This document shows positions 1-64,000 of a stretch of DNA of 64,000 nucleotides, piece after piece. This stretch comes from Kitasatospora paranensis (GTDB taxonomy: Bacteria; Actinomycetota; Actinomycetes; Streptomycetales; Streptomycetaceae). Positions within the stretch are counted from its first letter, which is position 1; each line of letters opens with the position of its first letter. Where the stretch lies: NCBI RefSeq assembly GCF_039544005.1, contig NZ_BAABKV010000001.1:4030001-4094000 (forward strand). Reading direction: 5' to 3'. A program made the position numbers and the translations under genes. The notes under the pieces were generated by a model, which was not told the DNA's origin, did not search any database, and saw nothing but the letters and a program-made list of their open reading frames with translations.

Positions 1-133
1 GCTCGCGCAGCTGCTCCAGTTCGTCGACCTGCTGCTCGGCCACCTCCCGCTCCTCGTCGTCCGCCTCCATGACGGCCGGCGACTCCTCGTCGTAGTCCTC
101 GGGGAACTCCGGGTTCTCAGGGTTCTGGCGCAT
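1..133 (-). CDS. Acidic protein N-terminus, truncated by window edge
   Basis: An open frame starts with ATG at 133 and runs off the left end of the window, so only about 44 residues are visible. The peptide begins MRQNPENPEFPEDYDEE and is dominated by Glu, Asp and Gln, with no hydrophobic segment. It lies downstream of the AraC gene on the same strand, about 100 bases away. I do not recognise the family and assign no function. Confidence 0.5.
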   Translation of the reverse strand, partial: MRQNPENPEFPEDYDEESPAVMEADDEEREVAEQQVDELEQLRE

Positions 134-237
134 GGCGCCAGTATCCGCCGCCGCGCGGCCCGGCGCGCGCCCCGTCGCCCGGCCGTCGGCGTGTTGACCG
201 GCCGGGCGGCGTACCGTCCCGGGGCGCGGCGCACCGC

Positions 238-1170
238 TCAGGCCACGGGCCTGGCCTCCCGCCGGTACTGGCCGGGCGGGACGCCGTAGGCGCGCTTGAA
301 CGCCTTGGCGAAGGCGAACTCGGAGCCGTAGCCGACCCGGTCTCCGACCACCCCGAGCGGCGTCCCGGAGTGCCGCAGCAGCCCCGCGGCCGTCGTCATC
401 CGCCAGCGGGTCAGGTACGCCAGCGGGGGCTCGCCGACCAGCGCGGTGAAGCGGCGGGCGAAGGCGGCCCGGGAGAGTCCGACGCTGTCGCCGAGGCCCT
501 CGACCGTCCACGGCCGGCCCGGGTCGGCGTGGATGGACTTCAGGGCGGGCGCGATCGCGGGGTCGCGCAGCGCGGCGGCCCAGCCGGCCGCGGCGTCGGC
601 GGGCTGCTCGTCGAGCCAGGCCCGCAGGATGTAGAGGAGGAGCAGGTCGATCAGCTGCGCGACGATGCCGTCCGCGCCGGGGCCCGGCCGCTCCAGTTCG
701 GCCCCGAGCATGTCGATGGCGGAGGTCAGCGCGAGGTGGTGGCCTCGGCGGGCGCGCAGGTGGATCAGGTCGGGCAGGGCGGAGACCAGGGGGTGCGGGC
801 GCTCCTGGTCCAGGTGGTAGGCGCCGCAGAGCAGCGAGGTGAGCGGGCCGTCGCCGGTGGCCGGGGCGGACGGGAGGGGCGAGACGGGCCAGCTCAGGTC
901 CGTCCGGTAGTCGACCACCGGGGAGGCGGGATCGTCGGCGAGGACGTGCTCGCGGCCGCGGCGGACGAACACGATGTCGCCGGGCCCGAGGGCCGTGCGG
1001 CCGCCGGCCGGGTCGATCAGCCAGCAGGTGCCGCTCAGCACCACGTGGAAGCCGGCGCCGGTCTGTTCGGAGAAGCGCAGGCCCCAGGGCGCCCGGCAGT
1101 CCGTCCGGGCCGAGACCGGGTTGCCCGTCCGCATGGACGTGACGGCGTCGGTGAGGATGTCCACCCGCAC
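238..1170 (-). CDS. AraC-family regulator with N-terminal cupin domain
   Basis: A 310-residue regulator. Residues ~20-110 form an AraC-type cupin effector/dimerisation domain (GFHVVLSGTCWLI, then GPGDIVFVRRG). Residues ~205-305 hold the double helix-turn-helix, ending in the typical VGYGSEFAFAKAFKRAYG and PPGQYRR segment. The GTG start at 1170 was chosen because no longer conserved N-terminus is visible; a second in-frame GTG lies two codons inside. It is transcribed divergently from the oxidoreductase at 1295, with 124 bp between the starts and an inverted repeat in that gap. This arrangement suggests it controls the oxidoreductase and possibly itself, which is inference. The effector is unknown. 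Confidence 0.9.
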   Translation of the reverse strand: MRVDILTDAVTSMRTGNPVSARTDCRAPWGLRFSEQTGAGFHVVLSGTCWLIDPAGGRTALGPGDIVFVRRGREHVLADDPASPVVDYRTDLSWPVSPLPSAPATGDGPLTSLLCGAYHLDQERPHPLVSALPDLIHLRARRGHHLALTSAIDMLGAELERPGPGADGIVAQLIDLLLLYILRAWLDEQPADAAAGWAAALRDPAIAPALKSIHADPGRPWTVEGLGDSVGLSRAAFARRFTALVGEPPLAYLTRWRMTTAAGLLRHSGTPLGVVGDRVGYGSEFAFAKAFKRAYGVPPGQYRREARPVA

Positions 1171-1209
1171 AGGCTACTCGTCCGGCCGGGCGAGACGATC
1201 GGACAGTGA

Positions 1210-1240
1210 ATCGAGATTTTCGGCTATTCATCGTCTCGAT
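1210..1240. promoter_or_regulatory. Inverted repeat in AraC/oxidoreductase intergenic region
   Basis: The arms ATCGAGA (1210-1216) and TCTCGAT (1234-1240) are perfect 7-bp inverted repeats separated by 17 relatively AT-rich bases. They lie in the only gap between the divergent AraC and oxidoreductase genes, so they are a candidate operator or part of the divergent promoters. No consensus was matched. Confidence 0.35.
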
Positions 1241-1294
1241 CCTGCTGTCTACCGTGGATGACGACCGACCACATCGGAACAGAGGAGCCGCATC

Positions 1295-2227
1295 GTGCGC
1301 GCCATCGTCCAGCAGTCCTTCGGCACCCCCGACGTCCTCGTCCCGGCCGAGGTCGACCGCCCGGGCCCGCTGCCGGGCGACATCGTCGTCCGGGTCCGCG
1401 CCGCCTCCGTCAATCCGATCGACGCCTACACGCGCTCCGGTGCCTTCCCGCTGCTCGGCGCCCCGCCGTTCACGGTGGGCTGGGACGTCTCCGGCGTCGT
1501 CGAGGAGGTGGTGCCCGGCGTGACCAGGTTCAAGGCCGGCGACGAGGTGTTCGGGATGCCGTTCTTCCCCCGGCCCGCGGGTGCCTATGCCGAGTACGTC
1601 GCCGCACCCGCCCGGCACTTCGCCGCCAAGCCGGCCGGCCTCGACCACGTCGCCGCGGCCGCGCTGCCGCTGGCCGGGCTGACCGCGTGGCAGGCCCTGG
1701 TCGACACCGCGGAGGTCGGACCCGGCGCCCGGGTGCTGATACACGGGGCCGGCGGCGGCGTCGGCCACCTCGCTGTGCAGATCGCCAAGGCACGCGGGGC
1801 CGAGGTGCTGGCGACCGCGAGCCCGGCCAAGCGCGACTTCGTCCGCAGCCTCGGCGCCGACCGGGTCATCGACTACACCGCGGGCGACTTCGCCGCCGGC
1901 CTGACCGGCGTCGACGTGGTGATCGACGGCATCGGCGGCGGCTACGGACAGCGCTCGCTGCCCGTCCTGGCCCCGGACGGCCTGCTGATCACCCTGGTCG
2001 AGCGGACCAGCACCGAACTGGCCGACGCCGCGACCGCGGCCGGCCGGCGCTTCACCGGCCTGACCGTCGAACCCGATCACGTCGGCCTGGAGGCGCTCGC
2101 CGGCCTGGTCGCCGACGGCCGGCTGCGACCCCACGTGCAGCACGTGCTGCCGCTGGAGGAGGCCGCGAAGGCGCACGAGCTGATCGAGTCGGGCCGCACC
2201 CAGGGCAAGATCGTGCTCACCGTCTGA
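1295..2227 (+). CDS. NADP-dependent quinone oxidoreductase-like MDR protein
   Basis: A 310-residue zinc-independent medium-chain dehydrogenase/reductase of the quinone oxidoreductase group. The N-terminal GroES-like domain contains NPIDAYTRSG and GWDVSGVVEEV. The Rossmann domain starts at about residue 148 with VLIHGAGGGVGHLAVQIAK, and the C-terminal HVLPLEEAAKAHELIESGRTQGKIVL is typical of the family. Zinc-ligand cysteines are absent, which fits a quinone or enone reductase rather than an alcohol dehydrogenase. The GTG start at 1295 is preceded by GAGGAG. It is divergent from the AraC regulator and likely controlled by it. The physiological substrate cannot be told from sequence. Confidence 0.92.
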   Translation: MRAIVQQSFGTPDVLVPAEVDRPGPLPGDIVVRVRAASVNPIDAYTRSGAFPLLGAPPFTVGWDVSGVVEEVVPGVTRFKAGDEVFGMPFFPRPAGAYAEYVAAPARHFAAKPAGLDHVAAAALPLAGLTAWQALVDTAEVGPGARVLIHGAGGGVGHLAVQIAKARGAEVLATASPAKRDFVRSLGADRVIDYTAGDFAAGLTGVDVVIDGIGGGYGQRSLPVLAPDGLLITLVERTSTELADAATAAGRRFTGLTVEPDHVGLEALAGLVADGRLRPHVQHVLPLEEAAKAHELIESGRTQGKIVLTV

Positions 2228-2250
2228 CCGCCGGGGCGACGGGCGGGCCG

Positions 2251-2826
2251 TCACCTCACCCCGGCTACCTCCCGGGTGAGGAAGACCAGCCGGGCGCGCT
2301 TCTCCGGCTTGTCGATCTCCGGGCCGAGCTCGAAGCCGCTGCGCAGCAGCCGGGCGATCGCCCGGTCGTTGCGGGCGTCGGGCTCGGCCACCACCCGCCG
2401 GCGGGCCGGATCGGCGAGCACGAAGCGCAGGAAGACACCGATCAGCCGCTCGGTGAAGCCGGGTTCGGCGGCGCCCTCGGCGGGGCCGATCAGCAGGTGG
2501 ACGCCGTGGTCGCCGGGAAGGACCCGATAGCACTCGCCGACCGGGTCGTGCGCGGGCTCGTAGGTCTGGAAGAGCGCCACGGGCGTACCGTCGCGCAGCG
2601 CCAGGAAGGCGTGATGGGTGCTCAGCGAGCCGACGAACTCGTAGACCTCCCTGACCTGTTCGGGGCTGTGGTCGAGCATGCCCCAGAACCGGGCGCGCTC
2701 CTGGGTGACCCAGCCGTGCACCAGTGCGGCATCGGCGGCCGGGTCGAGCGGGACAATCCGGACGCGTCCGAAGCCGGGCACCCGCTCCTCGTGGGCGGCG
2801 GGCCTGTCGGCGGGCTCAGTGGGCAT
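2251..2826 (-). CDS. GNAT siderophore-type N-acyltransferase (second acyltransferase of the des locus)
   Basis: A 191-residue GNAT-fold acyltransferase of the IucB/MbtK/DesC-like siderophore group. Visible family features are the N-terminal VPLDPAADAALVHGWVTQERARFWGM block, a central GVHLLIGP strand and the C-terminal VVAEPDARNDRAIARLLRSGFELG followed by IDKPEKRA. The same blocks occur in DesC at 12875, so the locus holds two related acyltransferases. ATG at 2826 overlaps the acylase stop by 11 bases, so the two are translationally coupled at the end of the leftward siderophore operon. It probably transfers an acyl group from a CoA thioester to an amine or hydroxylamine of a siderophore building block. 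Substrate choice is inference. I recall similar acylase/acyltransferase pairs beside des clusters being called desG/desH. Confidence 0.85.
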   Translation of the reverse strand: MPTEPADRPAAHEERVPGFGRVRIVPLDPAADAALVHGWVTQERARFWGMLDHSPEQVREVYEFVGSLSTHHAFLALRDGTPVALFQTYEPAHDPVGECYRVLPGDHGVHLLIGPAEGAAEPGFTERLIGVFLRFVLADPARRRVVAEPDARNDRAIARLLRSGFELGPEIDKPEKRARLVFLTREVAGVR

Positions 2827-4876
2827 CGGACTCCTCGGTGAGCTGGTTCCAGTCGGTGGTCACGGGGACGAGTTCGCCGCTCAGCCAGAGCGGCAGCTGG
2901 TCGCGGCGGTGCGGGTGCCCGGGCACCCCGGACGCCCCGAACGGCACGACCCAGCCGCTGTCCTCCCGGCGGGCGAGGTCCCAGACGTAGCGGGCGGCCG
3001 GCCCGCGGGCACTGCGGTCGGTGAGCCCGGGGACGCTGGAGGTGGCGAGCACGCAGTCGTGGTCGCCGCCGAGCCGCGGCCAGGTGTCGTCCGCGTCCTC
3101 CGGCACCGCCTGCCACGGGGCGAGCCGGTGCCCGTCGCCCCAGGCCCCGGCCGGCTCGGCCGCCGCGGTCTCCTCGGCGGCGGCGCGCACCAGGGCGGCG
3201 CGGTCCACCCCCGGCAGCCGGTCGTGGCCGAGCACCGTCTCCAGCGCGTAGGCGACCCGGGGCAGCAGGGCCAGCCAGGGCCGGAACAGCGCGGGCAGGG
3301 GCGGCGGGTCGGCGAGGGCGGCCAGCGCGGGTTCGGCGGCCAACCGGCGGACCACCGCCGAGCGCAGTGCCGCGTACCGGGCCGCGTCGACGGAGTCGGC
3401 GGCCATCCGGCGGTCCCAGGCGAGCAGCCGCTCCCGCAGCCGGGCAGCCGGCGGCGTGAGCCCGTCGAGGCCTTCGAGCAGGGCCAGCAGCGGGGCGGCG
3501 GAGGCGAGGAAGGTGTCGGTGTGGATGTCCGCCATGTCCTTCGCCGTCCAGGCTCGCGGCCCGGCGAGCAGGTCGGCGATCCGGTCGGCGCGGTGCGGCG
3601 GGGCGAACTCCACGCCGAGCGGGGCGGCGAGGCCGCGCTGATTGGCCATCACGGCGGTACCGTCGACCCGGGCGCGCGGCATCCGGTGGCGGCCCTGCCA
3701 GGCGTGGCCGGGCTCCCAGGCGGGGACGGGCCGCAGGCTGTTCGCCCGGGCCCGCACCGGCACGATGCCGGCGACCCGGTGCAGCAGGCCACCGGCGGTG
3801 TCGGCGGCCTGGACGACGTTGACCGGCTCGGCCCAGTGGTCGAGGGCGGCGTCCACGTCGGCGACCGTCCGGGCGCGCAGCAGGGCGGGCAGGGCCGCGA
3901 AGCCGCACTCGCCGTCGGCCCGGGGCGGGTACCGCAGGCTCAGCACCTCGTGCGCGCCCCGGGCGGGGTCCGGGCCGCCGACGATCACCGGGCCGCGGTC
4001 GGTCTCCACCAGCTCGATCCGGACGGCCTCGGCGCCGGCGACCTCGACGGTCTCGGTGTGCACGGCGGCGGGCCGCCAGCCGTCCGGGCCGAGTGCCTCC
4101 ACGCCGTCGCCCCTACGGCGCAGTCGCTCCCGGTAGAGGTCCTGGTAGTCGGCCATGGCGTTGGTGATCGCCCAGGCGACCGGCCCGGCGTGGCCGAAGT
4201 GGCCGATGCCGGGGACACCCGGCACGGCGAGGCCCACCACGTCGAACTCCGGGCAGGCGAGCCGGATCTGCTGGTAGATGCCCGGGTCCTCGATGAACCG
4301 GTGCGGGTCACCGGCGATGAGGGCGGCGCCGCTCGCCGTCCGCTCGCCCGCGACGAGCCATCCGTTGCTGCCGGAGGTGCCGGGCCCGTCGGTGGCGAAC
4401 AGCTCGGTGTGCTCCTCGCCGAGCGCCCGGGCGACCAGGTCGCGCCAGAGCTTGGTGGGGAATCCTGCGAAGAGGATGTGGTGGCCGAGCCAGACCGCGA
4501 TCGGCGTCCACGGCTCCCACCGGCCTGGCGCCACCCCGGCCGCCACGAACTCAGGCGCGGAGGCCGGGATTTCGGCGAGACCCTGGTTCACGCCGTCGAC
4601 GTAGGCGCGGACCCAGCCGGCAGTGTCCGGGTCGAGGGCGGCGAAGCAGCGCCGGGCGGTGTCGGCGATGCGGGCGCGGCGGGCGAAGACGTCCCAGTCG
4701 AGGGCCTCGGCGCCGAGGAAGGCCGCCGAGGTGCCCTGCGCCCGGTGGCGTTCGACCTCGATCTGCCGGCCGCGGTCGGCGGCGGCGTTCCGCCCCTGCA
4801 GGCGGGCGAGTTCGAGCATCCCGTCGGCCCGCAGGTGGGGTATCCCCCAGGCGTCGCGGAAGACCCGGCCCGTCAC
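2816..4876 (-). CDS. Penicillin acylase-family Ntn hydrolase, no signal peptide (DesG-like)
   Basis: A 686-residue Ntn-hydrolase of the penicillin amidase family (S45). It opens VTGRVFRDAWGIPHLRADGM, the typical alpha-chain start. The nucleophile segment GTSGSNGWLVAGE places the autocatalytic Ser at about residue 170, and DPHRF follows. The GTG start at 4876 overlaps the ATPase stop as GTGA. Longer readings upstream run through the ATPase gene and were rejected. Unlike secreted penicillin acylases it shows no signal peptide, so it should act in the cytoplasm. It sits between siderophore-uptake genes and a siderophore acyltransferase. A role in releasing, editing or hydrolysing acyl or aryl amides linked to desferrioxamine is inferred from context. 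Beta-lactam activity is not implied. Confidence 0.85.
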   Translation of the reverse strand: MTGRVFRDAWGIPHLRADGMLELARLQGRNAAADRGRQIEVERHRAQGTSAAFLGAEALDWDVFARRARIADTARRCFAALDPDTAGWVRAYVDGVNQGLAEIPASAPEFVAAGVAPGRWEPWTPIAVWLGHHILFAGFPTKLWRDLVARALGEEHTELFATDGPGTSGSNGWLVAGERTASGAALIAGDPHRFIEDPGIYQQIRLACPEFDVVGLAVPGVPGIGHFGHAGPVAWAITNAMADYQDLYRERLRRRGDGVEALGPDGWRPAAVHTETVEVAGAEAVRIELVETDRGPVIVGGPDPARGAHEVLSLRYPPRADGECGFAALPALLRARTVADVDAALDHWAEPVNVVQAADTAGGLLHRVAGIVPVRARANSLRPVPAWEPGHAWQGRHRMPRARVDGTAVMANQRGLAAPLGVEFAPPHRADRIADLLAGPRAWTAKDMADIHTDTFLASAAPLLALLEGLDGLTPPAARLRERLLAWDRRMAADSVDAARYAALRSAVVRRLAAEPALAALADPPPLPALFRPWLALLPRVAYALETVLGHDRLPGVDRAALVRAAAEETAAAEPAGAWGDGHRLAPWQAVPEDADDTWPRLGGDHDCVLATSSVPGLTDRSARGPAARYVWDLARREDSGWVVPFGASGVPGHPHRRDQLPLWLSGELVPVTTDWNQLTEESDAH

Positions 4877-5688
4877 GCGGTGCGCTCCGGCGTACGGCGC
4901 CGCGCGGCCGGCACGACCAGCGGGGTGCCGGTCTCCGGGTCGTCGACGACCCGGCACGGCAACCCGAAGACCCGCTCGACCAGTTCGGCGGTGACGACCT
5001 CGGCGGGCGGACCGGCCGCGACCACCGTGCCCTCGCGCATGGCGATCAGGTGGGTGGCGTACCGGGCGGCCTGATTGAGGTCGTGCAGGACGGCGACCAG
5101 GGTGCGGCCCTGCTCCTCGTGGAGCCGGGCGCAGAGGTCGAGGACCTCGATCTGGTGGGCGATGTCGAGGTAGGTGGTGGGTTCGTCCAGCAGCAGCAGC
5201 GGGGTCTGCTGGGCGAGCGCCATGGCGATCCAGACGCGCTGGCGCTGGCCGCCGGAGAGTTCGTCGACCGGCCGGTCGGCGAGCTCCCCGACGCCGGTCG
5301 CGGCCATCGACCCGGTCACCACCCGTTCGTCCTCCGGCGACCACTGCCGCAGCAGGCCCTGGTGCGGATGACGGCCGCGGGCGACGAGTTCGGCGACGGT
5401 GATGCCGTCCGGGGCGATCGAGGACTGCGGCAGCAGGCCGAGGGTACGGGCGACCTGGCGGGCCGGTACGGCGCTGATGTCCCGGCCGTCCAGCAGGACG
5501 GTGCCCGCGGCGGGCCTGAGGGTGCGCGAGAGGGCGCGCAGCAGCGTCGACTTGCCGCAGGCGTTGGGCCCGACCACGACCGTGAAGGAGTGGTCGGGGA
5601 TGTCGACGCTCAACCCCTCGGCGATGGTGCGCTGGTCGTATCGGAGGGTGAGCTCCGCTCCGCGCAGGCGCGGTCCGCCCGGTTCCAT
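4873..5688 (-). CDS. Ferric-siderophore ABC transporter ATP-binding protein
   Basis: A 271-residue FepC/FhuC-type ATPase that energises import through the two permeases encoded just upstream. Walker A is GPNACGKSTLL (about residue 40), the signature is LSGGQRQRVWIAMALAQQ, Walker B is LLLLDEPTTYLD and the H-loop is VLHDLNQAARYA. The ATG at 5688 is preceded by GGAGT at good spacing. A longer in-frame extension lacks coding character and overlaps the permease. The stop overlaps the acylase start by four bases. It belongs to the leftward iron-regulated operon reading away from the iron box at 7879. Confidence 0.95.
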   Translation of the reverse strand: MEPGGPRLRGAELTLRYDQRTIAEGLSVDIPDHSFTVVVGPNACGKSTLLRALSRTLRPAAGTVLLDGRDISAVPARQVARTLGLLPQSSIAPDGITVAELVARGRHPHQGLLRQWSPEDERVVTGSMAATGVGELADRPVDELSGGQRQRVWIAMALAQQTPLLLLDEPTTYLDIAHQIEVLDLCARLHEEQGRTLVAVLHDLNQAARYATHLIAMREGTVVAAGPPAEVVTAELVERVFGLPCRVVDDPETGTPLVVPAARRRTPERTA

Positions 5689-5723
5689 GGTCGGTACTCC
5701 GTTTCGGGGATCGGTGAGGTGGC

Positions 5724-6752
5724 TCAAATCCGGCCTGCCCTGCGCTCGGTGGCGAGCAGCCAGACCAGGTGGCCGCCGCCGAGGACGCCGGTGACGACGC
5801 CGACCGGCAGCTGGTGGCCGGGGAGGACCCGCTGCGCCGCGTAGTCGGCGGTGACCAGCAGGGCGGCGCCGGTGCACATCGCGGCGAGCAGGTTGGGGCC
5901 GGGCGCCCGGGTGAGGCGGCGGGCGAGCTGGGGGGCGGTGAGGGCGACGAAGGAGACCGGGCCGGCGGCGGCCGCGGCGAGCGCGGCGAGCAGGACGGCG
6001 CAGCCGAGCAGGGCCAGCCGGACGCGTTCGACCCGCACGCCGAGGCCGCTCGCCGCGTCGTCGCCCATCTCGATGACGCGCAGCGCGCGCCCGCAGCCGA
6101 GCAGCACGGCGGGGCCGAGCACGGCGAGGGCCACCAGCAGCGGTACGGCGTCGCGCCAGCCGCGGCCGTCGAGGCTGCCGGTCAGCCAGAGGACCGCACG
6201 GGCGGCGTCCATGAGCTGGGTGCGGGTCAGCAGGTAGCCGTTGACGCCGGTGAGGATCGCGGAGCTGCCGATGCCGATGAGGACGAGCCGGCTGCCGTGC
6301 ACCCCGCCCTTCCAGGCGAGGGCGTAGATGGCGGCGCCGCTGACCAGGCCGCCGAGCACGGCGCCGCCGGCCAGGGCCGCGCTGCTGCCGCCGGTGATCA
6401 CCACGATCAGGGCGCCGGCCGACGCGCCCTGGGTGAAGCCGAGCACGTCGGGGCTGCCGAGCGGGTTGCGGACGAGGGACTGGAAGAGTGCCCCGGCCAG
6501 CCCGAGCGCGGCGCCGACCAGCAGGGCCGTGACGACCCGCGGCAGCCGCAGCTGGTTGACGATGAAGTCCTCGGCCGGGGTGCCGCCGCCGGTGAGGGTG
6601 CGCACGACGTCGGCCGGACCGAGCGGGTAGTCGCCACTGCCGAGGGCGAGGATGCCGACGCCGAGCGCCAGCGCGGTGCAGGCCAGGCCGACGATCAGGG
6701 CCCGCGGGCGGAAGCGGACGGACAGGGTCGTCCCGATGCGGAGGGTGCTCAT
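5724..6752 (-). CDS. FecCD-family siderophore permease subunit 2
   Basis: A 342-residue polytopic inner-membrane permease of the FecCD/BtuC family with about ten membrane segments. Family blocks include LRLPRVVTALLVGAALGLAGALFQSLVRNPL, the IGIGSSAI/LTGSLDGRGW region and the C-terminal GPVSFVALTAPQLARRL. Its ATG at 6752 overlaps the stop of the preceding permease as ATGA, so the two should be produced stoichiometrically as a heterodimer. The next gene is the cognate ATPase, 35 bases on. Confidence 0.94.
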   Translation of the reverse strand: MSTLRIGTTLSVRFRPRALIVGLACTALALGVGILALGSGDYPLGPADVVRTLTGGGTPAEDFIVNQLRLPRVVTALLVGAALGLAGALFQSLVRNPLGSPDVLGFTQGASAGALIVVITGGSSAALAGGAVLGGLVSGAAIYALAWKGGVHGSRLVLIGIGSSAILTGVNGYLLTRTQLMDAARAVLWLTGSLDGRGWRDAVPLLVALAVLGPAVLLGCGRALRVIEMGDDAASGLGVRVERVRLALLGCAVLLAALAAAAAGPVSFVALTAPQLARRLTRAPGPNLLAAMCTGAALLVTADYAAQRVLPGHQLPVGVVTGVLGGGHLVWLLATERRAGRI

Positions 6753-7813
6753 GCCCGCGCCACCCTTCCCCGGCGTGCGAAGTGGAGGAAGAACGGGCCG
6801 CCGAGGACGGCGGTGACGATGCCGACCTGGAGTTCGCCGGGCCGGCCGAGGACGCGGCCCAGCACGTCCGCGCCGAGCAGCAGGACGGGGGCGAGCACCG
6901 CGCAGTACGGGAAGAGCCAGCGCAGGTCGGGGCCGGTGAGGGCGCGGACGAAGTGCGGCACCATCAGGCCGACGAAGACGATCGGGCCGCAGGCCGCGGT
7001 GGCGGCGCCGCACAGCAGCGTGACGGCGACGATCGCGGCGGCCCGGATCAGTTCGGGGCGGGCGCCGAGGGCGCGGGCCGCGTCGTCGCCGAGCGCCATG
7101 ACGTTCAGCGGCCGGGCCAGGGCGAGCGCGACGACCAGCCCGACGGCGACGAACGGCAGCACCTTCAGGACGGTGCCGCCCTGGGCCCCGGCCAGCGAAC
7201 CGACCGTCCAGAAGCGCATCTTCTCCAGGGCTCCGGCGTCCAGCAGCATCACCGCGTTGACGTAGCTGAAGAGGGTGGCGTTGAGGGCGGAGCCGGCGAG
7301 GGCGAGCCGGGCGGGGGTGGCGCCGCGACCGCCGCCGACGGCGTAGACGAGCACCGCGACGGCCGCGGTGCCGACCAGGGCGAACCAGACGTAGCCGTCG
7401 AAGGTGGCGACGCCGAGGAAGGAGGCGACGGTGACGACGGCGGCGGAGGCCCCGGCGTTGATGCCGAGCAGCCCCGGGTCGGCGAGCGGATTGCGGGTCA
7501 GCGCCTGCATCACACCGCCGGCGAGGCCGAGAGCGGATCCGCAGAGCAGGCCGAGCAGGGTGCGCGGCAGCCGCATCCGGTGGACGACGGTGTAGGCCTC
7601 GGAGTGGGCGTCGAACAGGCCGTGCCAGACCTCGACGGGTGACAGTTCGCGGGCGCCGACGCCGATGCTGAGCGCGACGACGGCGAGCAGGACGAGCACG
7701 GCGGCACCGAGCCCGGCTGCCCGCCGGACGGCCCGGCCGCCCCGGACCGGCCCGGCGGGCGGTGATGCTCCCGCCGAACCTCCTTGGTTTGGCGGTGACT
7801 TGGTGAGCGGCAC
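6749..7813 (-). CDS. FecCD-family siderophore permease subunit 1
   Basis: A 354-residue FecCD permease and first gene of the leftward operon. After a hydrophilic N-terminus of about 30 residues come multiple membrane helices with MRLPRTLLGLLCGSALGLAGGVMQALTRNPL, LGINAGAS and GPIVFVGLMVPHFVRALTGPD, the standard family landmarks. The GTG start at 7813 lies 66 bases from the iron box at 7879-7897, which also faces desE on the other strand. It pairs with the permease at 5724-6752, and the DesE lipoprotein across the promoter is the probable substrate-binding partner. Confidence 0.94.
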   Translation of the reverse strand: MPLTKSPPNQGGSAGASPPAGPVRGGRAVRRAAGLGAAVLVLLAVVALSIGVGARELSPVEVWHGLFDAHSEAYTVVHRMRLPRTLLGLLCGSALGLAGGVMQALTRNPLADPGLLGINAGASAAVVTVASFLGVATFDGYVWFALVGTAAVAVLVYAVGGGRGATPARLALAGSALNATLFSYVNAVMLLDAGALEKMRFWTVGSLAGAQGGTVLKVLPFVAVGLVVALALARPLNVMALGDDAARALGARPELIRAAAIVAVTLLCGAATAACGPIVFVGLMVPHFVRALTGPDLRWLFPYCAVLAPVLLLGADVLGRVLGRPGELQVGIVTAVLGGPFFLHFARRGRVARA

Positions 7814-7878
7814 GGTCTGGCTCCGGTGCTGTGGGGTGCTGTCGGGGGCGCCCGGCGGCGACCCTCCTGGACAAAGAC

Positions 7879-7897
7879 TTAGGTTAGGTTAACCTAA
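7879..7897. promoter_or_regulatory. Iron box (DmdR/IdeR operator) between uptake genes and desE
   Basis: TTAGGTTAGGTTAACCTAA is a near-perfect 19-bp match to the streptomycete DmdR1/IdeR iron box (TTAGGTTAGGCTAACCTAA), differing at one central base. It lies 66 bp from the permease start on the minus strand and 48 bp before the desE ATG. One operator can therefore repress both divergent transcripts when Fe(II) is plentiful. Confidence 0.92.
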
Positions 7898-7945
7898 GTC
7901 GCGTCGCTCGACGCCGCCATCCCCCGACCCGAGGAAGACACCGTC

Positions 7946-8991
7946 ATGCCCCGTTCCAGAACTGCCGCCCCCTCTCCCGTCGCGGCCTGCTCGCTGCCGG
8001 AGGCGCCACCGCCGTCGGCGCCCTGCTCGCCGCCTGCGGCAGCAACGGCAGTTCGGGATCCGACGCCGGCTCCCCGGCCAAGGCCACCGCGGCCGGCCCC
8101 TGGTCGTTCACCGACGACCGCAAGAAGGCCGTCACTGCCGAGAGCACACCCAGCCGGGTGGTCGCCTTCACCGGCACCGCGGCCGCCCTGGTGGACTTCG
8201 GTCTCGACAGGCAGATCGTCGGCGTCTTCGGCGAGACCAGGGCCGCCGACGGCAAGGCAGACCCGCAGGCCGGCGACCTCGACATCGGCAAGGTCGAGAT
8301 CCTCGGCAACGTCTGGGGCGAGTTCAGCGTGGAGAAGTACGCGGCGCTGCGCCCCGAACTGCTGGTGACCCACATGTACGACCCGGACGCCCTCTGGTAC
8401 GTGCCGGACGAGAGCAAGGACAAGATCCTCGGCCTCGCGCCGAGCGTGGCGATCACCACCGCCCGCGTCCCGATGACCACGCCGATCCAGCGCTACGCCC
8501 AGCTCGCCGAGTCGCTCGGTGCGGACCTGAAGGCCAAGAAGGTCACCGACGCCAAGGCCCGTTTCGAGGCCGCCGCCGAGGACCTGCGGCAGGCCGCGAA
8601 GGCGGCCGGCGGCATCAAGGTGATGGCCGCCTCCGGCAGCCCCGACATCTTCTACGTCTCCAACCCGAAGATCGCCACCGACCTGCTCCACTTCTCCGAA
8701 CTCGGCGTGGACTTCGTGGTGCCGACCAAGCTGGAGGCCGGTGACTACTACGAGGCGCTCAGCTGGGAGAACGCGGGCAAGTTCGCCGCCGACCTGATCA
8801 TCCTGGACAAGCGCAGCACCGCGCTGCAGCCCAAGGACCTCGCCGCCAAGCCGACCTGGGCCCAGCTGCCCGCCGTGAAGGCCGGCCAGGTCGTCCCGTG
8901 GGACTCCGTGCCCCGCTTCTCCTGGGCGGGCGCCGCACCGCTGCTGGAGAACCTCGCCAAGGCCATCCGCTCCGCGAAGAAGGTCGGTTGA
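7946..8991 (+). CDS. desE: Ferrioxamine-binding lipoprotein DesE, frame broken near the N-terminus
   Basis: A siderophore-binding lipoprotein, about 348 residues after correction. From ATG 7946 the frame reads MPRSRTAAP; the rest of the protein is in the frame holding SRRGLLAAGGATAVGALLAAC, a twin-arginine-like leader with a lipobox Cys. One extra C in the C5 run at 7968-7972 joins them as MPRSRTAAPLSRRGLL. No usable start exists in the downstream frame before GTG 8158, which would remove the leader. The mature part has the FepB/FhuD-type fold with VVAFTGTAAALVDFGL, LRPELLVTHMYDPD and PKIATDLLHFSELGV. It sits 4 bases before desF and behind the iron box. The defect is more likely a sequence error than a real pseudogene. 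Confidence 0.85.
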
Positions 8992-8995
8992 CGCC

Positions 8996-9861
8996 ATGAG
9001 CAGCCAGTCCGAGATCGCCGCACAGTACGGGTTCTTCGAGGCGCGGGTCGTCCGCAGCCGGCGCCTCGGTCCGACCATGGTCCGGGTGACCTTCGGCGGC
9101 GAGCAGTTGAAGGGCTTCGCCTCCGGCGGCCGGGACCAGAGCTTCTCGCTCTTCCTGCCGCACCCCGGACAGGACGCCCCCGTACTGCCGATCGAGGAGG
9201 GCGAACACTGGTTCACCGCCTGGCGCGCGCTGCCGGAGGACGTCCGGGCCGTGATGCGCTCGTACACCGTCCGCGCGCAGCGCCGTGAACCGGACGAGGT
9301 GGACGTGGACTTCGCGCTGCACGGCCTTGCCGGCCACGGCACTGCGGGGCCGGCCGCCCGGTGGGCCGCCGGGGCCGCGCCGGGCGACCGGGTCGTCCTG
9401 CTCGGGCCCGCTGTCGAGGACAACCGCAGCGTCTGCTTCCGCCCGCCGGCCGGCACCGACTGGGTGCTGATCGCGGCCGACGAGACCGCCCTGCCCGCCG
9501 CCGGAGGCATCCTGGACGAGCTGCCGGCCGGCACCGCGGCCCGGGTGTGGATCGAGGTGCCGCACGCCGAGGACATCCAGGACTTCGAGATCGGCGCCGA
9601 CGTCGAACTCACCTGGCTGATCAGGGATGCGGGTACGACACCGCTGGTGGAGGCGGTCCGCGGCGCGGACCTGCCCGCGGGCGCCCCGTACGCGTGGATC
9701 GCCGGCGAAGCCGGCAGCGTGCGGCGCTGCGGCGCCATCTGGTCGGCGAACGCGGCATCGACCGGCGCGCGGTCACCTTCTCCGGCTACTGGCGCCGCGG
9801 TGCCTCCGAGGAGCAGCTGCGGCTGGAGGCGATGTCCGGCGACGCCTCCGACGAGGAGTGA
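8996..9861 (+). CDS. desF: Siderophore-interacting protein (ferric-siderophore reductase) DesF, frameshift near C-terminus
   Basis: About 288 residues of the SIP/ViuB FAD-binding ferric reductase family, expected to release iron from imported ferrioxamine. The FAD domain has MRSYTVRAQRREPDEVDVDFALHG; the C-terminal part has WVLIAADETALPAAGGILDELPAG and PYAWIAGEAGSVR. At 9722-9725 the reading jumps frame: GTGCGGCGCTG needs one more G to give SVRALRRHLVGERGIDR, and the other frame then runs to the TGA at 9861 with the conserved ending FSGYWRRGASEEQLRLEAM. Without correction the protein would end in unrelated sequence at 9943. ATG 8996 follows the desE stop by four bases, so the genes form one operon. 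Confidence 0.88.
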
Positions 9862-9895
9862 CATCCGGCTGCTGAAGCGGCACTTGAGTGAAGAC

Positions 9896-9921
9896 GGCCC
9901 GTCCCCGCAAGAGGGCGGGCC
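9896..9921 (+). terminator. Hairpin terminator after desF
   Basis: GGCCCG (9896) pairs with CGGGCC (ending 9921), the stem continuing through TCCCC/GAGGG with one mismatch around a GCAA tetraloop. It falls 35 bases after the corrected desF stop and just before the desA iron box. It should separate the desEF transcript from desABCD. Confidence 0.6.
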
Positions 9922-9939
9922 GCCTCTCGTTCATAAAAC

Positions 9940-9958
9940 TTAGGGTAGGCTAACCTAA
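9940..9958. promoter_or_regulatory. Iron box upstream of desA
   Basis: TTAGGGTAGGCTAACCTAA matches the 19-bp iron-box consensus at all but one position. It begins 55 bp before the desA ATG and should allow iron-dependent repression of desABCD and the downstream exporter by a DmdR/IdeR protein. Confidence 0.92.
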
Positions 9959-9994
9959 GTTCAATCCCCCGTCCGCAACCGTTGAGGGCTGACC

Positions 9995-11553
9995 ATGACT
10001 TTCCAGGGCCGTACCGTCGAGGTCCCGTCGGCAGGCACCACCCCCTGGTGGACGCGAGAGCGCACCTGTTCAACGGCGCAACGGTGGAGGACTACCGACG
10101 GTCCCTCACGGCCGGGATCGACCGCGTCGCCGCCCGGATCGCCGGCACCGAGCGGCCGTTCACCGGAATCACCCCCGACCGGCTCGCCCCCGAGATATCC
10201 GCCGTCGACCTGGACCGCCCGCTCGGCGACCCGGCCGAAGCCCTCGCCGAGCTGGAGGACGTCTACCTCCGCGACGCCGTCTACTTCCACCACCCCCGCT
10301 ACCTCGCCCACCTCAACTGCCCGGTGGTCATCCCCGCACTGCTCGGCGAGGCCGTCCTCACCGCCGTCAACTCCTCGCTGGACACCTGGGACCAGAGCGC
10401 CGGCGGCACCCTCATCGAACGCCGCCTGATCGACTGGACGGCCGAGCGGATCGGCCTCGGCCCGGACGCCGACGGCGTCTTCACCAGCGGCGGCAGCCAG
10501 TCCAACTTCCAGGCCATGCTGCTCGCCCGCGAGGAGGCCTGCGACCGGGCCTCCGCCGACTCACCCGTGCCGATCGCCAAGCAGGACATCCTGCCGCGCC
10601 TGCGCATCATCGCCTCCGAGGCCGGCCACTTCAGCGTGCAGAAGTCCGCGAAGATGCTCGGCCTCGGCCCGGACGCCGTCATCACGGTCGGCACCGACCG
10701 GCACCGCAGGATGAACCCCGCCGCACTCGCCCGCGAGATCGACCGCTGCCGCCGCGAGGACCTTCGGGTGATGGCCGTCGTCGGCACCGCCGGCACCACC
10801 GACTTCGGCTCCATCGACCCGCTCCCGCAGATCGCCGACCTGTGCGCCGACGCGGGCCTGTGGCTGCACGTCGACGCCGCGTACGGCTGCGGCCTGCTCG
10901 CCTCGCGCACCCGCCGCGACCTGCTCGACGGCATCGAGCGGGCCCACTCGGTCACCGTCGACTACCACAAGTCCTTCTTCCAGCCCGTCAGTTCCAGCGC
11001 CCTGCTGGTCCGGGACGGCGCCGCGCTCCGGCACGCCACGTACTACGCCGACTACCTCAACCCGGCCCGGATGGCGAAGCGCCGGATCCCCAACCAGGTC
11101 GACAAGTCCGTCCAGACCACCCGCCGGTTCGACGCCCTCAAGCTCTGGCTGACCCTGCGCGTCATGGGCGCCGACGCGATCGGCGCGCTCTTCGACGAGG
11201 TCGTGGACCGCGCCACCGAGGCCTACGACCTGCTGGCCGAGGACCCGCGCTTCGAGGTCGTCACCCGCTCCCAACTCAGCACCGTCGTCTTCCGCTGGCT
11301 GCCGCCCGCCGGCCCGCTGCGGGCCCTCGCCGACGAGGCCAACCTGCACGCCCGCGAGGCCCTCGCCGCCTCCGGCGAGGCCGTCGTCGCCGGCACCAAG
11401 GTCGACGGCCACCACTACCTCAAGTTCACCCTGCTCAACCCGGAGACCACGCTGGACGACATCGCGCACGTCCTCGACCTCCTCGCCGAGCACGCCGGCC
11501 GCTACGTCAACGACCGGACGGCCGCCCCCGAACTCTGCCGCGCCGCCGGCTGA
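9995..11553 (+). CDS. desA: Lysine decarboxylase DesA (PLP-dependent), N-terminal frameshift
   Basis: A group II PLP-dependent decarboxylase, about 519 residues after correction, making cadaverine from lysine for desferrioxamine synthesis. Conserved blocks are [56 protein letters not shown] and the PLP-lysine motif [16 protein letters not shown] 9995 follows a GAGGG site, but its frame reads only to the C5 run at 10041-10045; adding one C gives [22 protein letters not shown] in the main frame. A TTG at 9982 keeps the main frame without repair but gives an unrelated, Arg/His/Pro-rich N-terminus, so it is less likely. First gene of desABCD. Confidence 0.92.
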
Positions 11554-11585
11554 CCGCACCCGCCGACCACCCGGGAGAGACCCGC

Positions 11586-12878
11586 ATGTCCACCCACGAC
11601 TTCATCGCCATCGGCCTCGGGCCGTACAACCTCGGCCTCGCCTGCCTCGCCGAGCCCGTCGACGGCCTCGACGGGGTGTTCCTGGAGAGCAAGCCAGACT
11701 TCGACTGGCACCCCGGGATGCTGCTGGACTTCGCCACCCTGCAGACGCCGTTCATGGCCGACCTGGTCACCCTCGCCGACCCGACCTCGCCGTACTCCTT
11801 CCTCAACTACCTGAAGTGGTCCGGCCGGCTGTACCCGTTCTACATCCGCGAGATGTTCTATCCCGTCCGTGCCGAGTACAACGCGTACTGCCGCTGGGCC
11901 GCCGCCCGGCTGCGCACCGTCCGCTTCGGCCACCGGGTGACCCTGGTCGAGTGGGACGACGCGGACGGCCTCTACACCGTCACCTCCGGGACCGCCGACG
12001 GGACGGCGGTGCACCGCGCGCCGCGGCTCGTGCTCGGCACCGGCACGCCGCCGCACCTGCCCGACGCCTGCCGGGGGCTCGGCGGCGACTTCCTGCACAA
12101 CTCCGGCTACCTGGAGGGCAAGGCCGCGCTCCAGGGCAAGGAGTCGATCACGGTCGTCGGCAGTGGCCAGAGCGCCGCCGAGATCTACTACGACCTGCTC
12201 GCCGAGGTCGACGTGCACGGCTACCGGCTCGACTGGGTGACCCGCTCGCCGCGGTTCTTCCCGCTGGAGTACACCAAGCTCACCCTGGAGATGACCTCCC
12301 CCGAGTACGTGGACTACTTCCACGCCCTCCCCGAGGCCACCCGCTACCGCCTGGAGGCCGAACAGAAGGGCCTGTTCAAGGGCATCGACGCCGACCTCAT
12401 CAACTCCGTCTACGACCTGCTCTACCAGAAGAGCGTCACCGGCCCCGTCCCCACCCGGCTGATGACCAACACCGCCCTGCGCAGCGCCACGTACGACGAG
12501 ACCGCCCACACCTACACCCTCGGCCTCCACCACGCCGAGCAGGAAAGGGACTTCACCCTGCGCACCCAGGGTCTGGTGCTGGCCACCGGGTACACCTACC
12601 GCCCGCCGGCGTTCCTTGAGCCGATCCACGACCGGATCCGCTGGGACGGCCGGGGCCGGTTCGACATCGCCCGCAACTACAGCATCGACACCACGGGCCG
12701 CGGCGTCTTCCTGCAGAACGGCGGCACCCACACCCACAGCCTCACCTCCCCCGACCTCGGCATGGGCCCGTACCGGAACTCGTGGATCCTGCGCGAGCTC
12801 ACCGGCCGCGAGGTCTACCCGATCGAGAAGAGCATCGCCTTCCAGGAGTTCGGCGCACCGGAGGGCGTCGCATCGTGA
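11586..12878 (+). CDS. desB: Cadaverine N-hydroxylase DesB (FAD/NADPH)
   Basis: A 430-residue flavin-dependent N-hydroxylating monooxygenase of the IucD/RhbE family that converts cadaverine to N-hydroxycadaverine. It shows the FAD motif [13 protein letters not shown] at the N-terminus, the substrate-region signature [16 protein letters not shown], the NADPH motif [15 protein letters not shown] and the C-terminal [12 protein letters not shown]. The ATG at 11586 lies 32 bases after desA with GGGAGA upstream. Its stop overlaps the desC start as GTGA. Confidence 0.97.
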
Positions 12879-13444
12879 ACCGCTTCACCCGCACCGCCCC
12901 CGGGATCGGCGACCTCGCGATCCGTCCGCTCGACCCGGACGCCGACGCCGCCCTGCTGCACGCCTGGGTCACCCACCCCAAGGCCGCGTACTGGATGATG
13001 CAGGACGCCGACCTCGACGCCGTCCGCAGCGAGTACCGCCGGATCACCGAACACCCCCACCACGACGCCTGGCTGGGCCTGCTCGACGGCACGCCCGCCT
13101 TCCTGGTCGAGCGCTACGACCCGGCCCGGCTGGAGCTGGTCGGGCTGTACGACGCCGAACCCGGCGACGTCGGCATGCACTTCCTCTGCGCCCCGAGCGA
13201 CACGCCCGTGCACGGCTTCACGCGGGCCGTCATCACCACGGTCATGGCGTTCCTGTTCGCCGACCCGGCCACCCGTCGCGTCGTGGTCGAGCCGGACGTC
13301 CGCAACACCGCCGTGCACACCCTCAACGCGGCCGTCGGCTTCGACGTCGTCGGCCCGATCGACAAGCCCGAGAAGCAGGCGCTGCTGAGCGTCTGCACCC
13401 GCGCGGCCTTCGAACGCACCACCACCGCAGGAGCCGCCCGATGA
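12875..13444 (+). CDS. desC: Hydroxycadaverine acyltransferase DesC (GNAT)
   Basis: A 189-residue GNAT acyltransferase that N-acylates N-hydroxycadaverine; DesC of S. coelicolor is known to accept acetyl-, succinyl- and longer acyl-CoA. Landmarks are [27 protein letters not shown], the central [10 protein letters not shown] strand, and [21 protein letters not shown] followed by IDKPEKQA. The GTG at 12875 overlaps the desB stop and its own stop overlaps the desD ATG, giving tight translational coupling. The protein at 2251-2826 has the same blocks. Confidence 0.96.
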
Positions 13445-15216
13445 GCCCCGTCGCCCACCTCCGCCCGGACACCTGGGCCGCCGCCAACCGGCTGCTCGTC
13501 CGCAAGGCCCTCGCCGAGTTCTCCCACGAGCGGCTGCTCACCCCCGAACAGCAGAGCGACGGCTCTTGGACCGTCCGCAGCGACGACGGCGCCACCGTCT
13601 ACCGGTTCGCCGCCCGACTGCGCGCCCTCGACCACTGGGAGATCCCCGCCGAATCCGTCACCCGCCACCGCGACGGCGACGAACTCCGGCTCGAAGCGCT
13701 GGACTTCTTCATCGAACTGCGCAAGACCCTCGGCCTCTCGGACGAGGTGCTGCCGGTCTACCTGGAGGAGATCGGCTCCACCCTCGCGGGCACCGCCTAC
13801 AAGCTCGACAAGCCGGCGCTCTCCGCCGCCGAACTCGCCGGGGCCGACTTCCAGGCCGTCGAGACCGGCATGACCGAGGGCCACCCCGGCTTCGTCGCCA
13901 ACAACGGCCGGATCGGCTTCGGCGGCGAGGAGTACCACCGGTACGCGCCAGAGGCCGCCGCCCCGCTGCGGCTGGTCTGGCTGGCCGCGCACCGCGACCA
14001 CTCGGTGTTCACCTCCTGCACCGACATCGACTACGACACCCTGATGCAGCAGGAGTTGGGCACCGCGCAGCTCGCCCGCTTCGGCACCGCGCTGGCGGAT
14101 CTCGGCCTCGACCCGGCCGCCTACCACCTCTTCCCGGTGCACCCCTGGCAGTGGCAGCACAAGCTGTCCGTCACCTTCGCCGGCGAACTCGCCCAGCGCC
14201 GCCTGGTCCACCTCGGCGAGGGCGACGACGAATACCTCGCCCAGCAGTCGATCCGCACCTTCTTCAACATCACGGACCCGTCCAAGCACTATGTGAAGAC
14301 GGCCATCTCGGTACTCAACATGGGCTTCATGCGGGGCCTGTCGGCCGCCTACATGGAGGCCACCCCGGCGATCAACGACTGGCTCGCACGGCTGATCGAC
14401 CACGACGAGGTGCTGCGCGGCACCGGCCTGACGATCATCCGCGAACACGCCGCCATCGGCTACCGGCACCGCCAGTACGAGGCCGCCACCGACCGGTACT
14501 CGCCGTACCGCAAGATGCTCGCCGCACTCTGGCGCGAGAGCCCGGTGCCCGGCCTCGAGCCCGGACGGCGCCTGGCCACCATGGCCTCCCTGCTGCACAC
14601 CGACCGCGACGGCCGCTCGCTCGCCGCCGCCCTGGTCGCGCAGTCCGGCCTGCCCGCCGAGCAGTGGCTGCGGCGCTACCTGGACGCCTACCTCACCCCG
14701 CTGCTGCACAGCTTCTACGCCTACGACCTGGCGTTCATGCCGCACGGCGAGAACACCATCCTGGTGCTGAACGGCGGCGTCGTGGAGCGGGCGATCTTCA
14801 AGGACATCGCCGAGGAGATCGTCGTCATGGACCCGGACGCGGCGCTGCCGCCCGCCGTCCAGCGGGTGCGCGCGGACGTCCCCGAGTCCATGAAACTGCT
14901 GTCGATCTTCACCGACGTCTTCGACTGCTTCCTGCGCTACCTCAATGCCGTCCTGGCCGCCGAGGACGTGCTCGACGAGGACGCGTTCTGGCGCACCGTC
15001 GCCGCATGCGTCGCCGACCACCGCGACTCCGTGCCGCACCTGGCCGAGAAGTTCGAGCGGTACGACCTGTTCGCACCCGAGTTCGCCCTGTCCTGCCTCA
15101 ACCGGCTCCAGCTGCGCAACAACCGGCAGATGGTCGACCTCGCCGACCCGTCCGCCGCCCTCCAGCTCGTCGGCACCCTGGTGAACCCGATCGCCCGGTT
15201 CGCCCCCGAGCGGTGA
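13441..15216 (+). CDS. desD: Desferrioxamine synthetase DesD (NIS synthetase)
   Basis: A 591-residue NRPS-independent siderophore (IucA/IucC) synthetase. It adenylates succinylated hydroxycadaverine units and couples them into tris-hydroxamate desferrioxamines such as B and E. Family motifs are GHPGFVANNGRIGFG, FPVHPWQWQHK, the SIRTFFNITDPSKHYVKTAI nucleotide/substrate region, FMPHGENTILVLNGGV and the C-terminal FHUF-like region LNRLQLRNNRQM. Both ends overlap neighbours by four bases (ATGA with desC, GTGA with the exporter), so it is central to one polycistronic unit behind the iron box at 9940. Confidence 0.97.
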   Translation: MSPVAHLRPDTWAAANRLLVRKALAEFSHERLLTPEQQSDGSWTVRSDDGATVYRFAARLRALDHWEIPAESVTRHRDGDELRLEALDFFIELRKTLGLSDEVLPVYLEEIGSTLAGTAYKLDKPALSAAELAGADFQAVETGMTEGHPGFVANNGRIGFGGEEYHRYAPEAAAPLRLVWLAAHRDHSVFTSCTDIDYDTLMQQELGTAQLARFGTALADLGLDPAAYHLFPVHPWQWQHKLSVTFAGELAQRRLVHLGEGDDEYLAQQSIRTFFNITDPSKHYVKTAISVLNMGFMRGLSAAYMEATPAINDWLARLIDHDEVLRGTGLTIIREHAAIGYRHRQYEAATDRYSPYRKMLAALWRESPVPGLEPGRRLATMASLLHTDRDGRSLAAALVAQSGLPAEQWLRRYLDAYLTPLLHSFYAYDLAFMPHGENTILVLNGGVVERAIFKDIAEEIVVMDPDAALPPAVQRVRADVPESMKLLSIFTDVFDCFLRYLNAVLAAEDVLDEDAFWRTVAACVADHRDSVPHLAEKFERYDLFAPEFALSCLNRLQLRNNRQMVDLADPSAALQLVGTLVNPIARFAPER

Positions 15217-16775
15217 CCGCCGCCACCGGGGCGGCCACCGGGCCGGGAAGCGACGCGGGCACCGGGCCGGACACCGAGGCGGGAGCTGCCACCGGACGGC
15301 CGCCCGCCCGGTGGCTCGTCCTCGCGGTGGTCTGCCTCGTCCAGCTCGCGGTCGTCCTCGACAACACCGTGCTGGGCGTCGCCGTGCCGTCCCTCACCCG
15401 GGACCTCGGCGCCGGCACCGCCGACCTCCAGTGGATCGTCAACGCCTACTCGCTCGTCCAGGCCGGGCTGCTGCTCGCCGCGGGCAGCGCCGCCGACCGC
15501 TACGGCCGCCGCCGGCTGATGCTCCTCGGCCTGGCGGTCTTCGGACTCGGCTCGCTGGCCGCCGGGCTCTCCCACACGACCGGCCGGCTGATCGCCGCCC
15601 GCGCCGTCATGGGAGTCGGCGGGGCACTGCTGCTCACCACCACCCTCGCCGTCGTCCTGCAGGTCTTCGACGGACCGGAGCGCACCCGGGCGATCGGGGT
15701 CTGGAGCGCGGTCAGCGCGCTCGGCTACGCGGCCGGGCCGCCGATCGGCGGCCTGCTGCTCGCCCACTTCGCCTGGGGCTCGCTCTTCCTGGTCAACCTG
15801 CCGGTGGTGCTGCTCGGGCTCCTCGCCGGGCGGGCGCTCGTCCCGGAGTCCCGCAGCCCCCGCGGCGGGCCGCCCGACCTGACCGGCGTGCTGCTCTCCA
15901 CCGTCGGGGTGACCGCCGTCGTGGGCGCGATCGTCTCCGGCCCGGAGCACGGCTGGTCGTCCGCGCAGGTCCTCGGTCCGGCCGCGGCCGGGCTCCTCGC
16001 GCTGACCGCCTTCGTCCGCTGGGAGCTGCGCTGCCCGCACCCCATGCTCGACCTCGGGTTCTTCCGGGACCGCCGGTTCGTGGGAGCGGTGACCGGCGTC
16101 GTCCTGATCACCTTCGGCAGCACCGGCGTGCTGTTCCTGCTCACGCAGCAGCTCCAGTTCGTCCGCGGGTACGAGCCCTTGGAGGCCGGGCTGCGGATGG
16201 CACCGTTCGCCCTCACCGTCGTCGCCCTCAACTTCACCGGTCTGGCCGCCCGGGTGACCGCCCGGCTCGGCACCCCGCGCTCGATCGCCGCCGGCATGGC
16301 GATCCTGGCGGCCGGCTTCGCCGTCGCCGCGCTCGCCGGCGGGGGCTACGGCCCGCTACTGGTGGGTCTGCTGCTGATGGGCACCGGCTGCGCGCTGGCC
16401 AACCCGGCCATCGTCGCGGCCGTGCTGGACGCCATCCCGCCGGAGCGGGCGGGGGCCGGCGCGGGCGTCGACGGCACCATGGCCGAGGTCGGCGGCAGCC
16501 TCGGCGTGGCCGTGCTCGGCGCCGTGCTGAACGCCCGGTTCGCCGCCCTGCTGCCGGCCGGGGCCGCCGCCGGCTCGCTGCCCGCCGCCCTCGCCACGGC
16601 CGGGACGGACGGCGAGCGGTCGGCCGTCCTGGACGCCTTCGCGGCCGCCTCCCGAAGCGGACAGCTCGCGGGCGCGGGCGCCGTCCTGGCCGGCGGCCTG
16701 ACCGCCGCCGCCCTGCTGCGCCGGGCCGACCGGCGGGCGGAGCGGCAGGCACGGGCACCGTCGGGCACCGCCTAG
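15213..16775 (+). CDS. MFS exporter of the DHA2/EmrB-QacA type, probable desferrioxamine efflux pump
   Basis: A 520-residue major facilitator. After about 35 flexible residues come roughly 14 membrane helices. DHA2 signatures include VVLDNTVLGVAVPSLTRDLG in the first helix, LQWIVNAYSLVQAGLLLAAGSAADRYGRRR (motif A) and LGYAAGPPIGGLLL (motif C). The GTG start at 15213 overlaps the desD stop (GTGA), which makes co-expression with siderophore synthesis very likely. Export of desferrioxamine is inferred from position; the family alone would equally allow multidrug efflux. The following methyltransferase gene starts 10 bases after its stop, so transcription may continue into the AviR-like genes. 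Confidence 0.92.
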   Translation: MTAATGAATGPGSDAGTGPDTEAGAATGRPPARWLVLAVVCLVQLAVVLDNTVLGVAVPSLTRDLGAGTADLQWIVNAYSLVQAGLLLAAGSAADRYGRRRLMLLGLAVFGLGSLAAGLSHTTGRLIAARAVMGVGGALLLTTTLAVVLQVFDGPERTRAIGVWSAVSALGYAAGPPIGGLLLAHFAWGSLFLVNLPVVLLGLLAGRALVPESRSPRGGPPDLTGVLLSTVGVTAVVGAIVSGPEHGWSSAQVLGPAAAGLLALTAFVRWELRCPHPMLDLGFFRDRRFVGAVTGVVLITFGSTGVLFLLTQQLQFVRGYEPLEAGLRMAPFALTVVALNFTGLAARVTARLGTPRSIAAGMAILAAGFAVAALAGGGYGPLLVGLLLMGTGCALANPAIVAAVLDAIPPERAGAGAGVDGTMAEVGGSLGVAVLGAVLNARFAALLPAGAAAGSLPAALATAGTDGERSAVLDAFAAASRSGQLAGAGAVLAGGLTAAALLRRADRRAERQARAPSGTA

Positions 16776-16784
16776 GATCGCCGT

Positions 16785-17720
16785 ATGTCGGACAGGGGAA
16801 GCCGCGGGGCACCGCGCCAGGGACGAAGCGGACCGCACCAGGAGCCGGGCCGGGTGCCCACAGGGGCGGCAGCGCCCGCCCGGGCCGGTGCCGTCCACCG
16901 GGTGTCCACCCGCAACGCGCAGTTCCAGACCTGGCAGGCGCTGCTGGCCAACCGGAACAAGCGGCAGCGGCAGGGCGAGTTCCTCATCCACGGGGTCCGG
17001 CCGATCACGCTGGCCCTGGAGTACGGCTGGCCGCTGCACCGGCTGCTCCACCCGGCCGGCCAGCGCCTGTCGGCCTGGGCCCAGGGCGTCCTGCGGGACA
17101 GCGGCATCCCGGTGAGCGAGGTCGCCCCGGAACTGCTGGCCGAACTCGGCGAACGCGAGGACACCGCACCGGAGCTGGTGGCCGTCGCCGCGCTCGGCTC
17201 GGACGACTTCGGACGACTGCCCGTCGGCCCGGACTTCCTCGGCGTCGCCTTCGACCGGCCGACCAACCCCGGCAATATCGGCACCCTCACCCGGTCCGCG
17301 GACGCCTTCGGGGCGTCCGGCCTGATCGTCACCGGCCACGCCGCCGACGTCTACGACCCGAAGTCGGTGCGGGCCAGTACGGGTTCGCTCTTCAAGCTGC
17401 CGGTGATCCGCAGCGCGGCGCCGTCCGACGTACTGGAGTGGGTCGTCGCCCAGCGCGAGCGCGGCGTGCCGGTGAAGATCGTCGGCACCGACGAGCACGG
17501 CGAGACCTCGGTCGACGCGTGCGACCTCACCGGTCCCGTCCTGCTCGTCGTCGGCAACGAGACCGTCGGCATGAGCAAGACCTGGCGCGAGATCTGCGAC
17601 GAGGTCGTCAGCATCCCGATCGGCGGGGCCGCGAGCTCGCTCAACGCCGCCTCGGCCGGCACCCTGATGCTGTACGAGGCCGCCCGGCAGCGCGGGTTCC
17701 CCGGCGGAAAGCGGCCCTGA
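16785..17720 (+). CDS. AviRb-like 23S rRNA (uridine 2'-O) methyltransferase, TrmH/SpoU family
   Basis: A 311-residue SPOUT methyltransferase. After a disordered basic N-terminus of ~40 residues comes STRNAQFQTWQALLANRNKR and the substrate-binding domain EFLIHGVRPITLALEYGWPL. The catalytic domain has motif 1 DRPTNPGNIGTLTRSADAFG, motif 2 LLVVGNETVGMS and motif 3 SIPIGGAASSLNAASAG. By memory it resembles AviRb of the avilamycin producer, which methylates the ribose of U2479. The match includes GHAADVYDPKSVRASTGSLF and VGTDEHGE, which ordinary TrmH proteins lack. The next gene is AviRa-like, strengthening the call. Predicted role: ribosomal protection against orthosomycins. ATG 16785 is ten bases after the exporter stop. 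Confidence 0.85.
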   Translation: MSDRGSRGAPRQGRSGPHQEPGRVPTGAAAPARAGAVHRVSTRNAQFQTWQALLANRNKRQRQGEFLIHGVRPITLALEYGWPLHRLLHPAGQRLSAWAQGVLRDSGIPVSEVAPELLAELGEREDTAPELVAVAALGSDDFGRLPVGPDFLGVAFDRPTNPGNIGTLTRSADAFGASGLIVTGHAADVYDPKSVRASTGSLFKLPVIRSAAPSDVLEWVVAQRERGVPVKIVGTDEHGETSVDACDLTGPVLLVVGNETVGMSKTWREICDEVVSIPIGGAASSLNAASAGTLMLYEAARQRGFPGGKRP

Positions 17721-17818
17721 GCGAAGCGGGCAGCAGCCCTGAGCGAGGCGGGCAGCGGGCCTGAGCGCCGAGGCCGGCCGGGACGGCCGGACCGGCCCGG
17801 CTGCCTAGGATTGGGCCC

Positions 17819-18556
17819 ATGAGCTACCGGCACGTGACCGACAGAGCCGACTACGCGGACTTCGCCGGCGGCGCCGTGCTGCGGTCCGCACCCGGGTTCC
17901 CGGCCTTTCCGGTCAGACTCGGCTCGGAAATCTTCCAGCGGGCGATGGCGCTGCGCGGCAGCGACCGGCCCGCGGTGCTCTGGGACCCGTGCTGCGGCAG
18001 CGGCTACCTGCTGACCGTGCTCGGCCTGCTGCACCGCCGCTCGATCGGAGCCGTGCTCGCCACCGACGCCGCCGAGCCCGCGCTGGATCTCGCCCGCCGG
18101 AACCTCGCCCTGCTCGACCCGCGGGCCCTGCGGGAGCGGGCCGCGGAACTGGACGCCCGGGCGGAGGAGTTCGGCAAGCCCTCGTACCGGGAGGCCGCCG
18201 AGTCCGCCCGCCGGCTCGGCCGCACCCTCGCCGAGGACGGCGGCCCACTCCCGGCCACCGCCCGCCGGGCCAACGCCTTCGACCGCGCGGAGCTGACCGC
18301 TGCGGTGGCAGGCATCGCTCCGGATGTCGTCCTCACCGACGTCCCCTACGGCGAGCAGACCGACTGGCTGGGCGCGGACGACGACGCCGGGGTGCCCGAG
18401 ATGCTCACCGCGGTGGCCTCCGCCCTGCCCGACCGGGCGGTGCTCGCGGTGACCGTCCGCGGCCGCCGTGTCCCGCTCGGCGGCATCAGGGCCCGCGAGT
18501 CCTTCAAGATCGGCACCCGGGCGGTCGCCCTGCTGACGGCGGACCAACTGCGCTGA
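17819..18556 (+). CDS. AviRa-like 23S rRNA (guanine) methyltransferase
   Basis: A 245-residue Rossmann methyltransferase of the AviRa family, which methylates a guanine of 23S rRNA (G2535 in the avilamycin producer). The SAM motif is WDPCCGSGYLLTVLGLLHRR, followed by VLATDAAEPALDLARRNLALL; the catalytic motif IV is VVLTDVPYGEQTDW. A helical insertion between them (about residues 100-150) is characteristic. The start is ATG 17819. It follows the AviRb-like gene by 98 bases containing short imperfect repeats. The pairing of two chemically different methyltransferases acting near the orthosomycin site is the classic avilamycin resistance arrangement. No orthosomycin biosynthesis gene is in this window. 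Confidence 0.85.
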   Translation: MSYRHVTDRADYADFAGGAVLRSAPGFPAFPVRLGSEIFQRAMALRGSDRPAVLWDPCCGSGYLLTVLGLLHRRSIGAVLATDAAEPALDLARRNLALLDPRALRERAAELDARAEEFGKPSYREAAESARRLGRTLAEDGGPLPATARRANAFDRAELTAAVAGIAPDVVLTDVPYGEQTDWLGADDDAGVPEMLTAVASALPDRAVLAVTVRGRRVPLGGIRARESFKIGTRAVALLTADQLR

Positions 18557-18575
18557 CCGGCCGGGGCGCCGGGCA

Positions 18576-18650
18576 GGCACTTCAGGCCCGGGCACTTCAG
18601 GCCCGGGCACTTCAGGCCAGGGCTCCTCAGGGCCAGGCACCTCAGGCCCG
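18576..18650. repeat. Five 15-bp tandem units between convergent genes
   Basis: Five contiguous 15-base units: GGCACTTCAGGCCCG twice exactly, then GGCACTTCAGGCCAG, the divergent GGCTCCTCAGGGCCA, and GGCACCTCAGGCCCG. The last unit contains the stop codon of the leftward hydrolase (18642-18644). The array begins 20 bp after the AviRa-like stop. Unit length is a multiple of three, so copy-number change could extend the hydrolase C-terminus without breaking its frame if the stop were lost. Confidence 0.85.
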
Positions 18651-19869
18651 GGCGTCAGCGGTGTCGAGGGTGTTGTCGAGCCAGTCGTAGATGCGGGCCT
18701 GGGTCAGGCGCATGGCCCCGGGGTGGCAGTGGGCGCCGGCGCCCTCCTCGGTGCTGAAGAGCATGAGGGTCCTGGGGCAGGTGAGGTGGTCGTAGAGCTG
18801 CTCGGGCTGGCCCTTGAAGAACATGTCGTCCTCGGCGTCGCAGACCAGGGTGGGGCACCGGATCTGTTCGGCGATGCCGCCGGCGAGGGTGTAGTCGAGG
18901 TAGGAGGCGTTGAACGCGCGGGGGTGTCGGCGCCCATGACGTACATGCCGTGGTTGATCGCCCAGCGGGCGATCGGGTCCGCGCTCATGATCCGCTCGAA
19001 GGCGGCGTCGAGCTCCGGGGCGGAGTCGGCGCGCAGCATCTGCTCGGCCTGCTCGCGGCTGCCGGGGATGTTGCGGACGGAGGTCTGGCCGAGGTCGTAG
19101 AGGCCGTCGACGGCGACGAGTGCGGCGAGGCGGTGCTCGAAGGCGGCGGCGCGGGGGCGAGGATGCCGCCCATGCTGATGCCGAGCAGCGCGATGCGGTT
19201 GTTGTCGACGTCGGGGAGGGTCTCGGCGAAGTCCACGACGGGGGTGATGACGTTCTCCCAGTCGGGGCGGAAGACCAGGTCCTGGTGGTGGCGCGGGCCG
19301 GGCATGCCGGGGCCGTCGAAGACCAGCACGTTGTAGCCGCGTTCGACGCCGGCCATCGCGCCGAAGAAGTGCAGTTCCTCGGCGGTGCCGTCGAAGCCGT
19401 TGTGCATGACGAGGGTGGGCCGCGGGGTGCCGGAGTCGTCGACCCGGTACAGGTAGCCGGGCAGGGTGGTGTCCTCGTAGGGGATGGCGACCGGTTCGAT
19501 GCGCGGGGTGAACAGGGCGGCCGCGGACCGGAAGCAGGCCACGCTGCGGTCGTAGGCGTGGTCGTGGCGGGGGTCGCAGGGCCGGCCGTGCAGGAAGAAC
19601 TCGGCCGAGCGGTAGTAGTTCGACGCCCGCAGGTAGCCGTCGCGGGCGCTGATCCGGTGGCCGGCCTTCAGCGCCTTGTCCGCCTCGGCGGCGACCCGGT
19701 CGGCGGTGGCCGTCCACTCGGTGTACCAGCTGCCGTAGTCGCCCTCGACGATGCGCTCGCCGGTCGAGACGACCTCGCCGAAGTCGGCGCCACCGTAGGC
19801 GATGTGGCTCATCGAGCGCAGGGTCTCGTACCAGAACTGGATGTTGTTCGGGAACAGCAGCTGCTTCAT
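18642..19869 (-). CDS. Alpha/beta hydrolase (acyl-peptidase / pseudooxynicotine hydrolase-like), two frameshifts
   Basis: About 409 residues after correction. An N-terminal helical cap (MKQLLFPNNIQFWYETLRSM to ~residue 130) precedes the hydrolase fold: HNGFDGTAEE, the nucleophile elbow GISMGG, the acid in TLVCDAEDDMFFKGQPEQLYDHL and the catalytic His in GAGAHCHPGAMRL. Two breaks lie in G5 runs on the plus strand, 19153-19157 and 18920-18924. One added base in each gives APRAAAFEHRL and GADTPRAFNASYLDYT. No secretion signal. It diverges from the TetR gene, with two palindromes between, so TetR repression is probable. The substrate is unknown; cyclic amide or aryl-ketone hydrolysis is possible for this cap architecture. 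Confidence 0.85.
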
Positions 19870-19903
19870 CGGAGGCCCTCCTGGAGGCTCGACGCTCTCT
19901 ACT

Positions 19904-19921
19904 AAGCACGGATCTGTGCTT
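19904..19921. promoter_or_regulatory. TetR-type operator, hydrolase-proximal copy
   Basis: AAGCACGGATCTGTGCTT has perfect 6-bp arms (AAGCAC/GTGCTT) around six bases. It is 35 bp upstream of the hydrolase start and shares outer bases ACTAAGCA and CTGTGCTT with the second copy 50 bp away. Likely bound by the adjacent TetR protein. Confidence 0.75.
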
Positions 19922-19953
19922 GCGTGGACGACTGTAGACCCCTCGGGGGCACT

Positions 19954-19971
19954 AAGCAAACGTCTGTGCTT
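19954..19971. promoter_or_regulatory. TetR-type operator, regulator-proximal copy
   Basis: AAGCAAACGTCTGTGCTT keeps AAGCA/TGCTT arms and aligns with the copy at 19904 over 12 of its 18 bases. It ends 11 bp before the TetR GTG start, between promoter and ribosome-binding site. This suits autorepression. Confidence 0.72.
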
Positions 19972-19982
19972 ACGATGGAGGG

Positions 19983-20579
19983 GTGCCCCAGAAACAGCCC
20001 GCCGAACGCATCCGCAAGAGCCCCGAACAGGTCCGGGCGGCCGTCCACCAAGCAGTCATCGACCTGCTGGCCGCCCCTGACGGCGCCGAGCCCACCATCC
20101 CCGCCATTGCGCAACGCGCCGGCGTCAACCACACCAGCATCTACCGCCGTTGGGGAAGCCGGGAGGCCCTGCTCGCCGACGTCGTCACCACCCGACTGGA
20201 AAGCACCTCACCACTGCTCGACACCGGCAGCCTGCGCGGCGACCTCACCGCCTGGGCCCAGGCCGGCGTCGACAGCATCCGCACCCCCGAAGGCCGCGTC
20301 CTCATCCGAGCCGTCGCCCTGTCCATGCCGACCAGCCCCGAGGCACAGAGCGAGCGCGGCCAGCACTTCCGGCGCCGCATGAGCTCCATCGAGCGCATCC
20401 GCGAACGGGCCACCGCCCGCGGCGAGGTCCCCCCGCCGCTGGAGGACATCTTCGACCAGCTCCTCGCCCCGTTCTACGTCCGCGTCATCTTCGGCATCGA
20501 CCCACCCGCCACCGGCTATCCCGAAACCCTCGTCAACCGCCTGCTCGGCCCCGAAGGTGCGGCAACGGACACAACGTGA
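19983..20579 (+). CDS. TetR-family transcriptional regulator
   Basis: A 198-residue TetR repressor. Residues ~10-60 form the DNA-binding domain (SPEQVRAAVHQAVIDLLAA, IPAIAQRAGVNHTSIYRRWGSREALLADVV). The ligand-binding domain resembles the TetR_C_11/16 group (GDLTAWAQAGVDSIRTPEGRVLIRAVAL). The GTG start at 19983 has GGAGG directly before it. It is divergent from the hydrolase at 18642-19869 and flanked by two similar palindromes, so it probably represses that gene and itself. The inducer is likely a hydrolase substrate, by inference. Confidence 0.93.
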   Translation: MPQKQPAERIRKSPEQVRAAVHQAVIDLLAAPDGAEPTIPAIAQRAGVNHTSIYRRWGSREALLADVVTTRLESTSPLLDTGSLRGDLTAWAQAGVDSIRTPEGRVLIRAVALSMPTSPEAQSERGQHFRRRMSSIERIRERATARGEVPPPLEDIFDQLLAPFYVRVIFGIDPPATGYPETLVNRLLGPEGAATDTT

Positions 20580-20608
20580 GCCAGTCGCCCGGCCACGGGA
20601 ACGCAAAG

Positions 20609-20640
20609 AACCCCAGGTCAGTGGCTACTGACCTGGGGTT
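20609..20640. terminator. Strong bidirectional hairpin between TetR gene and tRNA-Thr
   Basis: AACCCCAGGTCAGT (20609-20622) and ACTGACCTGGGGTT (20627-20640) form a perfect 14-bp stem with a GGCT loop. It lies 29 bp after the TetR stop and 8 bp beyond the tRNA 3' end, so it can end both transcripts. Confidence 0.88.
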
Positions 20641-20648
20641 CTTCATGG

Positions 20649-20722
20649 AGCCGCCTTCGGGATTCGAACCCGAGACCTACGCATTACGAGTGCGTTGCTC
20701 TGGCCAACTGAGCTAAGGCGGC
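20649..20722 (-). tRNA. tRNA-Thr (anticodon CGT)
   Basis: Read on the minus strand, the sequence folds as a 74-nt tRNA. The acceptor stem is GCCGCCT/AGGCGGC with a T discriminator base, the D arm is GCTC...GAGC, and the anticodon stem ACGCA/TGCGT encloses loop CTCGTAA. The T arm is TCGGG TTCGAAT CCCGA. The anticodon CGT reads ACG (Thr). CCA is not encoded. A strong hairpin follows at 20609-20640. Confidence 0.97.
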
Positions 20723-20844
20723 ACCGTTGCCGGGGTGGACACCCGACCGGTGGGGTCGAGGATCGCATCAGCAACGCGGGCAAGTCTACACAGTTTCCGG
20801 GGTGGTCCGCACCGCACCCTCGGGGGCGGACCGAGGCCCGGCGA

Positions 20845-21504
20845 TCAGGCGGAGGAGACGGCGAGTTTGGCGGCGAAGCCGGCGAAGAGCAGGGCGACGC
20901 CGCTGGTCAGACCGGCGGAGAGGCGCTTGCGGCGGTGGAAGGCGGTGGCCAGGGTGGTGCCCGCGAAGATCAGCAGGGAGAGGTAGAGCACGCTGAAGGT
21001 CTGCAGGACGCCGCCGAGCAGCGCGAACGAGAGGACCGGCTTCCCGTACGAGGGGTCGACGAACTGGGTGAAGAAGGACAGCAGGAAGAGGATGGCCTTC
21101 GGGTTGAGCAGGCTGATCACCAGCGCCCGGCGGAACGGGTTCTCGGTGCTCTCCGGTGCCTCCTCGGCGGCAGCGCCCGGACCGGCCGCCGCGGCGCGGC
21201 GCTCCCGCCAGAGCTGGCGGGCGGAGCGGAGCATGCCGAAGCCGATCCACAGCAGGTAGGCCGCGCCGCCGAACTTCACCACGGCGTACACCGCGGGGTT
21301 GGCCGCGAGCAGCGAGGACGCGCCGAGCGAGGTGAGGCTGATCAGGGTGAAGTCACCGACGAAGACGCCCGCGGCGGCCCGGTAGCCGGTGCGGACGCCC
21401 TTGCGGGCGGCGACGGACAGGACGTACAGCGAGTTGGGCCCGGGCAGCAGGACGATGACCAGGGCGCCGAGGATGTACGTCGTCAGGTCGTTGACTCCGA
21501 GCAC
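20845..21504 (-). CDS. LysE/RhtB-family amino acid exporter
   Basis: A 219-residue membrane protein with about six helices. The N-terminus carries the family signature ILGALVIVLLPGPNSLYVLSVAARKGVRTGYRAAAG (split here by first helix and loop), and the middle has the conserved ALVISLLNPKAILFLLSFF. GTG 21504 is preceded by AGGAG at seven bases; longer readings cross the neighbouring hydrolase gene and were rejected. It probably exports amino acids such as lysine, homoserine or leucine, but the substrate cannot be predicted. It reads toward the tRNA gene, about 120 bp away. Confidence 0.92.
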   Translation of the reverse strand: MLGVNDLTTYILGALVIVLLPGPNSLYVLSVAARKGVRTGYRAAAGVFVGDFTLISLTSLGASSLLAANPAVYAVVKFGGAAYLLWIGFGMLRSARQLWRERRAAAAGPGAAAEEAPESTENPFRRALVISLLNPKAILFLLSFFTQFVDPSYGKPVLSFALLGGVLQTFSVLYLSLLIFAGTTLATAFHRRKRLSAGLTSGVALLFAGFAAKLAVSSA

Positions 21505-21581
21505 GGGGGCGCTCCTGTCGGGACGGGTGACGAAGGGGGCGCCCCATCGTAGCCGCCAGTACCGTCCGGCAGATACGGGTC

Positions 21582-23206
21582 TTACTTCGCGCAGCTGGCG
21601 CCCTTCGCCGGCGCGTCCCCGCCGAGCAGGTAGCGGTTGACCGCCCCGTCGACGCAGGCGTTGCGCCGCCCGTACGCGGTGTGCCCGTCGCCGTTGTAGG
21701 TGAGCAGCCGGCCCGACTCCAGCTGACCGGCCAGCGACTGCGCCCAGGCGTACGGGGTGGCCGGGTCGCGGGTGGTGCCGACGACGACGATCGGCGCCGC
21801 CCCGGCGGCCCGGACGGTGTGCGGGGCCCCGGTCGGCCGCTCCGGCCAGTAGGCGCAGGCGAGCGCCATCCAGGCCATGTCGCGGCCGAAGTGCGGGGAG
21901 GCCTGTTCGAAGTCGCCGACCGCGGCGGCGGCCTCGGCCGGGTTCGCGAAGGGCGCGGGGAGGTCGAGGCAGTTCACGGCGGTGTTGGCGGCCATCAGAT
22001 TCGGGTAGCTGCCGTCCGCCGCCCGCTCGTAGTAGTCGTCGGAGAGCTGGAGCAGCGCGGTGCCGTCCCCGGCCTCGGCGCTGTGCAGGGCCGTGCGCAG
22101 CTGCGGCCAGAGGAACTCGGCGTACATGGCCTCGATCACTCCGGTGGTGGCCTGGGCCTCGGTGAGCGGGCGTCCCGCGTCGGTGGTCGGCAGCGGCTTG
22201 GCGTCGAGCTTGGCGAAGAGGTCGGTGAGGCCCCGGCCGACCTGCTGCGGTGTGCGGCCGAGCGGGCAGTCGTCGCGGCCGGCGCAGTCCTTGGCGAAGG
22301 CCGTCCAGGCGGTCTCGAAGCCGCCGGCCTGGGTCCGGTTGCCGGCCCGGGCGTCGAGGGACGGGTCCATCGCACCGTCCAGCACCATCCGGCCGACCCG
22401 GGACGGGAACAGCCCGGCGTAGGTGGCACCCAGGTAGGTGCCGTAGGACTTGCCCAGGTAGTGGAGTTTGTCGTCGCCGAGCAGGGCGCGCAGGACGTCC
22501 ATGTCGCGGGCGGCCTCCACGGTGGAGACGTGGGCCAGCACGGCGCCGGAGCGGTCCTTGCAGGCCGCGGCGAACTCCTTGTCGGCCGCCACCAGGGCGT
22601 CGGTCTCGGCCTGGTTGTCCGGGGTGATGTCGGTGGCGGTGAAGGCGTCCATCCGGGGCCCGGTCAGGCAGCCGACCGGGGCGGAGCGGCCGACGCCGCG
22701 GGGGTCGAGGCCGACCAGGTCGTAGGCGGCGCGCACCCCGGGGTCGTAGCCGGCGGCCACCCCTCCAGGTACTCGACGGCGGAGCCGCCCGGCCCGCCCG
22801 GGTTGAGCAGCAGGGAGCCGAGGTGCCGGGTGCCGCCGGTGGCGGTCTTGCGGGCGACGGCCAGCGTGATGTCGCCCGCCTCGGGGCGGCCGTAGTCCAG
22901 CGGCACCTTGAACCCGGCGCACTCGAAGCCGCTGTCGCAGGCCTTCCAGTCGAGCTTCTGGCCGTAGTAGGCGCTGAGCGAGGTCGGGACCTGCGGGGGC
23001 AGCGGCTGGAGCGGGGTGGCGGAGGAGGAGCCGGTCGCGCCGCCGTCGGCGGACGGCCCGGAGGCGGAGGTGCCGTCGGCCGGGCTGCCGGAGGAGCAGC
23101 CGGCCAGCAGAAGCGCCGCGGCAAGGGCGGCGGCGACCGCTCCTCCCCCGGCTCGACGCCTGGACGGGACGGGCGCGCCTGTTCTGGTCCGCCGGATGGC
23201 TCGCAT
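21582..23206 (-). CDS. Secreted lipoprotein tripeptidyl-aminopeptidase-like hydrolase (S33), one frameshift
   Basis: About 541 residues after correction. A lipoprotein signal (Arg-rich start, hydrophobic stretch, lipobox LLLAGC) is followed by an SGSP-rich linker and an alpha/beta hydrolase of the SlpD/SlpE tripeptidyl aminopeptidase group. The oxyanion region is LLLNPGGPGGSA, the nucleophile KSYGTYLGATYAGL, the acid TTRDPATPYAWA and the His GDGHTAYGR. The C-terminal TAP-like domain carries disulfide candidates. The break is at 22760-22763 (C4 on the plus strand): one more base yields EYLEGVAAGYDPGV. ATG 23206 has GGGAG upstream. The protein is probably attached outside the membrane and degrades peptides. 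Confidence 0.88.
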
Positions 23207-23456
23207 GGTGTGGATCTCCCTCGGACGCGGCGCGGACGGCGGACGGCAGGCGGCGGCACCCCTCGGGCCCAGGACGGCCCGCAGCGGTCGGAGCGGTCTG
23301 CCCCGGCGACCCGGCGACCCCGGCCGGACCCAGCCTAACGGTCCGGTCCTCCCGCACCGGTGAGGCCGCCCGGCGAGGAGACGGGACGGGCGGGTACGGG
23401 ACGGGCGGCCACGATCGGGCGGGGGACGGGCGCGGGCGGGGGACAGCGGTCGGCGG

Positions 23457-24599
23457 TCAGTTGGGCTTGGCCAGGCTCTCGGCGAGGTACTGGACGGCGA
23501 CCCGGACGAGCCGCAGCCGTTCCCGTTCGGGGGTGTAGTCCTGCACGATGTCGGAGATCCGGACGTCCGCCCTGGCCGCGGCGCCCTTGCCGCCCTTCAG
23601 CGCGGACTGCAGGCCGCGGGCGGCCGTGAGGCCCGCACCGTCCGCCTTGGCCGCGGCGAGCAGCAGCCGGGTGGTGGCGGTGTCCGGGGCGTCCGCGCCG
23701 GTCTGGGCGAGGGCGGCGGCGTCGTAACGGCCGGAGACCGCGGCCGCCGCGCCGTAGAGGTCCGGCCGGGCGAGGCCGGCGGCGGCCGCGCACGGCGCGC
23801 CCGATTCGATGCCGAGGACGGCCCAGTTGCCGGGCCCGGCCGGCAGGGTGCGGAAGGCGGCGGTGACGGCGGTCCGCAGCGCGGCGTCGTCGGAGACGGC
23901 CTGCGGGGCGGCGGCGACCAGGTCGCAGGGGTGTTCGGTGCCGGTGGGGGCCTCCGGGGCGACCACGACGAACGGGCGGGACCGGCCGAGCGCCACGGCG
24001 GACGCGACCCCGTCGAAGACGTCGGGCAGCTCCGCGTCGGCGGTCTTCCGTGCGGTGCCGGAGTGCAGCACGATCACCGGGAAGCGCGCCTGCTGGTCCG
24101 CCCGGTACTGCGCGGGGAGCCAGACCCGTACGGTGCGCGGGTGGCCGTCCGGGCCGGCGACCTGGGCCTCCATCAGGTCGCCGTCGGCGGGGTGGGCGAC
24201 GGCGGTGAAGGCGGTGACGACCGGCGGCAGCGGGCGCGAACCGGTCGGGGACGCGTCGGCCGAGGGCGACGCACCGGGCGGGGCGGCGGCGGGCGCGGGG
24301 GCCTGCGCGGCGGCCGGGGCAGCGGCGACGGCCGCCCGGGCCCCCGCCGTCCCGCCGCCGTCGGCCGGGTGCCCGCGGCCCGGGCCGCCGGGGCCCAGGA
24401 CGAGTACCCCGGCCAGCGCCGCGGACCCCGCGAGGCAGAGCCCGGCGGCCACCGACCGGATCAGCAGGGGGCGCTGCTCGAAGACCAGCTCGTAGGTGCG
24501 GGCGACCCGCAGGTCACGCCACTGGCCGAGCGCGGAGCGGCCCAGCCAGAGACCGGCCGCGGCCGTCAGCAGGGGAACGGCGAGGAGCGGACGGAGCAT
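23457..24599 (-). CDS. Membrane-anchored esterase-like alpha/beta hydrolase-fold protein
   Basis: A 380-residue protein from ATG 24599. Residues 1-20 and ~48-70 are hydrophobic (MLRPLLAVPLLTAAAGLWLG; SVAAGLCLAGSAALAGVLVLG), giving two membrane segments. A Pro/Ala linker (to ~residue 120) leads to a C-terminal domain like esterase D/mycolyltransferase folds (RVWLPAQYRADQQARFPVIVLHSG, WAVLGIESGAPCAAAAGLARPDLYGAAAAVSG). At the nucleophile elbow the sequence is GIESGA rather than a clear GxSxG with the usual spacing, so catalysis is uncertain. It is collinear with the neighbouring peptidase and holB. Extracellular location is inferred. Confidence 0.8.
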   Translation of the reverse strand: MLRPLLAVPLLTAAAGLWLGRSALGQWRDLRVARTYELVFEQRPLLIRSVAAGLCLAGSAALAGVLVLGPGGPGRGHPADGGGTAGARAAVAAAPAAAQAPAPAAAPPGASPSADASPTGSRPLPPVVTAFTAVAHPADGDLMEAQVAGPDGHPRTVRVWLPAQYRADQQARFPVIVLHSGTARKTADAELPDVFDGVASAVALGRSRPFVVVAPEAPTGTEHPCDLVAAAPQAVSDDAALRTAVTAAFRTLPAGPGNWAVLGIESGAPCAAAAGLARPDLYGAAAAVSGRYDAAALAQTGADAPDTATTRLLLAAAKADGAGLTAARGLQSALKGGKGAAARADVRISDIVQDYTPERERLRLVRVAVQYLAESLAKPN

Positions 24600-24781
24600 G
24601 GGCGCACCACCTCGGGAGGGTACCGGCCGCCGGACCACGGCGCGGTCGGTCCTCAGGGTGCACAACCCGCCGGGCGGGGCCCCGGGGGCCGCACGGGGAC
24701 CGTCCGACGTTCACTCGAACGAAGGAGGTGACGTGCGGTCACCCGGCCCGAAGAGAGGGGCGGGGCAGATCGGACGGGTCG

Positions 24782-25988
24782 TCAGCCTGCGCGCAGCGCG
24801 ACCGTCATGGCCTCGACCGCGAGCAGCGGGTCGACGTTGCGGTCGAGCGCCTCCCGGCAGGCCAGCACCGCCTCGATCCGGCGCAGGGTGGACTCGGCGG
24901 GACCGGACGAGGCGACCCGGTCCAGCGCGGGACGCTGGTCCTCGTTGGCGAGGCGACCGGTGGAGCCGAACTGCAGGGCGAGGACGTCCCGGTAGAAGCC
25001 GAGCAGGTCCAGCAGAGCGGTGTTCAGGGTCTCCCGACGGGTGCGGGTCGCCCGGCTCTTCTGGCGCTTCTCCAGGTCCTTCACCGCACCGGCCATGCCG
25101 CGCGGGGCCCGGCTGCCCTCCGCGGCGCCGTACGCGGCCCGCAGGTCGCCGGTCTCCTTGGCGTCCTGGGTCTCGGCGAGGGCGTCGGCGTCGGCCTTCG
25201 CCGTGTCGACCAGCCGCTGGGCCGCGGCCAGGCAGCCGCCAATGTCGGCGACCTCCAGCGGGATCCGCAGCACGTCGGCGCGGCGGGCGCGGGCCTCCTC
25301 GTCGACGGCGAGGCGGCGGGCGCGCTCGACGTCGCCCTGGCCGGCCAGCGCCGCGAGGTGGGCGGGCCCCGGTTCGACGCCGTCGCGGCGCACCAGCATG
25401 TCGGCGACGGCCTCCGAGGAGGGTGCGCAGCACCAGCAGCCGGGAGCGGGAGCGGATGGTCGGCAGGACGTCCTGCACGGACGGCGCGCAGAGCAGCCAG
25501 ACGGTGCGCGGCGACGGCTCCTCGACGCCCTTGAGCAGGGCGTTGGCGGCGGCCTCGGTGAGCCGGTGGGCGGCGTCGATGAGGATCACCGACCAGCGGC
25601 CGCCGGTCGGGTAGCTCGACGCGCGCAGTACCAGGTCGCGCATGTCGCCGACGCCGATGGACAGGCCGTCCGTGCGCACGTACTTCACGTCGGCGTGGCT
25701 GCCCGCGAGCACGGTGTGGCAGCCGTCGCAGAAGCCGCAGCCGGGCGTGCCGCCGAGCTCCAGGTCGGGGCTGGTGCACTGCAGGGCGGCGGCGAAGGAA
25801 CGGGCGGCGGTGATCTGGCCGGCGCCGGGCGGGCCGGTGAACAGCCAGGCGTGCGTCATCAGGGAGGCGTTGCCGCCGGCGGGGGCGCCGCCGCGGCCGG
25901 CCAGGACGGCGGCGCGCGCGGCCCGGGCGGCAGCGGACAGCTGCTCGACCACGCGGTCCTGGCCGACCAGGTCGTCCCACACGCTCAC
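24782..25988 (-). CDS. holB: DNA polymerase III subunit delta' (HolB), frameshift mid-gene
   Basis: About 402 residues after correction; the delta' clamp-loader subunit. It begins MSVWDDLVGQDRVVEQL, then MTHAWLFTGPPGAGQITAA, the zinc knot CGFCDGCH, NALLKGVEEPSPRTVWLLCAP and SIRSRSRLL-like sensor region. The break is at 25421-25423 (GGG on plus): two extra bases restore LRTPSSEAVADMLVRRDG. The C-terminal domain then runs to the TGA at 24782 with LEKRQKSRATRTRRETLNTALLDLLGFYRDVLALQ. The P-loop reads GPPGAGQIT, so Lys is absent as expected for a non-hydrolysing delta', but Gln-Ile instead of the Arg-Ser I recall in relatives is unusual. It lies downstream of tmk, as in related genomes. Confidence 0.92.
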
Positions 25989-26027
25989 GCCGTACTCCCT
26001 GCCACGCCCACCGTCTGCGCCCCGAGC

Positions 26028-27274
26028 CTAACGCGCCGGGCCGACAGGCCGGTCCGGTCCGGCTGCCCGGCCCGCCCCCGACGGCGCCGTGACGGCCGGG
26101 GAAGCGGTCGCGGCCGGGGAAGCGGTGGCAGCCGGGGCGGACCGCTGGGCCGGCAGGTGGACACCCCGGACCTTGGCGAAGGACGCCGCGAGCCGGGGCT
26201 TGAGCCAGCGGGCGGCCGGCCGCTCCACCCAGCGGTGCACCAGCCAGGACGCGCCCACCATGACGACCAGCAGCGCGCCCACCAGCAGCCGCGGGTCGAC
26301 CCGCCGGCCGACGGCCGTGATCACCTCCCAGCCGATGTACTCGTGCAGCAGGTACAGCGGGTAGGTGACCGCGCCGGCCGTGGTGAGCCAGCGCCAGTCG
26401 ACGGCCCGGAACCAGTCCAGCGCCACCCCGGCCATCAACAGGTAGAACGCGGCGAGCGCCGCCACCACGCCCCACTCCGTCATCGGGTGGCCGGCCTGCA
26501 GGGCGACGAAGCGGTAGGTGGGCAGCGCCGCCCGGCAGCCCAGCAGGAAGGTGAGCCCGACCAGCAGCCAGAGCAGCAGGTCCTGGCCGAACCTGCGCAT
26601 CAGGTAGAAGGCCAGCCCGCCGATGAAGTACCAGCAGTACTCCGGCATCGCCAGCACCTGGAGCAGCTGCTCCCCGGCGCGGCGGTGGCCAGCACCCCGG
26701 CGGCCGCCCACAGCAGGCAGAAGGCCAGCACCCGGCGGTAGGTGAGACCGAACGCGACCACCACCGCGAAGATCAGGTAGAAGCGGCCCTCCACCCACAG
26801 GCTCCAGTAGACGCCGTCCACGTACGGCGCCCCGAAGGGGTACTCCATCATCGTGAGGTTGGTCAGGATGTCCCGGCCCGGCCGGGGCCGGGTGCCCCCG
26901 GGGATCAGCGCCACGACCGTCGTGGTCAGCAGCACGGCGAACCAGTACGCCGGGAACAGCCGCACCACCCGCGAGGTCAGGAAGTCCGACAGCGACCGCC
27001 CCCAGCAACTCAGGCAGATCACGAAGCCGCTGATCAGGAAGAAGAGCTGCACCCCGAGCCAGCCGTACGCGGCCGGCCGGTACAGCACCGGGAAGAGCTC
27101 GGCCCGTGACCGTCCCCAGTCCGAGCCGTACGCCACGTAGTGGTAGAGCACCACCATGAGCACCGCGACGAACCGCAGCCCGTCCAGGACCTGGAGCCGG
27201 CCGCCGGTGGGGGCGGCCCCCGGGACGGCCGCCCTCGGGGCGAGGACGGGTGGTGCGGGTGCGGCGACGCTCAC
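26028..27274 (-). CDS. Membrane acyltransferase 3 family protein, frameshift
   Basis: About 415 residues after correction. An OafA-like acyltransferase with about ten helices: LDGLRFVAVLMVVLYHYVAYG carries the family His, WLGVQLFFLISGFVI and SRVVRLFPAYWFAV the first signatures, and YPLYLLHEYIGWEVI the C-terminal one. The break is at 26672-26675 (C4 on plus); an added base gives AAPGEQLLQVLAMPEYCWYFIGG. GTG 27274 is preceded by GAGGGAAG; an ATG at 27319 is an alternative. A Pro/Ala/Thr tail ends the protein. It may acylate a cell-surface glycan or exported metabolite. It lies between tmk and holB. Confidence 0.87.
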
Positions 27275-27385
27275 GGCTACGGGCTTCCCTCGGCAGGCTG
27301 CGGGTGACGAAACGGGCACCGCAGTCTTTCAGACCACGGTGCCCGTCCATCCGTTCGGTTCCCCCGCCCGGGGAACGATCATGCG

Positions 27386-30300
27386 TCAGTCCTTGCGGCG
27401 CTTGCGTCCCCAGCCGCGCTGACCGCCCTCGCCGGACGCGTCGCCCCCGTCCTCGCCGTCGACGGCCTCCCAGCGCGCCCACTCCTCGCGGGAGCCCAGC
27501 AGCGAGTCGGTCAGGCTCGGCAGATCGTCCATCGGGGTCTCCTCCGCCCACGACGGACGGGGGCGGGACGGCGGCGTCAGCTCACGGGTCGTCTCGGCGG
27601 ACGGCTCCTCCCGCCACAGCCCGGGCGACACCCGGCCGACGGCCGGCGGCACCGCGGGCAGGACGGCGGTCTCGTCGGGCGCCGCACCGTCCACGGTGGG
27701 CAGTACCGCCGTCTCGTCGACGGCCGGAGCGGCCGGGGACGTCCTCGGCTTCTCCTCGACCCTCGGGAGGACAGCCGTCTCATCGGCCTTCGGGGCCGCC
27801 GGACCGCTCGGGTCCTTCGAGAACCTGTCCGGCACGGCCTTCGGCAGGACGGCGGTCTCATCGGCCGCCGGCACAGTCGGCAGCACGGCCGTCCGCTCCA
27901 CCGGCGGCTCGGCCTGCTCCGCGGCGCGGACGGCTGCCTGCCGCTCCCGCTCCGGAATCTCCCGGGTCGGGTCCTCGTCGGGGACCTGCGGCAACTCGGC
28001 GGTGACCGCGACGGCGGCCGCGGCCGCCTGCTCGGCCCGGGCGGCCTCGGCCTTCAGCCGGGCCTCCTCCGCACGCTGCAGGGCCTCCTCGGCGCGGCGG
28101 CGCTGCTCGGCCCGCTGCACCTCCAGCTGGCGTCGGACCTCTGCCTGGGCAGCCGCCTCGGCCTCCATCCGCTCCCGCTCGGCGGCCTCGGCCCGCAGCC
28201 GGGCCTCCTCCTGCGCACGGCGGGCGGCCTCCTCCTCGGCGCGCAGCCTCGCCTCCTCCTCGGCCCGCAGCCGGGCGGCCTCGGTGACCTTGCGGGCCTC
28301 CTCCGCGGCGACCCGCTCGGCCTCCACGGCAGCCAGCCGGTCCTTCTCGGCCTGCTCCGCGCGCAGCTGCTCCAGCAGTTCCTGGCGCTTGCGCTCCGCC
28401 TCGGCCTCCTCGGCCTTGCGGCGGGCCTCCTCGGCGGCGCGGCGCTCGGCGGCCTCGCGGGACAGGCGCTCCTGCTCGGCCTGGGCCGCCTTCTCCTGAC
28501 CGGAGAGCGGCAGCTCCCGGTCGAGCCGGTGCCGGACGGCGGTGGTGACCTGCTCGGGCTGCTGCCCCGCGTCGACCACCAGGTAGCGGGCCGGGTCCGC
28601 GGCGGCGAGCGCCAGGAACCCGGACCGGACCCGCGTGTGGAACTCGGTGGGCTCCTGCTCCAGCCGGTCCAGGGCCTCGGTGAACCGCTCCCGGGCGGCG
28701 GACGGGTCGACGTCCAGCACCACCGTCAGGTCGGGCACCAGGCCACCGGTGGCCCAGCGGGAGATCCGGGCGATCTCGGTCGCCGCCAGGTCGCGGCCCG
28801 CGCCCTGGTAGGCGATCGAGGAGTCCATGTAGCGGTCGGTGATCACCACGGCGCCGCGGGCGAGCGCGGGCCGGATCACGTTCTCGACGTGCTCGGCACG
28901 GTCGGCGGCGTAGATCAGCGCCTCGGCGCGGTGCGACAGACCGGTGTTGCCGACGTCCAGGACGAGGCCGCGCAGCCGCTGCCCGACCGGGCTGCCGCCG
29001 GGCTCGCGGGTGAGCACCACCTCGTGGCCCTTGGAGCGGATCCACTCGGCGAGCGCGTGGGCCTGGGTGGACTTGCCGGCACCGTCACCGCCCTCCAGGG
29101 CGATGAAGAAGCCGGTCCCGGTGAGCCGGTGAGGGGCGGGCTCGGCACCGCCGCGGACGGCCTGCACCAACTCCCTGCCGAACGGGGCGACGCCCCGCCG
29201 GTCGTCGGTGCGCAGCAGCACCACCGCGGCGAGCACCAGGGTGAGCAGCCCGGCGGTGGAGACGGCGAGCGCCGCGCCGCCGTGGATGAAGGTGAAGCTG
29301 CCGGAGTCGACCCGGCCGAGCTCGACGTCGCCGTAGGCGGCTGCGATCAGCGGCACGGCCACCAGTGCGCCACCGACGACCACCCGCAGCACCGCGTACA
29401 GGTGCTCGGTGACCTTGGCCAGCCGGATCTCCTCGACCTCCTGGACGAGCAGCCCACGGCCGACGGCGACGGTGACGCCCGCGGCGAGGCCGGCCAGCAC
29501 GGTGAGCAGCAGCACCAGGACGAAGTCCAGCACCAGGCCCGCCAGGATCAGCGACACGCCCTGCACCAGCAGCGCGACCGCGAGCAGCCGCCGCCGGGAG
29601 AGCCCGGGCAGCACCGATCGGGCGGCCCGGATGCCGATGGCGGGCGCCAGTGCGGCGGCGAGCACCACCAGGCCGTAGCCGACCGGCCCGGCCCGGTGCT
29701 CGACGGCGGTCAGCAGAGCGACGGCGGCGACGCCCGCCATCGCGGCGTACCCGGCGGCCACGGCGAAGGTGAAGTAGGGGGCGGAGCCGGTGCGGCCCTT
29801 GGCCAGCGCAGGCCCGGGGGTGGCGTCGGTCGGGGCGCGCAGGCCCTGCAGCGGCGAGCGCGGCACGGCGGCCGCACCGGCGGGCAGCTCCTGCAGGAAC
29901 ACCAGGACGGCCGAGGTGGCGAAGAGCAGCGCGGCGCCGGCGGCGGCACAGGTCGTCTGGTGGCCGCGCAGCCAGTCCGAGCCGAGTGCCGCGATCACGT
30001 TGTTCAGCAGGGTGAACACGACCAGGGCCGCGGCGGCCAGCGGGACGGTGACCCAGCCGGTGCGCAGGTCCAGCGTGCGCACCGCGTCCAGGCTCGCGGC
30101 GGAGGGCCGCCGCCGCTCGGCGGGCGCGTACGGGTCGGCCGGCGGCAGCAGGCCGGGGACGGCGGCGGCCTTGGCGACCGCCCAGATCCGCTCGGCGGCG
30201 CCGGTCGCGAAGACCGTGCCGAGCAGCACCCAGGTGGCCGAGCCCGGTGCCCAGGTCGTCCACCAGCCGGCGAGCCCGATCAGCACGGCGCGCAGCAGGT

Positions 30301-30673
30301 CGGCGGCGATCAGCGTCCAGCGCCGGTCGAGGCGCCCGCCCACCAGGGCGTGCACCGGACCGAGCAGCGCCGCGCCGAACAGCACGGTGGACAGCAGCCG
30401 GGCGGCGAAGACCGCGGCCACGGCGAAGGCGAGCGACCGGTAGCCGTGCCCGAACTGGCCGCCGATCACGGCGGCGACCACCGTCAGCGGCACGAGGACC
30501 AGCAGGGCCAGGCGGTCGGCGGTGCCACCGGTCAGCTGGGCCGTCCACAACCGCCGGTAGGGCCGGAGGCGGAGCAGGGCCCGCGCCCGTTCGCCGGGCG
30601 TGCCCGCGGGGGCCGGTTCCGGCCGGTCGGGCGGTGCGGGGCTGGTACCGGTGGGCTGCTCCTCACTCGTCAT
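27386..30673 (-). CDS. tmk: Thymidylate kinase fused to MFS-like membrane domain and Glu/Ala-rich tail
   Basis: A 1095-residue fusion. Residues ~35-500 form a polytopic MFS-like module with about 12 helices. Residues ~515-725 are a complete dTMP kinase (P-loop ALEGGDGAGKSTQ, REPGGSPVG, DRYMDSSIAYQGAGRDL), catalysing dTMP to dTDP. Residues ~735-900 are a highly charged Glu/Ala/Arg helix, probably a long coiled coil or single alpha-helix. The tail to 1095 is Pro/Glu-rich with five TAVLP repeats and a basic end. ATG 30673 is the first start with plausible composition. Streptomycete relatives have the membrane fusion, as I recall. It is downstream of topA with a terminator hairpin between. Confidence 0.95.
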   Translation of the reverse strand: MTSEEQPTGTSPAPPDRPEPAPAGTPGERARALLRLRPYRRLWTAQLTGGTADRLALLVLVPLTVVAAVIGGQFGHGYRSLAFAVAAVFAARLLSTVLFGAALLGPVHALVGGRLDRRWTLIAADLLRAVLIGLAGWWTTWAPGSATWVLLGTVFATGAAERIWAVAKAAAVPGLLPPADPYAPAERRRPSAASLDAVRTLDLRTGWVTVPLAAAALVVFTLLNNVIAALGSDWLRGHQTTCAAAGAALLFATSAVLVFLQELPAGAAAVPRSPLQGLRAPTDATPGPALAKGRTGSAPYFTFAVAAGYAAMAGVAAVALLTAVEHRAGPVGYGLVVLAAALAPAIGIRAARSVLPGLSRRRLLAVALLVQGVSLILAGLVLDFVLVLLLTVLAGLAAGVTVAVGRGLLVQEVEEIRLAKVTEHLYAVLRVVVGGALVAVPLIAAAYGDVELGRVDSGSFTFIHGGAALAVSTAGLLTLVLAAVVLLRTDDRRGVAPFGRELVQAVRGGAEPAPHRLTGTGFFIALEGGDGAGKSTQAHALAEWIRSKGHEVVLTREPGGSPVGQRLRGLVLDVGNTGLSHRAEALIYAADRAEHVENVIRPALARGAVVITDRYMDSSIAYQGAGRDLAATEIARISRWATGGLVPDLTVVLDVDPSAARERFTEALDRLEQEPTEFHTRVRSGFLALAAADPARYLVVDAGQQPEQVTTAVRHRLDRELPLSGQEKAAQAEQERLSREAAERRAAEEARRKAEEAEAERKRQELLEQLRAEQAEKDRLAAVEAERVAAEEARKVTEAARLRAEEEARLRAEEEAARRAQEEARLRAEAAERERMEAEAAAQAEVRRQLEVQRAEQRRRAEEALQRAEEARLKAEAARAEQAAAAAVAVTAELPQVPDEDPTREIPERERQAAVRAAEQAEPPVERTAVLPTVPAADETAVLPKAVPDRFSKDPSGPAAPKADETAVLPRVEEKPRTSPAAPAVDETAVLPTVDGAAPDETAVLPAVPPAVGRVSPGLWREEPSAETTRELTPPSRPRPSWAEETPMDDLPSLTDSLLGSREEWARWEAVDGEDGGDASGEGGQRGWGRKRRKD

Positions 30674-30756
30674 ACGGTCAGCGTAGCGGTCGGGCGTTGC
30701 GGCCCAAGGGGAGCGGCCCTTCCGGGCGCCTCCATGACACGGTTGTGACGCACGGC

Positions 30757-30783
30757 GGGGCCGCACCCGGTGGGTGCGGCCCC
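30757..30783 (-). terminator. Terminator hairpin downstream of topA
   Basis: GGGGCCGCACCC (30757-30768) pairs perfectly with GGGTGCGGCCCC (30772-30783) across a 3-base loop. It lies 18 bp beyond the topA stop and 84 bp before the tmk start, so it should end or attenuate topA transcription. No U-tract follows, as is common in actinomycetes. Confidence 0.8.
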
Positions 30784-30800
30784 GTCGGAACGTGTCCGGC

Positions 30801-33683
30801 TCAGCCCTCGTCGGAGGAGGCCGCGGCCTTCTTGGCCACGGTCTTCTTCACCGTGGTCTTCTTCGCGGCGGCGGTCTTCGTCGCCGTCGTGGTGGTCTTG
30901 GCGGCCGTCTTCGCCGCGGCCGTCTTCTTGGCGACGGTCTTCTTGGCCACCGTCTTCTTCGCCGCGGCCTTCTTCGCGGGCGCCTTCTTCGCCGTCTTCT
31001 TCACCGGTCCGCGGGCGCGCTTCTCGGCGAGCAGCTCGTAGGCGCGCTCCGGGGTGAGGGTCTCGACGTCGTCGTCCTTGCGGAGCGTCGCGTTGGTCTC
31101 GCCGTCGGTGACGTAGGCGCCGAAGCGGCCGTCCTTCACCACGACCGGCTTCTCACTGACCGGGTCGGTGCCCAGCTCCTTGAGCGGGGCGGCGGCGGCC
31201 GCCCGGCCGCGCTGCTTGGGCTGGGCGTAGATCGCCAGCGCCTCGTCCAGGGTGATGGTGAACAGCTGGTCCTCGGCGGTCAGCGACCGCGAGTCGGTGC
31301 CGCGCTTGAGGTACGGGCCGTAGCGGCCGTTCTGCGCGGTGATCTCGTTGCCCTCGGGGTCGGTGCCGACCACCCGCGGCAGCGAGAGCAGGCGCAGCGC
31401 GTCCTCCAGCGTGACGGTGTCCAGCGCCATCGACTGGAAGAGCGAGGCCGTCCGCGGCTTGACCGCGTTCTTGCCGGTCTTCGGGGTGCCCTCGGGCAGC
31501 ACCTCGGTGACGTACGGGCCGTACCGGCCGTCCTTGGCGATCAGCGGGTGGCCGCTCTGCGGGTCGGTGCCGAGCACGATCTCGCCGCTGGGCTTGGCGA
31601 GGAGCTCCTCGGCGAGCTCGACGGTGAGCTCGTCCGGCGGCATCTCGTCGGGCACGTCGGCGCGCTGGCCGGGCTCGCCCTCGACGGCGGAGGCCTTCTC
31701 CACGTACGGGCCGTAGCGGCCCACCCGCAGGGTGATCTCGTCGCTCAGCGGGAAGGAGCTGATCTCCCGCGCGTCGATGGCGCCGAGGTCGGTGACGAGC
31801 TCCTTGAGGCCGCCGAGGTGGTCGCCGTCGCCGTTGCCGGCCTCGGCGGCGCTGCCCGCGACGGCCGCGCCCCCGCCCTCGCCGAAGTAGAAGCGCTTGA
31901 GCCACGGCACGGACTCGGCCTGGCCGGCCGCGATCCGGTCGAGGTCGTCCTCCATCTTCGCGGTGAAGTCGTAGTCGACGAGCCGGCCGAAGTGCTTCTC
32001 CAGCAGGTTGACCACGGCGAAGGACAGGAAGGACGGGACGAGCGCGGTGCCCTTCTTGAAGACGTACTTGCGCGCGATGATCGTGTCGATGATCGACGCG
32101 TAGGTGGACGGGCGGCCGATCTCCCGCTCCTCCAGCTCCTTGACCAGCGAGGCCTCGGTGTAGCGCGCCGGGGGCTTGGTGGAGTGGCCCTCGGCGGAGA
32201 GCCGGTCGGCGGCCAGCGGGTCGCCCTGGGCCACCTGCGGAAGGCGGCGCTCGCGGTCGTCGAGCTCGGCGTTGGGGTCGTCCGCGCCCTCGACGTAGGC
32301 CTTGAGGAAGCCGTGGAAGGTGATGATCTTGCCGGAGGCGGAGAACTCGGTGTCCCGGTTGTCGGCGGCCCGGCCGCCGACCCTGACCGTCACCGACTGG
32401 CCGACCGCGTCCTTCATCTGGGAGGCGACGGTGCGCATCCAGATGAGCTCGTACAGCCGGAAGTCGTCGCCCGCCAGGCCGGTCTCGGCCGGGGTGCGGA
32501 AGCGGTCGCCCGAGGGACGGATCGCCTCGTGCGCCTCCTGGGCGTTCTTCACCTTGGAGGCGTAGACGCGCGGCGCGTCCGGCAGGTAGTCGGCCCCGTA
32601 CAGCTGGGTGACCTGGGCACGGGCGGCCGTCACCGCGGTCTCCGACAGCGTGGTGGAGTCCGTACGCATATAGGTGATGAAGCCGTTCTCGTACAGCTTC
32701 TGGGCCACCTGCATCGTCCGCTTCGCACCGAAGCCCAGCTTGCGGCTGGCCTCCTGCTGGAGCGTGGTGGTGCGGAACGGCGCGTACGGCGAACGGCGGT
32801 ACGGCTTGGACTCGACGCTGCGGACGGCGAACGACGTCTGCTCCAGCGCCGCGGCCAGCGCGCGGGCGGCCTGCTCGTCGAGGTGGACCGTGTTCGCGGC
32901 CATGCCGGTGTCGCGCAGCCGGCCGTCCGGACCGAAGTCGCGGCCGGTGGCGACCCGCTTGCCGTCGACGGAGACCAGCCGGGCGCCGAAGTTCTCCGGG
33001 TTGGCCGCGTCGGCCGCGGTGCGGCCGGTCGAGAAGGTGCCGATCAAGTCCCAGTAGTGGGCGCTGGTGAACGCCATCCGCTCGCGCTCGCGCTCCACCA
33101 CCAGGCGGGTCGCCACGGACTGCACCCGGCCCGCCGAGAGCTTCGGCATGACCTTCTTCCACAGGACCGGCGAGACCTCGTAGCCGTAGAGGCGGTCGAG
33201 GATGCGGCGGGTCTCCTGGGCGTCGACCAGGCGCTGGTTCAGGTCGCGCGGGTTGCGGACGGCCTCCTGGATGGCGTCCTTGGTGATCTCGTGGAACACC
33301 ATCCGGTGCACCGGGACCTTCGGCTTCAGCACCTGCTGCAGGTGCCAGGCGATGGCCTCGCCCTCGCGGTCCTCATCGGTGGCGAGGAAGAGTTCGTCGG
33401 ACTCCTTGAGGAGCGACTTCAACTTGGTGACCTGCGACTTCTTGTCGGCGTTCACCACGTAGATCGGTGCGAAGTCGTGGTCGACGTCGACACCCAGCCG
33501 GCGGACCTCACCGGTGTACTCGTCGGGTACCTCGGCGGCGGTGCCGGGCAGGTCGCGGATGTGCCCGACGCTGGCCTCGACGATGTAGCCGGGGCCCAGG
33601 TAGCCCTTGATCGTCTTCGCCTTGGCCGGCGACTCGACAATGACGAGTCGCTTGCCGTGCGCGGTCTCGCTGCTCGGGGACAC
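30801..33683 (-). CDS. topA: DNA topoisomerase I with Lys-rich C-terminal tail
   Basis: A 960-residue type IA topoisomerase that relaxes negative supercoils. The TOPRIM domain starts at KRLVIVESPAKAKTIKGYLG and includes LATDEDREGEAIAWHL. The active-site region has GFITYMRTDSTTLS with the catalytic Tyr near residue 340. After about residue 600 come repeated TopA C-terminal repeats (GRYGPYV / DGRYGPYVTE / NGRYGPYLKRG / DGRFGAYVTDGET). The last ~65 residues are Lys/Ala/Thr repeats resembling histone H1, as in actinobacteria; no zinc-finger Cys clusters are present. Start GTG 33683. The tail resembles those thought to aid processivity in this group. Confidence 0.97.
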   Translation of the reverse strand: MSPSSETAHGKRLVIVESPAKAKTIKGYLGPGYIVEASVGHIRDLPGTAAEVPDEYTGEVRRLGVDVDHDFAPIYVVNADKKSQVTKLKSLLKESDELFLATDEDREGEAIAWHLQQVLKPKVPVHRMVFHEITKDAIQEAVRNPRDLNQRLVDAQETRRILDRLYGYEVSPVLWKKVMPKLSAGRVQSVATRLVVERERERMAFTSAHYWDLIGTFSTGRTAADAANPENFGARLVSVDGKRVATGRDFGPDGRLRDTGMAANTVHLDEQAARALAAALEQTSFAVRSVESKPYRRSPYAPFRTTTLQQEASRKLGFGAKRTMQVAQKLYENGFITYMRTDSTTLSETAVTAARAQVTQLYGADYLPDAPRVYASKVKNAQEAHEAIRPSGDRFRTPAETGLAGDDFRLYELIWMRTVASQMKDAVGQSVTVRVGGRAADNRDTEFSASGKIITFHGFLKAYVEGADDPNAELDDRERRLPQVAQGDPLAADRLSAEGHSTKPPARYTEASLVKELEEREIGRPSTYASIIDTIIARKYVFKKGTALVPSFLSFAVVNLLEKHFGRLVDYDFTAKMEDDLDRIAAGQAESVPWLKRFYFGEGGGAAVAGSAAEAGNGDGDHLGGLKELVTDLGAIDAREISSFPLSDEITLRVGRYGPYVEKASAVEGEPGQRADVPDEMPPDELTVELAEELLAKPSGEIVLGTDPQSGHPLIAKDGRYGPYVTEVLPEGTPKTGKNAVKPRTASLFQSMALDTVTLEDALRLLSLPRVVGTDPEGNEITAQNGRYGPYLKRGTDSRSLTAEDQLFTITLDEALAIYAQPKQRGRAAAAAPLKELGTDPVSEKPVVVKDGRFGAYVTDGETNATLRKDDDVETLTPERAYELLAEKRARGPVKKTAKKAPAKKAAAKKTVAKKTVAKKTAAAKTAAKTTTTATKTAAAKKTTVKKTVAKKAAASSDEG

Positions 33684-34082
33684 CTTCGCTCTTCTCTCCC
33701 GGTCGTTACGTCTGCTGGCGGCACGGGCAGCGGGGGAGGCACTCCACCCGGCATCCGCCGTCGGAGGCCGCCGCTGCGCGACGTTCCCCCAGCGGAGTGT
33801 GACCGTACCCTGGCCACCCTTGTCAAACGGACGGATCCAGCTTTTTCACCGGAGAGGCCGACCGCCGCCACTCGAACGGTAACCCGACGACACGCCCGCG
33901 CGCCCCGCGGAGGGGGTCGACAAGGCCCTCGGCGGCCTGATCCGGGCGGGTCACGGCCGACACACGAACGGTCGTGCGGGGCGGCGGGGGGTGGGCGGTG
34001 GCGGGTGAGGATGCGACGGTGCGGGCGGCCGATGGCGAGTGTCGGAGCTCGGGAGATCCGGGGCCCACCGGCCCGCGGGTGA
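33684..34082. other. Intergenic region upstream of topA
   Basis: This 399-bp stretch separates the topA start from the stop of the DUF3592 gene. It must contain the topA promoter; a moderately AT-richer patch lies around 33815-33850. I see no convincing small gene, RNA or repeat. Confidence 0.5.
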
Positions 34083-34595
34083 TCAGTCGGACAGGACCGC
34101 TGTCAGCAGGGTCAGGCCGCCGGCCAGGGCCGTGGTGCCCAGCAGGGCCCAGAAGACGTCGCTCAGCAGGGTGGGCAGCAGCTCGGTACCGGCGAGGACG
34201 ACCCGGCTGGGACGTCGGGCGTCGTACATGACCTGGACGACCGTGCCGGGCACCAGGCGCGACGGGCGCCGCAGCGGGGTCGATCCGCGCGGGCGCGCCA
34301 GGACCGGCTCGACCCGCCCGGAACGCATGTCACAGGCGGCCGGGGAATGCACGGGCACCAGCTCGACGGCCGGCGCAGGGATGTAGGAGAGCAGCGGCGC
34401 ACTGTCCAGCTCGCCGAAGGTGTCCCCGTAGGGCTCCCCGTACGGGTCGCCGTCCGCCACCACGCGGGCGGTCGCGGGTATCCCGAACCGGCGCAGGTGG
34501 TGGCGAAGGCGCAACTCGGCGGCGCACCAGAGCAGCAACGCGCCGCCGAAGAGCGCCAGGACCCCGCCTGCCGCCACCGCCGTCGGTGTCTCCAC
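34083..34595 (-). CDS. DUF3592-type membrane protein
   Basis: A 170-residue protein with an N-terminal helix (AVAAGGVLALFGGALLLWCAAELRL), an extracellular or cytosolic beta domain with RFGIPATARVVADGD and PGTVVQVMYDARRPSRVVLAG, and a C-terminal helix (VFWALLGTTALAGGLTLLTAVL). The two-helix layout with a central PxxVxVxYDPxxP-like segment is typical of DUF3592. GTG 34595 has GGAGAGG upstream; longer frames run into arginine-rich antisense sequence. Function unknown. Confidence 0.8.
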   Translation of the reverse strand: METPTAVAAGGVLALFGGALLLWCAAELRLRHHLRRFGIPATARVVADGDPYGEPYGDTFGELDSAPLLSYIPAPAVELVPVHSPAACDMRSGRVEPVLARPRGSTPLRRPSRLVPGTVVQVMYDARRPSRVVLAGTELLPTLLSDVFWALLGTTALAGGLTLLTAVLSD

Positions 34596-34964
34596 CCGTC
34601 CCACCCCTCTCCACCTGTCCACAGGCTGTGGACGGGAGCGTGACAGGCGGCGGACAACCCTGGACTGACGTTCGACGTACGACGGGAAACTTCCGGGAGA
34701 CGGGGAGGTGAACGAGCCCGGGCCCGAGCGCCCACACCCGGCCCGGTCACGGCCCGGCCGCCTGCGTAACGGCTCCGCGTGCGGTGTCACAGGCCTGCTA
34801 CGGGAGCCCCCACGCCCTGCCGCACGGCGGTACACCGGTAGTGCACACGGTGCGCACAGCCCGGCGCATCGCGTGTCCGCCGCACCGCGCAGCGGGTGGC
34901 GTCCGCCGCCTCGGCGCCCGCGAAGCACCAGATCGCACCACCGATGTCCCGGGGGGACCACACC
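34596..34964. other. Divergent intergenic region
   Basis: A 369-bp gap between the DUF3592 gene and the lipoprotein gene on opposite strands. It holds both promoters. A GTCCACAGGCTGTGGAC palindrome lies at about 34617-34634 near the DUF3592 start. No additional gene is supported. Confidence 0.45.
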
Positions 34965-35594
34965 ATGTCCGCACACCGCCTGCTCGCCGTCAGCGCGCTG
35001 CTCGCCACGACCACGCTCGCGCTCACCGCCTGCGACCCGACCGGCACGAGCGCCGACGCTCCGGCCGCGAACGCCTCCACCGCCGCCACGGCCTCGACGT
35101 CCACCGGGGCCCGGCCGACCGGCGCCGGCACGGCCGGCGCCACGCCCACCGGCAAGAGCACCACGAAGCCCACCGCGAGCCGCAGCGCCGGCGCCAAGCC
35201 GAGCGGGAAGGCCACGCCGACCGCCGACTGCACCGCCGCCGCCCAGAAGGCCGGCCACAAGGTCATCAACGTCTCCGCCGCCACCGCGACCCAGGTCACG
35301 GCCACCCCGACCCGCTTCGTCTGCGGGCCGACCGTCGACGACGACGGCTACTACCAGCCGACCGGTGCCGCCGTCTCCTACACCTTCGCGGCCGGCGCCG
35401 GCGCCGAACTCTTCGTGATGACCGAGGGCATGGGCCCGAAGAGCGTCACCCTCGCCCAGTTCGCGACGCACGCGGGCGCCTGCGCCCACCAGCAGCCCGT
35501 CCCCGAGCCGTACTCCTGCTTCGGCGGCAACTACGACATCACGGTGGACGCCGCAGGCCACATCACCAAGATCAGCGAGCTCTACCACCCGTAG
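34965..35594 (+). CDS. Secreted lipoprotein of unknown function
   Basis: A 209-residue protein with a type II signal (MSAHRLLAVSALLATTTLALTAC, split around the lipobox LALTAC). A Thr/Ala/Gly/Lys-rich linker of ~65 residues follows, then a ~120-residue C-terminal domain. That domain has four Cys (ADCTAAAQ, RFVCGPT, HAGACAHQ, YSCFGGN) and aromatic blocks DDDGYYQPTGAAVSYTF and GGNYDITVDAAGHITKI. ATG 34965 was preferred over ATG 34944 because of the preceding GGGGGGA. I do not recognise the C-terminal domain; it is probably a cell-surface protein with two disulfides. Confidence 0.8.
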   Translation: MSAHRLLAVSALLATTTLALTACDPTGTSADAPAANASTAATASTSTGARPTGAGTAGATPTGKSTTKPTASRSAGAKPSGKATPTADCTAAAQKAGHKVINVSAATATQVTATPTRFVCGPTVDDDGYYQPTGAAVSYTFAAGAGAELFVMTEGMGPKSVTLAQFATHAGACAHQQPVPEPYSCFGGNYDITVDAAGHITKISELYHP

Positions 35595-35636
35595 TCCGGG
35601 GGCCGGGGGCCGGGGGCCGCCGCGGGCCCGGCCGTC

Positions 35637-37172
35637 TCAGTCCACCAGCGGCTCGATGAACCCCTGCTCCGTCAGCAGGCGCAAGGAGTCCGGCACCCGG
35701 TCGCGGAGCACCACACGCTCCTCGCCCAGCAGGTGCGCGATCGCGTCCACGATCTCGCCCGCGGCCAGCGTGCCGTCGCAGGCGCCCACGAAGCCGGCAC
35801 CGACCGTGTCCACCTTCGTCGCCCGTCGCATGCCACGGTTGTGACGCAGGATCACGTGCTCGGGATCCTCCGCACCCGGTGCGCCGACCTGCTCCTGGAC
35901 GACCTCGTCGACCAGCCGGAACCGGGACGCCAGCAGGGCGGCGTCGTCGTGCCCCCGGAGGAAGTCCTGCCGGGCGAACCATTCGTCGATGTGCGGACCG
36001 AGCGGCTGCTCCACCGGGTGCGGCCACTCCTCGATCCGCACGGTCGGCTCGGCCGCGCCGCCGGCCCGGAGGGTGATCCAGCCGAACCCCACGCCCTCGA
36101 CCCCGGCCTCCTCGAAGGCGTCCAGCCACTCGCCGTACCGGGCACGGTAGTCGGCGCCCCGCCCGAGGTGGTCGCCGCCGTCGCGCAGCCACAGCTCGGC
36201 GTACTCGGCGACGTCCTGCACCTGCCGCTGGACGACCCAGGCGTCCAGCCCCGTCCCGGCCACCCAGCCGGCCAGCCGGTCGTGCCAGTCCTCGCCCTTG
36301 ACGTGCTGCCAGTTGGCCAGCAGCTGGCAGTATCCGCCGGGCTGGAGGTGCGCGGCGGCACCGCGGACCAGGCTGCGGCAGAGGTCGTCGCCGGCCATCC
36401 CGCCGTCCCGGTACACGAACCGGCTGCCGGGCGAGATGACGAACGGCGGGTTCGACACGATCAGGTCGAACTTCCGGTCCGCCACGGGCTCGAAGAGGCT
36501 CCCCTGCTCGGTCGTCGTGTGGTCGAAGCCCGAGAGGGCCAGTGTGAGCCGGCTGAAGTGCAGCGCCCGCGGGTTGAGGTCCGTCGCGGTCACCTGCTGA
36601 GCGTGCCGCGCTGCGTGCAGCGCCTGCACGCCCGAACCGGCACCGAGGTCCAACGCGCTCCGGACAGGCCGTCGCACCGCCAGATTGGCCAGCGTCGTGG
36701 ACGCGCCGCCCACACCGAGCACCAGGTCCCGTCGGGCCACTCCGCCCGAGGACTCCCCGGCGCCGATACCGCCGGCGCCGCCGACGGCACACCCCAGGTC
36801 AGAGACCACCCACGCGTCCGCACTCGGCAACCCGGCGACCTCGTTGGCGTACGGCCGGACGTCGACCGTGGCGCGGACCTCGTCACCGTCCCGGGTCAGC
36901 CAGCCGTCCGCCAGGCAGTCCGCCACCGGCAGCGCCGCCGCAGCCGCCTCGAACCGGACGGGCTGCTGGAGCAGGAAGAGCCGGACGAGCGTCTCCAGCG
37001 GGCTCCCGCCGCCCGTGGCCCGCAGCGCCGGCACCGTCTCGCTCCGGGCGAGGGCCGCGTACGCGGTCGGGCCCAGCAGGTCGAGGCAGCCGTCGGCGGT
37101 GTACTGGGCGGCGAGCAGCGCCTCGCGCAACCGGGCGAGGCGGGCGGGTTCTGGGGCAGGGCTGTTGGTCAC
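35637..37172 (-). CDS. Class I SAM-dependent methyltransferase with N-terminal helical domain
   Basis: A 511-residue protein. Residues 1-~150 are helical (ARLREALLAAQYTADGCLDLLG; LETLVRLFLLQQPVRFEAAAAAL) and match the extra N-terminal domain of actinobacterial DUF7059-type methyltransferases. The Rossmann core has LDLGAGSGVQALHAARHAQQVTATDLNPRALHF (two segments) and the N-methyltransferase motif DLIVSNPPFVISPG. That motif is shared with PrmC/RsmC enzymes that methylate glutamine or rRNA guanine. The target here is unknown. ATG 37172 is supported by the common N-terminus MTNSPAPEPARLARLRE. Confidence 0.88.
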   Translation of the reverse strand: MTNSPAPEPARLARLREALLAAQYTADGCLDLLGPTAYAALARSETVPALRATGGGSPLETLVRLFLLQQPVRFEAAAAALPVADCLADGWLTRDGDEVRATVDVRPYANEVAGLPSADAWVVSDLGCAVGGAGGIGAGESSGGVARRDLVLGVGGASTTLANLAVRRPVRSALDLGAGSGVQALHAARHAQQVTATDLNPRALHFSRLTLALSGFDHTTTEQGSLFEPVADRKFDLIVSNPPFVISPGSRFVYRDGGMAGDDLCRSLVRGAAAHLQPGGYCQLLANWQHVKGEDWHDRLAGWVAGTGLDAWVVQRQVQDVAEYAELWLRDGGDHLGRGADYRARYGEWLDAFEEAGVEGVGFGWITLRAGGAAEPTVRIEEWPHPVEQPLGPHIDEWFARQDFLRGHDDAALLASRFRLVDEVVQEQVGAPGAEDPEHVILRHNRGMRRATKVDTVGAGFVGACDGTLAAGEIVDAIAHLLGEERVVLRDRVPDSLRLLTEQGFIEPLVD

Positions 37173-37295
37173 CCAGCCATTGTCCCCCGGACGGCCGCCG
37201 CATCAGCGCAGCCGCGAACGGGTGCGGGCAGGCGCCGGAGTGGACGAGGGTTGGGGTGTGCGGGGGCGGGGTGGATGGGGCCGGAGTGGGGATGG

Positions 37296-38033
37296 TCAGC
37301 CGGTCGAGGCGCTGGGGTCGGCGGTACCGGAGGCCGACGCCCCCTTCGAGGACGACTGGCCCGTGCCCGGCGCCGATGCCTTGCCGGACTGGGCGGCCTT
37401 GGAGGCGGATGCGCTCGAACCGCCCGAGGGAGCGGCGCCACCGGACGGGGAGACATCCGGGGACGGCGCGTCGGTCGCGGCCGGCAGCGGCACAGCGTTG
37501 GCCTTGCAACCGGCCTGACGCTTCACGGCATCACCCACCTGACCGGTCTGGAGCCGGTTCAGGCCCTCGGTGGACAGCTGGGCCAACTGCTGGACCTGAT
37601 CCCCGACGCTTCGGAGTCCGTCGGCGAACTTCGCCTGGTCCATCGTGGCCAGGGCGTTCAGCTTCTTCTGGACGTCGAGGTACCCCTGCGAGGCCTTGCG
37701 CAGCTCGTCCACGGCCTGCTTCTCCGCCGTGGCGCCGTCGTCGGACTTGGGCGCTCCTGCCTTGTCCACCGCGTCCGCAAGACCCTGGTTGGCCTTCGCG
37801 AGGGCGGCGAGGTCCCCCGAAAGCCTCTTCTGGAGGTCGGCCGGCGCCTCCCCCGGGATCACCTTGGCCGTGTCGGCGAGCGCGACCCGCGACTGCGTTA
37901 TCGGGTCCTTGGCCGCCTCGCAGACACCCTTGGCCCACGAGTCCAGTGCCGCGCTGTTGTCGCTGCTGCAGGCGACGGTGCCGAAGGCGAGCAGGGCCCC
38001 GAGCGCGGGGACGGTCAGCAGTCGCTTCTTCAC
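37296..38033 (-). CDS. Small secreted lipoprotein with helical domain and Ser-rich tail
   Basis: A 245-residue exported protein. GTG 38033 gives VKKRLLTVPALGALLAFGTVACSSDNS, a lipoprotein signal with lipobox GTVAC. It is preceded by GAAAGG at good spacing, better than the ATG at 38054. Residues ~30-190 are predicted helices (LQKRLSGDLAALAKANQGLADAVDKAG, AVDELRKASQGYLDVQKKLNALATM), and two conserved Cys (GVCEAAKD and AGCKANA) could form a disulfide. The last ~60 residues are Ser/Ala/Gly/Pro-rich. It resembles small lipoproteins commonly near bldG in streptomycetes. Function unknown. Confidence 0.82.
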   Translation of the reverse strand: MKKRLLTVPALGALLAFGTVACSSDNSAALDSWAKGVCEAAKDPITQSRVALADTAKVIPGEAPADLQKRLSGDLAALAKANQGLADAVDKAGAPKSDDGATAEKQAVDELRKASQGYLDVQKKLNALATMDQAKFADGLRSVGDQVQQLAQLSTEGLNRLQTGQVGDAVKRQAGCKANAVPLPAATDAPSPDVSPSGGAAPSGGSSASASKAAQSGKASAPGTGQSSSKGASASGTADPSASTG

Positions 38034-38108
38034 CGGGTGGGCCCTTTCGGTCATGGACTTCGAGCTGCGAACCTACACGGCGGCCCGCCCCGGCCGCAGA
38101 CACGCCCC

Positions 38109-38156
38109 ATGAAGCAGCCCATGAAGCGGCCCGTGCAGTGGCCCGTGAAGTGGCCC
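38109..38156. repeat. Four 12-bp tandem units in a non-coding gap
   Basis: ATGAAGCAGCCC, ATGAAGCGGCCC, GTGCAGTGGCCC and GTGAAGTGGCCC follow one another. They lie in the 474-bp gap (38034-38507) between the small lipoprotein and the anti-sigma factor, where I see no supported gene. Confidence 0.75.
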
Positions 38157-38507
38157 GCCACCAGGCACTTAGTCCCCGGGGAAAGGGGCACGCGGGGAGG
38201 GCACAGGAGGGCGACCGCGACGGTCGCAACAGTGACCGGACAGGACCGAGGCGCCGCAGGCGAGTGGCGCAGCAGCGCGACACGGGTCGACCGCGAGAGG
38301 CGACCGGCGGGCAAGCCGGATCAGCGGCCGTGCGGGCCGTCGTGCGCAGCGCAGCGGGGAGGTTCGGGGGCAGCAGGACGTGTGCCGCCTTCGGCCCAGC
38401 GGGGTGGTGGAGGCCGGGCCGACATGCCCGACCTGTCCGAAGTATTCGAGCGCCGGGCCAGGCAGTGGGGGCTGGGGACATCCCCGGGCAGGACGGCGTT
38501 TCGGCCG

Positions 38508-38927
38508 TCAGACCGCGACCGGGGCGGAGGAGACGGGCCAGCTCATGCGGATGAGCCCGCCCTCGTTGCCGTTGCTGACCTCGACGTCCTCGACCAGGCC
38601 GGTGATGACGGCGAGCCCCAGAGCGTCGTCGTCCCGGTCGGACCCTTCGGCCGCGGCCGAGGCGGACAGCGGGATCGGGCCGGCCTCGTCGGCGACCTCG
38701 ATGAGGAAACGCTTCTCCTGCTCGATGAGCGCGACGCGGATCGCCCCCTGGGCGTCACCGCGCTGGTGCAGGCCGACGGCGCGAGAGCATGCCTCACCCA
38801 CGGCGAGGCGCACCTCGTCGAGCACCGACTCCTCGACGCCTGCCCGTCTTGCGACAGCAGCGGCTACCAGCCGGGCCGTGCGCACGTGCTCGGGAAGCGC
38901 GCTGAATCGAAGTTCGACGGTTGCCAT
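38508..38927 (-). CDS. Anti-sigma factor with HATPase_c (RsbW-like) domain, partner of BldG
   Basis: A 139-residue RsbW/SpoIIAB-type protein encoded downstream of bldG. The start MATVELRFSALPEHVRTARLVAAAVARRAGV is followed by the N-box region DEVRLAVGEACSRAVGLH and the G1/G2-like DDALGLAVITGLVEDVEV. In the N-box the usual Asn four residues after the catalytic Glu is Arg (EACSRA), so ATP/Mg handling may be non-canonical; my memory of the S. coelicolor orthologue suggests the same. It should bind BldG and a sigma factor in partner switching that controls development. The 139-bp gap to bldG is consistent with both shared and separate transcripts. Confidence 0.92.
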   Translation of the reverse strand: MATVELRFSALPEHVRTARLVAAAVARRAGVEESVLDEVRLAVGEACSRAVGLHQRGDAQGAIRVALIEQEKRFLIEVADEAGPIPLSASAAAEGSDRDDDALGLAVITGLVEDVEVSNGNEGGLIRMSWPVSSAPVAV

Positions 38928-39066
38928 TCCTCCCCTCCGGGGTTACTCCCTCACAGCCCTGACGGCCCTGACAGCCATGCCGCCGGGCGGCAGGCAGAAG
39001 TGCGGAACCGGATCGGCCCCCGCACCGGCGGAGCCTCGAAGGCCCCGCCGGTGCAGCGGACGACGG

Positions 39067-39408
39067 TCAGTCGGTGGCGGCGACGGCGTCGTCCACCGAG
39101 GTGTGGATCGGGAACACCTTGGTCAGACCGGTGATCCGGAAGATCTTCAGAATGCGCTCCTGGTTGCAGACCAGGCGCAGCGAACCCTCGTGCGCACGGA
39201 CCCTCTTGAGCCCGCCCACCAGCACACCGAGACCGGTGGAGTCGAGGAAGTCAACGCCCTCCATGTCGACGACGAGGTGGTAGTTGCCGTCGTTGACGAG
39301 CTCGACCAACTGCTCGCGCAGCTTGGGGGCGGTGTACACATCGATCTCGCCGCCGACTTCGACGACCGTGCGATCGCCAACCGTACGGGTCGGCAGGGAC
39401 AGGTCCAC
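39067..39408 (-). CDS. bldG: Anti-anti-sigma factor BldG (STAS domain)
   Basis: A 113-residue STAS protein nearly identical in recalled sequence to BldG of S. coelicolor, needed for aerial mycelium and antibiotic production. Key parts are [20 protein letters not shown], the phosphorylation-site region [19 protein letters not shown] with Ser in DSTGLG, and the conserved C-terminus [20 protein letters not shown]. The GTG start at 39408 has GGAGG four bases upstream and gives the family length exactly. It acts by sequestering cognate anti-sigma factors when dephosphorylated. It diverges from the helicase gene across a 217-bp gap. Confidence 0.97.
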
Positions 39409-39625
39409 GGAACCTCCAGCACCTTGCCTTGCTACGTCATTGCGATCCTCGGCCGGGTGGCCGCCACCGCGTGGTCGCAGGCCGGGCGAGGCAAGCCGTG
39501 CACGTGGGCGTCGGCGTGCGTCCCTCGGCCATGCGGCCGTCACGGGCTCATTCAACCACCTGCGAGCATGCCCGCACGATGGCTTGCGGCGATTCTCCGT
39601 CACGCCGGTGACACACTGGGTCCCC

Positions 39626-42087
39626 ATGCCGCCCCGTCACAGCTCGCCCGAGGCCCTGCTAGAGACCCTGTCCGCCAACCGGGGCCGGTCGGACCGCCTC
39701 ACCCATACGGAGCATCTGCCCGCGCGTCCCGCCCGGCATGCCTCCTGGCCGGAAGCAATCCGTCCGGAAATCCGGGAGGCCGCCCGAGGCCTCGGAGTGA
39801 GCGAGCCGTGGGCCCACCAGGCCGAGGCGATGGAACTCGCGAAGGCAGGACGCTCCGTGGTGATCGCTACGGGCACTGCCTCCGGGAAGTCCCTCGGCTA
39901 CCTCGCCCCGGTGCTCAGCGATCTGCTGGACGGGACGGAGGCACCGAACGGCCGCGGCGCGACAGCCCTCTACCTCGCCCCGACCAAGGCGCTCGCCGCC
40001 GACCAACGTCGACGTGCCGCCGAACTGGTGCCGCCGCGGGTCCGAGTCGCCCTGTACGACGGCGACACTCCCGGGGAGGAGCGCGAGTGGGTCCGCCAGT
40101 ACGCCTCTTACGTGCTCACCAACCCCGACATGCTGCACCGGGGCATCCTGCCGTCCCACCCTCGCTGGTCCACCTTCCTCAAGACACTGCGGTACGTGGT
40201 CGTCGACGAATGCCACAGTTACCGCGGCGTGTTCGGCTCCCACGTCGCCCAAGTGCTGCGTCGGCTGCGCCGGCTGTGTGCCCGGTACGGGTCCACGCCC
40301 ACCTTCCTGCTGGCGTCGGCGACCACCGCCGAGCCCGCGGCGACAGCCGAACGGTTGACCGGGCTGCCCGCCGTGGCCGTCACGGAGGACAGTTCTCCGC
40401 GCGGTCCACTGGTGTTCGCCCTCTGGGAGCCACCACTGACGGAGCACGTCGGCGAGCAGGGCGCCCCCGTACGCCGGACTGCCACTGCCGAGGCCGGGTA
40501 CCTGTTGACCGACCTCGTCGAATCCGGGACCCGGACGGTCGCGTTCGTCCGCTCACGCCGTGCTGCCGAACTCGTGGCCCTTCAGGCGCAGGATCTGCTC
40601 GGCACCCCGCTCTCGGGCCGGGTCGCCGCATACCGCGGCGGCTATCTCGCTGAGGAACGCCGGGCGCTGGAACGCGACCTGCAGTCCGGCCGGCTACTGG
40701 GTCTCGCCTCCACCTCCGCTCTCGAACTCGGCGTCGACGTGTCCGGGCTCGACGCCGTCCTGATGGCGGGCTACCCCGGTACCCGGGCCTCGCTGTGGCA
40801 GCAGGCGGGCCGGGCCGGCCGCGAGGCCCAGGGGGCACTGGCCGTCCTGATCGCTCGCGACGACCCGCTGGACACGTATCTGGTGCACCACCCGGAGGCC
40901 CTGTTCAGGACACCGGTCGAGGCCACGGTGCTCGACCCCGACAACCCGCACGTACTGGCACCTCACCTCTGCGCAGCCGCGGCCGAACTGCCGATCACCG
41001 ATGCCGACATCGAGCTGTTCGGACCGTCGACGCAGCCGCTCCTGCCCGCGCTGGAGCGTCGGGGGCTGTTGCGACGCCGCTCCGACGGCTCCTGGTACTG
41101 GACCCGCAGGGAACGGGCGGCCGACCGGGTGGACCTGCGGGGCAGCGGCGGCAGTCCCGTACAGATCGTCGAAGCGCTCACGGGCCGGCTGCTCGGCACC
41201 GTCGATGCCGCCGCCGCGCACACCACGGTGCACACCGGGGCCGTCCACATCCACCAGGGCCGCAGCTACCTAGTGCAGGATCTCGACCTGGAGACCTCGG
41301 TTGCGCTGGTCGAGGCTGCTGACCCGCCGTACACGACGGCCGCCCGTGACATCACCTCCATCTCCGTGCTGTCCACGGACACCACGGTGGACTGGGGGAG
41401 GCCCGGCTCAGCTTCGGCGCGGTCGAGGTGGTCAACCAGGTGGTCGGGTACCTGCGCAAGCGGATCTCCACCGGCGAGATCCTCGGCGAGACCAAACTGG
41501 ACCTCCCGCCCCGCACACTACGGACTCGGGCCGTCTGGTGGTCGGTGACGGAGGACCAACTCTTCGACGCCGAGATCCCGTTCGACCAGCTGCCCGGCGC
41601 CGCCCACGCCGCCGAGCACGCCTCGATCGGCCTGCTCCCCCTGTTCGCCACCTGCGACCGATGGGACATCGGCGGCGTCTCGGTACCGCTCCATCCGGAT
41701 ACCGGTCTGCCGACGGTCTTCGTGTACGACGGCCACTCGGGTGGCGCGGGCTTCGCCGAACGGGGATTCCGTCGGGCCGTCCAGTGGTTGACCGCAACCC
41801 GGGACGCCATCGCGGCCTGCGAGTGCGAACGGGGCTGCCCCTCCTGCGTCCAGTCCCCCAAGTGCGGCAACGGCAACGACCCGTTGGACAAGGCGGCGGC
41901 GGTACGACTGCTGGGAGCCCTGCTGGCCGGTGCACCGTCTGCCCGTGACGGCAGCGGCCACGACGGCAGTGGCAGTGACGGCGATGGCAGTGCCAGCACC
42001 TCGGACGACGGTGTGGGCGAACGCGAAGGCGAGGGCGGGCGCGGAGGCGAGGACGATGGCAGGGCCGGGCCGCGGACAACCGGCTGA
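39626..42087 (+). CDS. DEAD/DEAH-box helicase with DUF1998 Cys cluster, one frameshift
   Basis: About 820 residues after correction. A superfamily 2 helicase of the MrfA/YprA type: Q-like [32 protein letters not shown] (motif I), [13 protein letters not shown] (II), [10 protein letters not shown] (III), [13 protein letters not shown] and [19 protein letters not shown] (V-VI). The C-terminal DUF1998-like zinc cluster is [28 protein letters not shown]. The break is in the G5 run 41394-41398; one more G joins [23 protein letters not shown]. The last ~45 residues are Gly/Ser/Asp-rich and overlap, antisense, the open frame of the TadG-like gene. Relatives act in repair of cross-linked DNA. ATG 39626 chosen by family start. 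Confidence 0.92.
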
Positions 42088-42581
42088 ACGAGGCTCCGTC
42101 CCAGCGGGCCGGGGTGGGCTGCGGCCGTCCCTTCGCCCGGCCCCAGGGCCCAGACCAGCCCTGCGCGGGCGCGGGCCCTTGCCGGGCCGAGAGCGAGCCG
42201 CACGGGCAACGGATCGATCGGCACCTCGACGGACACCTCCACGGTGTCCGCCGACCAGTCCGGCGAGCAGGACACCAGCGTGGCCTGCTGCGATGCCGCA
42301 ACGTGCCCGGCCCGTCCGCATCCGCCGTCCGCGTCGATCAGTAGGCGGTCGGCCGCCGCCAGCGCGGCCAGGTCTGCGGCCGACTCCGCACGGTGGCGGG
42401 AGGCCACGACACTGCCCATCGCCAGGGCGGCTGCGAAGACCACGCAGCCGAGCAGACCGAGCGACAGCATCCAGATCGTCGCCGAACCTCGGTCCAGGGG
42501 TCGCGCCCTCCGGAGCAAAGCGTCCGGCACCGTGCTGCCGGAGCCCTCGACGTCGAGGTGCCCTGCCGTCACGACGGCCAT
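41352..42581 (-). CDS. TadG/TadE-like pilus-assembly protein with uncertain 3' end
   Basis: The supported part is residues 1-~140 from ATG 42581: a basic N-terminus, then DRGSATIWMLSLGLLGCVVFAAALAMGSVVASRHRAESAADLAALAAADRLL (helix plus the conserved HRAESAADLAALAAA block of helicase-neighbourhood TadE-like proteins), and Cys residues GCGRA and LVSCSPD. The frame stays open past the helicase stop and through a Pro/Ser-rich stretch to 41352, overlapping the helicase antisense by 736 bases. No minus-strand stop occurs in any frame between 41941 and 42240, so the natural end cannot be fixed. The real product may be ~150 residues if a base is missing. Last gene of the Tad-like cluster. Confidence 0.6.
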   Translation of the reverse strand: MAVVTAGHLDVEGSGSTVPDALLRRARPLDRGSATIWMLSLGLLGCVVFAAALAMGSVVASRHRAESAADLAALAAADRLLIDADGGCGRAGHVAASQQATLVSCSPDWSADTVEVSVEVPIDPLPVRLALGPARARARAGLVWALGPGEGTAAAHPGPLGRSLVQPVVRGPALPSSSPPRPPSPSRSPTPSSEVLALPSPSLPLPSWPLPSRADGAPASRAPSSRTAAALSNGSLPLPHLGDWTQEGQPRSHSQAAMASRVAVNHWTARRNPRSAKPAPPEWPSYTKTVGRPVSGWSGTETPPMSHRSQVANRGSRPIEACSAAWAAPGSWSNGISASKSWSSVTDHQTARVRSVRGGRSSLVSPRISPVEIRLRRYPTTWLTTSTAPKLSRASPSPPWCPWTARRWR

Positions 42582-43011
42582 GGGACACCCTCTCCCCCGG
42601 GCCGGCGACGTCCTCACGTGCGGCCACCGCCGAAGCGGTCAGCCGGACGGAAAGGACCGCACCGAGCCGGCCGGGGCCCGGGCACGGTGCCTCGACCGTC
42701 ACTCGGACTTCTTCGGCCTCCTGCCGGATCCGGACGGTGGCACCCGGCGGTGCAGCAGCTTCTGCGATCGCAGCCGCGTCGACATCCCCGCGGGCGGCGG
42801 CTCTGGCACCGACGCGGGCCGCGTCCACGCAGCGGATCTGCGACCCGGCAGCCACCACGCCCCAGATCAGCAGCGCCATGAGCATCACGAGAGCCGGAAG
42901 GGCCACGGCCGTCTCGGCCGTCACCATCCCTGCGTCCCGATCGGCACCCGGCGGCCGACCGGGCGCAGGGGGTCGGGCACCCCGCGCCGCGCGACGGCGG
43001 TCAGACCACAT
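42569..43011 (-). CDS. TadE-family pseudopilin, frameshift at 3' end
   Basis: About 147 residues after correction. After a basic leader (MWSDRRRAARGARPP...) comes GMVTAETAVALPALVMLMALLIWGVVAAG, a prepilin-like site with Glu five residues after Gly and a hydrophobic helix. The TadE block QIRCVDAARVGARAAARGD and RVTVEAPCPGPG follow. The frame as given runs on through the next gene without a stop. One extra base in the C5 run 42594-42598 gives an ending GEGVPWPS and TGA at 42569-42571, leaving the expected 13-bp overlap with the TadG-like start. ATG 43011 overlaps the end of the Flp-like gene by 11 bases. Confidence 0.78.
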
Positions 43012-43300
43012 GGAGAGCTCGGTCCAGCAGCTGTCCGATCGCCCCGGACACCACGTCGCTGGTGACCACGCGATAGAGGACTGCCGCGAACGCGCATGCC
43101 GCAATCGTGCCGATGGCGTACTCGGCGGTCGTCATTCCGGCGTCCGGCGGTCCGGCGATCCGCTGCCGAAGGAAGCCTGCGACGACGCAGATGCGCCGCC
43201 GACGCTTCGGCCGAACAGCCGGGGCGAGGCCGTCGGGGGTCTGCGGGGTGGGCGGAACGGGAAGACGGCGGCCGGTGCGGTGGACAGCGGGCAGGGACAT
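43001..43300 (-). CDS. Flp-pilin-like DUF4244 protein
   Basis: A 99-residue protein whose C-terminal half, DAGMTTAEYAIGTIAACAFAAVLYRVVTSD, has the Tad prepilin pattern: Gly before the cleavage point, Glu at +5, Tyr at +6, then a hydrophobic helix. The ~60-residue basic leader (MSLPAVHRTGRRLPVPPTPQTPDG..., RPKRRRRICVV) is much longer than in classical Flp and typical of DUF4244. ATG 43300 is preceded by AAGGAG at seven bases. It is the likely major pilin-like subunit of the cluster. No dedicated prepilin peptidase is encoded in the window. Confidence 0.88.
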   Translation of the reverse strand: MSLPAVHRTGRRLPVPPTPQTPDGLAPAVRPKRRRRICVVAGFLRQRIAGPPDAGMTTAEYAIGTIAACAFAAVLYRVVTSDVVSGAIGQLLDRALHVV

Positions 43301-43393
43301 CACACAACTCCTTGTGGCAGTTGGACGCGGGACTCGACGGGGAACAAGTGGGTGGGGCGGCCGGACCGCACGCTCAGGGGCCATGCCCTGCCG

Positions 43394-44464
43394 TCAGATC
43401 CGGTGCGAGTAGAGAGTGGTGAGACCCATCACCACGGGGATCACGCCGATCAGGACGAACGCCGGGAGGAAGCAGAGCCCGAGGGGCGCGGTGGCCAGGA
43501 CGCCGGCCCGTCGCACTCTGGCGTGGGCGGCTCGGCCGGCAGCGGCGCGCTGGGTCTGCGCCAGACCGCTCAGAACAGTGGCCGGCGGTGCACCGCTCAG
43601 ACTCGTTCGCACCAGGCAGCGCGCGAGCGGGGCCAGCGCCGGGCATTCGATCCCGAGCCGATCCCAGCAGAGCTCCGGCGGGGCGCCGAGCGACAGCTGG
43701 GAAGCCGTGACGCCAAGGCGCTCCCGCATCGGCGACTCGACACTCCGGGCGACCGCCGCCACGGCCACTCCCGGAGAGGTCGACGACGCCAGGCAAGCGG
43801 CCAGGAGTTCCGCCGCCAGCGGCAGCTGCCGGAGCAGCCTGCCGTGCTCCGCCTCCGCCAGCCGGGACTCCCGGGTCGGCACCTTCGGCAGCCACCGGTA
43901 CGCGGCCGCAGCGGATACCGCGCCGGCCACCAGGCCGACCGCGCCACCGAGAAGGGCTGCTGTGGCAAGGCCGACCGACAGCGGCAGCAGCCAGCGTCGT
44001 GCAGGCGCCCTGGCGGCCGAGGTACCCGAGGCGGTTCGTCTGTCCCGGCGGGGCCCGGAATGGGCTCGACCCTCCCCTGCCATTCCCGGGCTCACCGGGC
44101 CGGGCCGAGACCCGCCGAGCGGCGCCGGGCCGGTTCGACGCCGGTCACGTCGCACCTGATCGTGCCGACTCGGGTGGCGGTCGGCCTGGTGGTCGCCGGC
44201 CGGGCGGGCGCTGACGTGGTGGGTGCCGCCGCGCTGAGTGCCGCGCCACGGGACCCGGCCCCGCTGGTCACCACTCCGCGGAGCGCTGCTCCGGTGAGTG
44301 CCTGCCCCGGGATGCCCGGTCCGGCCGGGGTTCGGTGCGGCAAGTCGTCGGCCGACCTTTCGCCGGGCGATCGCCCTGCGGAGCGGACCGGACGCGGCCG
44401 GATTACGGGTGGTCATTCCCATGGCCGCGGTGGCGGCGGCCAGGACGGCGCAAACGGTGTTCAC
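43394..44464 (-). CDS. TadC-like type II secretion F-domain membrane protein
   Basis: A GspF/TadC platform protein of up to 356 residues. The C-terminal two-thirds is clear: LLPLSVGLATAALLGGAVGLVAGAVSAAAAYRWLPKVP, LPLAAELLAACLASSTSPGVAVAAVARSVESPM and a final helix pair GVLATAPLGLCFLPAFVLIGVIPVVMGLT. GTG 44464 overlaps the TadB stop as GTGA and starts with the helix VNTVCAVLAAATAAMGMTT, typical for the family. Between ~44345 and ~44100 this frame is Arg/His/Pro-rich, while the frame ending at 44092 looks better coded, so a base loss at each end is suspected. ATG 44083 would give only the clear part. Confidence 0.78.
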   Translation of the reverse strand: MNTVCAVLAAATAAMGMTTRNPAASGPLRRAIARRKVGRRLAAPNPGRTGHPGAGTHRSSAPRSGDQRGRVPWRGTQRGGTHHVSARPAGDHQADRHPSRHDQVRRDRRRTGPAPLGGSRPGPVSPGMAGEGRAHSGPRRDRRTASGTSAARAPARRWLLPLSVGLATAALLGGAVGLVAGAVSAAAAYRWLPKVPTRESRLAEAEHGRLLRQLPLAAELLAACLASSTSPGVAVAAVARSVESPMRERLGVTASQLSLGAPPELCWDRLGIECPALAPLARCLVRTSLSGAPPATVLSGLAQTQRAAAGRAAHARVRRAGVLATAPLGLCFLPAFVLIGVIPVVMGLTTLYSHRI

Positions 44465-45527
44465 CACAGCTCCTCTGCCAGGCCCTGATACGCCGGGTAC
44501 CGTCCGCGCTCCGGTGGAGGGCGTCGGCCGGAGCCTCTCCGGGACACTCCGCAGGCGCCGCCCGGTGACGAGGTACTGCCGACCCTCTGCGGAACGGATC
44601 CGGCGCTGATTCGGCTCCGTTCGGGCGAGTCCTCGGCGGCACGGACGATCCGCGCCGTCCACGCCAGCCCGGAGACCTCCAGCAACGCACCCGCGGTAAG
44701 GCAGGCCAGGCCCGTCGGTGTGTGGAGCAGGACCGGCACCGGACGCGCGCCCAGGGCGGCTCCGAGTCCCAGACCGAACACGGGCAGCATCGCGAGCAGG
44801 GTGATGGTGGCGCGGGCACCGGCGAGCTCCCCTGCCACCTCCTCGGCCAGTGCGCGTTCCGCGCGAAGGGCGTCCGCGATCCGGTCGAGGCCGAGCACAA
44901 GGCCGGTGCCGCTGTCGGCGCTGACCTGCCAGCACGCGGCGACCGCTGCCCCGCCCGCCCCGCCCGGCATCTCGGCGACCAGCCTGAACGCCGCTGGAAC
45001 GTCGGCGCCGTAGTGCACCGCCGCCAGCCGTGCGCCCGGCTCGCGACCGAGGGCCTGCCGGAGGGCCGGACTCCTGGTCAGGACGGTGTGCAGGGCGTAC
45101 TCAGGTGTCGCGCCGCTGCGAAGTTCCGCAACCAGTCCAGCGCACAGGTCGATCACGGCGTCGGTGCGGCGACCGGCTTCGGCTGCTGTGCGGCGGCGCA
45201 CTCGCAGCCGCCGCAGGGGCACGATCCCCACCGCGAGGAGGAGCCCCGGAATCACCGAGTCGGTGGCCCCGGTTGCCGCGAGGCCCGCCGGCAGGAGCAG
45301 CAGTTCGGGACATGCCCAGGGGGCGGTCGCCACCCTGTCAGGCGGCGGCGCACCCGGCCGAGCGGGCCGACTCTGCCCGCTCGGGTGGCCGGAGGGCAGA
45401 CGCTGTGGGCCCGACGGGAGGACCGCACTCGGCCACGCACCGCGGCAAGAGGGAGGGCGAGAAGGAGGAGAAGGAGGACGGCGCCGCCCAGAATGACGGC
45501 TGTCGTGGCCCTGTCCGTGCTCATCAT
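44461..45527 (-). CDS. TadB-like type II secretion F-domain membrane protein, frameshift
   Basis: About 355 residues after correction. The N-terminus MMSTDRATTAVILGGAVLLLLLLALPLAAV is a membrane helix in one frame; the F domain is in another: DAVIDLCAGLVAELRSGATPEYALHTVLTRSPALRQALG, ACWQVSADSGTGLVLGLDRIADALRAE and ATITLLAMLPVFGLGLGAALG. One extra base in the G5 run (plus) at 45319-45323 joins them as WRPPPWACPELLLLPAGLAATG. The start overlaps the small upstream gene's stop and the end overlaps TadC. Together with TadC it should form the inner-membrane platform driven by TadA. A weak, frame-consistent Pro-rich tail ends it. Confidence 0.82.
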
Positions 45528-45826
45528 GGTCTCCGTCCGACGGCCGTGATTCCGGGTGTCGCAGTGCCGGATGGTCCGGCGCCGCCGGCCGCTCCGGCGG
45601 CGGATGCCGCGCTGTCGGGTGTCCCCCTGCCGGCTTCCCCGGCGCCGGGTGTCCTGGCTTCCGGCGTCCTGGCATCGGGTGTCCTGGCTCCGGCTGCCGA
45701 GCCCCGCGGTGGAGCGGCGTCTCGTGGCGGGATGCCGCGCACTGCCGAATCCAGCAGGCGCCAAGCCGTCGCGGCGACCGCGCAGAGCGCCAGCCCCCAG
45801 ACCAGATCCATCTGGCGGATCGTCAC
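45524..45826 (-). CDS. Small single-helix membrane protein between tadA and tadB
   Basis: A 100-residue open frame. GTG 45826 overlaps the TadA stop (GTGA), and its stop overlaps the TadB start region (ATGATG), so it is embedded in the operon with no free space. It begins VTIRQMDLVWGLALCAVAATAWRLLDSAV, one hydrophobic helix. The rest is Ala/Gly/Pro/Thr-rich with ARTPDARTPEARTPG repeats from an imperfect DNA repeat at about 45650-45690. I do not recognise it; perfect coupling suggests a real accessory subunit, but the low-complexity tail could also be a divergent piece of another gene. Confidence 0.6.
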   Translation of the reverse strand: MTIRQMDLVWGLALCAVAATAWRLLDSAVRGIPPRDAAPPRGSAAGARTPDARTPEARTPGAGEAGRGTPDSAASAAGAAGGAGPSGTATPGITAVGRRP

Positions 45827-47214
45827 AGGAGACTCCCGGGCAGGAAGACGCCGCGTTCCTCGCAGGCGCGTTGCAGGTTGGTCCAGCCCGGGCCGAGATC
45901 GCATGCGCCGTCCGCCCTGAACAGCACGGCCGGCAGCGTGTCGGCCAGGCCGTTGCCCCTGTCGACGACCGTGTGCAGTTCGGCGACGCGTCGTGCACCG
46001 TTCTGCGGGTCGCGGACGAGGTGGATGACCACATCCAGAGCTGCCCGCAGCTGGCTGTGCAGCAGGAAGCGGTCGAGCCCGGCGAGCGCGCCGAGGGCCT
46101 CCAACCTGACCGGGACATCGGCCGCCGCGTTCGCGTGGACGGTGCTGAAGCCACCTTCGTGCCCCGTGTTGAGGGCAGCGAGCAGGTCAACCACCTCGGC
46201 GCCCCTGACCTCCCCCACCACCAGGCGGTCCGGGCGCATCCGCAGGGCCTGGCGGACCAGATCGCGCAGGGTGAGCTCGCCCAGGCCCTCCTGGTTGGGC
46301 GGACGGCTCTGGAGCCGTACGACGTGCGGGTGGGCCGGGCGGAGTTCGGCCGAGTCCTCGGCGAGGACGATGCGTGCCCCCGGATCGACCAGGCCGAGCA
46401 GAGCGCACAACAAGGTCGTCTTGCCCGAACCCGTACCCCCGCTGATCAGCAGGGCGAGGCGGGCCTCGACGATCCGGGCCAGGAGGTCGGCACCGGCCCG
46501 GGGCAGCATCCGCCCTGCCACGAGCCCGTCCATGGTGAACGGGCGGGAGCGACTCGTCCGGAGGGAGATGTGGGTGCAGTTGCCGGCGATGGGCGGGATG
46601 ACCGCGTGCAGCCGGGTGCCGTCGGGCAGTCGTGCGTCGACCCACGGCATGGCGTCGTCGAGACGACGGCCGGCCGCCGTGGCAAGGCGGTGGGCGAGGC
46701 GGCGGACGGCCTGGGCGTCCGGGAACCGCACTCCCTCGGCCCGCTCCAGACCCCCTCCGCGGTCGATCCAGACCTCGTCGGGCCCGTTGACCAGGACATC
46801 GGTGACGTCGGGGCGCATCAGCAGGCCGTCCAGCGGCCCCGCCCCGATGAGCTCCGCCTGGATCTGCCGGACGGTGTCGAGCACATCGCTCCCGCCGAGC
46901 GACGGATGGTGGGCCCGCAAAACGGCGGCGACCGACCCGGTGGTGGGCAGCGCCCCGGCCTCCGCCAGGTGCAGTCGAACGACGTCGAGCAGGGCGGCTG
47001 GGTACGACTGCACCTGGTCTCCCCTCGCAGCCCCGGACGATCCTGGCGGGCCGGCCTGCGCCTGACGGCCCCCGGACCGATCGTGCGGCGCCGGAGCTCC
47101 GCACGGTTGGACGGCCCTGGAGGGGCCGGTTGCCGACCCCATCGGCCTGCGTCGCAGGCCGATGCCCGACCCACCCGGATCGGTCTCTGTGCCCCTGCTC
47201 GGACGGCTCCTCAC
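45823..47214 (-). CDS. TadA/CpaF-type secretion ATPase
   Basis: A type IV pilus/Tad motor ATPase, 463 residues from GTG 47214. Motifs: DVTDVLVNGPDEVWIDRGGG, RLPDGTRLHAVIPPIA, Walker A LISGGTGSGKTTLLCALLG, the Asp box VLAEDSAEL, Walker B RPDRLVVGEVRGAEVVDLLAALNTGHEGG and the His box STVHANAA. GTG 47214 is GTGA-coupled to the TadZ stop, but ~65 Arg/Gly-rich residues precede conserved sequence. ATG 47142 and GTG 47013 (with AGGGGAGA before VQSYPAALLDVV) are credible alternatives. It powers assembly by the TadB/TadC platform. Confidence 0.93.
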   Translation of the reverse strand: MRSRPSRGTETDPGGSGIGLRRRPMGSATGPSRAVQPCGAPAPHDRSGGRQAQAGPPGSSGAARGDQVQSYPAALLDVVRLHLAEAGALPTTGSVAAVLRAHHPSLGGSDVLDTVRQIQAELIGAGPLDGLLMRPDVTDVLVNGPDEVWIDRGGGLERAEGVRFPDAQAVRRLAHRLATAAGRRLDDAMPWVDARLPDGTRLHAVIPPIAGNCTHISLRTSRSRPFTMDGLVAGRMLPRAGADLLARIVEARLALLISGGTGSGKTTLLCALLGLVDPGARIVLAEDSAELRPAHPHVVRLQSRPPNQEGLGELTLRDLVRQALRMRPDRLVVGEVRGAEVVDLLAALNTGHEGGFSTVHANAAADVPVRLEALGALAGLDRFLLHSQLRAALDVVIHLVRDPQNGARRVAELHTVVDRGNGLADTLPAVLFRADGACDLGPGWTNLQRACEERGVFLPGSLL

Positions 47215-48326
47215 AGCGCCCCTCCCTCGGCGGCGGCCACGGGCGGCATGACCTCGTTGAGAAAGCTGCCGCAGAAGCGGGCGAGCGGTCCGTGCTCCCG
47301 GACGCCGGGCGGGGTGCCCCGCTCCACGTCCAGGTCGAGGCCCGGCTCGGCGGGGAGCTCGCCGGCGCACGGCAGCCGAAGATTGCGGGCGATCTCCGCA
47401 CCGGACAATCCGATCGGCCCCGGCACGCGGACCACGGCCCGGAGATCGGACAACCGCATGCGGGCGGCCGCGGCCACCCGGCCGGTGGCCGCCAAGGCGC
47501 GGAGCTCGGCGGGAACCACCAGCAGGCAGGTGTCGATCTGCTCCAGCGCCTCGGCCGCCGCCGGGTCGATGTGCCGGGGCAGGTCGACCACCACCAGGCC
47601 GCCGCGCCGCCGGGCGGCTGCCAGCACGCTCCGCATCGCCTCGGGCGGGATCGTCAGGCAGTCGCTGCGATCCCAGGAGAGGGCATTGAGCCGGTGCAGC
47701 TCGGGGAGGGCCTTGGCCAGTTCGGCGCTGCTGAGGCGGCCGCGCGAGCCGGCCAGGTCGGGCCATCGCAGGCCGTCGGAGGTCTCACCGCCGAGCAGGA
47801 CGTCGAGCCCGCCCCCGAGCGGGTCGGCGTCGACGAGCATCGTGCGATGGCCCTCCCGGGCGCCGGTGACCGCCAGCGCGCAAGCGAGCGTCGAGGCACC
47901 CGCTCCGCCGCGGCCGCCCAGCACCCCGACGGTGAGCGCCGGCGGACCGACGCCCTCGGCCGCGTCGGCAATACGGTCCAGCAGCCAGGCCTGGCAGTCG
48001 GGAAGGAAGATCACCTGCTCCGCCCCGAGGCGGACGGCCCGCACCCAGACCGCGCCGTCGTCCAGATCGAGGCCGAGCAGCAGCACGCCGGGCCGTCTCG
48101 CGAGCCCGCTGCAGCGTTCGGCGACGTCGTCCCCGACGAGCACGAGGGGCGCACTCTCCCAACGGCTCCGGGAGACGGCCCCCTCCCGGGTCAGTTGCGG
48201 CTCGACGCCCGCGGCCGCACAGATCCGCACGAGGTGTTCCGCCAGTTCGGTGTCCTCGGTGACGATCAGCGGCCCGGCCGACGCAGTGCTGTCGGCGGAT
48301 TCGGAGTCGGTGGTCGGTGTCTGCAT
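47211..48326 (-). CDS. TadZ/Ssd-type MinD/ParA-like ATPase
   Basis: A 371-residue protein of the CpaE/TadZ group, the streptomycete and mycobacterial septum-site-determining (Ssd) protein. The N-terminal ~120 residues are a receiver-like domain (PLIVTEDTELAEHLVRICAAAGVEPQ; LDLDDGAVWVRAVRLGAEQVIFLPD). The ATPase domain has the Walker A variant GVLGGRGGAGASTLACALA without the first deviant Lys, MLVDADPLGGGLDVLLGG and VVVDLPRHIDP. It should position the Tad machinery; Ssd homologues also affect division. ATG 48326 starts the operon. Confidence 0.9.
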   Translation of the reverse strand: MQTPTTDSESADSTASAGPLIVTEDTELAEHLVRICAAAGVEPQLTREGAVSRSRWESAPLVLVGDDVAERCSGLARRPGVLLLGLDLDDGAVWVRAVRLGAEQVIFLPDCQAWLLDRIADAAEGVGPPALTVGVLGGRGGAGASTLACALAVTGAREGHRTMLVDADPLGGGLDVLLGGETSDGLRWPDLAGSRGRLSSAELAKALPELHRLNALSWDRSDCLTIPPEAMRSVLAAARRRGGLVVVDLPRHIDPAAAEALEQIDTCLLVVPAELRALAATGRVAAAARMRLSDLRAVVRVPGPIGLSGAEIARNLRLPCAGELPAEPGLDLDVERGTPPGVREHGPLARFCGSFLNEVMPPVAAAEGGAL

Positions 48327-48946
48327 GACGGTCTCCCCCGCGTGGGCGTTGTCCGGTGCGGTGCCGACCGGTGCCCGGGCACGGACACGCGCCTCGGCGC
48401 CGATCGGAGGGCTGCTCGCAGGGCTCCCCGATGTCCGGGAAGTACGGCTGCCCGGGGACCACGTTGGGGCTTGGCGATCAATCCGTCTGCGCCCTGTCAA
48501 ATCCTGTGGACAACTCGGGTATGTGGATAACTTCGTTCACTCGCCAGGGGGCAATGCATCGGAGAATTGACGCAGAGAGCCTCGGTCGGGCTATGAAGAA
48601 GGCGGGCGAACATCGATCAATCGATCACAAAGAGTGACGAAAATCCCGCGCGCGTTCGGACCCGCAAGCGATCGGCATCCCCCGGCAGGCCTCCGCTGCG
48701 CTCTCCGGCCCGACACGTCAACGGGCCCGCAGAACGGGCCCGGACATGCGACGACCCCCGCCGGGGGGAGAGCGGGGGTCGTCTATCCACGGCCCGACTC
48801 GGGGGGAGGAGCCGGACCGGGTTAGCACGGTCGCGAACGATCCGTGACTTCCATGGTGTACCCGAGCGGCCAGAAACACAAACCCGCACGGCCGGGAGTA
48901 CGCCGAATGGCGGGGTCATTTGCCGGGCCCTCTATCCTCGGATCCC
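48327..48946. other. Long divergent intergenic region between tadZ and the HAD gene
   Basis: A 620-bp gap with the tadZ-operon promoter on one side and the HAD promoter on the other. It includes an AT-richer stretch (48485-48650), two ACGGGCCCG copies near 48720-48743 and a strong hairpin at 48750-48783. No convincing gene; a short open frame near 48617-48919 on the minus strand lacks family features. Confidence 0.5.
48750..48783. terminator. Hairpin with 12-bp perfect stem
   Basis: GACGACCCCCGC (48750-48761) pairs with GCGGGGGTCGTC (48772-48783) around a G-rich 10-base loop. It lies in a gene-free gap between divergent genes, so it does not follow an annotated gene. It could be a terminator of an unseen transcript or a leader structure of the HAD mRNA. 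Confidence 0.5.
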
Positions 48947-50082
48947 GTGGACACCACCGAGAACGCCGACTTCGTCGACCGTGGCCCCGAGGCCACGAAC
49001 GGTACCGCCCCGAACGAGCCCCGGGCGACCCCCTCCGGGGAGTCCGCGGCGGCGTCCGACCAGCCGCCGGGCGCCGTGCCGGACACCGGCGCCGCGCCCC
49101 TCCCGAACGCCGTGCCCGAGGATCCTGCCGACGACGGGCAGCGAGCCCCCACGCCGACGACGCCGCCCCGGAGCAGGGCCCCGGAGCCGCCGCGGACTCC
49201 GATGCAGACGCGGACGCGGACGCAGGTTCGGACGCGGACGCAGAGTCCTCGCCGGAGTCCGCCCTGCGCCGCCCGTACGGCGTACCGCGCACCGCGGCGT
49301 TCTTCGACCTGGACAAGACGATCATCGCCAAGTCGAGTGCCCTGGCATTCAGCCGCCCGTTCTACCAGGGCGGCCTGATCAACCGTCGGGCGGTACTGAA
49401 GAGCGCCTACGCCCAGTTCGTCTTCCTCATCGGCGGCGCGGACCACGACCAGATGGAGAAGATGCGGCAGTACCTGTCGGCGCTGACCCGCGGCTGGAAC
49501 GTGCAGCAGGTGCGGGAGATCGTGTCGGAGACGCTCCACGAGCTCATCGACCCGATCATCTACGACGAGGCCGCGTCGCTGATCGAACAGCACCATGCCG
49601 CCGGGCGCGATGTCGTGATCGTCAGCAGTTCCGGCTCCGAGGTGGTCGAGCCGATCGGCCGACTGCTGGGCGCCGACCACGTGATCGCCACCCGCCTGGA
49701 GGTCGCGGAAGGCCGCTACACGGGTGAGATCGAGTACTACGCCTACGCGGAGAACAAGGCCGCCGCGATCCGCGACCTGGCGGCCGTCGAGGGGTACAAC
49801 CTCGCCGACTGCTATGCCTACAGCGACTCCTCGACGGACCTGCCCCTGCTGGAAGCCGTCGGCCATCCGTCGGCGGTCAACCCCGACCGTGCCCTGCGCA
49901 AGGAGGCGGCGGCCCGCGAGTGGCCCGTACTCGTCTTCAGCCGGCCGGTCGAACTCCGGCGCAGACTGCCCGAGTTCTCGACTCCGAGCCGCTCCGTACT
50001 GCTGGCGGTGGCGCTCGGGACGGCTGCCGTCACGGCCGGCCTGCTCTGGTACACGGCGCGACGCCGACGCCCGGAAAGCTGA
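48947..50082 (+). CDS. HAD-IB phosphatase-like membrane protein, frameshift in linker
   Basis: About 378 residues after correction. An acidic disordered N-terminus (~105 residues, including a DADADADAGSDADAE run) precedes a HAD-IB (SerB-like) domain: motif I AAFFDLDKTIIAKSSALAF, motif II VVIVSSSGSEVVEPI, motif III/IV NKAAAIRDLA and CYAYSDSSTDLPLLEAVGH. A C-terminal helix LLAVALGTAAVTAGLLWYT with a basic end suggests membrane anchoring. GTG 48947 opens VDTTENADFVDRGPEA; the frame breaks in the C5 run 49146-49150, where one more C gives QRAPHADDAAPEQ. The substrate is unknown; relatives include phosphoserine-type and glycerophospholipid phosphatases. Confidence 0.87.
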
Positions 50083-50635
50083 CGGACCACCCCGGATCGG
50101 GCCGGGCCGTCCGGCTTCCGCCACGCCGTTCACCGGCCCCGGAAGCCGGACAGAAACCGGACGGCGGAGCACACTGCCGCCGAATCGGACAATCGGGAAA
50201 AAGTTCTTCTTTCGGGTTCCGCTTTGCAGCGATCCGCGATAGAAAGGACTTACGGCCCGCGAGACCCGGCAGGACCCGAAGAGGTCAATCCGACAACGCA
50301 GTTAAGGCCCCACGGACCGCGTGCAGATGATTGGGCACCCACATGCAGCCGACCCGCTGACGGGCCGCCGCACCAGGTGAACGGGCAGGATCCCCACCTG
50401 ATGGGCACTTCCGGTGCATGCTTGGTAACCCGGTACCTGCGCCAGCGGCGGCACCGGTCAGTCTCAGGTGCCGCCGCATCTGCATGCTGGGGGAAGCCGC
50501 GCCGCACCCGCGCCCCTACCCCGAAGCGCAGCCCGCCGAGCTGCGTCCGTCGCCCTTCGAAGGGCACCATTCACCCACCCGGGCGATTCCCACCGGCAGG
50601 GCGACACAGCCCGGTGACCGCGCCGGCCGGCGACC
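50083..50635. other. Gene-free region between HAD and Fic-like genes
   Basis: A 553-bp stretch between convergent genes. It holds an unusually AT-rich patch at about 50190-50255 (with AAAAAGTTCTTCTTTC). I find no start with a ribosome site followed by a protein of coding quality on either strand, and no RNA I recognise. Confidence 0.5.
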
Positions 50636-51517
50636 TCAGACCATCCCTCGCTGCATCGCCTCGCAGACCGCGGTGCTTTCCCGCACGCCGAGTCGCAGCG
50701 CCTCGCCGCAGTGGCCGATCCAGCGCGCCATGCCCTCCTCCGTCCCGCCCAGATACCCGGCCAGCGCCTCGCGGTAGGCCGCAGTACCGAGTTCGGCCAG
50801 CCCGACCTCGGCCGGACAGATCGCCTTCGGGTCGAGGCCCTCCGCGATCAGGACAATGCGCTGCGCGGCGCGGGCCACCACCCCGTTGTGCGCGCCGAAC
50901 GGGCGCAGGGCCAGCAGTTCGCCGTGCACCACCGCGGCCACGACCAGTGCCGGCGTACCGCTCGCCGCGCCGTCCGCACGGGCTGCGAGGAGTTGCGCCA
51001 GCTGGTCGAGCCTGGCGGCCGCCTCGTCCGCAGGGGGCGCGGGCGGGAGCTCGACCTCCTGGACCTTCCGTTCGAAGCCCTCCGCCGCGGCGATCTCCAC
51101 CGGGAACAGCGGCCCCGCAGGCTCGCCCTCCCGCCGCGGCCGACCGGCCGCGGGATCCGCGTCACCGGCTGCCAGCAGATGAAGCCGCGCCAGCACCTGG
51201 AGCGGAGAGTGCCGCCACACACCCAGCAGCTGGCCGGCATCGGCCGAGATGCGGAGGGCTCCACCCACCGTCCGGGCTTCCGGGTCACCGCCGAAGTCGC
51301 TCCTCCGACGGATCTCCTCCAAGGACCAGTCGGCACCGTCGAGGGCCGCCGAGGCGCGCGCCCCGCGGATGGCGGCCTCCGAGGTCACCTCTGCGGCGCG
51401 GCGGCGCATGACACGGTGCCCGTAGAGGCGGTCCACGGCCTTGCGCACCTCGGCCACGGCCTCGGGTACTCCGGACAGCGCGGCCAGCGGGGCGAGGGGA
51501 TCAGTTCCAGTGCTCAC
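50636..51517 (-). CDS. Degenerate Fic-like protein
   Basis: A 293-residue helical protein. The middle to C-terminal segment LVVAAVVHGELLALRPFGAHNGVVARAAQRIVL aligns by eye with the Fic core, usually HPFxxGNGRxxR. Here the catalytic His is Arg (RPF) and GNGR is GAHNGVVAR, so AMP-transfer is doubtful. The N-terminal EAAIRGARASAALDGADWSLEEIRR resembles the region before Fic domains that carries the inhibitory (S/T)xxxE(G/N) helix, without its Glu. ATG 51517 lies after AGGTGAG. Similar streptomycete proteins are sometimes labelled oxidoreductase, for which I see no evidence. It may be a pseudoenzyme or a divergent catalyst. Confidence 0.72.
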   Translation of the reverse strand: MSTGTDPLAPLAALSGVPEAVAEVRKAVDRLYGHRVMRRRAAEVTSEAAIRGARASAALDGADWSLEEIRRRSDFGGDPEARTVGGALRISADAGQLLGVWRHSPLQVLARLHLLAAGDADPAAGRPRREGEPAGPLFPVEIAAAEGFERKVQEVELPPAPPADEAAARLDQLAQLLAARADGAASGTPALVVAAVVHGELLALRPFGAHNGVVARAAQRIVLIAEGLDPKAICPAEVGLAELGTAAYREALAGYLGGTEEGMARWIGHCGEALRLGVRESTAVCEAMQRGMV

Positions 51518-51617
51518 CTACCCGAGGGTAATGACTGCCCGCCCGACCCCTGTACAGCAACCCCGGCATCACTCGATCGAGGCAATCCGCCCTGCCCGCA
51601 CACGCGGCACCCGAAAC

Positions 51618-51642
51618 CACCGATAGCATGCCGCTATCGGTG
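51618..51642. promoter_or_regulatory. Perfect inverted repeat upstream of the CooC/ParA-like gene
   Basis: CACCGATAGC (51618-51627) and GCTATCGGTG (51633-51642) are perfect 10-bp arms with a 5-base spacer ATGCC. It lies 68 bp before the ATPase start, in the divergent gap with the Fic-like gene, followed by AT-rich GATAACGATTTCC. It could be an operator for either gene. Confidence 0.55.
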
Positions 51643-51710
51643 ACGATAACGATTTCCAACACCCGTCGGCGGCGCTTCCGTGTGCCGACGCGACAGCCGG
51701 GGAGTCCCAG

Positions 51711-52695
51711 ATGAAGATCGCCTTCGTCGGCAAGGGCGGCAGCGGCAAGACCACGTTGTCCGCACTGTTCATCCGCCATCTGGCCGCCGCCGGCCAACCG
51801 GTGATCGCCATCGACGCGGACATCAACCAACACCTGGGCCCCTCCCTGGGACTGACCGACGACCAGGCCGCCGCACTCCTCGCTGGGCGCGCACCTGCCC
51901 GCCATCAAGGAGTACCTGCGCGGCGGGAACCCGCGGATCGGCTCGGCCGACGAGATGATCAAAACCACTCCCCCGGGGAGTGGTTCGCGGCTGCTCCGGA
52001 TCGTGGAGGACAACCCGGTCTACACGGCGTGCGCCCGTCCCGTCGCGCTGGACGAGGGCTCGGTGCGCCTGATGGCCACCGGCGCCTTCGCCGAGGAGGA
52101 CCTCGGCGTCGCCTGCTACCACTCCAAGGTCGGCGCGGTGGAGCTCCTGCTCAACCACCTGACGGACGGTCGCAACGAATACGTGGTGACCGACATGACG
52201 GCCGGGTCCGACTCGTTCGCCTCCGGCCTGTTCACCCGGTTCGACCTGACCTTCCTGGTCGCGGAGCCGACCCGCAAGGGGATCTCGGTCTACCGCCAGT
52301 ACAAGGAGTACGCCCGCGACTTCGGGGTCGCCCTCCGCGTGGTCGGCAACAAGGTGCAGACCACGGCCGACCTCGCATTCCTCCGCCGCGAGGTCGGCGA
52401 GGACCTGCTGGCCGCCTTCGGGCACTCGGAATGGGTGCGACGGCTGGAGCAGGGCGCCGAGCCGGCCCTGCGCACCCTGGAGCCGGAGAACCGGGCCGTC
52501 CTCGAAACCCTGAAGGCCGAGGCGGACGGCGCGTTCGCGCTGCGCGACCCGGAGCGCTACACCGCCCAGGCCGTCCACTTCCACCTGCGGAACGCCGAGA
52601 GCTGGGGCAACGCCAAGGTCGGCATCGACCTGGCCGCCCAGATCGACGAGGGCTTCGTCCTCGGGGCCGCCCAGTTGGACGCCGCGCCGGCCTGA
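51711..52695 (+). CDS. CooC/ParA-like P-loop ATPase, frameshift
   Basis: About 328 residues after correction. A MinD/CooC-type ATPase: MKIAFVGKGGSGKTTLSALFIRHLAAAG has the deviant Walker A KGGSGKTT, then IAIDADINQHLG and VVTDMTAGSDSFASGLF (Walker B region). Later landmarks are FLVAEPTRKGISVYRQYKEYARDFGVALRVVGNKV and the conserved end HFHLRNAESWGNAKVG. The break is at CC 51878-51879; two further bases give AALPSLGAHLPAIKEYLRGGNPRIG. ATG 51711 follows GGGGAGT. CooC relatives insert metals; here no nickel enzyme is adjacent, so the role is open. Confidence 0.87.
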
Positions 52696-52826
52696 CCGGC
52701 CCCGCCGCCCGGCCCGCTTCCGCCGCCCGACCGGGGCCGCCGTCCGCGCTGACCTGCGCGTTCGGCGGCCCTTCCGTCGTGCGCGGCACCGCGAGTTCCC
52801 ACACCTCATTCCGGCCACTCATAAAG

Positions 52827-52862
52827 GTGAATCCACCGCTCCGGCCTGTCGTTCGGATTCAC
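52827..52862. promoter_or_regulatory. Inverted repeat in the gap before the SulP-carbonic anhydrase gene
   Basis: GTGAATCC (52827-52834) and GGATTCAC (52855-52862) are perfect 8-bp arms 20 bases apart, followed by an AT-rich promoter-like stretch (AAAGATCTCATTACTC). They lie about 190 bp before the SulP-carbonic anhydrase ATG, within a 355-bp gap without genes. Candidate operator. Confidence 0.45.
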
Positions 52863-53050
52863 ACCGTGCAAAGATCTCATTACTCTCGGTTTACCGATTC
52901 TTGGGCCAGCCGAGCCTTGATGGTCTATGAGCCCCGCGGGCACCCGCCGCGCTCACACCATCCCGCCCAGCCGTCGCAACCCACGACAGCCGATCCGCCC
53001 GCAGCATCGCCGGACCTGACTGCGTTCGTTCCCCGGAGAGACGGGAAGCC

Positions 53051-55408
53051 ATGACCCTCGACATTTCCGCCGCACCCATCGCCTCTGACACCACCGACCA
53101 CGCGCCGCCCCCGGCCGCGCCCCGGCCTCCGACGGGCACCGGCCCCGGGCGCCGGGTGCTCCTCCACGACCTGCCCGCCTCGCTGGCGGTCTTCCTGATC
53201 GCCGTGCCGTTCTCCCTCGGCATCGCCCTGGCCACGGGCGCGCCGCTGACGGCCGGGCTGGTGGCCGCCGCGGCCGGCGGTCTCGTCGCCGGACTGCTCG
53301 GCGGCACCCCTCCAGGTCAGCGGCCCGTCGGCCGCCCTGACCGTGATCATCGCCGGCGTGATCGGCCGCTACGGCTGGCAGGTGGCCTGCGCCGTGACCG
53401 TCGCCGCCGGCCTCGTCCAGCTCCTGCTCGGCGCGCTGAGGGTCGCCCGGGCCGCGCTCGCGGTCTCCCCGCGGTCGTCCACGGGATGCTGGCCGGCGTC
53501 GGGCTCACCATCGCCATCGCCCAGCTCCACGTCGTCCTCGGCGGATCACCGCAGAGCTCGGCGCTGGACAACCTGATCGCCCTGCCGCACCAGATCAGCG
53601 GGCCGCACCTGCCCGCGCTGGCCGTCGGCGCGGTCGCCGTCGCCACCCTCTTCTGCTGGCCCCGGCTCGGTCGGCTGCCGGGGCACGCGGGCCTGATCGG
53701 GCGCCGGCTCTCGCGCCTGCCGGCAGCCCTGGTGGCCGTGGCCGCCGGGACAGCCCTATCGGTCGGCCTCGGGCTCCGACTGGCCCGGGTGGAGCTGCCC
53801 AGCTGGAGTCAGCACGCCCTCGCCGCCGCGCCGTCCACGGAGGTCCTCGCCCACGAGTGGCCCGCACTGCTCGCCGTCGTCCTCACCGTGGCAGCGGTGG
53901 CCGGCGTCGAGTCGCTGCTCTCCTCCGTCGCCGTCGACCGGATGTCCCACAGCTCCAGCGACCTGGATCGGGAGCTCCGCGGCCAGGGGCTGGCCAACAT
54001 GGTCTCCGGTCTCTGCGGCGGCCTGCCGGTCGCCGGCGGCGCCGTGCGCAGTACCGCCAACGTGCAGGCGGGGGCGGTCTCGCGCTGGTCGGCCGTGCTG
54101 CACGGCTGCTGGGTGGTCCTCGCCGCGCTGGCATTGGCGGGCGGGCTGCGCCGGATCCCGCTGGCCGCACTCGCCGCGCTCGTCCTCGTGGTCGGCATCC
54201 AGATGGTGAGCTTCGCCCACATCCGCCGGGTGCACCGGCACCGGGAGTTCCCGGTGTACCTCGCGACCGTGGTCGGAGTGGTCGTCCTCGGGGTGCCGCT
54301 GGGCGTCGCCGCAGGCGGTGCGGTGGCCGCGACGGTCGCCCTCTACCGGCTGACCCGGGCGCATGTCGACGTGACCCCGGCCCCCGACGGCGTCGTCCAC
54401 GTCCGCACCCACGGCCCGCTGACCTTCGCGGCCGTTCCCAAGCTCGCCCGGGCGCTTGCACAGATCCCCCGGGCGCGTCGGTCACCGTGCACCATGACGG
54501 ATCCTTCCTGGACCACGCCGCCTACGAGACCGTGCACACCTGGCGGGCCGTCCACCAGGCAGGCGGCGGCCGGGTCGCCATGGTCACGGAGCAGCAGCGG
54601 ACGGCCGTACTGGACCCGGACGGCACCGTCGGGGCCGATCCCGCTTCGGCCGCACACCGGTGCCGCGCCTGGACTCCCTGGATGGGGCACCACTGCATCG
54701 AACAGGCCGGCGACGATCCGCACGGCCGGCTGCTCGACGGCGTGCGCGGCTTCCAGGAGCACACCGCCCCCTGGTCCGTGAGGAGCTGGCGCGGCTGGCC
54801 AGGAGGGCCAGACCCCGTCCCAGCTGTTCCTGACCTGCGCCGACTCGCGCATGGTCACCAGCATGATCACCAGTAGCGGCCCCGGCGACCTCTTCACGGT
54901 ACGCAACGTCGGCAACCTCGTCCCGGCCCCGTACGAGCCCGGCGCGGCCGACGACTCGGTGGCGGCCGCCGTGCAGTACGCGGTCGAGGTACTGGAGGTG
55001 CGTTCGATCACGGTCTGCGGGCACTCGGGGTGCGGCGCCATGAAGGCTCTTCTGGACGGCCTCCATGAGCAGCCCGGGTCGCCGACACCGCTGGCCCGCT
55101 GGCTGCGCAACGGGCGCGGCTCCCTCGCCCGGCTGAAGCGCGCACCCGCCCGCTTCGCCGACCGGCAGCCGACCGACACCGTCGAGGAGCTGTGCATCAC
55201 CAACGTGGTGCAGCAGTTGGACCAACTGCTGGCGAACCCGGCGGTGGAGCGACGGGTGTCGGAGGGCAGCCTTCGGCTGGTCGGCATGTACTTCGACTTC
55301 GCCACCGCGGAGGCGTACGTGCTGGACGCGCCGAGCGGGCACTTCCACCCGGTGTCCGCCGAGTACCGCGAGGAGCAGCGGGTGACCCGCGCCCCGGCGA
55401 CCGTCTGA
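53051..55408 (+). CDS. SulP anion transporter fused to beta-carbonic anhydrase, five frameshifts
   Basis: About 787 residues after correction. The N-terminal ~400 residues are a SulP transporter (HDLPASLAVFLIAVPFSLGIALATGAPLTAG, PLQVSGPSAALTVIIAGVI, VESLLSSVAVDRM, NMVSGLCGGLPVAGGAVRSTANVQAGA). A STAS-like segment (~residues 440-530) follows, then a beta-carbonic anhydrase: SQLFLTCADSRMVTSMIT holds the first Cys and the Asp-Arg dyad, ITVCGHSGCGAMKAL the His and second Cys. Breaks are at 53307-53310 (two bases), 53467-53470, 54466-54470, 54767-54771 and 54802-54803; each repair restores conserved sequence. Fusions of this kind probably import bicarbonate and hydrate CO2 to feed carboxylases. 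ATG 53051 has GGAGAGACGGG upstream. Confidence 0.88.
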
Positions 55409-55448
55409 CGCCGTCCCGACCCTGGTCGACCATGGCCTGCGCCCGGGA

Positions 55449-55988
55449 TCAACCGCGGAGCAGGCCCGCCAGGTCGGCCGGGGTCACATAGCCGGGCCAC
55501 CGTCCGTCGTCGAAGAGCTTGACACCGGCGTCCTGGTAGCACTGGTCGACCAGTTGGGAGCAGATCATGTGACGGCTGTCGGCCACATATCCCTTGATGA
55601 GCGGCCCGATCGGCAGGTGGAAGCGGTGGGCGGCGAGCGCGAAGTAGTCGAGGACGCTGTACGGAACGCCCACGTAGCCGTAGGCGGCAGCCACGACGGC
55701 GGCTCGCTGTTCAGCCGTCAGGACGAAGTGCCCAGTGGACCAGAGGGCGGGCCGCCCCTCGTACACCGAGCACGGCCGCAGCAGTGCCCCGCCGGGCTGG
55801 GCCTCCACCAGTCGGTCGTCGCCGACGTAGACGAAGGCGTGTTCGTAGTCGGCGAACCCGTCGCCGTTGAGCCACTGTCCGAATCTGATCAGGCGGCCGA
55901 TCCTGCCGTCCATCCGGGCGACCGCGAAGTCGCCGGGGCGGGCTGAAGCCGGCGCGCTCGCCGAGGAGGGTGGAGGGGTTCCAGGCAT
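55449..55988 (-). CDS. YiiX/NlpC-P60-like permuted papain-fold protein
   Basis: A 179-residue protein with the circularly permuted NlpC/P60 (YiiX/YaeF) layout. The His comes first in ADYEHAFVYVGDDRLVEAQPGGALLRP, then VPYSVLDYFALAAHRF, and the catalytic Cys last in RHMICSQLVDQCYQDAGV. The start MPGTPPPSSASAPASARPGDFAVARMDG gives no signal peptide. ATG 55988 was used. Relatives cleave amide or ester bonds in lipids or peptidoglycan stems; the substrate is unknown. It converges with the SulP-CA gene, 40 bp apart. Confidence 0.82.
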   Translation of the reverse strand: MPGTPPPSSASAPASARPGDFAVARMDGRIGRLIRFGQWLNGDGFADYEHAFVYVGDDRLVEAQPGGALLRPCSVYEGRPALWSTGHFVLTAEQRAAVVAAAYGYVGVPYSVLDYFALAAHRFHLPIGPLIKGYVADSRHMICSQLVDQCYQDAGVKLFDDGRWPGYVTPADLAGLLRG

Positions 55989-56459
55989 CGCCCGGCCCCT
56001 TTCGCCGAGGTGGTGTCACCGAGATGGAACGCCGATGGTCGGGCCCGCGGCGAGAGCCGCAGGCCCGCCCGACCAGTGGAGTACCCGCATCGCAGGTCGT
56101 CAAGGCCCTGCGCAGACAATGGCGGGGCTCCGCCGCCTTCACACGCCCTCCGGAACCACCTGTACGCCCGCGCCCGGGGGTTTGACCAAGCGCACCTCCC
56201 CTACTGCCGCACCCCGCCGGTCCACCCCGACGCGCGCCACCCCGCCCCGCCCACCCCGCCCCGCCCCGCGCCGGCAAGAGCAGCGCGCCCCTTGCCACCA
56301 GGCGCACAGAGCAGCCCCAGGAGATGAAAGGTCTACACCAATTTACGGGCGCCTCTTGTCAACACGCCCGTTCGCCTGGTGAGCTGTGCGCTGGGACACA
56401 CGGGACAATCCCTCCGCACGGGATCACCCGGCACGATGAGACTCGATGAGGAGTGCGCG
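55989..56459. other. Intergenic region upstream of acsA
   Basis: A 471-bp divergent gap that must include the acsA promoter. It holds CCC/GCC-rich low-complexity sequence at 56205-56280 and an AT-richer segment at 56320-56370. No further gene is supported. Confidence 0.5.
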
Positions 56460-58415
<1,956 letters not shown>

Positions 58416-58447
58416 CCCGGACGAACCGAACCGGACGAACGGCACCC

Positions 58448-58482
58448 CCGTGGTGGACCGGGCAGCCCCCGGTCCACCACGG
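58448..58482 (+). terminator. Terminator hairpin after acsA
   Basis: CCGTGGTGGACCGGG (58448-58462) and CCCGGTCCACCACGG (58468-58482) form a perfect 15-bp stem with a 5-base loop, 33 bp after the acsA stop. The remaining gap to nhaA (58483-58808) shows no gene. Confidence 0.9.
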
Positions 58483-58808
58483 ACGCCTACCCCCGGCCCA
58501 TCCCCGGCCCGCCTCCGACTCACACGCCCCGGCCCGGCACGGGACGCTCACGGTGCGCGTGATCACGCACCCGTGGACGCCCGTGGCGGGCCGCTGCCCG
58601 TCCCACCTCCGGTACCTCCCGCGCGCGGGCTCCCGCAAGGTGCCGGAGGATCGTCCCAAGAACGGACCGACCGGCAGCGCCCATAGAATGGTCACCGACG
58701 AACGAGAACTGAGGCGCGCCGGGAAGTCTGGTCGGCACCGCACCACCGGTGTCTTCGCAGGTCGGAGACGTCGGGAGTCAGCCGCCGCCCCTCAGGAGGT
58801 CCTCCGCC

Positions 58809-60125
58809 GTGGCCACGCCGCAGCCGTCCGCACCGAACGAGCGCCGCACATTCCTCGGCCTCCTCTCCCTCCCCGAGCGGCGCTTCGTCCTGGACGCACT
58901 GCGGACGGAGACGGTCGGCGGCGTCCTGCTCCTGGTCGCCGCAGTGATCGCCCTCGTCTGGGCCAACGTCTGGCCGCACTCGTACGAGACGGTCAGCGAG
59001 TACACGATCGGTCCCGGCTCACCGCTGCACCTGGACCTCTCGCTGGAAGCCTGGGCCACCGACGGCCTGCTGACGATCTTCTTCTTCGTCGCGGGAATCG
59101 AACTCAAGCGGGAGTTCGTGGCAGGCGACCTGCGAACGCCGAGCGCGGCCCTGCTCCCGGTCGCCGCGGCACTCTCCGGCGTGGCGCTGCCGGCGATCAT
59201 CTTCGCCGTCGTCAACTCCGGAGCGGGCGGGCACCCCGGCGGCTGGGCGATCCCGACCGCCACCGACATCGCCTTCGCCCTGGGAGTGCTGGCCGTGGTG
59301 GGCAGTCACCTGCCCTCCGCGCTGCGGGCGTTCCTGCTGACGCTGGCCGTCGTCGACGACCTGATCGCCATTCTGATCATCGCGATCTTCTACACCACCG
59401 GGATCACCTACTGGGCCCTGGCCGCAGCCCTGGCGGGGCTGGTGCTCTTCTGGGTCCTCAACCGCTTCGAAGTGCGCGGCTGGTACCTCTACCTGCCGCT
59501 GGCCTTCGTGATCTGGGCCCTGATGCACGAGAGCGGGGTGCACGCCACGGTGGCCGGCGTCGCGATGGGCCTGATGCTGCGCTGCCACACCAGGGCGGAC
59601 GAGGAGCACTCGCCCGGTGAGCACATCGAGCACCAGGTCCGTCCGGTCTCGGCGGGCATCGCGGTACCGCTCTTCGCGCTGTTCGCCGCCGGCGTCAACC
59701 TGTCCGGGAAGTCGCTCACCGAGGTGTTCACCCAGGCCGCGCCGCTCGGCGTGATGCTGGGTCTGCTGGTCGGCAAGACCGTCGGGGTGTTCGGCGGCAC
59801 CTGGCTCGCGGCCCGTTTCACCCGGGCCGAGCTCAACCCGCAACTGGTCTGGCGCGACGTTTTCGCAGTCTCCGTCCTGGCCGGGATCGGCTTCACCGTC
59901 TCCCTGCTCATCAGCGAGCTGGCCTACCCCTCCGATCCGGACCTCCAGCGGCAGGCCAAGGCTGCCGTCCTGGTGGGGTCGGTGGTGTGCGCCGCGATCG
60001 CCACCGTGCTGCTCAAGCTGCGCAACCGGCACTACCGGATGCTCTACGAGGAGGAGAACCAGGACTCCGACGGCGACGGGATCCCCGATGTCTACGCCCG
60101 GCGGACTGACGCCCCGTCCACCTGA
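58809..60125 (+). CDS. nhaA: Na+/H+ antiporter NhaA
   Basis: A 438-residue NhaA antiporter with about 12 helices exchanging Na+ for H+. Signatures are ETVGGVLLLVAAVIALVWAN, LTIFFFVAGIELKREFVAGDL, PTATDIAFALGVLAVVG and the essential Asp pair in LTLAVVDDLIAILIIAIFY. Later LMHESGVHATVAGVAMGL and LAGIGFTVSLLISELAY are family blocks. GTG 58809 has AGGAGGT eight bases upstream; a GTG at 58749 in frame is less supported. The C-terminal tail (EEENQDSDGDGIPDVYARR) is acidic. It lies 98 bp before the holin-like gene. Confidence 0.95.
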   Translation: MATPQPSAPNERRTFLGLLSLPERRFVLDALRTETVGGVLLLVAAVIALVWANVWPHSYETVSEYTIGPGSPLHLDLSLEAWATDGLLTIFFFVAGIELKREFVAGDLRTPSAALLPVAAALSGVALPAIIFAVVNSGAGGHPGGWAIPTATDIAFALGVLAVVGSHLPSALRAFLLTLAVVDDLIAILIIAIFYTTGITYWALAAALAGLVLFWVLNRFEVRGWYLYLPLAFVIWALMHESGVHATVAGVAMGLMLRCHTRADEEHSPGEHIEHQVRPVSAGIAVPLFALFAAGVNLSGKSLTEVFTQAAPLGVMLGLLVGKTVGVFGGTWLAARFTRAELNPQLVWRDVFAVSVLAGIGFTVSLLISELAYPSDPDLQRQAKAAVLVGSVVCAAIATVLLKLRNRHYRMLYEEENQDSDGDGIPDVYARRTDAPST

Positions 60126-60223
60126 CACGCCGCCGTCCGGCCCCGGAGTGGTGTCCGACCAGCCGGTAGGGGCATGATGCTGAGCTGTCGATGGACCGAA
60201 AGCCGTGCGAAGGAGAACCGCTG

Positions 60224-60700
60224 ATGCCCGCAGGAGTCGCAGACCCGTCCAGCAGCGGCCGGGCCCCGTACGAGGGCGAGCGTTCCGTCGGCCAGCTCTT
60301 CGCCGCAGCGACCGAGGACCTGTCCGCCCTCGTGCACGACGAGATCGCGCTGGCCAAGGCGGAGATCCGGGCCGATGTGAAGCGCGGTGTCACCGGCGGC
60401 GTCTCGGTGACCGTGGCCGGCGTCGTGGCGCTCGCGGCGATCCCGATGCTCAGCTTCGCCGCGGCGTACGGCCTGCAGGCGTTGGGGCTGACCCTCGGCT
60501 GGTCGTTCCTGATCGTGGGCGGCGCCTACCTGCTGATCGCCGCGCTCCTCGGGCTGCTGGCGATGCGCTCGTTCAAGAAGATCGAGAAGCCGCGCCGCAC
60601 CATCGAGGGGGCCCAGGCCACCGCCGACGTGCTGAAGAACGCCCGCCCGCGTCCGGCCACCAAGGAGGAGATCGACCGGGCACTCGGCCGGATCTCCTGA
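60224..60700 (+). CDS. Phage-holin-superfamily (DUF1469) membrane protein
   Basis: A 158-residue protein of the Actinobacterial Holin-X/DUF1469 group. An N-terminal amphipathic helix (RSVGQLFAAATEDLSALVHDEIALAKAEIRADVKRG) precedes two membrane helices (VAGVVALAAIPMLSFAAAYGLQAL; LIVGGAYLLIAALLGLLAM) and a basic C-terminus. ATG 60224 is served by AAGGAG; an upstream ATG at 60191 is less likely. No phage genes surround it, so it is a cellular membrane protein in this context. Function unknown. Confidence 0.88.
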   Translation: MPAGVADPSSSGRAPYEGERSVGQLFAAATEDLSALVHDEIALAKAEIRADVKRGVTGGVSVTVAGVVALAAIPMLSFAAAYGLQALGLTLGWSFLIVGGAYLLIAALLGLLAMRSFKKIEKPRRTIEGAQATADVLKNARPRPATKEEIDRALGRIS

Positions 60701-60727
60701 CCTCTCACCCGCCGGGACGGATCACAG

Positions 60728-60812
60728 CACCCCGACCACGGCGCCCCGACCCACGGCACCCCGACCACGGCGCCCCGACCCACGGCACCCGGACCACGGC
60801 GACCACCGACGG
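60728..60812. repeat. 29-bp tandem repeat downstream of the holin-like gene
   Basis: Two exact 29-bp copies at 60728-60756 and 60757-60785, each built of two related halves (CACCCCGACCACGG and CGCCCCGACCCACGG), are followed by a degenerate third to about 60812. They lie between the holin-like stop and the next hydrolase. No ORF of quality covers them. Confidence 0.82.
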
Positions 60813-60961
60813 CACCCGGGCCACCGCCTCGGTCCAGGGCCCCGGCGCCGCCCCCGCCGACACCGTCACCACCGCGTCACCAGCGGCTCCGTGGCCCAAT
60901 CGTGCCCGGCGCCGCGAGTGCCGGGAACGTATTCGTAGCACGGGTATGACAGGCTCTCGGT

Positions 60962-62002
60962 ATGCCGCTGGACCACAAGCCCGTACCCGCGAAGCCCGCT
61001 GAGCCCCGTACCGGTGCCGGACGGCCCGCCGCGAGCGGACCCGCCACCGCCCCCTCACCGGCCCTGTCGCCGGTCGGGGGCCGGTCCGGCGGGCTCCGGC
61101 GCGCCGTGGAGCATCCGCTCGACCGGCCCGTGGACCCACCGCGACGTGGCCGCCAACGGCGCCCGCTTCCACGTCGCCGAGGCGGGCGAGGGCCCGCTGG
61201 TGCTGCTGGTGCACGGCTGGCCCGAGTACTGGTGGGCCTGGCGGCACCAGCTGACCGCGCTCGCCGAGGCCGGGTTCCGGGCCGTCGCACTGGATCTGCG
61301 CGGCGTCGGCGGCAGCGACCGCACCCTCGCGGCTACGACCCCGGCAACCTCGCGCTGGACATCACCGGTGTGATCCGGTCGCTCGGCGAGCGCCGCGCGC
61401 ACCTGGTCGGACACGCGGCGGGCGGCTCGCTGGCGTGGGTCGCCGCGGTGATGCGGCCCTCGGTGATCCGCAGCCTGACCGTGGTCTCCGCGGCCCACCC
61501 CCGGCACCTGCGCCGCGCGCTGCTGACCGACCGGCGCCAGATCGCCGCCCTGGACCACGTCCTGGGCTTCCAGCGGCCGTGGATCCCGGAGCGGCAGCTG
61601 GTGGCCGACGAGGGCGCCCTCGTCGGCGAGTACCTGAACGCCTGGGCCGGGCCGAACGGCCTGCCGGCCGAGGCCGTGGACGCCTACCGCCAGGCCATCC
61701 GGATCCCGTCGACCGCGCACTGCTCGATCGAGCCCTACCGGTGGCTGCTGCGGTCGCTGGCCCGTCCGGACGGCATCCAGTTCGCCCGCCGGATGAAGAA
61801 GCCGATCACCGCGCCGACGCTGCACGTGCAGGGGGCGGCCGACCCCGTCCTCCTGGCGCACACCGCGCTCGGCGCGGGCGAGTACGTCGAGGCGCCGTAC
61901 CGGTGGCGGCTGCTGCCCGACGTGGGCCACTTCCCGCATGAGGAGACCCCGGAGGAGTTCACCGAGGAGCTGATCTCGTGGATCCGGCAGCACGCCGACT
62001 GA
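60962..62002 (+). CDS. Alpha/beta hydrolase (epoxide hydrolase-like), two compensating frameshifts
   Basis: About 347 residues. The core is THRDVAANGARFHVAEAGEGPLVLLVHGWPEYWWAWRHQL with oxyanion HGWP, then LDLRGVGGSDRT and AHLVGHAAGGSLAW (nucleophile position occupied by His-Ala-Ala, GHAAGG) and LPDVGHFPHEETPEEF with the catalytic His. The canonical GxDxG/GxSxG nucleophile is thus Ala (GHAAGG), unusual. The frame given runs from 60962 to 62002, but between ~61100 and 61324 the coding frame is another one; repair at CCC 61324-61326 yields SDRTPRGYDPGNLALDI, and two bases seem missing at an undetermined upstream point. Alternative start GTG 61014. If the nucleophile is truly absent it may be a pseudoenzyme. 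Confidence 0.78.
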   Translation: MPLDHKPVPAKPAEPRTGAGRPAASGPATAPSPALSPVGGRSGGLRRAVEHPLDRPVDPPRRGRQRRPLPRRRGGRGPAGAAGARLARVLVGLAAPADRARRGRVPGRRTGSARRRRQRPHPRGYDPGNLALDITGVIRSLGERRAHLVGHAAGGSLAWVAAVMRPSVIRSLTVVSAAHPRHLRRALLTDRRQIAALDHVLGFQRPWIPERQLVADEGALVGEYLNAWAGPNGLPAEAVDAYRQAIRIPSTAHCSIEPYRWLLRSLARPDGIQFARRMKKPITAPTLHVQGAADPVLLAHTALGAGEYVEAPYRWRLLPDVGHFPHEETPEEFTEELISWIRQHAD

Positions 62003-62031
62003 GCCCGCGCACCGCCGGAACAGAAACCTGA

Positions 62032-62052
62032 CGATTGTTCATATGACAATCG
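62032..62052. promoter_or_regulatory. Near-palindrome in gap after the hydrolase
   Basis: CGATTGT (62032-62038) and ACAATCG (62046-62052) are perfect 7-bp arms around TCATATG. It is markedly AT-richer than its surroundings and lies 30 bp after the hydrolase stop, so it resembles a repressor operator more than a terminator. The gap to the next solid gene is about 400 bp. Confidence 0.5.
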
Positions 62053-62114
62053 CATAGGCCGGATGGGAAGTCCGGAGGCGGTTACTCCTCTCGGCCCACG
62101 GGCATCCATCCGGT

Positions 62115-62339
62115 ATGACCTGGATGCCCGATCGCGATGCAGCCCCGCGCCGACGCCGCCGTGGAAGCCGCACCTCGCAGGACCAGTCCCACCAGACCTC
62201 TCAGCCCCTGTCGTCCGCCTGGCCCCACGAGGCCGATCCAGGACGGCAGGAACCCTCCGGGGCACACCGGCTCGGCATCCCCCGCATCCTGGGCCGCCGC
62301 GCCCGCTGGGTCGGCGCGAGGCTGCGCCGGGAGGGCTGA
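62115..62339 (+). CDS. Possible small Arg-rich protein
   Basis: A 74-residue open frame starting ATG 62115 (MTWMPDRDAAPRRRRRGSRTSQ) and ending RARWVGARLRREG. Third codon positions are mostly G/C and the product is basic. A ribosome site is not obvious and no family is recognised. It lies 83 bp after the palindrome at 62032, which could be its operator. The call is tentative. Confidence 0.3.
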   Translation: MTWMPDRDAAPRRRRRGSRTSQDQSHQTSQPLSSAWPHEADPGRQEPSGAHRLGIPRILGRRARWVGARLRREG

Positions 62340-62406
62340 CGCCGAGAGGGGCCGACGCCGGTCGCCGATGCGCGGGTCGCGGATGCGTTGGTCGCCGACG
62401 CGCCGG

Positions 62407-63108
62407 TCAGGACGACACGGTCGGCGCCAGTGCCGTGAACCAGAGCAGGGCGAACGTCGCCACGGTCATCACCGGGACGAGGAACCTGGTCTCGACACCG
62501 TTCCCGCTGCGCTTGATCAGCACGATCTCGTACCGCTCGCGGTGCGGCCACAGCAGCGGGGCCCCCTGCTTGGTGAGGCAGTCGCCGAGCAGGTGGGCCA
62601 GGGTGCCGAGCGCGACCGCGTACGGGAGCCAGCCCGGGGCGTTCGGCATCCAGCGGTTCAGGCCCGCCGTGCCGAGGGCCGCCATGCCCATGATGGTCAG
62701 CCACGCCGTGGGCCCGTCGCCCGGCGGGTGCAGCCGCAGTGCCCGGATCGCCAGCGCCAGCAGGACGAAGGTCAGGCCCAGGGTGAAGTTCCGGCCCAGA
62801 TAGCTGATGCCCGCCCAGGCGCCGAGGCCGGTCAGCGCCACGAACAGCAGCGAGTGCGTGGCGTGCCGGTGACCGCCGGAGATCCAGGCGACGAACCGGC
62901 ACAGCAGCTTGGAGATCGGGCCGAGGAAGTGCGCGATCGTGCCGTCGTGGTGGTCGAGGTCCGGCAGCAGGGCGGCACCGGCGCAGAGCACGGTGCCCAT
63001 GAGGATGTCGGCCGGCGCCAGGTGCACGCCGAGCAGGAGCGGGGGCAGGAACGGCGCCGAGGCCGCGTACAGCATCGCGCCGCTGACGGCGTGCGAATGA
63101 CCCATCAT
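62407..63108 (-). CDS. YdjM/DUF457-type membrane-bound metal-dependent hydrolase
   Basis: A 233-residue membrane protein beginning MMGHSHAVSGAMLY, with His motifs typical of the YdjM/LexA-regulated family: GHSHAVSG near the N-terminus, LLPDLDHHDGTIAHF, GGHRHATHSLLFVAL and LGTLAHLLGDCLTKQG. Four to six helices are evident. The His/Asp residues probably bind a metal at the membrane. The double ATG at 63108/63105 follows GGGGAGG; 63108 used. Substrate unknown. Confidence 0.9.
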   Translation of the reverse strand: MMGHSHAVSGAMLYAASAPFLPPLLLGVHLAPADILMGTVLCAGAALLPDLDHHDGTIAHFLGPISKLLCRFVAWISGGHRHATHSLLFVALTGLGAWAGISYLGRNFTLGLTFVLLALAIRALRLHPPGDGPTAWLTIMGMAALGTAGLNRWMPNAPGWLPYAVALGTLAHLLGDCLTKQGAPLLWPHRERYEIVLIKRSGNGVETRFLVPVMTVATFALLWFTALAPTVSS

Positions 63109-63298
63109 CGTGGTCCGAGACCTCCCCTTCCGGCGGGCGCCGCAGACGCTACCAGCCCGCACGGCGTCCGTGACCCCGCCCGGAGTGGACCGGCCGTGGC
63201 CGCTCCGGCCGCCGGAGGACCGGGTACCCGCGATCGCGCCGCTCAGACCGGCCGAGGCCCGCGCGGATGTGGATGCGGGCGCGGGCGCGCGGCCCGGG

Positions 63299-64000
63299 TC
63301 AGAGCGCGCAGCCCTCGGTGTCCACCCGTGCGGTGGCGTTCGCCCCTTGGGCGGCGTCGTCGCGCACCTCGGCCGCCGTGAGCACGTAACCGGTGTCCGA
63401 GCTGTCCAGGGACTTCGCGAAGACCACCCCGTACACGTCGCCGGACGGCGTGAGCAGCGGGCCGCCGCTGTTGCCCTGGCGGACCAGCGAGCGGACGGAG
63501 TAGACGTCGCGGACGACTTGGCCGCGGTGGTAGATGTCGGGCCCGTTGGCCTGGATCCGGCCGCGGATGCGGGCGGGCTGCACGTTGAAGGCGCCGTTCT
63601 CCGGGAAGCCGGCGACGATGGCGCTGTCGTTGGTGCGGGCGTCGCCGGCGAAGGCGAGCGGCGGGGCGTCGAGCTTCGGTACGTCCAGCACGGCGATGTC
63701 GCGCTGCCAGTCGTAGCGGACGACAGTGGCGTCGTAGAGGCGTCCCGTCCCGCCGATCTGGACGGTCGGCTCGTCGACGCCGCCGACCACGTGGGCGTTG
63801 GTCATCACCCGGTGCGGGGCGAAGACGAAGCCGCTGCCCTCCAGGGTCTTGCCGCAGGAGGTCGCGGTGCCGACCACCTTGACCAGGCTCTGCCGGGCGC
63901 GCTGCACGGCCGGGCTCCCGGCGAGGGCCGGGTCCGGCGGGTCGACCTCGGTGATCGGCTCGCGCTCGAAGGGGTTGAAGACCTGCGGGAAGCCGTTGCG
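63299..64000 (-). CDS. MarP-type periplasmic serine protease, C-terminal part (N-terminus beyond window)
   Basis: The visible 233 residues are the trypsin-like domain of a MarP (Rv3671c-like) protease. Catalytic residues are His in MTNAHVVGG, Asp in RDIAVLDVP and Ser in RQGNSGGPLL. FNPFEREPITEVDPPDP, where the window cuts in, is the linker after the expected CvpA-like membrane domain. A Cys pair (SCGKTLEG, TEGCAL) could form the redox-sensitive disulfide known in the mycobacterial enzyme. In that organism MarP supports acid resistance. The gene continues past 64000. Confidence 0.9.
   Translation of the reverse strand, partial: RNGFPQVFNPFEREPITEVDPPDPALAGSPAVQRARQSLVKVVGTATSCGKTLEGSGFVFAPHRVMTNAHVVGGVDEPTVQIGGTGRLYDATVVRYDWQRDIAVLDVPKLDAPPLAFAGDARTNDSAIVAGFPENGAFNVQPARIRGRIQANGPDIYHRGQVVRDVYSVRSLVRQGNSGGPLLTPSGDVYGVVFAKSLDSSDTGYVLTAAEVRDDAAQGANATARVDTEGCAL

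Follow-up and report, generated by a model that had tools for sequence, protein, structure and literature searches.

Organisation of the locus

The window, a stretch of 64,000 nucleotides from Kitasatospora paranensis, contains a five-gene operon of the order FecCD-FecCD-ATPase-desG-desH, with desG and desH at its 3' end and the desferrioxamine genes desABCD beside it. The features of the locus, in window coordinates, are the following.

2251..2826, minus strand: desH, GNAT acyltransferase of the DesC kind, 191 aa, PF13523
2816..4876, minus strand: desG, leaderless S45 Ntn amidohydrolase, 686 aa, GTG start, nucleophile Ser170 (beta-1) and Arg193 (beta-24)
4873..5688, minus strand: ferric-siderophore ABC transporter ATPase, overlapping the start of desG (GTGA)
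5724..6752, minus strand: FecCD-type permease, PF01032
6749..7813, minus strand: FecCD-type permease, first gene of the leftward operon, PF01032
7879..7897, no strand assigned: predicted iron box (DmdR1/IdeR-type operator) between the divergent operons, 1 mismatch to consensus
7946..8991, plus strand: siderophore-binding lipoprotein, desE-like, PF01497 on 8158-8988
8996..9861, plus strand: siderophore-interacting reductase, desF-like, PF08021/PF04954, frameshift near 9724
9940..9958, no strand assigned: predicted iron box upstream of desA
9982..11553, plus strand: desA-like PLP decarboxylase, PF00282
11586..12878, plus strand: desB-like N-hydroxylase, 430 aa
12875..13444, plus strand: desC, N-hydroxycadaverine acyltransferase, PF13523
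13441..15216, plus strand: desD, NIS synthetase, PF04183 and PF06276

The final junctions of the operon are overlaps: the GTG of desG shares a GTGA junction (4876/4873) with the TGA of the upstream ATPase gene, and the ATG of desH lies inside desG, giving the overlap between an S45 enzyme and a DesC-like GNAT that the initial annotation had pointed out and that measures 11 nt. The same annotation placed these genes within a siderophore regulon, a setting borne out by the two iron boxes in the window, where 0 are expected by chance. The box at 7879-7897 is located 66 bp ahead of the first gene of the leftward operon, which is thus predicted to be under DmdR1-type control, and separates it from the divergent binding-protein and reductase pair, whilst the box at 9940-9958 precedes desABCD.

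DesG is a leaderless S45 amidohydrolase

In a profile search, DesG matches PF01804 with 510 bits over residues 4-680, and Ser170, which the initial annotation had correctly taken for the Ntn nucleophile, opens the beta chain at GTSG/SNGW within a full-length S45 fold. The G-S-N-x-W site is conserved, and autoproteolysis into alpha and beta chains is predicted to occur there. The best 80 DesG orthologues are 64-80% identical.

The signal peptide typical of secreted penicillin acylases was not found on DesG. The highest hydrophobicity over 12 residues near its N-terminus is 0.36 on the Kyte-Doolittle scale, compared with 3.66 for the strongly hydrophobic N-terminal stretch of the other S45 protein of this genome, which served as a positive control. 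DesG starts about seven codons ahead of a conserved D-x-W-G-[IV]-P-H motif; its orthologues have this start available as well, and 44 of 80 orthologous desG loci have an in-frame stop no more than 15 codons upstream of it, leaving no room for a hidden leader there. A missed upstream signal peptide is therefore ruled out by the family starts and upstream stops; the initial annotation had held that the enzyme lacks a leader, a claim that would have fallen with a cleavable signal peptide on correcting the start, and it stands. The second, distant S45 acylase of this genome (L002/L003; G000:C1:4948740-4950569) is a 923-codon frame with a hydrophobic N-terminal segment and a Leu at beta-24.

Among solved sequences, the nearest to DesG is PDB 35sz (398 bits for the beta and 119 bits for the alpha chain), a "Penicillin acylase family protein", and the nearest with a known substrate are the class III glutaryl/cephalosporin acylase 4hsr and the D-succinylase 7eby. 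The AlphaFold model of DesG (mean pLDDT 79.8) has as its best fold match, among rows that do not include 35sz, the D-succinylase (Z 30.1, 3.2 A, 653 residues aligned, 26% identity), with the glutaryl acylases following by 1-3 Z units, a gap so small that the order among these matches is not strong evidence. This full-length match, the enzyme of Cupriavidus sp. P4-10-C (PDB 7eby/7ea4), carries H23-R24 in its beta chain; it differs in that its chain begins about 45 residues ahead of the DesG start and includes a long alpha/beta spacer, and its substrates are N-succinyl amino acids, not hydroxamates (PMC11241749 and its name). The class III glutaryl-7-ACA/cephalosporin acylase (PDB 4hsr/4hst) is 35% identical to DesG over the beta chain and conserves R24, but has a longer N-terminus, so that DesG residue 4 corresponds to chain residue 33, and a His at beta-70 where DesG has Asn239. 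A PvdQ-like identity was rejected, DesG scoring 24.9 bits with the NCBIfam model NF051460 against a cut-off of 950 bits.

R193 at beta-24 is invariant in 52 of 52 aligned DesG rows. The Arg is common to 35sz, 4hsr and 7eby; the position is Leu in the other S45 protein of this genome and Phe in PvdQ, where, according to the title of 4bth, a change at this position together with one other altered specificity. On these alignments, R193 of DesG may hold the succinyl carboxylate of its substrate, although a beta-24 Arg may also reflect shared ancestry rather than a succinate anchor. The literature searched yielded no paper on Arg24 in cephalosporin acylases and none on N-hydroxycadaverine with a penicillin acylase.

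DesH is distinct from DesC

DesH matches PF13523 with 163 bits in a profile search and shares 43% identity with the DesC encoded in its own cluster. In a quick tree the two form separate clades (100% SH-aLRT), which rules out DesH as a recent duplicate of DesC. They also differ in class-specific conserved residues (DesH/DesC: G49/M41, A84/F76, Q87/E79 and T88/R80), so that DesC has E79-R80 where DesH has Q87-T88. Such differences could mark donor specificity. The nearest solved relative of DesH, the acyltransferase domain of DfoC (5o7o), belongs to the same GNAT family; DfoC resembles DesC yet lacks the Arg found in DesC, and no claim about donor specificity is therefore made from these positions.

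Distribution and gene context of desGH

A phylogenetic profile was obtained for 150 genomes of the same family, taking as desD orthologues proteins of 60% identity or more. desG is present in 35 genomes and a desD orthologue in 61, which include all 35 with desG; desG occurs in none of the 89 genomes without desD (Fisher's test P = 6e-18, ignoring genome relatedness). The other 26 genomes have desD alone, the pattern expected of strains limited to DFOE. A DesH match is present in 34 of the 35 desG genomes.

Eighty desG loci of GTDB genomes were surveyed: desH is the neighbour of desG in 79, and the exception (L078) ends at a contig edge just after desG. Eight loci carry in-frame DesG-DesH fusions, and on a quick tree the fused state must have changed at least five times to fit the well-supported branches; fusions had already been named in S. 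atratus and Micrococcus (PMC12161575). In 72 loci an iron box is located no more than 1.5 kb upstream of desG, and the remaining eight have one in the same locus upstream of importer genes (four) or of desA (four). An iron box upstream of S. venezuelae desG was noted earlier (PMC6401478). In most loci desGH is a separate unit with an iron box of its own in front; desGH follows desABCD in four (L027, L032, L055, L060), is divergent from it in three (L019, L035, L038) and has importer genes directly upstream in four others besides the window (L007, L008, L053, L066).

Relation to the published DesG/DesH system

The pair in the window consists of orthologues, an ordinary copy of the published desG and desH, and is not new. 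The labels desG and desH, which the initial annotation had given, are the published names (PMC12161575). The genes share with S. coelicolor desG and desH (SCO4049/SCO4050) their families (PF01804 and PF13523), gene order, iron-box control and co-occurrence with desABCD, and the locus has the arrangement by which that work recognises the system, a PF01804 protein with a PF13523 gene at most 1 kb away, in a genome that here encodes desABCD at the same locus. DesH, in turn, is a PF13523 protein whose gene overlaps desG and which groups apart from DesC. The two systems differ in context: S. coelicolor has a separate desJGH locus, whereas in the window desG and desH close an operon of siderophore-importer genes adjacent to desABCD.

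In S. coelicolor, desJ, desG and desH have been inactivated (PLoS Biol 2025, PMC12161575). Desferrioxamine B (DFOB) fell about 1000-fold in the desG mutant and 16-fold in the desH mutant, DFOE rose on inactivation of desG or desH, and complementation restored DFOB. The authors proposed that DesG desuccinylates N-hydroxy-N-succinylcadaverine (HSC) and that DesH acetylates the freed amine, and they found only uncapped DFOs in nine producers without desGH. The same paper cites DesD work according to which the HSC/HAC ratio governs DFOB formation. A point against desGH as the explanation is that two strains of S. globisporus with identical desABCD clusters were reported to make DFOE in one case and DFOB in the other, a difference that the authors put down to CoA pools (PMC12525621). 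A search of the literature turned up no biochemical work on DesG or DesH.

DFOB is a linear iron chelator and a medicine for iron overload, and the choice between it and DFOE has been explained only recently; the present locus confirms the desGH pair as widespread.

A probable cytoplasmic acyl exchange for desferrioxamine B

Taken together, DesG and DesH probably exchange acyl groups in the cytoplasm and in this way provide the monomer that caps the DFOB chain. Iron limitation would induce desGH through the DmdR1 iron box. DesC would mostly succinylate N-hydroxycadaverine to HSC, which DesD would trimerise to cyclic DFOE; DesG, presumably self-processed as an Ntn-serine amidohydrolase and retained in the cytoplasm, would hydrolyse the succinyl hydroxamate of HSC, its putative substrate, back to N-hydroxycadaverine, with Arg193 (beta-24) perhaps holding the succinyl carboxylate. 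DesH would then acetylate N-hydroxycadaverine, with acetyl-CoA as the likely donor, to give HAC, the end unit that DesD would use for linear DFOB. Support from the present analysis comes from orthology, the leaderless start, iron-box linkage, co-occurrence with desD and recurrent fusion, and support from others comes from the requirement for desG and desH in DFOB production in S. coelicolor and from complementation. The initial annotation had suggested that a hydrolase and a transferase exchange acyl groups in the cytoplasm, which agrees with both the published genetics (PMC12161575) and the comparative data. Such a pathway would be an unusual editing cycle in biosynthesis, in which succinyl-CoA is spent, the product hydrolysed and the amine re-acylated. 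R193 adds to the known system a concrete residue through which the role of DesG as a desuccinylase can be tested.

The exchange need not take place on the monomer. DesG could take the succinyl group off the end of linear trimers, or open and trim them, after which DesH would cap the hydroxylamine with acetyl to yield DFOB. The active sites of related acylases do accept bulky amine leaving groups, the cephalosporin nucleus for example. This order also predicts the published phenotypes, loss of DFOB with a rise in DFOE (PMC12161575), and in the published model exchange on monomers and exchange on assembled chains are indistinguishable. We nevertheless regard it as unlikely, given the dependence of DFOB formation on the HSC/HAC ratio that is cited in the same paper and the fact that a hydroxamate built into a chelating chain makes a less straightforward substrate. 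A related reading, of comparably low probability, makes DesG a cytoplasmic hydroxamate desuccinylase from the dicarboxylate-acyl branch of S45, with R193 as its anchor, which in importer-coupled operons would also remodel ferrioxamines, whether imported or assembled, turning for instance DFO-G or DFOE into DFOB-like chains, and would not be confined to the monomer.

Two further options raised in the initial annotation are not favoured, and both appear very improbable. DesG might install or trim aryl or long-chain acyl groups, giving arylated or fatty-acyl desferrioxamines. Phenylacetyl is the classical S45 substrate. Aryl units had indeed been proposed for DesG before (Cruz-Morales 2017, cited in both PMC12161575 and PMC6401478), and fatty-acyl- or aryl-capped DFOs have been reported from other strains (PMC12161575). 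However, S. coelicolor, where DesG is needed for DFOB, is not known to make arylated DFOs (PMC12161575); every DesG row carries Arg at beta-24, which in PvdQ is a position of specificity, and this residue recurs in enzymes acting on succinyl and glutaryl groups; and the loss of DFOB with a rise in DFOE points to succinyl-to-acetyl exchange. Equally doubtful is a recycling role, in which cytoplasmic hydrolysis of imported ferrioxamine by DesG would free the iron and DesH would detoxify or re-use the fragments. What speaks for it is gene order, desGH following FecCD/FecCD/ATPase importer genes in the window and in the four loci named above, but that coupling occurs in only 4 of the 80 other loci, most desGH pairs being alone or beside desABCD. 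A recycling defect would moreover not explain the lost DFOB biosynthesis of the mutants (PMC12161575), and a siderophore reductase gene for iron release is already present in the same locus.

Further observations

Two genes of the divergent operon are disturbed in frame. The reductase gene is shifted near 9724 (window 9720-9861), where the L007 and L008 orthologues align in two frames; either an indel from sequencing or a genuine loss could account for this. In the desE-like gene, the frame shifts between the ATG at 7946 and the mature part, so that the signal/lipobox segment (RRGLLAAGGATAVGALLAACG, window 7946-8047) is out of frame with that ATG; this second indel lies near a C-run, which makes an assembly error plausible. 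An MFS transporter of the drug-export kind apparently follows directly after desD (window 15216 onwards, plus strand, ORF to 16775, judged by eye) and is a candidate desferrioxamine exporter.

Second DesH-like GNATs without desG occur beside iron boxes at four loci (L146:7618-9056, L149:7113-7664, L151:7089-7661 and L150:6754-7317), with about 50-68% identity to DesH. In L146 the neighbours are a gene for a siderophore reductase and an ABC transporter of the peptide type. These four proteins are possibly acyltransferases for another hydroxamate siderophore. A further DesH-like GNAT, L147 (G111:C21:103144-103689), has 54% identity and comes from a genome without desG or a close desD orthologue.

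Follow-up and report, generated by a model that had tools for sequence, protein, structure and literature searches.

The window, by which we mean the whole 64,000-nucleotide stretch of DNA analysed, carries an AviRb-type and an AviRa-type rRNA methyltransferase gene directly behind a desferrioxamine-type siderophore operon. The features of the locus are the following.

7879 to 7897, both strands: iron-box-like palindrome ahead of the gene for the siderophore-binding protein, 1 mismatch to the consensus
9940 to 9958, both strands: iron-box-like palindrome of 19 bp ahead of the desA-like gene, 1 mismatch to the consensus
10048 to 11553, plus strand: DesA-like pyridoxal decarboxylase (Pfam); start uncertain, with similarity to relatives from 10000
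11586 to 12878, plus strand: DesB-like lysine N6-monooxygenase (Pfam)
12875 to 13444, plus strand: DesC-like acyltransferase (Pfam)
13441 to 15216, plus strand: DesD-like IucA/IucC siderophore synthetase (Pfam)
15213 to 16775, plus strand: MFS exporter closing the desferrioxamine-type operon, with its TAG stop at 16773-16775, 9 bases before AviRb
16785 to 17720, plus strand: AviRb-type SPOUT 2'-O-ribose methyltransferase gene, ATG at 16785, stop at 17720, 311 aa, frame intact
17819 to 18556, plus strand: AviRa-type 23S rRNA guanine methyltransferase gene, ATG at 17819, stop at 18556, 245 aa, frame intact
18659 to 19869, minus strand: alpha/beta-hydrolase gene of the variable segment, frame broken twice, once between 19182 and 19144 and again between 18946 and 18917
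19983 to 20579, plus strand: TetR-family regulator of the variable segment (Pfam)
20646 to 20722, minus strand: tRNA-Thr(CGU), right edge of the variable segment holding the pair

An earlier sequence-only reading had claimed adjacent SPOUT and AviRa-type methyltransferase genes at 16785-18556. Both are indeed present and intact, in tandem on the same strand with 98 bases between them. The siderophore exporter that it saw ahead of them is the MFS gene closing the DesA/B/C/D-like operon, and the close succession of exporter stop and AviRb start also holds, the gap being 9 bases and not 10 as it had stated. The AviRb protein matched structure 1x7o best in the PDB (357 bits, E 6e-106), the runner-up being 1ipa, an RNA 2'-O-ribose methyltransferase (111 bits, E 6e-31). 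It exceeded the Pfam cut-offs for an L30e-like N-terminal domain (PF22655, 116 bits) and a SpoU domain (PF00588, 110 bits), and scored far under the NCBIfam cut-offs of RlmB, NshR/TsnR and TrmH; on these score gaps, which set AviRb nearer than RlmB, RlmP/MRM3, TrmH and the thiostrepton-resistance enzymes, we rejected a housekeeping TrmH or RlmB identity. The window genome (G000) has one copy of AviRb, and its three further SpoU-type matches are separate (26-40% identity). An alternative start exists at GTG 16854, yet similarity extends to residue 1 in a second genome of the genus (G052) and in Actinomadura kijaniata (L071).

The AviRa protein scored 236 bits against the Pfam AviRa family PF11599 (cut-off 25.7), covering positions 1-232 of 232, and is likewise encoded once in the genome. 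Its PDB match was to 1o9g, which we take to be the AviRa structure (E 1.3e-78), and solely 1o9g and 1o9h were matched up to E = 1. The closest homologues of the two proteins are not of the housekeeping TrmH and RlmA type, which the sequence-only reading had named as one finding that would speak against it. The pair is like AviRa and AviRb of the avilamycin cluster of S. viridochromogenes Tu57 (1o9g, 1x7o/1x7p), with the same two enzyme families at full length. The PDB titles of the matched structures read just 'rRNA methyltransferase', and a table in PMC12123411 names 1X7P as AviRB of S. viridochromogenes. In a PADLOC search for defence systems, AviRb had no match and AviRa gave a weak partial match to mad2 (35 bits).

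The pair lies in a variable segment. DNA similarity to three relatives (G029, G049 and G038) breaks off within the final codons of the MFS gene (16719-16737). For G029 and G049 it resumes at 20648, at the 3' end of tRNA-Thr(CGU), the fetched G038 stretch having ended before the tRNA. The intervening 3.9 kb is specific to the window and holds AviRb, AviRa, the broken alpha/beta-hydrolase gene and the TetR gene. At this slot G029 carries, by Pfam, PPK2, a P-type ATPase, ValS and a glutamyl-type tRNA synthetase; G038 and G049 carry similar-sized genes in the same order, their ValS included, and G053, G059 and G068 have other genes beside the MFS gene. Since ValS is single copy in each genome and lies elsewhere in G000 (at 3.07 Mb) and G052, the relatives that define the slot must themselves be rearranged, and we dropped the idea that their four-gene block was the ancestral content. 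The genes after ValS are of similar sizes in G000 (429/218/215/448 aa) and G052 (452/218/213/472 aa), and we take them, judged by size alone, to be the usual clp/tig neighbours. The GC content is not foreign. No integrase was seen among the genes of the segment and no second copy of the tRNA-Thr 3' end was found within the window, so a mobile element is not demonstrated and we do not claim a tRNA-directed integrase insertion.

We then asked whether the strain could make an orthosomycin. No AviO1-like orthoester synthase was found in the whole genome (8.41 Mb, single contig) at E <= 1e-12, and an AviO1 alignment model had no match there at E <= 0.001, all first-look candidates having been scored. 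The PhyH family PF05721 had 0 matches in the whole genome, against 9 in S. curacoi, the control, and 11 in G052. A search for an AviM-type iterative polyketide synthase at E <= 1e-100 gave one match, at 37% over 870/1258 residues in an 1838-aa frame, against 100% over the full length in the S. curacoi control; this falls short of the AviM-type enzyme of an orthosomycin cluster. As positive controls, the S. curacoi AviRb aligned as near identical to 1x7o, and an oxygenase in the S. curacoi cluster matched 4xaa, which we take to be AviO1, over its whole length (E 5e-150). Orthoester formation is ascribed to AviO1, with homologues EvdO1, EvdO2 and HygX (PMC8234114). With AviO1-like and PhyH matches lacking, no known orthosomycin route was found in the genome, and judging from these missing markers the strain is very probably a non-producer of orthosomycins.

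The sequence-only reading had seen no oligosaccharide or polyketide (dichloroisoeverninic acid) genes in the window, had proposed a genome search for orthosomycin clusters, and had taken the pair for either an environmental resistance cassette or one border of an antibiotic cluster lying elsewhere. Of the 23 further window proteins that we submitted to Pfam in the correct frame, none resembled an orthosomycin gene, and on the AviO1, AviM-type and PhyH searches we rejected an orthosomycin cluster elsewhere in the genome. The cassette gains support from this outcome, and the border of an orthosomycin cluster finds none.

Full-length AviRa is rare and patchy in both genus and family. It occurs in 2/70 genomes of the genus (G000 and G052); nine of the 70 match at E <= 0.001 and three exceed the cut-off, the seven besides these two being short partial matches. 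The family has it in 7/394 genomes and the class in 26/394, 22 of the latter from one family, and it was found in 0/14 control genomes. AviRb is present in 17/70 genus genomes at E <= 1e-60, fifteen of them without a full-length AviRa. AviO1 matches at E <= 1e-12 occur in 6/70: at 44-47% identity and about 7 kb from AviRb in G048, G009, G042 and G020, all among the fifteen AviRb-only genomes, and more weakly (31-33%), without AviRb, in G060 and G064.

To place the pair more widely, we used a scan of species genomes that found 99 AviRa relatives, of which 80 loci were kept. AviRb, counted at about 50% identity or more within fetched flanks of at most 10 kb (shorter at contig ends), lay near AviRa at 31 of the 80 loci, so that the linkage of the two genes recurs. 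With the window and G052 there are 33 pairs: 17 in tandem with AviRb first, 10 convergent, 3 divergent and 3 in tandem with AviRa first. Genes in these comparisons were called with a simple home-made program, by which the MFS gene of L189 was missed, and the first residue of extracted proteins was set to M even where the true start was not found. The widest neighbour family within 5 kb is common to 7/31 pair loci, and we rejected the idea of a conserved third gene of the pair. In Nocardiopsis, AviRa stands without AviRb among conserved neighbours (families common to up to 26 loci), which indicates that relatives of AviRa can be resident genes.

The AviO1 search covered 48 of the 80 genomes, including all 31 with pairs, plus G000; outside it were L104 and a further 31 loci (29 Nocardiopsis, one Marinactinospora and one Streptomonospora). 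The alignment model matched 27 of the 49 genomes at E <= 0.001, and strongly (E <= 5.7e-86) seven of them (L069, L075, L079, L082, L085, L090 and L111), the next genome standing at 3.3e-12. The model includes one wrong row, a methyltransferase-domain protein adjoining AviO1 whose relatives appear among the matches; the seven strong matches stand clear of it. They include S. curacoi and Micromonospora sp. ATCC 39149, whose number matches that of the evernimicin producer M. carbonacea var. africana ATCC 39149. Among the pair genomes the match was strong in 4/31 (L069, L082, L085 and L090), and 27/31 had no strong match, these 27 being partly drafts, many with weak PhyH-type matches, and often with 61 of up to 98 first-look candidates scored. 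In two of them (L083 and L087) another PhyH-type gene adjoins AviRb, assigned by Pfam for L083 and of the same gene family in L087, so the 27 orphan pairs may be 25. The orphan state is that of the majority of the pairs found here.

Trees of both proteins grouped the window pair with those of G052, Dactylosporangium roseum (L069), Actinomadura kijaniata (L071) and Nonomuraea spiralis (L072), with support of 0.99 for AviRa and 1.00 for AviRb. In a larger AviRa tree the window protein falls in the AviRb-linked part, apart from Nocardiopsis, and the nearest outgroup is Streptosporangium L070 and L073, which have no AviRb in their flanks. The window AviRb shares 70-72% identity with those of G052, L069, L071 and L072, and 56-62% with solo AviRb proteins of its own genus (eight of fifteen aligned). 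AviRa and AviRb tree distances correlate (r 0.58, 0/2000 permutations), a correlation confounded by host relatedness. The grouping with other actinomycete lineages in both trees suggests that AviRb and AviRa probably travelled together as one unit.

The surroundings of the pair differ within this clade. G052, the sole other carrier in the genus, has a divergent pair, with an AraC-type regulator and a DEAD-box helicase with DUF3418 nearby; of the genes called in the 40 kb around it, just AviRb, AviRa and a second SpoU-type gene (32% identical) match window genes. Within the clade the sole recurring neighbour is the AraC-type regulator, found also near the L071 pair (57%) and not by the window pair. 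Methyltransferases aside, the fetched DNA of L069, L071 and L072 gave two weak gene matches to the window and none to the desferrioxamine operon. A. kijaniata and N. spiralis have AviRb then AviRa in tandem, as in the window, and no strong AviO1 (weak matches, best E 1e-10 and 3e-7, respectively). D. roseum, whose AviRb and AviRa are 71% and 67% identical to those of the window, differs in its gene order, with AviRa first, and in a spacing of 1.9 kb; a strong AviO1 match lies at a distance of 12.5 kb and a weaker PhyH-type one at 17.7 kb. In S. curacoi the two genes are convergent, with about 1.2 kb between them, in an avilamycin-type cluster, in contrast to the window, where they are in tandem and no cluster was found. 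In S. camelliae, AviRa (50%) and AviRb (66%) lie as an AviRa-AviRb tandem, 59 bases apart, on a linear plasmid of 273 kb, near other biosynthetic genes including a cytochrome P450, a KS III-type enzyme and dTDP-sugar genes. Weaker AviRa-like matches occur on two Rhizobium plasmids, and no AviO1-like match was found in 72,556 plasmid records at E <= 1e-8, that of S. camelliae included. Taken with the trees, these observations favour a spread of the two genes as a unit.

The reading that we prefer, with a probability of roughly three in four, is that of a horizontally acquired two-gene orthosomycin-resistance pair in a non-producer, guarding it against the antibiotics of its neighbours. By homology, AviRb would place a 2'-O-methyl group on U2479 of 23S rRNA and AviRa would methylate the base of G2535 (E. 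coli numbering), the positions known as targets of the S. viridochromogenes enzymes. Both nucleotides are at the orthosomycin binding region, and the two modifications would lower orthosomycin binding to the large ribosomal subunit. A 2003 study by Treede et al. reportedly covers, in its title, methylation of U2479 and G2535 in 23S rRNA. The U2479 ribose is given as the AviRb target in PMC12772374, and the orthosomycin site is described as distinct from those of macrolides and thiostrepton (PMC6804068). The pair, once expressed, would then confer orthosomycin resistance on the strain; as no orthosomycin pathway was found there, this protection would be aimed at compounds made by neighbours. 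We infer that the direction of transfer was into this lineage, the pair having arrived horizontally as a two-gene unit and now lying in the variable segment between the desferrioxamine operon and tRNA-Thr.

Three other explanations were weighed against this one. The genes might protect against some other antibiotic whose binding site is close to the same rRNA helices, whether the strain or its neighbours make it; there is precedent in ManE, an rRNA methyltransferase that guards its producer against an unrelated ribosome-targeting drug (PMC13372681), and the plasmid pair of S. camelliae, with its P450, KS III-type and dTDP-sugar genes and no AviO1, could be read in the same way. We nevertheless judge it unlikely, since no neighbour family exceeds 7/31 pair loci, so that no alternative cluster recurs beside the pairs, and since the close relative in D. 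roseum sits in an orthosomycin-type cluster. That same D. roseum pair, a member of the window clade, is what lends some credit to an improbable alternative in which the lineage once owned an orthosomycin cluster and then lost it, leaving these genes as its remnant or detached border; the four genus genomes in which AviRb and an AviO1-like enzyme lie about 7 kb apart do the same. Those four, however, are AviRb-only, outside the window clade and without a full-length AviRa, and G000 has neither a PhyH or AviO1 match nor a cluster fragment among the 23 window proteins.

A role in housekeeping rRNA modification, with no part in resistance, seems very improbable. The resident-like AviRa of Nocardiopsis speaks for it, but the window AviRa belongs to the AviRb-linked part of the tree and not with Nocardiopsis, a full-length AviRa occurs in just two of 70 genus genomes, and the other SpoU-type matches of the genome are separate proteins, at most 40% identical.

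Pairs of this type are already known; what is less ordinary here is the place directly behind a desferrioxamine-type operon. The interest of the pair lies in its common orphan state and in a possible control by iron. Beyond orthosomycin clusters, the avilamycin self-protection genes emerge as a widespread two-gene unit, which takes all four arrangements and in one case lies on a linear plasmid. Such orphan pairs constitute a natural reservoir of probable orthosomycin resistance, and they weaken AviRa and AviRb alone as beacons in orthosomycin genome mining. An AviRb orthologue, Xnr_4256, has been proposed in S. albidoflavus J1074 by reciprocal BLAST, as a sequence-based suggestion (PMC12772374); unlike the window with its AviRb-AviRa pair, that paper has no mention of AviRa. 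No survey of orphan pairs appeared among titles and abstract beginnings on AviRa/AviRb and orthosomycin resistance, a scope beyond which most subscription journals lie, and one may exist.

The position of the pair, 9 bases behind an operon with near-perfect iron boxes, raises the idea that its expression may be iron-controlled. Three junctions within the operon have a 4-base overlap. Given the 9-base gap, and with neither a promoter nor a terminator consensus detected across 16000-19000, which is weak evidence at such GC content, co-transcription of AviRb and AviRa with the operon is plausible. A further step, possible and yet doubtful in our view, is that a desferrioxamine operon repressed by iron has taken up the pair as its two final genes, and that iron starvation would thereby switch on orthosomycin protection. 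If so, an accessory resistance module would have been placed on a siderophore regulon, tying ribosome modification to iron competition, and the locus would offer a testable case of antibiotic resistance under iron control. The pair of G052 does not lie with this desferrioxamine operon. Titles and abstract beginnings of literature joining avilamycin, siderophore, iron and methyltransferase held nothing on such a link, and DmdR1 iron boxes are linked to desferrioxamine genes in PMC12161575. Genes for a siderophore-binding and a siderophore-interacting protein also precede the pair, and a FecCD siderophore-uptake permease (6749-7699) is the sole ABC transporter gene among the window proteins given to Pfam. 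The two iron-box-like sites were scored against the iron-box consensus, and a shuffle control gave 0 in 100 shuffles. The desferrioxamine regions of relatives had a site with 0 to 3 mismatches in 6/6 scanned.

Three genomes of the window's genus carry a candidate orthosomycin-type gene cluster:

L042 933-11418, genome G048, candidate orthosomycin-type cluster
L043 443-9800, genome G042, candidate orthosomycin-type cluster
L044 10040-19400, genome G009, candidate orthosomycin-type cluster

Their gene content (Pfam assignments for L042 only) comprises an AviO1-like oxygenase, glycosyltransferases, a polysaccharide pyruvyl transferase, a HAD hydrolase and AviRb, and the L042 oxygenase matches 4xaa, presumably AviO1, with an E value of 1.8e-52. 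A fourth genome, G020, has an AviO1-like gene and AviRb with the same spacing as in the other three. The search of the genus genomes for AviRa found no full-length gene with any of the three clusters, AviRb being present alone. The clusters may possibly represent a new orthosomycin class in which self-protection would depend on a single enzyme.

AviRb-like genes (60-62% identity) also occur on four plasmid records (NZ_CP045850, NZ_CP027859, NZ_CP086233 [S. clavuligerus megaplasmid] and NZ_CP108678), where the plasmid collection's feature table has nothing annotated at the gene; none of the four has an AviRa match at E <= 1e-5.

AviRa was found with no AviRb in its flanks at L115, L117 and L119-L148, nearly all of them Nocardiopsis loci. 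The neighbourhood is conserved, with gene families common to up to 26 loci, and AviRa there looks like a resident gene of this group, not an acquired resistance gene. One of these loci shares a regulator type with two loci that have the AviRb-AviRa pair:

L028 17288-18235, AraC-type regulator with a DJ-1/PfpI domain, near the pair in G052
L071 439-1458, AraC-type regulator with a DJ-1/PfpI domain, near the pair in Actinomadura kijaniata
L115 4538-5491, related AraC-type regulator

The G052 and A. kijaniata proteins are 57% identical, and it is possible that they control the pair in these two genomes; the window's pair has no such regulator beside it. Two Micromonospora genomes that lack a strong AviO1 match have a PhyH-type gene adjoining AviRb (L083 8314-9126, L087 8261-9055); the family of this gene is also represented in clusters L069, L085 and L111.

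In the window itself, three degenerate 22-base tandem repeats (17704-17769) begin within the terminal codons of AviRb and extend into the spacer that separates it from AviRa. Two similar dyad-like repeats (19901-19974), likely a TetR operator, lie where the hydrolase and TetR genes diverge. Three window genes have broken frames:

9724, one break, siderophore-interacting protein gene
19182-19144 and 18946-18917, two breaks, alpha/beta-hydrolase gene
about 22760, one break, TAP-like hydrolase gene

Gene decay could account for such breaks; together with the 96% completeness of this one-contig genome, they suggest base-call errors.

In three relatives (L190 in G038, L191 in G029, L193 in G049), the sole valyl-tRNA synthetase gene adjoins the desferrioxamine operon, accompanied in G029 by genes for a glutamyl-type tRNA synthetase, a P-type ATPase and PPK2; in the window's own genome and G052 it lies elsewhere.
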